From NCBI GenBank assembly GCA_028280455.1, contig JANQLT010000208.1:1-36377 (forward strand): a stretch of 36,377 bases of DNA, given 5' to 3'. The notes under the pieces are model-generated. The model was not told where the DNA came from. It searched no databases and saw only the letters and a program-made list of their open reading frames with translations. The DNA comes from Kiloniellales bacterium. GTDB taxonomy: Bacteria > Pseudomonadota > Alphaproteobacteria > Kiloniellales > JAKSDN01. The position numbers and the translations under genes are program-made. Shown piece by piece: positions 1 through 36,377 of the stretch. Position 1 is the stretch's first letter. Every line of letters starts with the position of its first letter.

Positions 1-1
1 C

Positions 2-277
2 ATGGCGGTATCCTGCGCGGCGCTCAAGGTCACCTCGCGGCTGACCCAGGTGATGGCCTGGCTGCTGGTCCAGAAGGCGGTGCAGGCCGGCGAGATGACG
101 CGCAGCGAGGCCGCCGGAGACGCCTATCGCCTGTCCGGCCAGGACGTCTGCCTGTCGCCGCGCCCGCTGGAGGAGCGTGCCCTGCCGGCGCCCTTCGCCG
201 ACATCTACGAGCGCAGCCGCAAGCTCTACGAGCGGGTCGCGCGCCTGGATTCCATGATGGAGCGTGGGGTCGGCTAG
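2..277 (+). CDS. rcdA: DUF1465 family protein (RcdA-like), 5'-truncated
   Basis: This is the C-terminal 91 residues of a protein whose beginning lies before the window. The remaining part is helical, with the run LTQVMAWLLVQKAVQAGEM followed by an Ala/Glu-rich turn and a last helix (YERVARLDSMMERG). That pattern fits the DUF1465 family, whose characterised member is Caulobacter RcdA, an adaptor in ClpXP-dependent degradation of the cell-cycle regulator CtrA. Family members are usually about 150-180 residues, so roughly half is missing. The first Met at position 2 is probably internal. It converges with rpmE, an arrangement I recall from other alphaproteobacteria. The family call is fairly sure; that it does the RcdA job here is inferred. 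Confidence 0.72.
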   Translation: MAVSCAALKVTSRLTQVMAWLLVQKAVQAGEMTRSEAAGDAYRLSGQDVCLSPRPLEERALPAPFADIYERSRKLYERVARLDSMMERGVG

Positions 278-287
278 ATCCCGGGTG

Positions 288-306
288 GGTGCCGGCCCCC
301 GGCGCC
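288..306. terminator. short hairpin between convergent genes
   Basis: An 8-bp inverted repeat (GGTGCCGG and CCGGCGCC, with one G-T pair) flanks a 3-base loop and fills the 29-base gap between two convergent genes. There is no T-run, so intrinsic termination is only a possibility. Confidence 0.3.
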
Positions 307-531
307 TCAGTTCTTGATGCCCAAGCCCTGGAAGCGCTTGTTGAACTTGGCGAGCTGGCCGCCGGTGTCGACCAGGCGGTGGACGCCGGTCCAGGCCGGG
401 TGGGTCTTGGGGTCGATGTCCAAGCGCAGGGTGTCGCCGGGCTTGCCGTAGGTCGAGCGGGTCTTGAACTCGCTGCCGTCGGTCATGATCACCGTGATCT
501 CGTGGTAGTCCGGGTGGATATCCTGCTTCAT
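307..531 (-). CDS. rpmE: 50S ribosomal protein L31
   Basis: The protein is a complete 74-residue L31, a component of the large ribosomal subunit that helps bridge the subunits. It begins [20 protein letters not shown] and carries the family core with the conserved THPAWTG stretch and the C-terminal basic KFNKRF. It contains no cysteine at all, so it is the zinc-independent (C-minus) form common in alphaproteobacteria, not the four-Cys zinc form. A GGAG sequence sits 8 bases before the ATG. It is transcribed away from the ABC exporter gene, and the 167-base gap between them must hold both promoters, though I see no consensus promoter there. Confidence 0.96.
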
Positions 532-698
532 CGCTCGCTCTCCGGGGGCTCGCTCGGGCCCCTCGGGCCCGAAGCGGCCGGTGTATAGCCGAGCGGCCGG
601 CCGGAGGCAAGCCTGGCGCGGCGGCGGCGGACGAGGTCTCGGCCCGGGCCCCGGCGCCGTATTGTCGCCACCCCGGCCTTGGGATAGGGATAGCGGCC

Positions 699-2552
699 AT
701 GGCCGCGACCCGCGACAAGAGGCTGGAGGGCGAAGGCGAACGCAGCCGGGACCTCTCGCAGCTCGCCCATCTCTGGCAGTTCTGCCGGCCCTACCGGCTG
801 CAGATCGCCGGCGCCCTGCTGGCGCTGGCGGTCGCTGCCTGCACCGTGCTGGGGCTCGGCTTCGGGCTGCGCAAGCTGGTCGACGACGGCTTCGCCAGCG
901 GCAACGCGGCCCTGCTCGACAAGGCCGTGCTGGTCCTCTTCGGCGTGATCCTGCTGCTGGCGATCGCCAGCTATGCCCGCTTCTCCCTGGTCTCCTGGAT
1001 CGGCGAGCGGGTCGTGGCCGACCTGCGCCGGGCCGTCTACGAGCGCATGATCGGCCTGTCGCCGGCCTACTACGAGGTCGCGCGGACCGGCGAGGTCATG
1101 TCGCGCCTGACCACCGACACGACCCTGCTGCAGACCGTGGTCGGCACCTCGGTCTCGATCGCCCTGCGCAATGTCCTGCTGCTGGCCGGCGGCGCGGTCC
1201 TGCTGGTCGTCACCTCGCCGCGCCTGACCGGCATCGTCTTCCTGCTGGTCCCGGCGGTGGTCCTGCCGATCCTGGTCTATGGCCGCCGCGTCCGGCGCCT
1301 GAGCCGGGCGAGCCAGGACCGGGTGGCGGACCTCAGCGCCCATGCCGAGGAGTCGCTCGGCGCGATCCGCACGGTCCAGGCCTTCGGCCAGGAGCCGCGC
1401 GACGTCGGCCGCTTCGCGGCGCTGGTCGAGGACGCCTTCACCACGGCGGTCGAGCGGATCCGGGCCCGCGCCATGCTGACGGCGCTGGTCATCCTGCTGG
1501 CCTTCGGGGCGGTCAGCGCCGTGCTCTGGGTCGGCGGCCACGACGTGCTGGCCGGCCGGATCTCGCCGGGCGAGCTCTCCGCCTTCGTGTTCTACGCCAT
1601 CGTCGTGGCCGGCGCGGTCGGCGCCTTGAGCGAGGTCATCGGCGACCTGCAGCGCGCCGCCGGCGCCACCGAGCGGCTGCTCGAGCTGCTGCGCAGCGAG
1701 CCGGACATCCGCGCGCCCGACCGGCCGCAGGCCCTGCCGAGCCCGACGGCCGGGCGCGTCTCCTTCGAGGGCGTCCTGTTCCGCTATCCGGCGCGGCCGG
1801 ATCAGCCCGCCTTGGACGGCTTCGATCTCGAGGTGGCGCCCGGCGAGCGCATCGCCATCGTCGGTCCCTCGGGCGCCGGCAAGACCACGGTGCTGCAGCT
1901 CCTGCTGCGCTTCTACGACCCGCAGGCTGGCCGCATTCTGTTCGACGGTCTCGACCTGCGCCAACTGGAGCCGGCCGCCTTGCGCGCGCAGATCGGCCTG
2001 GTGCCTCAGGAGCCGGTGATCTTCTCCGCCAACGCCTGGGAGAACATCCGCTTCGGCCGCCCCGACGCCAGCGATGCCGAGGTCCTGGAAGCCGCCGAGG
2101 CGGCGCAGGCGCGGGATTTCCTCGAAGCGCTGCCCAAGGGCCTGGACAGCTTCCTCGGCCAGCGCGGCGTGCGGCTTTCCGGCGGCCAGCGCCAGCGCGT
2201 CGCCATCGCCCGCGCGGTGCTACGCAACCCGACCCTGCTGCTGCTCGACGAGGCGACCAGCGCGCTCGACTCCGAAAGCGAGCGGGCGGTGCAGCGCGCC
2301 CTGGAGAAGCTGATGGAAAGCCGGACCACCCTGGTCATCGCCCATCGCCTGGCCACGGTGCAGAAGGCGGACCGGATCGTCGTGCTCGACCAGGGCCGGA
2401 TCGTCGCCAGCGGCAGCCACGACGCCCTGATCCGCGACGGCGGCCTCTACGCCCGCCTGGCGGCCCTGCAGTTCGATTTGGACGGCAAGGTCCTGCGCGC
2501 CGCCAACGCCGAGGGGGATGCCCTGACGATGGCCGCCGGCAAGGGTTTCTGA
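699..2552 (+). CDS. ABC transporter, fused permease and ATPase (MsbA-like exporter)
   Basis: This 617-residue half-transporter has a six-helix membrane domain at about residues 30-330, then a nucleotide-binding domain. The ATPase part shows Walker A (GPSGAGKTT, from about residue 389), the signature [14 protein letters not shown] (about 493) and Walker B with the catalytic Glu ([12 protein letters not shown], about 513). The H-loop follows in VIAHRLATV. It should act as a homodimer in the inner membrane and export a lipophilic substrate. It resembles the bacterial ABCB-type exporters often found beside rpmE in alphaproteobacteria, and the true substrate cannot be read from the sequence. The ATG is preceded by AGGGA at 10 bases. 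The stop is followed within 8 bases by a hairpin repeat. Confidence 0.93.
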
Positions 2553-2559
2553 CAGCAAG

Positions 2560-2612
2560 CGGCGATGAGAGCAACTCATCGCCGTCTGGTATGAGACGCG
2601 CCGTCGCGCGCC
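2560..2612. repeat. Hairpin repeat family C, copy 1
   Basis: A perfect 10-bp stem (CGGCGATGAG and CTCATCGCCG, loop AGCAA) starts 8 bases after the ABC exporter stop codon. It is followed by GTCTGG and a GCGCGCCC-containing tail. A related copy in the same orientation lies at 34259-34318. Position and structure suit a transcription-end or mRNA-stabilising hairpin for the exporter gene, but the recurrence elsewhere shows it is a dispersed element. Confidence 0.7.
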
Positions 2613-2613
2613 C

Positions 2614-2740
2614 AGAGCGTTTTCCGCTCGGACGGCACCGGCCCGCTCCCCCTCCCGGCCACCCACGGCAGTATCCTGTTGGGTGGCCGGGAGGGGGAGC
2701 GGGCCGGCGCCGTGATTCCGCGTCAGCGGAAAACGCTCTA
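2614..2740. repeat. Long palindromic repeat family A, complete copy
   Basis: This 127-bp near-palindrome has 15-bp perfect ends (AGAGCGTTTTCCGCT at 2614-2628 and its complement at 2725-2739). Inside is a perfect 28-bp stem (2638-2665 with 2680-2707) around a 14-base loop, CGGCAGTATCCTGT. It lies between the convergent ABC exporter and response regulator genes, and its last bases supply the response regulator stop codon. A second copy runs into the window end at 36281-36377 and a half copy is at 3288-3323. No coding sequence is inside, so if mobile it would be a non-autonomous element. Confidence 0.85.
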
Positions 2741-3139
2741 GCGGCAGCCGAGATCCGGGCGACGCCCGGTCAGGGGATTCAAGCAGCCGGCGATGGTGTT
2801 GCGCAGGACCTGGCCCTCGACCGGCTTCGACAGCGCCCTATGGGCGCCCAGCTTGGTCGCCATGGACAGGAAGTCGGTCGAGCGGATCATCGAGCCGCCG
2901 GACATGGCGATGACGCAGAGCGCCGGCTGGCTGCGCTTGAGATCGCGAATCGTCTCGAAACCCTCCTTGATCGGCATCAGGAGGTCGACGATGGCGATAT
3001 CGAAGGGGTGCCGCTCCACGCGCTCCAGCGCGCTTTGGCCCTCATAGGCCGTCACGACATCGTGGCCGTCATTGGCGAGAAAAAGCTCCAGGGCCTCGCA
3101 GATCAAAGGATCGTCATCGACCACCAGAATGCTCGCCAT
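2738..3139 (-). CDS. Single-domain response regulator (CheY-like receiver)
   Basis: A 133-residue receiver domain with no output domain. The acidic pocket is VVDDDP (D8-D10), the phospho-acceptor is D52 (IVDLLMP), the switch residue is S80 (AMSGG) and the conserved Lys is K105 (LSKP), so phosphorylation should be intact. I chose the ATG at 3139, preceded by GGGGG at 5 bases, over an in-frame ATG 21 bases upstream that lacks a ribosome binding site. Such proteins relay phosphate to or from a histidine kinase or phosphotransferase, and no kinase gene is in the window. The gene is divergent from the PAS_5 gene. Its stop codon lies inside repeat 2614-2740 and half of the same repeat sits upstream. 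The partner is unknown. Confidence 0.9.
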   Translation of the reverse strand: MASILVVDDDPLICEALELFLANDGHDVVTAYEGQSALERVERHPFDIAIVDLLMPIKEGFETIRDLKRSQPALCVIAMSGGSMIRSTDFLSMATKLGAHRALSKPVEGQVLRNTIAGCLNPLTGRRPDLGCR

Positions 3140-3287
3140 GCCGCCCCCACTACCATTCACTGCAAAAATAATCCTGAACTCGCGCGATTCGTTGTATCAG
3201 TTCAAAAGCTTATACACATCTTGAACGACCGACCAAGATTTTACGCAGGCCGCCCCGCCGTGGATCTCCCCGTGGATCGCGCGGCGC

Positions 3288-3323
3288 TAGAGCGTTTTCC
3301 GATCGGACGGCACCGGCCCGCTC
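3288..3323. repeat. Half copy of palindromic repeat family A
   Basis: Thirty-two bases (3292-3323) are identical to the left arm of the copy at 36281: outer end GCGTTTTCCGATCGGACGG, then the first part of the long stem. The match stops after CCCGCTC and unrelated GC-rich sequence follows. With the full copy at 2614-2740 it brackets the response regulator gene, both left arms pointing the same way. Confidence 0.8.
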
Positions 3324-3404
3324 GAGCTCGGCTCCTTGCGGCGGCAGGCCCGGGATTCGGGGCGGGTGACGCGCCGTCGCCAGTCGCGTATTTCGACATT
3401 AACC

Positions 3405-3418
3405 AAGTAAATTTACTT
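3405..3418. promoter_or_regulatory. 14-bp perfect palindrome upstream of promoter
   Basis: AAGTAAATTTACTT is a perfect palindrome in an AT-rich patch of otherwise very GC-rich DNA. It ends 29 bases before the -35 box at 3448, a usual place for an activator or repressor site. I do not recognise the consensus. Confidence 0.45.
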
Positions 3419-3447
3419 AATTGGAACAGGGTATTGTCGATCTAAAT

Positions 3448-3476
3448 TTGACAAATTCAAAGAAATCATATATAAA
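3448..3476 (+). promoter_or_regulatory. Near-consensus sigma70 promoter for the PAS_5 gene
   Basis: TTGACA at 3448-3453 matches the -35 consensus 6 of 6. A 17-base spacer leads to TATAAA at 3471-3476, 5 of 6 for the -10 box. Transcription should start near 3483 and would give a leader of roughly 115 bases before the PAS_5 start codon. The region 3390-3535 is strikingly AT-rich. The leader also contains the small inverted repeat GTTCTAAAGAAC at 3499-3510. The intergenic region 3140-3599 otherwise holds the half repeat at 3288 and no convincing promoter for the response regulator. Confidence 0.75.
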
Positions 3477-3599
3477 TTACAATAATTAAGAAAAGCCAGT
3501 TCTAAAGAACAAGAATTACCGTTTAACCATGTGCAGAGAGCCGGGGCGGGACGGCCCGCCGTGGGGGTTCGGGGCTCTCGGGCGCACTGGGGAGCGGAG

Positions 3600-4100
3600 A
3601 TGTACGCGGAGCGACCTCTCGTCGCGCGCCCGATCTCGGTCGAGGCGCTCGACGACGATATTCTGAATGGCCTCTACGGCTATTGGCGAGAGCGTGCGGG
3701 GCGACGCGCCTATCCCCTGCGTTCCGACATCCTGCCGGAGGACATGGCCCAGGTTCTGGACCGCCTGGCCCTGCTCGAGCTCCTGGCGGAGGGCCCGGAC
3801 TTCAGCTTCCGCCTGGTCGGCGGCACGGCGCAGCTCGTCCTGGGCACGGGCCTGACCGGCAAGCGCATCGGCGCCATAGAGCCGCGCGAGCATGCCCAAG
3901 CGGTGGCCGACCTCTGCCACTCGGTGCTGCACAACGAGGCGCCGGAGGTCCGCGAGATCGACCTGGCCCAGGACCTGCACCGCTTCACCTATCGACTGCT
4001 GGTCCTGCCGCTGTCCACCGAGGGCGACGCCATCGACCGCCTGCTGCTGGGGATAAGCTGGAACCCCGAGCAGGCACCCTTTCCCCTGAGCCGTCTTTAG
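3600..4100 (+). CDS. PAS_5-type domain protein
   Basis: A 166-residue soluble protein. After a short N-terminus, it has LNGLYGYWRERAGRRAYPLRSDILPEDM, then LALLELL..GPDFSFRLVGGTAQLVLGTGLTGKRIGAIEP, the layout of the PAS_5 family (Pfam PF07310). This family is abundant in Rhodospirillales, and its ligand and partners are largely unknown. I used the ATG at 3600 because GGGGAG lies 6 bases upstream; a longer frame from 3531 lacks such a site and has an atypical Gly/Arg-rich extension. The gene is driven by the strong promoter at 3448 and is divergent from the response regulator, which hints at shared signalling but does not prove it. The family call rests on motif memory. Confidence 0.78.
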   Translation: MYAERPLVARPISVEALDDDILNGLYGYWRERAGRRAYPLRSDILPEDMAQVLDRLALLELLAEGPDFSFRLVGGTAQLVLGTGLTGKRIGAIEPREHAQAVADLCHSVLHNEAPEVREIDLAQDLHRFTYRLLVLPLSTEGDAIDRLLLGISWNPEQAPFPLSRL

Positions 4101-4149
4101 ATGTGAGCGTCACCGGATTCGGCGGCATCGCCGCTTCGCTGCCGAAGGG

Positions 4150-4302
4150 AAACGAACCGTCCCCTCACCCGGCTCCGGCTAAGCTCGGCTGCGCCTCACC
4201 AAGCCTGCGCATCCCTCTCCCCCGTCGGGGGAGAGGGCTGTGGAGGCTTAGCGAAGCCATAGGCTGAGCTTAGCCGGAGCCGGGTGAGGGGGCGGTTCGT
4301 TT
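4150..4302. repeat. Repeat family B, copy 1, with 40-bp terminal inverted repeats
   Basis: The ends 4150-4189 and 4263-4302 are inverted repeats of 40 bases with two mismatches, starting AAACGAACCG and including CCCTCACCCGGCTCCGG. The centre holds a hairpin of CCCTCTCCCCC and GGGGGAGAGGG at about 4212-4237. The element fills most of the 331-base gap between the convergent PAS_5 and MotB-like genes. It has no open frame of its own and looks like a small non-autonomous element. The rest of the gap (4303-4431) shows nothing else recognisable. Confidence 0.8.
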
Positions 4303-4431
4303 TGACGTCGAAGGCTGCCGCGACGAGCGGCGTTCGCCGGAGCATCACCGGATCGCCGGAGCGGTGACGATTCCGACCAAGCAGGGAAGGCCCTAATCGG
4401 AGGGAAGGGACTCCGCGCGCCGCCGCGCCCT

Positions 4432-5859
4432 TCAGCGCTGGTCGAGGCGCAGCTCGATGCGGCGGTTGCGGCTGAGCGCCTCGTCGCTTTCGCCCCGGTC
4501 GATCGGCTGGAACTCGCCGAAGCCGGTGGCGGCCAGCCGCTGCGGCGCGATGCCGCTGTCGATCAGGTGGCGCACGACCGAGAGCGCGCGCGCCGTCGAA
4601 AGCTCCCAGTTCGAGCGGAACTCGAAGCTCGAGATCGGCCGCTTGTCGGTGTGGCCGTCGACCCGGAGGATCCAGTCGATCTCCTCCGGGAACTCGCCGG
4701 CCACCTTGACCAAGGTCAGGGCGAGCTGGGTGAGCTGATCCTTGCCGGCTTCGCCCAGCTCGGCCGAGCCGGTCTCGAAGAACAGCTCCGACTGGAAGAT
4801 GAAGCGGTCGCCGGCGATGCGCACGTCCTGGCGGTCGCCCAGGACCTCGCGCAGCTTGCCGAAAAACTCAGAGCGGTAGCGGGCCAGCTCCTGCACCTTG
4901 GTGGCCAGGGCCACGTTGAGGCGCCGGCCGAGGTCGGCGATGCGCACGTCCTTCTGCTCGTTCTCGGCCTCGAGCAGCTCGAGGGTGGCGGCGAGCTGCG
5001 AGAGCTGCTGGCGCAGGGCGGCGATCTGACGGTTCAGCAGGTCGACCTTGTAGCGGGAGTCCTGGTTCAGGTCGCGCTCGCGCTTGAGCTCCTCCTCGGC
5101 GCTGCGGGCGCGCGCCGTCAAGGTCACCGCCAAGGCCTGCTGGCGCTTGACCTCCTCTTCGGACTCGTCGAGCTCGGTGGTCAGCCGCCCGAGCTCCTCG
5201 ACCCGGGCGGAGAGCGACTCGTCGAGCTCGGCCGCCCTATCCCGCTCGGCAGCCAGGGCGGCCTCGCTGGCCCGGAGCTGCTCGATCATCTCGTCGTGCA
5301 GGCTCTTGAGGATCGCCAGCTCGGCGATCTGGGTCTCGATGGTCTCGCGGTCGGCCTCCAGGGTCTCGTAGGCGGCGGCCAGCTCCTCCTGGCTCAAGGC
5401 GGCGGCCTTCTCCGCCTCGGCCAGCATGCGCTCGGTCGCCTCCTTCTCCTCGAGCAGCGCGGCGATCTGCGCGGCCAGGCCCTCGCGGTCCTGTTCCGCC
5501 GCCGACAGCCGGGCCTCGACCTGCTGCTGCTCGTCGAGCAGGGCGGACAGCCGGCTGCTCAGCGCCTCGCGCTCGGCCAGGGAGCTTTGCAGCTCGGAGG
5601 AGAGCTGCGCCACGTTGATCCGCAGGTCGGCGTTGGCCGCCCGCTCCAGGGCCAGCAGGTCGGCCAGCTCGGTGATCTCGCGGGTCAGCTTCTGCAGGGC
5701 TTCGTCGCGGCCGCTGAGCGCGGTGCTCAGGAAGAACTGCGCGACCATGAAGACCATCAGGACGAACATGACGACCAGCAGGAGGGTCGCCAGGCCGTCG
5801 ACGAAACCGGGCCAGATGTTGATCGCGCGTCGCGAGCCGCCGCGGCCGAGGGCGTACAT
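4432..5859 (-). CDS. MotB/ZorB-like membrane-anchored OmpA-domain protein
   Basis: 475 residues in three parts. Residues 15-45 form one membrane helix that carries an Asp at its start (WPGFVDGLATLLLVV, D21), the place of the ion-binding Asp in MotB and TolR. Residues about 50-320 are a long heptad-rich coiled coil. Residues about 345-475 form an OmpA-type peptidoglycan-binding domain with VDGHTDKRP, NWELSTARALSVVRHL, AATGFGEFQP and SRNRRIEL. It should be the stator B-subunit of a proton-driven inner-membrane motor whose arm reaches the cell wall. The 3-base gap to the upstream MotA-like gene implies coupled translation. Compared with flagellar MotB, the periplasmic coiled coil is very long. 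No flagellar genes and no ZorC/D/E genes are near, so its output is unknown. Confidence 0.85.
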   Translation of the reverse strand: MYALGRGGSRRAINIWPGFVDGLATLLLVVMFVLMVFMVAQFFLSTALSGRDEALQKLTREITELADLLALERAANADLRINVAQLSSELQSSLAEREALSSRLSALLDEQQQVEARLSAAEQDREGLAAQIAALLEEKEATERMLAEAEKAAALSQEELAAAYETLEADRETIETQIAELAILKSLHDEMIEQLRASEAALAAERDRAAELDESLSARVEELGRLTTELDESEEEVKRQQALAVTLTARARSAEEELKRERDLNQDSRYKVDLLNRQIAALRQQLSQLAATLELLEAENEQKDVRIADLGRRLNVALATKVQELARYRSEFFGKLREVLGDRQDVRIAGDRFIFQSELFFETGSAELGEAGKDQLTQLALTLVKVAGEFPEEIDWILRVDGHTDKRPISSFEFRSNWELSTARALSVVRHLIDSGIAPQRLAATGFGEFQPIDRGESDEALSRNRRIELRLDQR

Positions 5860-5862
5860 GAT

Positions 5863-7023
5863 CTAGCCCTGCTCGTCCTCGGCGATGGCGGCGATGGTCC
5901 GGGCCAGCAGGCGGATCTCCGCGCGGATCTCCTGCACCGTCTGGTCCCGGCCGCTGGCCAGCTCGCCGACCAGCCGCTCCATGTGGAAGTCGAGGTTGCG
6001 GATGTGGCCGCGGCTGGCTTCGTCGAGGCCGCCGCTGCTGCCGAAGTTGGACTCCGCGAGCTGCATCAGCAGCGGCTTGAGCTGGGTCTGGGTCTCGGCC
6101 AGGCGCACCAGGACTCCCTGCTCCGTGCGCATCTGGTCGGTCAGCGTGGTCAAGCGCTCGGTCAGCGCCACCAGGCTCTCGTGCGACGCGCTGCGGTCGT
6201 CCTCGCTGCGGGCGATGGTGCGCTGCAGGTTCTCCAGGCCGTCCGCGGTCTGCTCGAGCAGCGCCTGGATGTAGGCCGGCACCGACTGGTCGCCGTCGCC
6301 CACCGGGCCGGCGCCGGCCAGCTTGGTGACGCCGGAGAGCCACTCCTCGAGCTCGTTGAGGAAGCGGTTGTGCGCCTGGCCGGCCTGCAGCTCGAGGAAG
6401 CCGAGCACCAGCGAGCCGGCCAGGCCGAACAGCGAGGAGCTGAAGGCCGTGCCCATGCCGGAGAGCGGCGTGCGCAGGCCCGCCTTGAGCTCCTCGAAGA
6501 GCGCGACCGGATCGTCGACGCCGCCGCCGAGCCCGCTGATGGTGTCGCCGACGGCGCTGACGGTCTCCAGCAGGCCCCAGAAGGTGCCGAGCAGACCGAG
6601 GAAGATCAGCAAGCCGATCAGGTAGCGCGAGATGTCGTGGGACTCTTCGATGCGCGACTGGATGCCGTCCATCAGGGCGCGCATCGAGACGGTCGAGAGC
6701 GTCAGGCGCCCCTTGCGCTCGCGCAGCATCTTGGCCATGGGCCCGAGCAGCCGCGGCAGCTTCTGCTCGCCGAAGGAGGCCGGGACCTGGAGGCCGGTGT
6801 TCTCGTTGCGGAACTGGTCGAGCCACTCCGCTTCCGGGGTCAGCATGATGACCTGGCGGAAGATGTAGGCGATGCCGAGCAGCAGGACGGAGAGGATCAG
6901 GCCGTTGAGCACCGGGTTGGCGGCGAAGGCCTCGTGCAGGCGGCCGTAGAGCGCCCCCGCCGCCGCGGCGACGATGAGCAGGAACACGACCATGCGCAGG
7001 ATGTAACGATAGGGTCGGGTCAT
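5863..7023 (-). CDS. MotA/ZorA-like proton-channel protein with coiled-coil tail
   Basis: 386 residues with four probable membrane helices at about 9-27, 39-61, 134-155 and 188-212. The pairs are separated by a cytoplasmic loop, the MotA/ZorA layout. The channel core is seen in LLIFLGLLGTFWGLLETVSA and GMGTAFSSSLFGLAGSLVLG. From about 213 to the end it is hydrophilic and mostly helical, with repeats such as LVALTERLTTLTDQM, suggesting a cytoplasmic coiled coil. It pairs with the MotB-like protein downstream and probably makes a five-to-two stator complex by analogy with MotAB. It is distinct from TolQ, which is encoded at 21434. Family placement at superfamily level is secure; its biological role is not known to me. 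Confidence 0.84.
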   Translation of the reverse strand: MTRPYRYILRMVVFLLIVAAAAGALYGRLHEAFAANPVLNGLILSVLLLGIAYIFRQVIMLTPEAEWLDQFRNENTGLQVPASFGEQKLPRLLGPMAKMLRERKGRLTLSTVSMRALMDGIQSRIEESHDISRYLIGLLIFLGLLGTFWGLLETVSAVGDTISGLGGGVDDPVALFEELKAGLRTPLSGMGTAFSSSLFGLAGSLVLGFLELQAGQAHNRFLNELEEWLSGVTKLAGAGPVGDGDQSVPAYIQALLEQTADGLENLQRTIARSEDDRSASHESLVALTERLTTLTDQMRTEQGVLVRLAETQTQLKPLLMQLAESNFGSSGGLDEASRGHIRNLDFHMERLVGELASGRDQTVQEIRAEIRLLARTIAAIAEDEQG

Positions 7024-7122
7024 GCTCCGGCCTGCGGGGAGGTGACGGGTTTGACGCTTCGCCGACGCGCTTTCAGGTCAGCCCCCATGACCTTCGCACC
7101 CCGACGCTGTCCGGCCGCTGCT

Positions 7123-8706
7123 CTAGCGTCTGGCCGGGAGAATGTCGACGCGGTCCTTCGGGCCGTTTTCGCTCTTGTCGCCGAGCGCCCGAACGTCCAT
7201 CCGCGTCGACCGAACACCTTGATCGATGAGAAAAGCCCGGACCGCCAGCGCCCGCGACAGGGACAGGCGCCGCGCCCGGCTCGAATTGTTGTCCGTGCTG
7301 CTGGCGTAGGCGAGGAGCTGCACTCGTGCGTTGCCGTCGTCGATCAGCGACTTGGCGAGCTGGCGCAGGGATTCCTTGGCGGGATCGTCCAGCTCGGCGG
7401 AGCCGGCCGTGAAACCGAGCCTGATCTCGCCCTCGTCCAGGGTCGCCGGCGGCAGCGCGGCCGTCTGCGGCTCGCTCGCCGGCGCCGCGGGGGCCGCCGG
7501 GGCGGCGGGCGCGGCAGGGGCCGCGGATTCCTCGGCGGCGGGTGCCGGCTCGGGGGCCGGCGGCTGGATCAGAGGCGGCTCCGGCAGCGCCAGCGCGGCG
7601 CTCCGCGGCTCGCTCTCGGCGGGCGCGATGGCTGCCGGCGCCGGCGGCGCGGCTTCCGCCTGGGCGGCGGGCGCCTGCGGCTTGGGGGCCGGCATGGGCG
7701 GGTTGTTGAGGCTGGCGACGACCGGCTCGGGCGCCTGCTCGGGCTCCGGCGGCGCCGGCGCGGCGCTCTCGGGCTCCGGCAGGGCCGGGGCCGGCGGCGC
7801 GGCGGGCGCCTCGGCGGCCTGGCTCTCGGGCTCCGGCAGGGCCGGCGGCGGCGGCGCCGTCGGCTCGGGCAGCGCGGCGCTCTGGGTCGTCTGCGGCGCG
7901 GCCTCGCGCGGCGCTTCCGCGGCCAGCTCGGGCGGCGGGATGTTCGGCACGCTGGGCGCCGCTGCGGCCGGCTCGGCGGGCGGCGCCGGCGGCGCCTCGA
8001 TGGCCGGCGGCTCCGGGATGGCGGCCGAGGGGGCCGGCGCCGGCGGCTCGGCCATGGGCTCGGGCGCCACGGCGACCTGCGGCGGCCGCGGCAGCTCGAC
8101 CGGCTGGCTCAGCTCGGCGCTCGACGGCAGGCTCGGCACGATGACCCGGCTGGTCAGTTGCTGCGCCGGGGCGGCGGGTGCCGCCGAAGCGGCCGGGCGC
8201 GGGGCTTGGGGCGCGGCGGCCAGCGCCGGGCCCTGGACCGTGAGCCGGCTGCTCGGGAAGTTCGTCGGCGGGAACAGGAGCGTGCCCGGCCGGGTCATGA
8301 ACTGCGGCACGCCGCTCGGCGCCGCCGGTGGCGCCACGGCCTGGGGCGCGCCCTGAGGCACGCCGTAGCCGTAGGCCGGTGCCGGATAAGCCGGGGCCGG
8401 GTAGGCCGGTGCCGGATAGGCGGGGGCCGGATAGGCGGGCGCGGTCGGGTAGGCCTGGTAGGGCGAGCCGTAGCCATAGCCGTAAGGCGCGTAGCCGCTC
8501 GGGCCCAGGCTGTTGAGAAGCTGCGTGTTGACGAAAACCTGCGGCGTGCCGGAGCCGACGACGTACTGCGCCCGGGCGTCGCTCGCCGAGACGGCGAGCG
8601 CCAACGCGAACACGGGCAACAGCGCAGAGTGGACGCCTCGCGGGACCGGCCGGCGCCCGACAAGTCCGGCTGCCAACCTCTGGCCGGATCTCCTGAGTGC
8701 GCTCAT
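7123..8706 (-). CDS. Secreted Pro/Ala-rich protein with C-terminal OmpA-like domain
   Basis: 527 residues. The N-terminus has a basic start, then LLPVFALALAVSASDARA, a signal peptide likely cut before QYVVG. A Tyr/Pro/Gly-rich part follows with five APAYP-type repeats (residues about 88-112). A long low-complexity linker of Pro, Ala and Glu occupies about residues 120-420. The last 100 residues form an OmpA-type fold (IRLGFTAGSAELDDPAKESL, AYASSTDNNSSRARRLSLSRALAVRAFL), although the usual peptidoglycan-binding D...R signature is less clean than in the MotB-like neighbour. GGGAG lies upstream of the ATG. It sits in the same direction just ahead of the MotA/MotB-like pair, so it may be a periplasmic or outer-membrane partner of that motor. 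This link is inferred from position only. Confidence 0.8.
   Translation of the reverse strand: MSALRRSGQRLAAGLVGRRPVPRGVHSALLPVFALALAVSASDARAQYVVGSGTPQVFVNTQLLNSLGPSGYAPYGYGYGSPYQAYPTAPAYPAPAYPAPAYPAPAYPAPAYGYGVPQGAPQAVAPPAAPSGVPQFMTRPGTLLFPPTNFPSSRLTVQGPALAAAPQAPRPAASAAPAAPAQQLTSRVIVPSLPSSAELSQPVELPRPPQVAVAPEPMAEPPAPAPSAAIPEPPAIEAPPAPPAEPAAAAPSVPNIPPPELAAEAPREAAPQTTQSAALPEPTAPPPPALPEPESQAAEAPAAPPAPALPEPESAAPAPPEPEQAPEPVVASLNNPPMPAPKPQAPAAQAEAAPPAPAAIAPAESEPRSAALALPEPPLIQPPAPEPAPAAEESAAPAAPAAPAAPAAPASEPQTAALPPATLDEGEIRLGFTAGSAELDDPAKESLRQLAKSLIDDGNARVQLLAYASSTDNNSSRARRLSLSRALAVRAFLIDQGVRSTRMDVRALGDKSENGPKDRVDILPARR
8372..8452. repeat. Tandem 15-bp repeat within OmpA-domain gene
   Basis: About five imperfect copies of a 15-base unit (like GGTAGGCCGGTGCCG on the plus strand) encode the APAYP repeats of the secreted protein. 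Such units can change in number by slippage, so length variation between strains is plausible. Confidence 0.7.
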
Positions 8707-8822
8707 CGGACTCCCAGACGCTTCTTTGCCGGACCGGGGCCCGGCAATTGGCCGCGTAGGTTAAGCCTCAAAGCCCTTAGCGACAACAGATTTGGCATGG
8801 CTCTTGCCGTCTCCCCGGCGGC

Positions 8823-9632
8823 TCAACCGGCGATCGACTCGGCGCCGGCCAGCAGCGACAGCGCGTGCTTGTGCAGGCTGTCGTTGGCGGCCAGCAGCGA
8901 ACGGCCTTCGAGCTTGAAGGCGCTGCCGTCGATCGCGGTGACGTAACCGCCGGCCTCGCGCACCAGCAACTGGCCCGCCGCGACGTCCCAGGGCGCCAGG
9001 CCGCGCTCCCAGAAACCCTCGTAGCGGCCGGCCGCGACGTAGGCGAGATCGAGCGAGGCCGTGCCCCAGCGGCGCACGCCCGCGGTCTCGCGCATGAAGC
9101 CGACCAGCTCGGCCTGGAAGCGGTCGGGCTCGCCGGCGCCCTTGAAGGGGATGCCGGTGGCGAACAGCGCCTCGGCCAGCTCGCGCCGGCCGGAAACCCG
9201 CAACCGCCGGTCGTTCAGAAAGGCGCCGGCGCCTTTCTCGGCGAAGAACATCTCGTCCTTGATCGGGTCGTAGACCACCCCGGCGACCACCTCCTCGCCC
9301 TCGGCCAGGGCGATGGAGATCGCGAAATGCGGCAGCCCGTGCAGGAAGTTCGTGGTGCCGTCCAGCGGATCGACGATCCAGCGCCGCGCCTCCTCGCCGC
9401 GCGGCGCGACGCTGCCGGACTCCTCCATCAGGAAGCCGTAGTCGGGCCGGGCCCGCTGCAGCTCCTCGCGCAGGATCTGCTCGGCCTTGAGGTCGGCGGT
9501 GGAGACGAAGTCGGCCGGGCCCTTGCGTGAGACCTGCAGGTTGGTGACCTCGCCGAAGTCGCGCTTCAGCCGACGCGCGGCGCGGTCCGCCGAGCGGATC
9601 ATGACGTTGATCAGGGCCGAGCGCCGGGCCAT
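8823..9632 (-). CDS. suhB: Inositol monophosphatase family protein (SuhB type)
   Basis: 269 residues from the ATG at 9632. It has the metal-binding motifs of the Mg-dependent phosphatase family: LMEESG, WIVDPLDGTTNFLHGLPHFAISIAL and, near the end, LAPWDVAAGQLLVREAGG. It hydrolyses inositol-1-phosphate or a related sugar phosphate; E. coli SuhB also binds ribosomal RNA antitermination complexes. The start was chosen because MARRSALINVM is the usual beginning in alphaproteobacteria; an upstream TTG would add 15 residues with no support. It lies 61 bases after efp in the same direction, a frequent alphaproteobacterial pairing, so the two are probably cotranscribed. Confidence 0.93.
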   Translation of the reverse strand: MARRSALINVMIRSADRAARRLKRDFGEVTNLQVSRKGPADFVSTADLKAEQILREELQRARPDYGFLMEESGSVAPRGEEARRWIVDPLDGTTNFLHGLPHFAISIALAEGEEVVAGVVYDPIKDEMFFAEKGAGAFLNDRRLRVSGRRELAEALFATGIPFKGAGEPDRFQAELVGFMRETAGVRRWGTASLDLAYVAAGRYEGFWERGLAPWDVAAGQLLVREAGGYVTAIDGSAFKLEGRSLLAANDSLHKHALSLLAGAESIAG

Positions 9633-9693
9633 GCCTAGGCGATCCGTCGTCTTGCGTGAGGGCGCCGGGAGGCGCAAGGCGCGGTAATCGCCG

Positions 9694-10260
9694 TCAGTCC
9701 TTCGCGCGCTCGACGTAACTGCCGTCGGCGGTGCTGACCACGATGCGCGTGCCCATCTCGATATGCGGCGGCACCATGACCCGGACGCCGTTCTCGAGCA
9801 GCGCCGGCTTGTAGGACGACGCCGCGGTCTGGCCCTTGACCACCGGGTCGGCCTCGGTGACCTCCATCACCACGCTCTCCGGCAGCTCGATCGAGATCGG
9901 GCTGCCCTCGTAGCTCTCGATGGTGACGGCCATGCCCTCCTGCAGGAAGGGCAGGGGCTCGCCGACCAGGTCCGAGGCGACGCTGACCTGCTCGTAGGTC
10001 TCGTTGTCCATGAAGGTCAGCATGTCGCCGTCGGCGAAGAGGTACTGATAGGGCTTCTGGTCGAGGCGCACCCGCTCGACGGTCTCGCTGGAGCGGAAGC
10101 GCTCGTTGAGCTTGGTCGCGTCGCGGATGTCGCGCAGCTCGACCTGCAGGTAGGCGCCGCCCTTGCCGGGCTGGGTGTGCTGAATCTTTACCGCGCGCCA
10201 GAGGCGCTCCTTGTGCTCGATCACCATGCCGGGCCGGATGGCGTTGCCGTTGATCTTCAT
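9694..10260 (-). CDS. efp: Elongation factor P
   Basis: 188 residues beginning [23 protein letters not shown] binds the ribosome and relieves stalling at polyproline stretches. The tip loop TQPGKGGAY carries Lys33 at the site that is lysylated by EpmA-type enzymes, so this is a lysine-type EF-P, though no modification gene is in view. The central and C-terminal beta-barrels end with [20 protein letters not shown]. The frame extends upstream to 10314 but the family start is the ATG at 10260. The factor is relevant to its own neighbourhood, since the OmpA-domain gene at 7123 and tolA encode very proline-rich proteins. Confidence 0.97.
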
Positions 10261-10320
10261 ATCGAAATCGCTGTCTTTGCGGGGGGTAGGATTGGGCGCG
10301 GAAGCTAACAGCAAGCCCGG

Positions 10321-10773
10321 CTACAGGCAATCGTCCCGGCGCGCGGAAAGCCACGCGAGACAGGCCGCCTCGGGGTCGGGCGCGGCGGCCAGATCGAGGG
10401 CCGGCGGGCGCCGGCTCAGGAGCGTCGCGCCCTGCTCGGCGGCCATGGCCGCGACCGCCTCGGCGGCCCGCCCGCGACCGGCGTAGCGGATCCGCGTGAA
10501 GCCCAGGCGCAGCGCCGCGGCGACGCTGCCCGGGCCGTCGCCGCAGTCGAGGATCGCCGTCACCTCGGCGTCGGGATGGCCGGCGCGGGCCTGGGCGACC
10601 AGCGCGGCGAACCAGCGCGGACCGACGCCAGCCGCGGCGTTCTCGGCGGAGAGCAAGGTGACGGGGCGGCCGAGGGCGGCGGCCGCGGCGAGCGCGGCCT
10701 CGGCTTCGGCCAGGCTGCGCACGACCACAGCCGGTCCGTCCGGGGCCCGGCCGGTCATGGCCGGGCCTGTCAT
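10321..10773 (-). CDS. Conserved hypothetical protein (gap-efp interval)
   Basis: A 150-residue, Ala-rich protein with alternating helices and strands: PVTLLSAENAAAGVGPRWFAALV, AILDCGDGPGSVAAALRLGFTRIRYAGRG, then AAEQGATLL. The motif L-D-C-G-D-G-P-G followed by a G-F-T turn recalls small alphaproteobacterial proteins often found between glycolytic genes and efp or thiE, but I cannot assign a function. It starts 19 bases after gap in the same direction and ends 60 bases before efp. Its start is uncertain because ATGs occur at 10773 and 10758 and no clear ribosome site precedes either. Codon bias is like its neighbours, which supports it being a real gene. Confidence 0.65.
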   Translation of the reverse strand: MTGPAMTGRAPDGPAVVVRSLAEAEAALAAAAALGRPVTLLSAENAAAGVGPRWFAALVAQARAGHPDAEVTAILDCGDGPGSVAAALRLGFTRIRYAGRGRAAEAVAAMAAEQGATLLSRRPPALDLAAAPDPEAACLAWLSARRDDCL

Positions 10774-10792
10774 GGTTGGACGGGGCCCGGCC

Positions 10793-11800
10793 TCAGCCGA
10801 GCTTGGCCATCGCGACGGCGGTGTCGCTCATCCGGCAGGAGAAGCCCCATTCGTTGTCGTACCAGGAGAGCACGCGCACGAGGCGGTCGTCGACCACCTG
10901 GGTCTCGAGCAGGTCGAGGGTCGAGCTGGCCGGGGAGTGGTTGAAGTCGACCGAGACCAGCGGCTCGTCGGAGACCGCCAGCACGCCCTTGAGGCGCCCC
11001 TTGGCGGCCTTGGTCATGGCCTCGTTGATCGCCTCGACGCTGGTCTTCTTGTCGGACTCGATGGTCAGGTCGACCAGGCTGACGTTGGGCGTCGGCACGC
11101 GGATCGCCGTGCCGTCGAGCTTGCCGGCCAGCTCCGGCAGCACCAGGCCGACGGCGCGCGCCGCGCCGGTCGAGGTCGGGATCATCGACACCGAGGCCGA
11201 GCGGGCCCGCCGCGGGTCCTTGTGCAGGGTGTCGACCGTGCGCTGGTCGCCGGTGAAGGCGTGGATGGTGGTCATGAAGCCGTGCTTGATGCCGACCGTG
11301 TCGTTGAGCACCTGGGCCACCGGTGCCAGGCAGTTGGTCGTGCAGGAGGCGTTGGAGACGACCTTGTGGCTCTTGCGCAGCTTCTTGTCGTTGACGCCGT
11401 AGACGACGGTCACGTCGGCGTCCTTGCAGGGCGCGGAGACCAGGACCTTCTTCGCACCGGCGGTCAGGTGCTGGGCGGCGGCTTCCTTGTTGGCGAAGAG
11501 GCCGGTGCACTCGAGCACGACGTCGATGCCGAGGTCGGCCCAGGGCAGCTTGCTCGGGTCGCGCTCGGCGAGCACCTGGATCTTCTTGCCGTCGACCTTT
11601 ATCGCGCCCTTCATCGCCTGGACCTTGCCCGGGAAGGGGCCGTGCACGGAGTCGTGCTTGAGCAGGCGGGCATTGGCCTCGGCCGTGCCGAGATCGTTCA
11701 GGGCGACGAACTCGATGTCCCGGCGCTTGCTCTCCAAAGCGGCCCTGAGAACCAGTCGTCCGATTCGGCCGAAGCCGTTGATCGCCGCGCGCACGGCCAT
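10793..11800 (-). CDS. gap: Type I glyceraldehyde-3-phosphate dehydrogenase
   Basis: 335 residues. The NAD-binding start AINGFGRIGRLVLRA, the catalytic SNASCTTNCLAP with Cys153, and the C-terminal SWYDNEWGFSCRM are all present. It interconverts glyceraldehyde-3-phosphate and 1,3-bisphosphoglycerate in glycolysis and gluconeogenesis. The second residue of the cofactor-specific loop (ALNDLG) has Asn-Asp, as in NAD-preferring enzymes. I chose the ATG at 11800 because AGGAGGTG ends 3 bases before it; a GTG two codons upstream would overlap that site. It is third in a run tkt-fba-gap on the minus strand. The phosphoglycerate kinase gene that usually accompanies gap is missing here. Confidence 0.97.
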   Translation of the reverse strand: MAVRAAINGFGRIGRLVLRAALESKRRDIEFVALNDLGTAEANARLLKHDSVHGPFPGKVQAMKGAIKVDGKKIQVLAERDPSKLPWADLGIDVVLECTGLFANKEAAAQHLTAGAKKVLVSAPCKDADVTVVYGVNDKKLRKSHKVVSNASCTTNCLAPVAQVLNDTVGIKHGFMTTIHAFTGDQRTVDTLHKDPRRARSASVSMIPTSTGAARAVGLVLPELAGKLDGTAIRVPTPNVSLVDLTIESDKKTSVEAINEAMTKAAKGRLKGVLAVSDEPLVSVDFNHSPASSTLDLLETQVVDDRLVRVLSWYDNEWGFSCRMSDTAVAMAKLG

Positions 11801-11850
11801 GGTCACCTCCTAGTGGTCAGTCCTGTGATATGGGCGAGACGCTCGACGGC

Positions 11851-12855
11851 TCAAGCCGCATAGCGGCCGAGCGCGGCCTCGCCGTTGGCTTTGGCCCGGT
11901 CGAGATAGGCTTGCTGCGCCGCGCCGACGTTCTCGGTCTTGCCGGCCCAGGCCTTGAGCGGCGCGGCCTGCAGGGCCCGGCCGTAGGAGAAGCTCAGCTT
12001 CCAGGGCAGGCTCTCGCCCAGCTTGTTCATGGCGTTGAGGTGCTCGGTCGCCTGCTCGTCGCTCTGGCCGCCCGACAGGAAGACGATGCCGGGCACGGCC
12101 GCGGGCACGGCGCGCTTGAGGCAGCGCACGGTGCGCTCGGCGACCTCCTGGACGCTCGCCTGCTCGGCGCAGTCCTTGCCGGACAGCACCATGTTCGGCT
12201 TCAGCAAGGTGCCCTCGAGCTCGACGTCCTGGATCGCCAGCTCGGCATAGACGCCGCGCAGCACCTCCTCGGTGACCATGTCGCAGATGTCGATGTCGTG
12301 CTCGCCGTCCATCAGCACCTCGGGCTCGACGATCGGCACCAGGCCGGCGTCCTGGGCGAGGGCGGCGTAGCGCGCCAGGGCGTGGGCGTTGGCCGAGAGG
12401 CAGGCCGCGGTCGGGATCTCCTCGTCGATGCGGTAGACCGCGCGCCACTTGGTGAAGCGGGCGCCGAGGCCGGCGTAGTCCTCGAGCCGGGCGCGCAGGC
12501 CGTCGAGGCCCTCGGTCACGGTCTCGTCGGGGTGGCCGGCCAGCGGCTTGGCGCCGCCGTCGACCTTGATGCCGGGGATGATGCCCCGCGACTCGAGCAG
12601 CTCGACCAGGGAGGTGCCGTCGGCGGCCTTCTGCCGGATGGTCTCGTCGAACAGGATCACGCCGCTGATGTACTTCTCGGCCTCCGGCGCCCGGAACAGC
12701 ATCTCGCGGTAGGACCGCCGGTTGTCCTCGGTCGATTCGATGCCGAGGGGGTCGAAGCGCTTCTTGATGGTCGGGAAGGATTCGTCGGCGGCCAGGATCC
12801 CCTTGCCGTCGGCGACGATGGCCTTCGCGGTTTCGGCCAAGCTCGCTGCCGTCAT
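11851..12855 (-). CDS. fba: Class I fructose-bisphosphate aldolase
   Basis: 334 residues. It is the Schiff-base class: GILAADESFPTIKKRF at the N-terminus, TKWRAVYRI (K136 region), VEPEVLMDGEHDI and LEGTLLKPNMVLSGK, where K219 is the expected Schiff-base lysine. GIVFLSGGQSDEQA near the C-terminus binds phosphate. It cleaves fructose-1,6-bisphosphate to two triose phosphates and works in both directions. GGAGGTGAG lies just before the ATG. It is 50 bases ahead of gap and 60 bases after tkt, consistent with one operon. Confidence 0.97.
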   Translation of the reverse strand: MTAASLAETAKAIVADGKGILAADESFPTIKKRFDPLGIESTEDNRRSYREMLFRAPEAEKYISGVILFDETIRQKAADGTSLVELLESRGIIPGIKVDGGAKPLAGHPDETVTEGLDGLRARLEDYAGLGARFTKWRAVYRIDEEIPTAACLSANAHALARYAALAQDAGLVPIVEPEVLMDGEHDIDICDMVTEEVLRGVYAELAIQDVELEGTLLKPNMVLSGKDCAEQASVQEVAERTVRCLKRAVPAAVPGIVFLSGGQSDEQATEHLNAMNKLGESLPWKLSFSYGRALQAAPLKAWAGKTENVGAAQQAYLDRAKANGEAALGRYAA

Positions 12856-12915
12856 CGCTCACCTCCGCTGCTGTCGCCCGGCGGCCCGGCCGCGCGGGAC
12901 GTCGTTGTCTGCTGT

Positions 12916-14931
12916 CTAAAGCCGCGCCTTGACCGTCTCGACGACGGCCTCGGCGGTGATACCGAAATGCTCGTAGAGGGCGCCGCCGGGGGCCGAGGCG
13001 CCGAAACCGGGGATGCCGACCGTGCCGCCGTCGAGGCCGACCCAGCGCTCCCAGCCGAAGGGCACCGCCGCCTCGACGGCGACGTGCAGCACGCCGGGGC
13101 CGAGCACCTCGTCGCGGTAGTGCGGCGGCTGCTCGAGGAACAGCTCCCAGCAGGGCATCGAGACCACCGCGGTGGCGATGCCCTCGGCCTCCAGCCGCTC
13201 GCGGGCGCCCAGCGCGACCTCGATCTCGGAGCCCGAGGCGATCAGGGTAACCTGCCGCTTGCTGCTCGCCGGCATCAGGATGTAGGCGCCGTGGGCGCAG
13301 TGGTTGTCGCCGTCGACGCCGCGCACCGTCGGCACGCCCTGGCGGGTCAGGGCGAGCACCGAGGGCCGGCTCTCCTGGCTGATCGCCAGCTCCCAGCACT
13401 CCGCTGTCTCGATGGCGTCGGCCGGGCGGAACACCAGCAGGTTCGGCATGGCGCGCAGCGAGGCGATGTGCTCGACCGGCTGGTGGGTCGGGCCGTCCTC
13501 GCCGAGGCCGATGGAGTCGTGGGTCATGACGTAGACCACGCGCTGGCCCATCAGCGCCGACAGCCGGATCGCCGGCCGGCAGTAGTCGGTGAAGGTCAGG
13601 AAGGTGCCGCCGTAGGGCACGAAGCCGCCGTGCAGGGCCAGGCCGTTCATGGCCGCGCCCATGGCGTGCTCGCGCACGCCGTAGTGGATGTAGTTGCCGG
13701 CGAAGTCGTCGGCCGTGACCGGGCTGTGCTGGCCGGTCTTGGTGCCGTTCGAGCCGGTCAGGTCGGCCGAGCCGCCGAGCAGGCCGGGCAGCGCCGGGAT
13801 CAGCGCCTCCAGGACCTTCTGCGAGGAGACCCGGGTGGCCAGCTTGGGCCGCTCCTCGGCGAAGAGCCGCTTGAGCGCCTCCAGCGGCTCCTTGTAGGCG
13901 ACCGGCAGGCTGCCCTCGACGCGGTCCAGGAAGCCCTGGCGCTCGGCCTCGTCGCGCGCCGCCAGGCGGCGGTCCCAGGCCGCCGAGTCGCCGGCGCCGC
14001 GGGTGCCGGCCTCGCGCCAGGCGCGCAGGATGTCCTCGGGGATGACGAAGGGCTCCTCGGCCCAGCCGAGCTTCTCGCGGGCGCCGGCGATCTCCGCGTC
14101 GCCGAGGGGCGCGCCGTGGGCGCCGGCGGTGCCGGCCTTGGTCGGCGCGCCGAAGCCGATCACCGTCTTGCAGGCGATCATCGAGGGCCGCGGGTCGGCT
14201 GCCGCCGCCGCCAGGGCGGCCGCGACGGCCTCCGGATCGTGGCCGTCGACCGACTGTACGTGCCAGCCGCTGGCAGCGAAGCGCTGGCCCTGGTCGTCCG
14301 CCACGGCCAGCGAGGTCGGCCCGTCGATCGAGATGTCGTTGTCGTCGAACAGCACGGTCAGCTTGCCGAGCTGCAGGTGGCCGGCGAGCGAGACGGCCTC
14401 GTGGCTGATGCCCTCCATCAGGCAGCCGTCGCCGACGATCGCGTACGTACGGTGGTCGACCAGGTCGTCGCCGTACTGGGCGTTCAGCAGGCGCTCGCCG
14501 AGCGCCATGCCGACGGCGTTGGCCAGGCCCTGGCCGAGCGGCCCGGTGGTGGTCTCGACGCCGGGCGTGTGGCCGACCTCCGGGTGCCCGGGCGTGCGGC
14601 TGCCGAGCTGGCGGAAGGCCTTGATCTCCTCCAGCGTCATCTCCGGATAGCCGGTCAGATAGAGCAGCGCGTAGAGCAGCATCGAGCCGTGCCCGGCGGA
14701 CAGCACCAGGCGGTCGCGGTCCGGCCAAGCGGGCCGCGCCGGGTCGAATTTCAGGAAGCGCGTCGCCAGCACGGTGGTCACGTCGGCCATGCCCATGGGC
14801 ATGCCCGGATGGCCCGAGTTGGCTTTCTGCACCGCATCCATGGACAGGGCGCGAATCGCGTTGGCCATGTCCTTATGCTTCACGTCGAGCGCCTCCGTCG
14901 GCACCGCAACCGTGGAGTAGGCGGTATCCAT
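12916..14931 (-). CDS. tkt: Transketolase
   Basis: 671 residues from the ATG at 14931. It shows the thiamine diphosphate motif (IVGDGCLMEGISHEAVSLAG ... LFDDN), the N-terminal ANSGHPGMPMGMADV and the central YGVREHAMGAAMNG, with the pyrimidine-domain GLGEDGPTHQPVEH. It moves two-carbon units in the pentose phosphate and, where present, Calvin pathways. The start is open: the ATG at 14931 has no good ribosome site, while a GTG at 14883 would give MKHKDMANAIRAL, the more usual family start, with GAGG 8 bases upstream. The gene is first in the tkt-fba-gap run. The 289-base gap to the divergent DUF4164 gene must hold promoters both ways, but I see none that match consensus well. Confidence 0.96.
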   Translation of the reverse strand: MDTAYSTVAVPTEALDVKHKDMANAIRALSMDAVQKANSGHPGMPMGMADVTTVLATRFLKFDPARPAWPDRDRLVLSAGHGSMLLYALLYLTGYPEMTLEEIKAFRQLGSRTPGHPEVGHTPGVETTTGPLGQGLANAVGMALGERLLNAQYGDDLVDHRTYAIVGDGCLMEGISHEAVSLAGHLQLGKLTVLFDDNDISIDGPTSLAVADDQGQRFAASGWHVQSVDGHDPEAVAAALAAAAADPRPSMIACKTVIGFGAPTKAGTAGAHGAPLGDAEIAGAREKLGWAEEPFVIPEDILRAWREAGTRGAGDSAAWDRRLAARDEAERQGFLDRVEGSLPVAYKEPLEALKRLFAEERPKLATRVSSQKVLEALIPALPGLLGGSADLTGSNGTKTGQHSPVTADDFAGNYIHYGVREHAMGAAMNGLALHGGFVPYGGTFLTFTDYCRPAIRLSALMGQRVVYVMTHDSIGLGEDGPTHQPVEHIASLRAMPNLLVFRPADAIETAECWELAISQESRPSVLALTRQGVPTVRGVDGDNHCAHGAYILMPASSKRQVTLIASGSEIEVALGARERLEAEGIATAVVSMPCWELFLEQPPHYRDEVLGPGVLHVAVEAAVPFGWERWVGLDGGTVGIPGFGASAPGGALYEHFGITAEAVVETVKARL

Positions 14932-15220
14932 TCTGTCTGTGCTTGTCCGTTCAAACCCGGCCCGCAAGGCTCGAAAACCTTGGGCCTTCGTTAGCAACCC
15001 CTGCGGCCCGGAACATGCCGACCGGGGCCGGGAGCGTCAACCTGGATATCCCGCCGCAGCGCGGACTTCGGGCCTTTTGCGGCCTTGCGGCCGGGGCCGG
15101 CGGCGCGCGGCCCGGTCACGGCGTCCGGGTTGTGCAGTTGACCGCGCCTCCCGTGCCTGCCAATTTTGCGCGTTGATTCACGGGATTGCGCTGCGTTCCT
15201 TCGGTGGTGCTTGGAGACCG

Positions 15221-15451
15221 ATGTCCCGCTTCGAGGAGGCCAACCAGCGACTCTTGGACGCGCTCGACCGGCTCGAGCGCGCCGCGGAGCGGCGGCCGTC
15301 GAACGGGGCCGGCGACGAGGTGAGCGCGCTGCGCGAGGCCCTGGACAACAGCCGGCGGGCCAACGCGGCCCTGCGCGGCTCGCGCGACGTTCTGGCGATC
15401 CGCCTGGATTCGGCCATCGACCGCCTGAAGACCGTATTGGGAGAAGAGTGA
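15221..15451 (+). CDS. DUF4164-type small coiled-coil protein
   Basis: A 76-residue acidic, helical protein: MSRFEEANQRLLDALDRLE, then a loop and ALREALDNSRRANAAL. Proteins of this size and composition directly before zapA in alphaproteobacteria are classed as DUF4164; I assign it from that context and the heptad pattern. GGAG sits 5 bases before the ATG. The stop codon is one base from the zapA GTG, so translation is coupled, and a helper role in division or Z-ring regulation is a reasonable guess only. Confidence 0.75.
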   Translation: MSRFEEANQRLLDALDRLERAAERRPSNGAGDEVSALREALDNSRRANAALRGSRDVLAIRLDSAIDRLKTVLGEE

Positions 15452-15452
15452 C

Positions 15453-15761
15453 GTGGCCCAGGTGCCCCTGACGATCAACGGCCGCAGCTACCGGGTCGCC
15501 TGCGACGACGGCCAGGAAGAGCGGGTCCACGAGCTGGCCCGGGTGGTCGACGACACGGTGCAGGAGCTGGTCGGCCGGGTCGGCCAGGTCGGCGAGATGC
15601 AGCTCCTGGTGATGGCGGCGATCCTGCTGGCCGACGAGGTCGAGGAGGCCCGCGCCGCCGGCGTCGGCGGGGCCGACGAGGCGGAAGATGCCACGGTGGT
15701 CGTGCTGGAAGCCTGCGCCAGCCGGCTCGAAGCCATTGCCGAGCGGCTCGAGCAGGCTTAA
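15453..15761 (+). CDS. zapA: Cell division protein ZapA
   Basis: 102 residues starting with GTG. The N-terminal beta part MAQVPLTINGRSYRVACDDGQEERVHELA and the following VVDDTVQELVGRVGQVGEMQLLVMAAILLADEV match the ZapA dimer fold and helix that cross-links FtsZ protofilaments at the Z-ring. The C-terminal coiled coil follows. It is coupled to the DUF4164 gene and is followed by 6S RNA and 5-formyl-THF cyclo-ligase, the order conserved in many proteobacteria. Confidence 0.95.
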   Translation: MAQVPLTINGRSYRVACDDGQEERVHELARVVDDTVQELVGRVGQVGEMQLLVMAAILLADEVEEARAAGVGGADEAEDATVVVLEACASRLEAIAERLEQA

Positions 15762-15764
15762 GTA
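15736..15764 (+). promoter_or_regulatory. Possible promoter for 6S RNA
   Basis: TTGCCG at 15736-15741, a 17-base spacer and TAAGTA at 15759-15764 lie inside the end of zapA and would start transcription near 15772, close to the predicted 6S RNA 5' end. The match to consensus is only partial. Confidence 0.3.
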
Positions 15765-15775
15765 GGGCCGACGCG

Positions 15776-15942
15776 CTTCGGGGTGCTGCGGGGTGCGTCA
15801 GGCCGGTCGTTCCCTGGGGCCAATGACACCTTCTTGGGAGCCGTCCCTGCCGGGGCCGTGGCCTCGGTACATGGCGCCCACCTGCTCATGCAGGCCACAG
15901 TGGAGGTAATTCGGCCAACGGCTCTCGCGGCACCTCCCGAAG
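15776..15942 (+). ncRNA. ssrS: 6S RNA
   Basis: 6S RNA binds and holds the sigma70 RNA polymerase in stationary phase. The ends close a long stem: CTTCGGGGTGCTGCG at 15776 pairs with CGCGGCACCTCCCGAAG at 15926-15942 with few mismatches. Between them are the proteobacterial-type segments GTTCCCTGGGGCC on the 5' side and GGAGGTAATTCGGCC on the 3' side, which would face each other around the central bubble, and a GC-rich terminal hairpin. The location between zapA and the cyclo-ligase gene is the conserved 6S site. Exact ends are estimated from the stem, and no homology search was possible. Confidence 0.85.
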
Positions 15943-15971
15943 CTCTTTCGGCCGAAGCTTCTCCGGCGGCG

Positions 15972-16556
15972 ATGACGACAACAGGCGAAGACGACAAGGC
16001 GGCCCTGCGCAAAATCGCAGGGGGCCGCCGCAAGGCTGCGGCCGGCGCCGCGGCCGGCGACGTGTCGCAGGCGCTGCTGCGGGCCTTCCAGGCGGTGCCG
16101 CAGCTGACGGTGCCGACCACGGTCAGCGGCTACTGGCCGATCGGCAGCGAGATCGATCCGCGGCCGATCCTCGAGGCTTACGACGCCTCGGGACACACGC
16201 TCGGCTTGCCGGTCGTCGAGGCGCCGGCGCAGCCGCTGCTGTTCCGCCGCTGGCGCCCCGGCGAGGTTTTGCACGCTGCCGGCTTCGGCCTGCAGGAACC
16301 GGACGCGAGCAGCCCGGCGGTGACGCCGCGGCTGCTGCTGGTGCCGCTGCTGGCCTTCGACCGGGCCGGCTACCGGCTCGGCTACGGCGGCGGCTTCTAC
16401 GACCGCACCCTGGCCAGGCTGCGGGCCGCCGAACCGGGCTGCCTGGCGGTCGGCCTGGCCTACGCCGCCCAGGAGGTCGAGGCGGTGCCGCGCGAGGCGA
16501 CCGACCAGCCGCTCGACTGGATCGTCACCGAAACCGAGGCGATCGGGGTCGCCTGA
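15972..16556 (+). CDS. ygfA: 5-formyltetrahydrofolate cyclo-ligase
   Basis: 194 residues. The ATP-dependent enzyme converts 5-formyl-THF to 5,10-methenyl-THF. The C-terminal motif RLGYGGGFYDRTLARL and VPLLAFDRAGYR identify the family, and the central GYWPIGSEIDPRPIL is also typical. The open frame runs back to 15783 but that part is 6S RNA, so the ATG at 15972 is the sensible start, even though no strong ribosome site precedes it. It lies directly downstream of 6S RNA, as in E. coli ssrS-ygfA, and is probably read through from that promoter. The stop is 3 bases before the phosphoesterase start. Confidence 0.93.
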   Translation: MTTTGEDDKAALRKIAGGRRKAAAGAAAGDVSQALLRAFQAVPQLTVPTTVSGYWPIGSEIDPRPILEAYDASGHTLGLPVVEAPAQPLLFRRWRPGEVLHAAGFGLQEPDASSPAVTPRLLLVPLLAFDRAGYRLGYGGGFYDRTLARLRAAEPGCLAVGLAYAAQEVEAVPREATDQPLDWIVTETEAIGVA

Positions 16557-16559
16557 GCC

Positions 16560-17372
16560 ATGCGCATCCTGCTCTGCGGCGATATCGTTGGACGCTCCGG
16601 GCGCGAGGCCCTGGCCAGCCACCTGCCGGGGCTGCGCGAGCGCCTGGCCTTGGACTTCGTGATCGCCAACGGCGAGAACGCGGCCAGCGGCTTCGGCATC
16701 ACCCGCAAGATCTGCGACGAGCTCTTCGCGCTCGGCATCGACGCCATCACCGGCGGCAACCATAGCTGGGACCAGCGCGAGGCGCTCGGCTTCATCGACG
16801 CCGAGCCGCGCCTGCTGCGGCCGCAGAACTACCCGGCCGGCGCGCCGGGGCGCGGCGTCGCGCTGTTCCAGGCGCCGCGCGGCCGCAAGGTCCTGGTGGT
16901 CAACGTCATGGGCCGGCTGTTCATGGATCCGCTCGACGATCCCTTCGCCACGGTCGAGCAGGCCCTCGCCAAGCACCGGCTCGGCGGCACGGTGGACGCC
17001 ATCGTGGTCGACTTCCACGCCGAGGCGACCAGCGAGAAGATGGCCATGGGCCACTTCCTGGACGGCCGCGTCAGCCTCTGCGCCGGCACCCACACCCACG
17101 TGCCGACGGCCGACGACGTCATCTTCGCCGGCGGCACGGCCTACATCTCCGACATCGGCATGTGCGGCGACTACGATTCGGTCATCGGCATGGAGAAGAC
17201 GCTGCCGGTGGCCCGCTTCCGGCGCAAGCTGCCGACCGACCGGCTGGCGGTGGCCAGGGGCGAGGGGACTCTGGCGGCGGTCTTCGTCGAGACGGACGAC
17301 AAGTCGGGGCTGGCGACTCGGATCGAGCCGATTCGCCTCGGCGGGCGCTTACGCTCCAGGCTGCCCGACTAG
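16560..17372 (+). CDS. YmdB-family metallophosphoesterase
   Basis: 270 residues. Metal-binding motifs occur in order: GDIVGRSGR (D8), ANGENAASGFG, TGGNHSWDQ, VDFHAEATSEK and GTHTHVPTAD. This matches the TIGR00282/YmdB family of bacterial calcineurin-like phosphoesterases, shown to hydrolyse cyclic nucleotides in Bacillus and needed there for biofilm and motility choices. The role in alphaproteobacteria is unsettled. It follows the cyclo-ligase gene after 3 bases, so it is in the same transcript, and converges with a small minus-strand gene 10 bases beyond its stop. Confidence 0.92.
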   Translation: MRILLCGDIVGRSGREALASHLPGLRERLALDFVIANGENAASGFGITRKICDELFALGIDAITGGNHSWDQREALGFIDAEPRLLRPQNYPAGAPGRGVALFQAPRGRKVLVVNVMGRLFMDPLDDPFATVEQALAKHRLGGTVDAIVVDFHAEATSEKMAMGHFLDGRVSLCAGTHTHVPTADDVIFAGGTAYISDIGMCGDYDSVIGMEKTLPVARFRRKLPTDRLAVARGEGTLAAVFVETDDKSGLATRIEPIRLGGRLRSRLPD

Positions 17373-17382
17373 CGGTTCGGCC

Positions 17383-17637
17383 TCAGTCCTGCTGGCCGAG
17401 CTTCAGGTAGCGCTCGATCTCCTGGTCGACCAGCCGGCTCTGCTCGGTCAGCGCGCGCGCCATGGCGGCCGCCTCGGCCAGCGCCTCCGGGCCTTGAACC
17501 GGAGTCGGCGCGGCATGCAGGCGGTCCAAGGCCTCCAGCCCGCGTTCCAGGACGAAGTCCTCGACCAGCTCGGCGGCCTGATCCAAGGGGCTGGCCTCGA
17601 GCGCCGGCAGGCTGCGCGCGGTCGATGGGGAGCTCAT
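17383..17637 (-). CDS. Small hypothetical protein
   Basis: 84 residues, helical and acidic: LDQAAELVEDFVLERGLEALDRL, a Pro break, then ALAEAAAMARALTEQSRLVDQEIERYL. I recognise no family. GAGGG lies 7 bases before the ATG, and codon use resembles that of its neighbours. No signal peptide or membrane segment is seen. It is alone on its strand between convergent and divergent genes. It could be a small regulatory or structural protein; a shadow frame is possible but less likely because no other gene covers the interval. Confidence 0.5.
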   Translation of the reverse strand: MSSPSTARSLPALEASPLDQAAELVEDFVLERGLEALDRLHAAPTPVQGPEALAEAAAMARALTEQSRLVDQEIERYLKLGQQD

Positions 17638-17984
17638 GATCCGACCCTCTTTATGGCGATTCGGACCGATGGTCGATCCAATCCCTTAACAAATCGCTAA
17701 CCGCGCCACGGCTGACTTGGGGCCGACCCGGGGCTGACCCGGGGCCCTGCCCGGGCCCTCCCGGGGTCGCCTCGGCGCGCGCGAAAGGCCACAAAGAGGC
17801 CCCGACGAAGGCCGCCGCCAAGGGCTTTAGACGTTCCGTAAATCCTGCTAGAAGGCGTCATCTTCACGCCACAAAGGGCCCTTAGCGAGAGCCTTCAAGC
17901 CTCGGCATGACCGCCCTCACAGCAGGCGAGGTCGGTGGGGGCGAGGACGGCGCGGAGCATCACCACGATCGGAGATCGCCGGGG
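17638..17984. other. Intergenic region before yebC
   Basis: This 347-base gap holds GC-rich direct repeats of GACCCGGGGC at about 17728-17765 and a less GC-rich segment at 17825-17880. It also has a weak 5-bp hairpin (GGCGT/ACGCC) at about 17854. A poor promoter candidate (TAGACG, 15 bases, TAGAAG) near 17829 is not convincing. I see no RNA gene. Confidence 0.4.
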
Positions 17985-18731
17985 ATGGCTGGCCATTCAC
18001 AGTTCAAGAACATCATGTACCGGAAGGGCGCGCAGGATAAGAAGCGCGCCAAGCTGTTCAGCAGATTGACCAAGGAAATCGCGGTTGCCGCCAAGATGGG
18101 CCCGGACCCGGACGCCAACCCGCGCCTGCGCGCGGCGATCTCGGCCGCGCGCGCGGCCAACATGCCCAAGGACAACATCGAGCGGGTGCTCAAGAAGGTC
18201 GCCGGCGGCGACGACGACACGATCTACGAGGAGATCCGCTACGAGGGCTACGGCCCGGGCGGGGTGGCGATCATCGTCGAGGCCATGACCGACAACCGCA
18301 ACCGCACCGTGTCCGAGGTGCGCACCGCCTTCAGCAAGCTGGGCGGCAGCCTCGGCGAGACCAACTCGGTGGCCTTCATGTTCGACCGGGTCGGCGCGAT
18401 CGCCTTCGACGTCTCGGTGGCCGGCGCCGACGAGGTCTTCGAGGCCGCCGTCGAGGCCGGCGCCGACAACGTCGAGTCGGGCGAGGAGCAGCACGAGATC
18501 ACCTGCGCGCCCGAGGATTTCTCGGCGGTGCGCGACGCCCTCGCCGAGCGCTACGGCGACCCGCGCGAGGCCGGCCTGGTCTGGCGGCCGCAGACCACCG
18601 TGCCGGTCGGCGAGGAGGATGCCGAGACCTTGCTCCGCCTGATGGACCAGCTCGACGACAACGACGACGTGCAGCAGGTCGCCGCCAACTTCGAGATCGC
18701 CGACGATCTCATGGCCCGTCTGACGGCTTGA
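17985..18731 (+). CDS. yebC: YebC/PmpR family DNA-binding or translation factor
   Basis: 248 residues starting [25 protein letters not shown], the invariant family beginning (TACO1/YebC). The middle has [11 protein letters not shown] and [25 protein letters not shown]. YebC proteins were described as transcription regulators, of ruvC among others, and more recently as ribosome-associated factors that help translation of proline-rich stretches. The start is the ATG at 17985, because the 26 upstream residues are not family-like. It lies 28 bases before ruvC, the classical yebC-ruvC arrangement. Confidence 0.96.
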
Positions 18732-18759
18732 CGGTCGGATCGCGAAGACGGAGCCGGCC

Positions 18760-19302
18760 ATGCGCGTAATCGGATTCGATCCCGGGCTGAGGTTGACCGG
18801 CTGGGGCGTCGTGGCCTGGGACGGCCTGCACCTGCGCCATGTCGCCAACGGCGTGCTGACCTCCGACGACAAGCTCGAGCTGCCGGCGCGCCTGGTGCAG
18901 CTCCGCCGCGGCCTGCTGGATGTGCTCGAGGAACACAAGCCGGACGAGGCGGCGGTCGAGGCGAGCCTGGTGAACAAGAACCCGACCTCGAGCCTGAAGC
19001 TGGGCGTGGCGCGCGGCGTCGTGCTGATGACGCCGGCCGAGGCCGGCCTGCCGGTCGCCGAGTACCTGCCGATGATCGTCAAGAAGGCGGTGGTCGGCAC
19101 CGGCCATGCCGACAAGACGCAGGTCGGCCACATGGTCGCCCGCCTGCTGCCGGGCTGCCCGATCGCCTCGCAGGACGCCGCCGACGCCCTGGCGGTGGCG
19201 ATCTGCCATTGCCACCACAGCGCCACGCAGCGCCGCTGGGCGGAAGCAGATGGCGTTGGGGCGGACGGCGCGGCGGTCGGCAATGCGGGAGCGGGGGCAT
19301 GA
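18760..19302 (+). CDS. ruvC: Holliday junction resolvase RuvC
   Basis: 180 residues. The four acidic catalytic residues are in place: D7 (IGFDPG), E67 ([14 protein letters not shown]), D139 and D142 ([11 protein letters not shown]). It cuts Holliday junctions made by RecA and processed by RuvAB. GGAG lies 6 bases before the ATG. After residue 155 the protein has a short poorly conserved tail. Its TGA overlaps the ruvA ATG by four bases, so the two are translationally coupled. Confidence 0.97.
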
Positions 19303-19913
19303 TCGGCAAGCTGAGCGGCCAGGTCGACTCGCTGAGCGAGTCCACCGCCATCGTCGACGTCGGCGGTGTCGGCTACGTGGTCTTCGCCTCGGGGCGCACC
19401 CTGGGCCGCATGGGCACGCCGGGCGAGCCGGTCGCGCTGTGGATCGAGACCCACGTGCGCGAGGACCACATCCATCTCTACGGCTTCCTGGAGACCGCCG
19501 AGCGCGACTGGTTCCGGCTGCTCTCCACCGTGCAGGGCGTCGGCGCGCGCATGGCGCTGGCCATCCTCTCGGCGCTCGGGCCCGAGGAGCTGATCCAGTC
19601 GATCGCCGCGCAGGACAAGGCGGCCCTGACCCGGGCCAACGGCGTCGGCCCCAAGCTCGCCGGGCGCATCGTCGCGGAGCTGAAGGACAAGGTCGGCGTT
19701 ATCGAGTGGGGCGGCGACCGCATCGCCCAGGCCGAGGCCGGCGCCAAGCCGATCGCCGGCGGGCCGTCGGAGGACGCCGTCTCGGTCCTGGTCAACCTCG
19801 GCTACCGCCGGGTCGACGCCTTCGGCGCGGTGGCGCGGGTCTCGCGCCGCTTGGGTGACGAGGCGACTCTCGAGCTGCTGATCAAGCAGGGCCTGCAGGA
19901 GCTGACGGCATGA
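19299..19913 (+). CDS. ruvA: Holliday junction helicase subunit RuvA
   Basis: 204 residues starting [12 protein letters not shown]. The N-terminal OB fold has VGYVVFAS and [12 protein letters not shown]. The two helix-hairpin-helix motifs are [16 protein letters not shown] and [16 protein letters not shown]. The C-terminal domain that contacts RuvB is at the end. RuvA binds the four-way junction as a tetramer and loads RuvB. It overlaps ruvC and ruvB by four bases (ATGA) at both ends. Confidence 0.97.
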
Positions 19914-20974
19914 CCGAGCCGCGTATCGTCTCGGCGGAGCAGGCCGGCGAGGACGGCGCCGAGGCCTCGCTTCGGCCGCTCAGCCTGAACGAGTTCATCG
20001 GCCAGGCGCAGCTCCGCTCCAACCTGGGCGTCTTCATCGAGGCGGCCCGGGCGCGCGGCGAGGCGCTCGACCACGTGATCTTCTCGGGGCCGCCGGGGCT
20101 CGGCAAGACGACCCTGGCGCAGATCCTGGCGCGCGAGCTCTCGGTCGGCTTCCGCGCCACCTCCGGCCCGGTCATCGCCCGGGCCGGCGACCTGGCGGCG
20201 CTGCTGACCAACCTGCAGCCGCGCGACGTGCTGTTCATCGACGAGATCCACCGGCTCAACCCGGCGGTCGAGGAGATCCTCTATCCGGCCATGGAGGACT
20301 TCCAGCTCGACCTGATCATCGGCGAGGGGCCGGCCGCCCGCTCGGTGCGCATCGACCTGCCGCCCTTCACCCTGGTCGGCGCCACGACCCGGGCCGGGCG
20401 CATCACCACGCCGCTGCGCGAGCGCTTCGGCATCCCGCTGCGCCTCGACTTCTACGCGCCCGAGGAGCTGGAGCTGATCGTGCGGCGCGGCGCCGGCGTG
20501 CTCGGCGTCGCGCTGACCGCCGACGGCGCCGGCGAGATCGCCCGGCGCGCCCGCGGGACGCCGCGCGTCGCCGGGCGGCTGCTGCGCCGGGTCCGCGACT
20601 TCGCGGCGGTCGGCGGCCTCGACTCCATCGATGCCGGCGCCGCCGACGAGGCGCTGCGCCGCCTGGACATCGACGAGCGCGGCCTGGATGCGATGGACCG
20701 CCGGGTGCTGCGCTGCGTCGCCGAGAACTACGGCGGCGGGCCGGTCGGCGTCGAGACCATCGCCGCGGCGCTGTCCGAGCAGCGCGACGTGCTCGAGGAG
20801 GTGGTCGAGCCCTACCTGATCCAGCAAGGCCTGATCCAGCGCACGCCGCGCGGCCGCGTGCTGACCGGCGCCGGCTTCCGCTACCTCGGCCTCGAGGTGC
20901 CCCGCGACATCGCCCAGCTCTCGCTGCTCGGTGCCGAGACCGGCGCGGCGGGCGACGGGGAGACGCAGGCTTGA
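19910..20974 (+). CDS. ruvB: Holliday junction branch-migration ATPase RuvB
   Basis: 354 residues. An AAA+ motor with Walker [10 protein letters not shown] (60-68), Walker B FIDEIHRL (about 110-116), sensor GATTRAG and the arginine-finger region [15 protein letters not shown]. The winged-helix end contains [17 protein letters not shown] and [13 protein letters not shown]. It drives branch migration with RuvA. Its last bases form TTGA, where the TTG is the probable start of ybgC. Confidence 0.98.
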
Positions 20975-21429
20975 GCGCGGCCACGGCGGAGCTGTCGGGC
21001 CGCTTCGAGGCCGAGGAGCACATCCTGCCGCTGCGTGTCTACTACGAGGACACCGATGCCGGCGGCGTGGTCTATCACGCCAACTACCTGCGCTTCGCCG
21101 AGCGCGCCCGCACCGAGCTGCTGCGCCTGCTGTCGGTCGACCAGTCGGAGATGGCCGCCGACCGCGGCCTTTCCTTCGCGGTCACAGACTGCTCTTTGCG
21201 CTTCCGGGCGCCGGCCCGGCTGGACGACCTGCTGGAGGTCCGCTCGCGGCTGACCGCGCTGGGCGCCGCCACGCTGGAGGCGGTGCAGAACATCAAGCGT
21301 CGGCAGGAGCCGATCGCCGACATCGAGGTGCGGGTCGCCATGCTGCGACGCGACGGCCGGCCGGCCCGCATACCCAAGGACTTGCGCGCCCTGCTGGCGC
21401 CCTACTGTCGAAGCCGGAAAGGAAAATAG
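20971..21429 (+). CDS. ybgC: Acyl-CoA thioesterase YbgC of the Tol-Pal cluster
   Basis: 152 residues, hot-dog fold. The motif [26 protein letters not shown] contains the catalytic Asp (D29). YbgC hydrolyses acyl-CoA thioesters and may link phospholipid metabolism to the Tol complex. The frame has no suitable ATG, so the TTG overlapping the ruvB stop is the best start, with GGGGAG 8 bases upstream. It joins the ruv and tol genes in one continuous run and ends 4 bases before tolQ. Confidence 0.93.
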
Positions 21430-21433
21430 AGGA

Positions 21434-22164
<731 letters not shown>

Positions 22165-22165
<1 letters not shown>

Positions 22166-22650
22166 TGGCCAGCGAGTTCATCGCCTCCGGATCCGGCCGC
22201 GGCCGACGCCGGACCAGCCGCTACCGGCCGATGAGCGAGATCAACGTCACGCCCTTCGTCGACGTGATGCTGGTCCTGCTGATCGTCTTCATGGTGACCG
22301 CGCCGCTGCTGACGGTCGGCGTGCCGGTCGACCTGCCGAAGACCCAGGCCCGCGCGCTCAGCAATCCCGAGGAGCCGCTGGTCATCTCGGTGGATTCCGG
22401 CGGCGGCATCTTCATCCAGGAGACCGGCGTCGACATCAGCCAGATGGTGCCGCGCCTGATCGCCATCACCGAGGCCAAGGCCGACACGCGGATCTACGTG
22501 CGCGGCGACAGGAGCGTCAACTACGGCCGGATCATGGAGGTGATGGGCCGGGTCAACAGCGCCGGCTTCACGCGCGTCGCCCTGATCGCGGAGCTGCCGG
22601 AGGCACCGGCGCCCGGCGCGGCCAGCGCCGACGGGGAGCAGGGCGGCTGA
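22165..22650 (+). CDS. tolR: Tol-Pal protein TolR
   Basis: 161 residues. One membrane helix at about 31-51 has the sequence [22 protein letters not shown], where D33 is the proton-carrying Asp of the ExbD/TolR family. The periplasmic domain follows, with DLPKTQAR and [20 protein letters not shown] typical of the group. It forms the stator with TolQ. It overlaps tolQ by one base and ends 4 bases before tolA. Confidence 0.96.
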
Positions 22651-22654
22651 AGGC

Positions 22655-23632
22655 ATGCCGATCGGGCTCCTCCTTTCGACCCTGCTGCACGGCACGATCT
22701 TCGTCATCGTGATCTTCGGGCTGCCGGTTTTCTCTGACCCGCCGGACTTCGCGCCGCCGATCCCGATCGAGGTGATCACCGAGGAGCCGCCGCTCGAGGA
22801 GGCCGAGCCGATTGCCGAGCCCGAGCCGGAACCGGAGCCCGAGCCGGAGCCCGTGGTCGAGGATGCGCCGGAGCCGATCCCCGAGCCGGAGCCCGAGCCG
22901 GTCGCCGCGCCGCAGCAGCAGGTTGCCGAGCTGCCGCCGCCGACCGAGAGCCCCGAGGCGCTGCTGCCGCCCGAGCCCGAGCCGGAGCCGGAGCCCGAGC
23001 CGGAGCCGATCGTCGAGCGCCTGGAGGAGCCGGAGCCGCAGGCCGAGCCCGAGCCCGAGGCGGAGCCCGAGCCGCTCAGCCAGCCGGAGCCGGAGGTCGC
23101 GCCCGAGCCGGTCGAGGAGCCCCGGCCGCCCTCGCCGCGGCGCAAGCCGGACGTCAAGGTCGCCCTGCCGGAGCCCGAGCCGGAGGCCGAGACCCAGCAG
23201 GACCCCTTGGCCTCGATCCTGCGCAACGTCGAGAAGCTGCGCGAGCAGCCGCAGCAGCAGCCGACGCAGACCCAGCAGGCCGAGGCGCCGAAGCCGCCTT
23301 CGCAGAGCCAGCCGAGCGCCATCGAGGTCAATGCCGTGGTCGGCGAGATCCGGCGCCAGCTCCAGGCCTGCTGGCGGATCGAGCCGGGCGCGCGCGACGC
23401 CGAGGACCTGGTCGTGCGCATCAAGGTCAATCTCAACCCGGACGGCTCGGTGCGCCAGGTCGAGATCATCGACGCCCAGCGCATGATGGCCGACGCCTTC
23501 TACCGCAGCGCCGCCGAGAACGCCCGCCGGGCGATCCTGAGCTGCAGCCCCTTCGACCTGCCGCTGTCGCAGTTCGAGATCTGGCGGGAAATGACCTTGA
23601 ACTTCGATCCGCGTGCCATGTTCGGTGGATGA
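22655..23632 (+). CDS. tolA: Tol-Pal protein TolA, Pro-Glu-rich type
   Basis: 325 residues. The single membrane helix starts at the N-terminus ([20 protein letters not shown]) with S8 and H12 spaced as in the Ser-His motif that contacts TolQR. From about 40 to 190 is an extended linker of Pro-Glu repeats in place of the Ala-Lys helix of enteric TolA. Residues about 225-325 form the C-terminal TonB/TolA-like domain ([42 protein letters not shown]). It spans the periplasm to reach Pal and TolB. The repeat linker is encoded by GC-rich tandem codons and may vary in length between strains. EF-P and YebC, encoded nearby, would help translate its proline runs. Confidence 0.92.
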
Positions 23633-23756
23633 TTGCTGTCCTGGCCTCATATTCATTGCTAAAGATGGCGCCGTCGGTGCCGCGGCCGAGTCGCAAGACG
23701 GCCGTGCGATGGCCCTGCTGGGGCACAGGAAACGAGGGACGAACAGGGATCCCAGG

Positions 23757-25133
23757 ATGACGCGAATTCTCGACCTGACCGATTTGGCACCCCTTTGCCG
23801 CCGGGCCGGCGGTCTCTTGGCGCTGCTCTGCGCCCTGGTCCCGGCGCTGGCCGTCGTCGCGGCCGGGCCGGCGCGGGCCCAGCTCACCGTCGACATCACC
23901 AAGGGCTTCGTCGAGCCGCTGCCGGTGGCGATCACCGCCTTCGTCGGCGAGACCGAGGAGGAAGCGCGCATCGGCCGCGACATGTCCGACGTGGTCTCCG
24001 CCGATCTGCAGCGCTCCGGCCTGTTCCGGCCCATCGAGTCCGGCGCCTTCATCCAGGATGCCCTGAGCCTCAAGGCCGGGCCGCGCTTCGCCGACTGGCG
24101 GCTGATCAACGCCCAGGCGCTGGTCCAGGGCTCGACCGAGATGCAGGCCGACGGCCGTCTGCGGGTCGAGTTCCGCCTCTGGGACGTCTTCGCCGAGCAG
24201 CAGATGACCGGGCTCGCCTACTTCACGCCGCCGAACAACTGGCGCCGGGTCGCCCACATCATCGCCGACGCGATCTACAAGCGGCTGACCGGCGAGGAGG
24301 GCTACTTCGACACCCGCATCGTCTATGTCGCCGAGAGCGGGCCGCAGAATCGCCGCGACAAGCGCCTGGCGATCATGGACCAGGACGGCGCCAACCACCG
24401 CTTCCTGACCGACCCGGGCACCTTGGTGCTGACGCCGCGCTTCTCGCCGACGACGCAGGAGATCACGTACTTGTCCTACACCGGCGACGTGCCGCGGGTG
24501 TATCTCTTCAATCTCAGCACCGGCCAGCAGGAGGTGCTCGGCGACTTCCCGGGCATGACCTTCGCGCCGCGTTTCTCGCCCGACGGCAACAGGGTGATCA
24601 TGAGCTCCGCCTCCGCCGGCAATTCCGAGATCTACGAGATGGATCTGCGGACCCGAAGGGTGAACCGCCTGACCAACCATCCGGCGATCGACACCTCGCC
24701 GGCCTACTCGCCGGACGGCCGGCAGATCGTCTTCAACTCCGACCGCGGCGGCAGCCAGCAGCTCTACGTCATGGACTCGACCGGCGGCAACGTGCGGCGC
24801 ATCAGCTTCAACAAGGGCCGCTACGCGACCCCGGTCTGGTCGCCGCGCGGCGACCTGATCGCCTTCACGCGGATCAACCAGGGCGAGTTCTTCATCGGCG
24901 TGATGCGCCCGGACGGCAGCGGCGAGCGCATGCTGGCCAAGGGCTTCCTGGTGGAGAGCCCGACCTGGGCGCCGAACGGCCGGGTGCTGTCCTTCTTCCG
25001 CCAGACCCGCGCCGACTCGCGCGGCCAGTTCTCGAGCAAGATCTACACGATCGACTTGACCGGCTTCAACGAACGGGAGCTGGTGACCCCGATCGACGGC
25101 TCCGATCCCGCCTGGTCCCCCTTGATTCCCTAA
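23757..25133 (+). CDS. tolB: Tol-Pal periplasmic beta-propeller protein TolB
   Basis: 458 residues. The signal peptide ends in VVAAGPARA before QLTVDITKG. The N-terminal domain carries IPIAITAF-like [10 protein letters not shown] and [17 protein letters not shown]. Then come the propeller repeats with [48 protein letters not shown] and [12 protein letters not shown]. TolB binds Pal and is released by TolA. The ATG at 23757 is the start that puts the signal peptide in a usual position; an in-frame ATG 48 bases upstream is not needed. It is 124 bases downstream of tolA. Confidence 0.97.
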
Positions 25134-25182
25134 GAATCGGCGACTAAGGTGCGGCCACTTGAGGGCGTTGCGTCGGTTGCGG

Positions 25183-25213
25183 GTAGTAAAAGGGTTTTTT
25201 TACTCGGCACTAC
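25183..25213. promoter_or_regulatory. AT-rich hairpin with T-run between tolB and pal
   Basis: AGTAAAA (25185-25191) pairs with TTTTACT (25198-25204) around a 6-base loop, and a run of seven T occurs at 25195-25201. An alternative pairing joins GTAGT at 25183 with ACTAC at 25209. The 146-base gap otherwise shows a weak -35-like TTGAGG at 25159. It may be an internal promoter, a processing site or a weak attenuator that sets the Pal to TolB ratio. Confidence 0.4.
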
Positions 25214-25279
25214 TTGCTCACACGAGATGAAGCAGCAATAGCGTCTCCTCCCCATCGGACGATTCCGGAAGGACCAAAC

Positions 25280-25798
25280 ATGCGCGCCAAGCTCTTGATG
25301 GTGGTATTCGCAAGCGCCCTGCTCGCCGCCTGCGGCTCCGACGAAAGCAGCCGCCCGGCCAGCGGCGCCACCACCGGTACCACGGGCACGACCGGCTCGA
25401 CCCAGCCGTCGGTGACCAGCCAGTCGGTGGCCGGCCCGACCGCCGGCAGCCAGGAAGACCTCCTGGTCAACGTCGGCGACCGCGTCTTCTTCGGCTACGA
25501 CCGCAGCGACCTGTCGCCGCAGTCGCAGCAGACCATCGAGGCGCTGGCAGCCTGGCTCGGCCAGTACCCGCAGGTCACCGTGACGATCGAAGGCCATGCC
25601 GACGAGCGCGGCACCCGCGACTACAACCTCGCCCTCGGCGAGCGTCGGGCGACGGCCGTGCGCGACTACCTGATCGCGCTGGGCACCAACGCCAACCGGC
25701 TGTCGACGATCAGTTACGGCAAGGAGCGTCCGGCGGTGCTGGGCTCCAACGAGGACGCCTGGGCCCAGAACCGGCGCTCGGTCTTCGTCGTCAACTGA
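25280..25798 (+). CDS. pal: Peptidoglycan-associated lipoprotein Pal
   Basis: 172 residues. A lipoprotein signal MRAKLLMVVFASALLAAC ends in the lipobox LAAC with acylated Cys18, followed by a Ser/Thr/Gly-rich linker. The OmpA-type domain has FFGYDRSDLSPQSQQTIEAL, IEGHADERGTRDYNLALGERRA and SYGKERPAVLGSNEDAWAQNRR, with the meso-DAP-binding Asp and Arg present. Pal ties the outer membrane to peptidoglycan and is the end point of Tol motor work. GAAGGA lies 6 bases before the ATG. Confidence 0.97.
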   Translation: MRAKLLMVVFASALLAACGSDESSRPASGATTGTTGTTGSTQPSVTSQSVAGPTAGSQEDLLVNVGDRVFFGYDRSDLSPQSQQTIEALAAWLGQYPQVTVTIEGHADERGTRDYNLALGERRATAVRDYLIALGTNANRLSTISYGKERPAVLGSNEDAWAQNRRSVFVVN

Positions 25799-25964
25799 GC
25801 CGCGCCCGCCGAAGCCGGCCGACCGGGGCCGCGTCGCCGGGCCGAGCCCGGGCGGGACGCGGCCCGGCCGCGCGCACTGCGATCGCCATAATTCTGCCAA
25901 ACGCGCGGCGTGATCTGGTCGGCTGCGGGGCAGGGCACAGCGACGCCGAGCGGAGTACGATGAG

Positions 25965-27086
25965 ATGATGGACAAGACCGGCCGTTCCGGCCGTGCCGCG
26001 CTGGCCATGACCCGCGCCGCCGCCTGCCTGCTTCTGGCCTGCCTGATCTTGGCGCCGGCGCTGCCGGCCGCCGCGCAGGACATCCGCGCCCAGGTGCAGC
26101 GCCTGCAGCAGGAGCTGAAGACGCTGCAGGGCTACGTCTACGGCGGCCAGGCGCAGACCGGCGGCAGCTCGAGCGCCGCCGGCGGCGACCTCGGCCGGCC
26201 GATGGCGGCCCGCCTGGAGCTGCGCATCTCCCAGCTCGAGACCCAGATCCGCAGCCTGACCGGGCAGATCGAGCAGGTCGACTTCCGGATCAACCAGCTC
26301 AGCCGCAAGATCGACGGCCTGACCAACGACGTCTACGCGCGCCTCGATCGCCTGGAGCAGCAGTCGGTGCTGCCGGGCGGCGGCCTGGCCTCGCCGGCCG
26401 ACCTGCAGCAGCAGTCCGGCGAGCTGGCGGGCCAGGCGCCCGAGCAGCCGGCGATCGCCAGCCTGAGCAGCGGGCGCGCCCAGGCGCCGGCCGGCGGCGG
26501 CCAACTGGCGGCCGGCGAGACCGGCGGTCAGGTGATCGGCAGCGTCTCGGCGAACAGCCTCGAGGCCCTGCGCCAGCAGGCCGCCCAAGGCACCCTGCAG
26601 CCCGGCGCCCCGGCCCAAGCCGGCCAAGCCCCTGCACAGGCCCAGCCCCTGGCCCCGGCCCAGACGCAGACCCAGACGGCCGCCGCGACGGCGCAGTTCG
26701 CCACGGCCAAGGAGCAGTACGACCACGCCTTCGGCCTGCTCAGCCAGGCCAACTACCCGGCCGCGGAGCAGGCGCTCGGCGCCTTCCTGGTGCAGCACCC
26801 GGAAGACCCGCTGGCCGGCAACGCCAAGTACTGGCTGGGCGAGACCCAGTACGTGCGCGGCCAGTACCGCGAGGCGGCCGTGACCTTCGCCGAGGGCTTC
26901 CAGCAGTACCCGAACAGCGGCAAGGCGCCGGACAACCTGCTCAAGCTGGCCAAGTCGCTGGCCGCCCTGGGCCAGGGCCCGGACGCCTGCGGCACCCTGA
27001 ACGAGCTGCTGCGGCGCTACCCCAAGGCGCCCGCCAACGTCCTGCAGCAGGCCCAGCGCGAGCGGCAACGCCTGTCCTGCGGCTGA
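25965..27086 (+). CDS. ybgF: Tol-Pal accessory protein CpoB/YbgF
   Basis: 373 residues. Signal peptide (LLLACLILAPALPAAA before QDIRAQV), then a trimerising coiled coil (RLQQELKTLQGYVYG, LRISQLETQIRSLTGQIEQVDF). A variable Gln/Ala/Pro-rich linker follows at about 125-245, then the C-terminal tetratricopeptide repeats with YDHAFGLLSQANYPAAEQALGAFL and AKYWLGETQYVRGQYREAAVTFAEGF. CpoB coordinates peptidoglycan synthesis with outer-membrane constriction. Two ATGs are adjacent at 25965 and 25968; GGAG lies 8 bases before the first. It completes the tolQRAB-pal-ybgF set. Confidence 0.93.
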   Translation: MMDKTGRSGRAALAMTRAAACLLLACLILAPALPAAAQDIRAQVQRLQQELKTLQGYVYGGQAQTGGSSSAAGGDLGRPMAARLELRISQLETQIRSLTGQIEQVDFRINQLSRKIDGLTNDVYARLDRLEQQSVLPGGGLASPADLQQQSGELAGQAPEQPAIASLSSGRAQAPAGGGQLAAGETGGQVIGSVSANSLEALRQQAAQGTLQPGAPAQAGQAPAQAQPLAPAQTQTQTAAATAQFATAKEQYDHAFGLLSQANYPAAEQALGAFLVQHPEDPLAGNAKYWLGETQYVRGQYREAAVTFAEGFQQYPNSGKAPDNLLKLAKSLAALGQGPDACGTLNELLRRYPKAPANVLQQAQRERQRLSCG

Positions 27087-27119
27087 TCCCGCGGCGGACT
27101 GGGCCCGGGCGGCAGGGCG

Positions 27120-28460
27120 ATGGCCGGTGACGCCGCCAGCCGGGCCGAGCCGCTCCGGGACTCCGACTTCGAAGAACTGATGGCGGGCCTCGGGCCCTTC
27201 GAGCCGGCGCCCTGGCTGGCCGTCGGCCTGTCCGGCGGCTCGGACAGCCTGGCCCTGGCCGCCCTGGCCGGCCGCTGGGCGGCCGCGCGCGGCGGCCGGG
27301 TCACCGCCTTGATCGTCGATCACGGCCTGCGCCGCGGCTCCCGGGGCGAGGCCCGCGGCGTCGCCGCGCAGGCCGCCGGGCTCGGCCTGGAGCCGGTCGT
27401 CCTGACCTGGCGCGGCGCCAAGCCCGAGGCCAACCTGCAGGCCGAGGCCCGGCGCGCCCGCCACGCGCTGCTGCGGGACTGGTGCCGGCGGCACGGCCTG
27501 CTGCACTTGCTCCTGGGTCAGCAGCGCGACGACCAGGCCGAGACCCTGCTGCTCAACCTGGCGCGGGGCAGCGGGCTCGACGGCCTGGCCGCCATGGCGC
27601 CCCTGGTCGAGACCCCCGATTTGCGGATCCTGCGGCCGCTGCTCGGCGTGCCGCGGGCGCGGCTGCGGGCCGGCCTGCGCGCGGCCGGCCTGGACTGGCT
27701 GGAGGACCCGAGCAACCGCGACCCGCGCTTCGGCCGTAGCCGGCTGCGCGGCGCCCTGGCCGGCCTGACCGACGAGCCCCTCCTGGAGCGCCGGCTGGCC
27801 GACGCGGCCGGCCATCTGGGCCGGGCCCGCGTGGCCCTGGAGGCGGCGGTGGCCGAGCTCCTGGCCCGGGCCGCCCGCCTGGCCGACGACGGCAGCCTGC
27901 GTCTGCGGGCCGGGGCCCTGGCGGCGGCGCCCGAGGAGGTCTCGCTGCGGGCCCTGGCCGGGCTGCTGGCCACGGTCGGCGGCGCCGACTATCCGCCGCG
28001 CTTCGAGCGCCTGCTGCGCCTGCATGCCGCCCTGACGGGGCCGGATCTCGCGGGTTTCAAGGGCGCGACCCTCGGCGGCTGCCGCCTGCGGCCGGGCCGC
28101 GAGGGGGCGATCCTGGTCGTCCGCGAGGCCGCCAAGGTGCCCCGCCTGGCCCTGGAGCCGGGGGCTCGCGGCCTGTGGGACGGCCGCTTCCGCTACCGGC
28201 TCGGCCGCCCGGCGGGCCTGCGGGGCCGGGCCTTGAGCCTGGGCCCGCTCGGCACCGCCGGCGGCCGGGCGCTGGCGCTGCCGGGGCCCAGGCCGCCGGC
28301 GCCGGTGCGGGCGCCGCTGCCGGCCTTCGGCGACGCGGATGGGCTATTGGCGGTGCCGCAACTGGGCTATTATCGGGATCCGGCGGCCCGCAAGCTGGTG
28401 CAGGACTGCCATTTCGCGCCGCGAAGGCCGCTTATCGGCGGGGAATTCACGGTTGCTTAG
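27120..28460 (+). CDS. tilS: tRNA(Ile)-lysidine synthase
   Basis: 446 residues. The PP-loop ATP site is LSGGSDS (37-43), followed by [15 protein letters not shown] and [31 protein letters not shown]. It attaches lysine to the wobble cytidine of the AUA-decoding tRNA-Ile and is essential in most bacteria. The C-terminal half is Ala/Arg/Gly-rich and less conserved. The last 100 or so bases overlap the likely upstream region of ftsH, with an AT-rich patch at 28459-28485 that could hold an ftsH promoter. Confidence 0.93.
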
Positions 28461-28567
28461 ACGAGATTGCATATTATCTCTTACCCAAGGCGCTGAGAGC
28501 GTCTCTGCCGGGTCGCGGCGGAGCCCCGCGACCGTTCTGGCGCGCCCCATCAGTGAGGTGCCGTAAC

Positions 28568-30493
<1,926 letters not shown>

Positions 30494-30511
30494 GTCGGCG
30501 ACAGCAGATCG

Positions 30512-30550
30512 AAAGGCCGCGGCGTTCGCATTCGCTCGTCGCGGCCTTTT
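30512..30550 (+). terminator. Intrinsic terminator after ftsH
   Basis: AAAGGCCGCGGCG (30512-30524) pairs over 13 positions with CGTCGCGGCCTTT (30537-30549), one of them G-T, around a 12-base loop, and four T bases end the structure. It sits 18 bases after the ftsH stop and closes the yebC to ftsH run. Confidence 0.85.
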
Positions 30551-30618
30551 GCTTCCCCCAAGAATGACCCCTCCCGCGGCTTTCCAGGGGCTGCGGCCTT
30601 GGCTATAAGCAGCGGATC

Positions 30619-31713
30619 ATGGTCTCCGCGCTTGTCTGTCGGCCTCTGGCCATCAGCGTTCGCTCGTCGGCGCCGGCCTCGGCGCTGCCGCTGGCCGGCG
30701 GGCCCCTTGCCTTTTCCGCCTGCGAGGCGATCCGGCGGCCGGCGCCGGGGCGGATCGAGCGCTCGACCGTGGCGACGGCCGAGCTGATCGAGCAGGCGAT
30801 CGGCGAGCGCTGGGCCAGCGCGCCCGAGGCCTGGGAGCTGCTCGACCGCCTGAGCAACCCGCGCCCGGCCTTCGCCGGCCTGGGCATGAGCCGGCCCCGG
30901 GTCATGGGCGTGATCAACGTCACCCCCGACAGCTTCTCCGACGGCGGCGACCACTTCGAGCCGGGGCGGGCCATCGAGGCCGGCCTGGCCATGCGCGAGG
31001 CCGGCGCGGCGATCCTCGACGTCGGCGGCGAGTCGACCCGGCCCGGCGCCGAGCCGGTGCCGGCGGAGGAGGAGATGCGCCGGGTCATGCCGGTGGTGCG
31101 CGGCCTGGCGAAGGCCGGCGCCCTGGTCTCGATCGACAGCCGCCGCTCGGTGGTCATGCGCGCGGCCCTCGAGGCCGGCGCCAGGATCGTCAACGACGTC
31201 ACCGGCCTGACCGGCGACCCGGTCAGCCTCGGCGCCGTCGCCCAGTCCGGCGCCGCGGTCGTGCTGATGCACATGCAGGGCGAGCCGCGCTCGATGCAGA
31301 AGGCGCCGCGGTACGAGGACGTGGCGCTCGACGTCTACGACTGGCTGGAGGCGCGGGTCGCGGCCTGCGAGGCGGCCGGCATCGCGCGCGCGCGCATCGC
31401 CGTCGACCCGGGCATCGGCTTCGGCAAGACCATGGCGCACAACCTGCAGCTCCTGGAGCAGCTCGCGCTGTTCCACGGCCTCGGCTGCCCCGTCGTGCTC
31501 GGCGTCAGCCGCAAGAGCTTCATCGGCAAGATCTCCGGCGAGTCCGAGGCCAAGCGGCGGCTCGCCGGCTCCCTGGCCGCGGCGCTGGCCGGGCTCGAGC
31601 GCGGCGCGCAGATCGTGCGGGTCCACGACGTGGCCGAGACGGCCCAGGCCTTCGCCGTCTGGCAGGCCATCGTCGAAGCCAAGCCGGAGCCGCCCGCCCA
31701 GGCGGTCGCCTAG
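30619..31713 (+). CDS. folP: Dihydropteroate synthase, N-terminally extended
   Basis: 364 residues. The catalytic TIM barrel begins at about residue 96 with MGVINVTPDSFSDGG, followed by ILDVGGESTRPGAEPV, SIDSRRSVVM, VNDVTGL, VLMHMQGEPRSMQ, VDPGIGFGKTMAHN and LGVSRKSFIG. It condenses p-aminobenzoate with the pterin diphosphate and is the sulfonamide target. About 95 residues precede the barrel, where most FolP proteins have 15-20. The extension contains a segment like a helical domain (TVATAELIEQAIGERWASAPEAWELLDRL). An alternative start at the ATG encoding GLGMSRPRV (30886) would remove it. Because the extension keeps coding-type GC bias, I keep the longer form. A TATAAG at about 30603 could be a -10 box. 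Confidence 0.93.
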   Translation: MVSALVCRPLAISVRSSAPASALPLAGGPLAFSACEAIRRPAPGRIERSTVATAELIEQAIGERWASAPEAWELLDRLSNPRPAFAGLGMSRPRVMGVINVTPDSFSDGGDHFEPGRAIEAGLAMREAGAAILDVGGESTRPGAEPVPAEEEMRRVMPVVRGLAKAGALVSIDSRRSVVMRAALEAGARIVNDVTGLTGDPVSLGAVAQSGAAVVLMHMQGEPRSMQKAPRYEDVALDVYDWLEARVAACEAAGIARARIAVDPGIGFGKTMAHNLQLLEQLALFHGLGCPVVLGVSRKSFIGKISGESEAKRRLAGSLAAALAGLERGAQIVRVHDVAETAQAFAVWQAIVEAKPEPPAQAVA

Positions 31714-31742
31714 GGTCTCATCGGACAGGAGGTTCATAGAGC

Positions 31743-33089
31743 GTGAAGCGCGAGCTTTTCGGCACGGACGGCATTCGCGGCAAGGCGAACGAAGGGGCGG
31801 TGACCGCAGAGACGGTGCTGCAGGTCGCCATGGCCGCCGGCGCCCAGTTCACCCGCGGCGAGCATCGCCACCTGGTGGTCATCGGCAAGGACACCCGGCT
31901 CTCCGGCTACATGCTCGAGCCGGCGCTGACCGCCGGCTTCATCGCCGTGGGCATGGACGTGGTGCTGCTCGGCCCGCTGCCGACGCCGGCCGTGGCCATG
32001 CTGACGCGCTCGCTGCGCGCCGACCTCGGCGTGGTCATCTCCGCTTCGCACAACGCCTACGAGGACAACGGCATCAAGCTCTTCGGCCCGGACGGCTACA
32101 AGCTCTCCGACGAGGTCGAGGCGGCCATCGAGGCGCGCATGGCGGAGCCCGCCGAGCTGGCGCCCTCGAACAAGCTGGGACGCGCGCGCCGGCTGGACGA
32201 CGCCATCGGCCGCTACATCGAGTTCGTCAAGATGAGCTTCCCGAAGGGCCTGCGGCTCGACGGCCTGAAGATCGTCGTCGACTGCGCCAACGGCGCGGCC
32301 TACCGGGTGGCGCCCACCGTGCTCTACGAGCTGGGCGCCGAGGTCGTGCCGCTCGGCGTCGGCCCCGACGGCATGAACATCAACAAGGACTGCGGCGCGA
32401 CCAAGCCCCTGCTCATGCAGGAGGCGGTGGTCGCGCACGGCGCCGATATCGGCATCGCGCTGGACGGCGACGCCGACCGCCTGATCGTCGCCTGCGAGCA
32501 CGGCCAGGTGGTCGACGGCGACCAGCTCATGGCCCTGGTCGCGCGCGCCTGGCAGGAGAGCGGCGCCCTGCGCGGCGGCGGCCTGGTCGCCACGGTGATG
32601 TCGAACCTCGGGCTGGAGCGCTATCTCGAGGGCCTCGCGCTGGCGCTCTACCGCACGCCGGTCGGCGACCGCTACGTGGTCGAATCGATGCGCGAGCGCG
32701 ACTGCAACGTCGGCGGCGAGCAGTCCGGCCACATCGTCCTGTCCGACTACACCACCACCGGCGACGGCCTGATCGCCGCCCTGCAGGTCCTGGCGGCGGT
32801 GATCCAGTCGGGCCGCACGGCGAGCGAAGTCACGCGGCTGTTCGATCCCCTGCCGCAGATCATGCGCAACGTGCGCATCAACGGCGGCGCGCCGCTCGAG
32901 GATCAGCGCGTTCAGAAGGAGATCGAGGCGGCCAAGGCCGCACTCGGCAACGCCGGCCGCGTGCTGATCCGCAAGTCCGGCACCGAGCCCTTGATCCGGG
33001 TCATGGCCGAGGGTGAGGACGAAGCCAAGATCGGCGCGCTGGTCAACCACCTGGTCGAGACCATCGATGCCATCGCCCGCCGTGGGTGA
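31743..33089 (+). CDS. glmM: Phosphoglucosamine mutase
   Basis: 448 residues starting with GTG ([13 protein letters not shown]). The phosphoserine loop is [14 protein letters not shown] with catalytic Ser102; the metal-binding loop is LDGDADRLI; the sugar loop is [10 protein letters not shown]; and the phosphate-binding end is [16 protein letters not shown]. It converts glucosamine-6-phosphate to glucosamine-1-phosphate for UDP-GlcNAc, hence peptidoglycan and LPS. AGGAGG lies 10 bases upstream. The order ftsH-folP-glmM is conserved in proteobacteria. Confidence 0.98.
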
Positions 33090-33122
33090 GTACGGTATCG
33101 AATTGTCTCAGGTTCCGATGGT

Positions 33123-33302
33123 CACCCTCACCCTCCCACCGCTGCGCGGCGGGCCCCTCCCTCTCCCCTCAAGGGAGAGGGGCTATTCAGAGGCCCTGCC
33201 ACACCCATCTTCCCCTCTCCCCCGTCGAGGGAGAGGGATGCGCAGCCTTGGCGAGGCGACAGCCGAGCTTAGGCGGAGCTGGGTGAGGGGGCGGATCGTT
33301 CG
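33123..33302. repeat. Repeat family B, copy 2 (rearranged)
   Basis: The part 33213-33302 (CCCTCTCCCCCGTCGAGGG through GGGTGAGGGGGCGGATCG) matches the reverse complement of the left half of the copy at 4150-4302, with scattered differences. The left part (33123-33190) is different and has its own hairpin, CTCTCCC and GGGAGAG. It occupies the glmM-thiD gap and leaves about 30 bases for the thiD ribosome site. Confidence 0.75.
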
Positions 33303-33335
33303 CGTGCCCTCGGCAAATCTCGAAAGCGGGCTGCC

Positions 33336-34151
33336 ATGAAAGGCCGTGTCCTGATCGCCGCCGGCTCGGACTCCGGCGGCGGCGCCGGCATTCAGGCGGA
33401 CATCAAGGCCGTCACGGCGCTCGGCGGCTATGCGGCGACGGCGATCACGGCGCTGACCGCCCAGAACACCCGCGGCGTCTTCGGCATTCACGGCGTGCCG
33501 CCGGACTTCATCCGGCAGCAGATGCGCCTGGTGCTCGAGGACATCGGCGCCGACGCGATCAAGACCGGCATGCTCGGCGACGTGGCGACCATCGAAGCGG
33601 TGGCCGAGGTGCTCGAGGAGCAGGCCGGTGCGGTGCCGATCGTCGTCGATCCGGTCATGGTGGCGCAGAGCGGCGATCCGCTGCTCGACCCTGGCGCCGA
33701 GGACGCGCTGCTGGCGCGCATGCTGCCGCTGGCCGGCCTGCTGACCCCCAACGTCCCGGAGGCTGAGCGCCTGAGCGGCCTGACGATCGCCGGCCCGGCG
33801 GACATGCCGGCCGCGGCCGAGGCCTTGCGCGCGCGCGGTGCCGCCGCGGTCCTGCTCAAGGGTGGCCACCTGGAGGGCGAGACCCTGGTCGACCTGCTGC
33901 TCCACGAGGGCGGTCTGGAGCGCTACGAGAGCCCGCGCATCGCCAGCGACCAGACTCACGGCACCGGCTGCACGCTGGCCTCCGCCATCGCCGCGGGCCT
34001 GGCCCAGGGCCTCGGCCTGGAGCCGGCGGTGCGGCGCGCGCGCCTCTACCTGCAGGAGGCGATCCGCCGGGCGCCCGGCCTCGGCCAGGGCAGCGGCCCG
34101 GTCGACCACTGGGCCGGCGCCAAGGCCGTCGAGGGCCCCGAGACCGCCTGA
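33336..34151 (+). CDS. thiD: Hydroxymethylpyrimidine (phosphomethylpyrimidine) kinase
   Basis: 271 residues of the ribokinase fold. Signature segments are IAAGSDSGGGAGIQADIKAVTALGGYAATAITALTAQNT, IKTGMLGD, VDPVMVAQSGDPLL, LTPNVPEAERL, VLLKGGHL and the anion-hole THGTGCTLASAIAAGLA. It phosphorylates HMP and HMP-P in thiamine synthesis. No TPP riboswitch is seen before it; the upstream gap is taken up by the repeat. No other thi gene is in the window. Confidence 0.97.
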   Translation: MKGRVLIAAGSDSGGGAGIQADIKAVTALGGYAATAITALTAQNTRGVFGIHGVPPDFIRQQMRLVLEDIGADAIKTGMLGDVATIEAVAEVLEEQAGAVPIVVDPVMVAQSGDPLLDPGAEDALLARMLPLAGLLTPNVPEAERLSGLTIAGPADMPAAAEALRARGAAAVLLKGGHLEGETLVDLLLHEGGLERYESPRIASDQTHGTGCTLASAIAAGLAQGLGLEPAVRRARLYLQEAIRRAPGLGQGSGPVDHWAGAKAVEGPETA

Positions 34152-34258
34152 TCGCGGCGGCCCTGTGGCCGTCTTGTGTCCATCACAAATTCGAGAAGCG
34201 CAGAACGGCACCCGTCCCGCGGCGATCCGGCAGCATGACTCGCGCGTAGTGACTCATA

Positions 34259-34386
34259 CCAGACGGCGATGAGTGGAACTCATTCGCGGTCTGGCAAGCG
34301 CGACCGCGCGCCCGCAGCGAAGCGAGGAAAAGCCTGCGTGGCGTCTGAACGCTTACAGTCTGCGACGAGTTTCACTCATCGCAGAC
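34259..34386. repeat. Hairpin repeat family C, paired copy
   Basis: The first hairpin (34259-34294) has CCAGACGGCGATGAGT against ACTCATTCGCGGTCTGG with two irregularities, and is followed by the GCGCGCCCGC tail as in copy 1 at 2560. The second (34358-34386) is a 13-bp stem, GTCTGCGACGAGT with ACTCATCGCAGAC, opposite in sense. They enclose about 63 bases. The thiD-mlaC gap (34152-34487) contains no credible gene; the 79-residue frame across it is repeat sequence. Confidence 0.75.
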
Positions 34387-34487
34387 GGGCATAAAGCGTC
34401 GCTTGTAACGAGCGTGCAGCGTGCCGCATCGAAGCCGGACGGAAGAAGCCGCGGAGAAACGGAAAGCCGTTCACAGGAGGCCAGGGA

Positions 34488-35165
34488 ATGCGCCGAGACC
34501 TTCCTGCCCTGACGGGCCGCTACCTGCTGATCCAAGCCTACGGCGTGATCGCCTTCATGCTGGTCACCCTCGCGCTGGCCTTCTCGGCCCGGGCGGCGGA
34601 AGACGCCAGCGCCTTCGTCGAGCGCCTCGGCGATGAAGCCACGCTCGTTCTTTCAGACGACAGCCTGACGCGCGGCGACCGCCGGCTCGCCATCGAAGGC
34701 ATGCTGCAGGACTACTTCGATGTCGCGCTGATCGGCCGCCTGGTGCTCGGCCGCCACTGGCGCGCGGCCTCGAGCGACGAACGCCGGAACTTCCTCGAGC
34801 TCTTCGAGGCCTTCGTGCTGGCCACCTATGCCCGGCGCCTCGAAGCCTATGCCGGCGAGACCCTGGAGGTCGGGCAGGCGCGCGACCGCGGCCGTCAGGG
34901 CGTGCTCGTGCCCAGCCGGCTGAACCAGCCGGCCGGCGAGCCGATCGCCGTGATCTGGCGGCTGCGGCGCGACGGCGGGAGCTTCCGCGTGGTCGACATC
35001 GTGGTCGAAGGCGTCAGCATGGTGATCACCCAGCGCACCGAGTTCGACAGCGTGATCCGCCGGGGCGACGGCGGGATCGACGCGCTGCTGGAGAACCTCC
35101 GGTCGGTGCTGGCGCGGCAGCAGAGCCGCAGCACCGCCGAGCTGCTGGTCTCCCGACGGGGATAG
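34488..35165 (+). CDS. MlaC/Ttg2D-type phospholipid-binding periplasmic protein
   Basis: 225 residues. Signal peptide to about residue 36 (LVTLALAFSARA before AEDAS). The mature part shows LEGM-like IEGMLQDYFDVALIGRLVLGRHWRAASSDERRNFLELFEAFVLATYARRLE and VVDIVVEGVSMVITQRTEFDSVI, the MlaC (ABC-associated toluene tolerance) pattern. MlaC carries phospholipids between the outer membrane and the MlaFEDB transporter. AGGAGG lies 7 bases before the ATG. The other mla genes are not here, so it is a solitary copy, or a paralogue such as those seen beside hopanoid genes. Confidence 0.88.
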   Translation: MRRDLPALTGRYLLIQAYGVIAFMLVTLALAFSARAAEDASAFVERLGDEATLVLSDDSLTRGDRRLAIEGMLQDYFDVALIGRLVLGRHWRAASSDERRNFLELFEAFVLATYARRLEAYAGETLEVGQARDRGRQGVLVPSRLNQPAGEPIAVIWRLRRDGGSFRVVDIVVEGVSMVITQRTEFDSVIRRGDGGIDALLENLRSVLARQQSRSTAELLVSRRG

Positions 35166-35402
35166 CGAGAGTCGCCAATCGCGGCTTACGCCGTCTTCCT
35201 GCGGCCGAGTCAGACCGCCCAGCGATCTTTCTCTCGGGCGCGGCTGACGAGTCATGGCACTCGGCGAGCCGCCTGGTCGATCGATTAGAACTATCTAAGA
35301 TTGATTAGAAATGCTATTAATCGTGACATTGTCGTTCCGGTCGCTTGCACGCGTAGCGGCCTACAGATTGATGGGCGGTTTGCAGAGTTCGCTGCGGATC
35401 CG

Positions 35403-35419
35403 CCCAATCGAATTGGGAG
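35403..35419 (+). promoter_or_regulatory. Hairpin overlapping the ribosome binding site
   Basis: CCCAAT (35403-35408), loop CGA, ATTGGG (35412-35417) form a perfect 6-bp hairpin that covers the first part of the GGGAG site (35415-35419) for the gene at 35428. The 262-base gap before it has an AT-rich patch at 35280-35330 with no consensus promoter. Control of translation by this hairpin is inferred. Confidence 0.4.
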
Positions 35420-35427
35420 TGTGGTCC

Positions 35428-35745
35428 ATGCCAAGCCGTAATCCGCAATCGATATCGATAGAGGAATTGAAGTCTGCCGTGAACAAGCAGGTCCAAAGCG
35501 CAATCCAAACGAGCGTCGCGCCCCAGGACTTCAGACTCAATCCGCTGCCCGGCCCGATCATCATTGGCCTCATTCTGGACCTCGACAGGCTCGGCAACAT
35601 GACGCCTGCCAAGCTGGAAGGGCTGGCGGGTGACATCTTGAAATCTGCCGGACTTCCCGAGGAGCTGGATGCGGCGGTCGGGATTTCCGGCGGCAAGGCG
35701 ACGATTGGCTTCATCCCGCCGCACGATCTCATCGGACTCGGATAG
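35428..35745 (+). CDS. Small hypothetical protein beside Cys-rich gene
   Basis: 105 residues; I do not recognise it. It begins with a polar helix (ISIEELKSAVNKQVQSAIQTSV), then a hydrophobic Pro/Ile/Leu segment (LNPLPGPIIIGLILDLDRLGNM), a helix (TPAKLEGLAGDILKSAGL) and a Gly-rich end (ISGGKATIGFIPPHDLIGLG). No signal peptide or sure membrane helix. Bases are visibly less GC-rich than in neighbouring core genes, which suggests later arrival. The ATG at 35428 is chosen because GGGAG is 8 bases upstream; the frame is open further upstream to 35311. It ends 12 bases before the Cys-rich gene and is probably cotranscribed. Confidence 0.6.
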   Translation: MPSRNPQSISIEELKSAVNKQVQSAIQTSVAPQDFRLNPLPGPIIIGLILDLDRLGNMTPAKLEGLAGDILKSAGLPEELDAAVGISGGKATIGFIPPHDLIGLG

Positions 35746-35757
35746 CGGGCTAGGCGG

Positions 35758-36258
35758 ATGCCTCGGCCGGCAGCGGGCCAGGCGCTGACCTGTCCCAGCG
35801 CGCAGCCTGACATGGCGCAAGCGCAGGTGCTTGGCGTGATGACCGGGCGGGATGGAAGGCAGGAGATCGCCTACCTGAACGCGCATCTGCCGGTCACCGA
35901 CGACCTCCTGCAAGCGACGTCGCCTCTGCCGCCGACCGAGGTGCTCCGCTTCGCCGCGCCCTGTCAGGAGTCACGTTGCCAGCATTTCCATGGTGGCTCC
36001 TGCCGCCTTGCCGCGCGCATCGTCGATCTGCTGCCGACGGCCGTCGAGTCGCTGCCGCCCTGTGCGATCCGCAAGACCTGCCGTTGGCATGCTCAGGAAG
36101 GCTCGGCCGCCTGTCTGCGTTGCCCGCAGGTGCAAACGCAGATCTCCGATCCTGAAGAGCTCATGGTCGAGGTTGCCGGTCCCGGCGCCGATGGACCAGA
36201 ACCGCGTTCGCCCGATCAGGCGTCGGAAGCAGACCGCCAGAGCAACGGCGGCATCTGA
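35758..36258 (+). CDS. Hypothetical protein with C-terminal Cys-rich domain
   Basis: 166 residues. The first 60 residues are unremarkable. Residues 69-122 hold seven Cys in the spacing C69-x4-C74-x7-C82-x19-C102-x5-C108-x10-C119-x2-C122, with HF at 76-77 and CRWHAQEG at 108-115. This is typical of a metal or iron-sulfur binding module. I have a vague memory of similar C..C-HW/HF...CRW-QEG..AC-RCP proteins of unknown function, not enough to name a family. The tail is acidic and low-complexity. The start is uncertain: AGGCGG directly abuts the ATG at 35758, and a later ATG at 35812 is possible. A repeat of family A begins 23 bases after the stop. Confidence 0.6.
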   Translation: MPRPAAGQALTCPSAQPDMAQAQVLGVMTGRDGRQEIAYLNAHLPVTDDLLQATSPLPPTEVLRFAAPCQESRCQHFHGGSCRLAARIVDLLPTAVESLPPCAIRKTCRWHAQEGSAACLRCPQVQTQISDPEELMVEVAGPGADGPEPRSPDQASEADRQSNGGI

Positions 36259-36280
36259 AGCGACAGGCCTCGGCGCTCGC

Positions 36281-36377
36281 TAGCGCGTTTTCCGATCGGA
36301 CGGCACCGGCCCGCTCCCCCTCCCGGCCACCCAATAGGATACTGCCGTGGGTGGCCGGGAGGGGGAGCGGGCCGGTG
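36281..36377. repeat. Palindromic repeat family A, copy cut by window end
   Basis: Outer end GCGTTTTCCGATCGGACGG, then the same 28-bp stem as copy 1 (36306-36333 with 36348-36375) around a 14-base loop, ATAGGATACTGCCG. The loop matches the reverse complement of the copy 1 loop at 13 of 14 positions, while the outer left end is in the same orientation as in copy 1. The right outer end lies beyond the window. Confidence 0.85.

Follow-up and report, generated by a model that had tools for sequence, protein, structure and literature searches.

The 14-nt loop of an interspersed palindromic repeat lies in either direction relative to the two distinguishable ends of the repeat throughout the genome of a Kiloniellales bacterium. 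Template switching during replication is the probable cause of this loop inversion, and we put the probability of this reading at about 0.6. The window (the whole stretch of 36,377 nucleotides that was analysed) is one entire contig of a 5.94-Mb, 241-contig assembly and ends within the second of two copies of the repeat. The features of both copies, and of a solo half of the same family, are listed below with the basis of each assignment in brackets.

2612–2741, plus strand: copy 1, a complete palindromic element with the L tip on the left, the R tip on the right and outer CCAG...CTAG (sequence, relatives in the genome, folding)
2612–2633, plus strand: L tip of copy 1, CCAGAGCGTTTTCCGCTCGGAC; family consensus CTAGAGCGTTTTCCGATCGGAC (sequence, family comparison)
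2637–2664, plus strand: left 28-bp arm of copy 1, the same in both window copies (sequence)
2666–2679, minus strand: 14-nt loop of copy 1, CGGCAGTATCCTGT (minus strand: ACAGGATACTGCCG), in the minority orientation relative to the tips; locus L031, typed RL (sequence, typing)
2681–2708, plus strand: right 28-bp arm of copy 1, reverse-complementary to the left arm except at 1 mismatched position (sequence)
2709–2741, plus strand: R tip of copy 1, GCCGTGATTCCGCGTCAGCGGAAAACGCTCTAG (sequence)
3287–3322, plus strand: solo L-half belonging to this family, CTAGAGCGTTTTCCGATCGGACGGCACCGGCCCGCTC, which lacks both the hairpin core and the R tip (repeat comparison, genome pattern)
36280–36377, plus strand: copy 2, with the L tip CTAGCGCGTTTTCCGATCGGAC on the left and the right arm cut by the contig end (sequence)
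36304–36333, plus strand: perfect 30-bp left arm of copy 2 (repeat comparison)
36334–36347, plus strand: 14-nt loop of copy 2, ATAGGATACTGCCG, in the majority orientation relative to the L tip; locus L114 (sequence, typing)
36348–36377, plus strand: 30-bp right arm of copy 2 (repeat comparison)

A 151-bp copy 1 query retrieved at least 40 aligned relatives from the same genome, and copy 1 folded as a single hairpin (z = -12.7). The original prediction described the two window copies accurately. The perfect 28-bp arm that it reported as common to both (ACCGGCCCGCTCCCCCTCCCGGCCACCC) is identical in each, both copies have the same left outer end (left tip TCGGACGGCACC), and the loop is reversed between them: once loop 1 is reverse-complemented (ACAGGATACTGCCG), 13 of its 14 bases agree with loop 2. 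A match this good or better has a chance probability of ~1.6e-7. Because copy 2 is without the right tip, which in copy 1 contains GTGATTCCGCGTCAGCGGAAAACGCTCTAG, the two copies alone were not decisive. The terminal CTAG of copy 1 (2738–2741) is also the source of the TAG stop codon of a convergent open reading frame (2738–3160, minus strand). The solo L-half at 3287–3322 stops at CCCGCTC. Elsewhere in the genome several further solo halves terminate close to this base, an agreement suggestive of a preferred end or breakpoint.

A loop-plus-stem pattern gave 143 matches in the genome, which is an upper bound on the number of copies because contigs that meet in the element overlap and may show one copy twice. 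The element is ~130 bp long and carries CTAGAGCGTTTTCCG at either end, as expected of the terminal inverted repeats of a MITE-type nonautonomous element. Its consensus runs from the L tip (CTAGAGCGTTTTCCGATCGG) through a ~33-bp near-perfect arm (ACGGCACCGGCCCGCTCCCCCTCCCGGCCACCC), the 14-nt loop (AATAGGATACTGCCGT or its complement) and the other arm to the R tip (GTGATTCCGCGT(G/C)AGCGGAAAACGCTCTAG). As a repeat it is palindromic, interspersed and non-coding, and its inverted termini end in CTAG. The difference between the L and R tips gives the loop a reference direction within the element, which is unchanged when the whole element is reversed. No direct repeats or target duplications were found outside the CTAG; the target-site duplication might consist of CTAG or of TA itself. 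The search of Rfam gave no match above the gathering threshold (sub-threshold matches were chiefly to microRNA-like hairpins), the viral_contigs search gave no match to the element, and a literature search for the loop or arm sequence returned nothing relevant. The interspersed palindrome family is new, and its general kind is known. Intrastrand-triplex repeats, as described in the available part of the source (PMC4666352), were set aside because the arms give two strands without a third.

To relate the loop to the ends, 130 non-identical loop contexts were read, and both tips were typed where visible. Among the internal copies, i.e., those with unique sequence on both sides, the loop ran one way relative to L and R in 41 and the other way in 16, and one copy had two R tips. 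Two further copies seem to have two L tips; both are located where a contig ends and may represent fold-backs of the assembly. The whole-genome tabulation thus gave no single fixed relation between loop and ends, and the loop inversion, suggested from two copies as a possible genome-wide property, is indeed such a property. Reverse insertion of the whole element, already doubted as an explanation of the reversed loop, fails because both loop/tip relations occur in many copies with both ends visible.

The G/C site of the R tip was distributed 22/23 with one loop direction and 11/9 with the other, and the other polymorphisms common in the tips and outer arms were equally frequent in both. No pair of sites among the tip sites and the loop showed convincing linkage. 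The sole association concerned site 25 of the L tip (5/21 minority vs 1/47 majority copies, p = 0.007 uncorrected). Divergence from the consensus did not differ between the loop directions (p = 0.47), and the minority share in classes of rising divergence was 7/12, 4/27, and 10/29, with no steady or significant trend. Eleven pairs of copies shared at least two rare variants, and the loops were opposite in 4 of these pairs. The copy tree is nearly star-like, with loop direction varying freely on it. As loop orientation is essentially unlinked to the tip polymorphisms and has no clear age trend, a single flipped founder is unlikely. A steady rate of in situ flipping from one starting state is not supported, because the ~70:30 ratio of orientations does not rise steadily by divergence. 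The G/C polymorphism of the R tip itself (window 2720–2730, CGCGT[G/C]AGCGG) is ~50:50 family-wide and unlinked to neighbouring sites.

Loops at orthologous sites were compared in genomes of the genus Minwuia (g109), comprising three multi-copy relatives and one genome with two copies (G258, G350, G144, and G099), among which G258 is a single 4.29-Mb contig. The naming of the group as Minwuia rests on G099, a named Minwuia MAG, and on G447 (listed at the same places), which was counted in the genus. Comparison of flanks identified nine shared sites, and the loops were opposite between species at four of the nine. In the clearest case, a glyA-nrdR-type spacer (L269/L260 vs L237), the flanks and the stem were colinear in G099, G258, and G144, and the loop alone was inverted: the G144 loop matched at 5/16 positions as read and at 12/16 once inverted. 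The gene 3' of this spacer begins MRCPYCQNADTQVKDSRP; read by eye, the downstream gene is probably nrdR and the upstream gene is glyA-like. A loop-only inversion was also found between L271 and L213, where the flanks were colinear up to the stem and the loops matched at 6/16 positions as read and 14/16 once inverted. At these two clean sites the spacer was inverted with arms and flanks unchanged, as template switching predicts. Opposite loops were seen between L183 and L221 as well, but in rearranged surroundings, which makes this a weaker case. At L187 vs L218, the neighbouring tail had switched sides too, and a larger segment between outer repeats was therefore inverted. The inverted unit at this orthologous site is a ~100-bp repeat, the whole of which has turned between GGTCCCC/GGGGACC repeats on its outer sides. 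The inverted orthologous loops carried 2–4 substitutions besides, and loop classes recurred between sites, so that exchange with other copies fits as well. These comparisons show that the loop of this hairpin core has inverted in place, in a genus other than that of the window.

In template switching, a nascent strand that had copied one arm would switch to the complementary (sister) template at the identical arm, would then read the wrong strand through the loop, and would jump back within the second arm. The outcome would be an inverted loop, arms made identical, and untouched flanks. Variants in the arms were mirrored within the same copy 8 times, compared to 3.2 expected from arm shuffling (p = 0.007), and some of these variants were private to one copy and present in both its arms (L039 and L074). 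These mirrored variants are the trace that homogenization of the arms by template switching should leave. Nine short forms lacked the hairpin, and several of them were joined within the arms. A right-arm residue (AGCGGGCC or AGCGGCCC) was kept in 4/9 of the short frames, and three others fit deletion between GGCCCG-type direct repeats of the arms, as does the commonest junction; the short frames therefore look like deletion products. The loop-only inversion, the mirrored arm variants, and the hairpin deletions are all indicative of strand switching at this hairpin. Template switching at inverted repeats in yeast gives inverted spacers and homogenized arms (PMC8604942), loop inversions are found in rRNA genes, bacterial ones included (PMC8794818), and hairpin inversions recur in the trnH-psbA spacers of chloroplasts (PMC2903610).

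The inversion of the core between its arms, as originally proposed, is thus borne out in place at orthologous sites of the related Minwuia hairpin family. No other species of the genus of the window's genome was seen among the genomes searched, and in situ inversion in the window's genome is therefore extrapolated from Minwuia. We infer that the same inversion in situ produced the state of this genome, that DNA polymerase template switching was its agent, and that the inversions recurred many times. Among the three mechanisms offered at the outset (homologous recombination, site-specific recombination, and hairpin flipping during replication), hairpin or strand switching in replication fits best, and site-specific recombination drew no evidence.

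Ectopic gene conversion between dispersed copies is the main rival and a serious one, although on balance it is doubtful. The arms are inverted repeats common to all copies, so recombination through them would be blind to orientation, and a loop could be replaced in either direction. The genome holds >100 copies with near-identical 30-bp arms, and conversion would explain why tip sites and loop are almost unlinked, as if reassorted, and why loop classes differ at orthologous Minwuia sites, with or without inversion. The one RR and the two contig-end LL copies also resemble an end exchange. However, exchange through one arm should produce LL and RR copies often, and they are rare (1/58 internal copies). 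The private mirrored variants of L039 and L074 point instead to copying inside one hairpin, and loop divergence at shared sites was just moderately above flank divergence. The descent of two old subfamilies from a single ancestral flip, with both forms then spread by transposition, was already disfavoured and is improbable: the ~70:30 mixture and the weak association of L-tip site 25 (5/21 vs 1/47, p = 0.007 uncorrected) would agree with it, but the other common tip polymorphisms are equally frequent in both orientations, at least two rare variants are shared in few cases (11 pairs, 4 with opposite loops), and loops differ at orthologous Minwuia sites.

A hairpin core acting as an independent mobile unit and entering an older tip frame either way round is very unlikely. 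Such a unit would account for the unrelated outer sequences in Pelagibius, Roseospira, Minwuia, and the sphingomonad plasmids and for the existence of frames without a core, but these short frames look like deletion products (4/9 with a right-arm residue, three with GGCCCG-type junctions), and loop-only inversion was found at one site between species. An assembly artefact, in which a wrong loop was joined via palindromes common to >100 loci, is less likely still, even though many contigs break inside the element. Contig ends overlap repeatedly by exactly 99 nt, from which an assembly k of 99 follows; on each side, one such 99-mer covers both the loop and some unique flank, so that the orientations were not the assembler's choice and misassembly is unlikely. 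Both orientations are also present mid-contig, and the one-contig genome G258 is among those with orthologous differences. About as unlikely is a regulatory switch in which a dedicated site-specific recombinase inverts the loop. Both orientations exist, as a switch requires, but two recombinase sites need far more than 14 bp to synapse in cis, for which the 14-bp segment is far too short, and loop direction is independent of gene direction.

According to a simple GC3-based gene call, the copies were mostly intergenic and adjoined 103 gene 3' ends vs 67 5' ends; a bias toward gene 3' ends is usual for such repeats. Loop direction had no relation to the direction of neighbouring genes (13 vs 14 co-directional cases), and this comparison gave no sign that the inversion acts as a switch. 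Because the directions were balanced, loop orientation was rejected as a transcription-linked signal.

An exact loop search over named genomes, with the window's own genome left out, found the core hairpin in Roseospira navarrensis, a Minwuia thermotolerans MAG, and a Pelagibius MAG, the Pelagibius copy being identical to that in G057, a member of the window's order. By this match the window probably shares its order with Pelagibius. The core was also found by BLAST on plasmids of Sphingopyxis, Novosphingobium, and Sphingomonas. Stems vary among these groups by paired changes and the outer ends differ, whereas the loop keeps a form like AATAGGATACT (AGGATA-type). Judged by these matches, the loop sequence is conserved across distant alphaproteobacteria despite its free orientation. 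The R tip was absent from the other genomes among the 143 searched. A search for flips within species among the sphingomonad plasmids turned up no close relative bearing the same site. Three sphingomonad plasmids (L230, L231, and L232) carry the core with different outer ends, and the related plasmid L277 has the empty site. It is possible, if rather speculative, that loops are continually inverted and exchanged among dispersed copies via the orientation-blind arms, at a rate high enough to leave clonal populations mixed; the loop would then be recognized both ways, so that its sequence is conserved.

The small inversions of chloroplast trnH-psbA spacers, with loops of 25–27 bp and arms of at least 18 bp, recur also within species (PMC2903610). 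They resemble the present case in that a short loop is inverted between perfect inverted repeats, but they affect single orthologous plastid loci rather than a multi-copy bacterial interspersed repeat. The yeast inverted repeats (PMC8604942) likewise combine an inverted spacer with equalized arms, but the changes there are 2–5 substitutions within short spacers of single-copy genes, in contrast to the 14-nt loop of a multi-copy repeat. Loops are also inverted at perfectly paired stems of rRNA and microRNA hairpins (PMC8794818), bacterial rRNA included, but these are mostly four-nucleotide loops in functional RNA genes. The family shares with MITEs, ERIC, RIME, and REP/BIME its small size, non-coding and palindromic nature, enrichment at gene 3' ends, and high copy number. 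It differs from them in its own sequence, in the lack of a GTAG/CGTC tag, in a loop orientation independent of the ends, and in a core common to alphaproteobacterial groups with different outer ends. REP/RAYT repeats are palindromes of 20–40 bp with a GTAG or CGTC tag, as far as the available part of the source describes them (PMC3733652), whereas the present element is ~130 bp long with CTAG at both ends.

Inversion of hairpin spacers is usually seen locus by locus, and the family presents this known process in an unusually countable form. More than 100 copies with asymmetric tips are a natural counter of inversions, by which their rate and the effects of arm length and replication direction become testable. 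Where palindromic repeats are aligned or assembled, substitutions will appear in false clusters.

The window contains further repeats. A second palindromic family, with a CCCTCTCCCCCGTCGGGGGAGAGGG core and AACGAACC..CCTCACCCGGCTCCGGC arms, has two window copies (4150–4302 and 33213–33300). A third small repeat, ATGAGAGCAACTCATCGCCGTCTGGTATGAG, forms an inverted pair (2565–2595 and 34253–34283), one member of which directly adjoins copy 1. A long run of imperfect Glu/Pro-rich coding repeats occupies positions 22773–23201.
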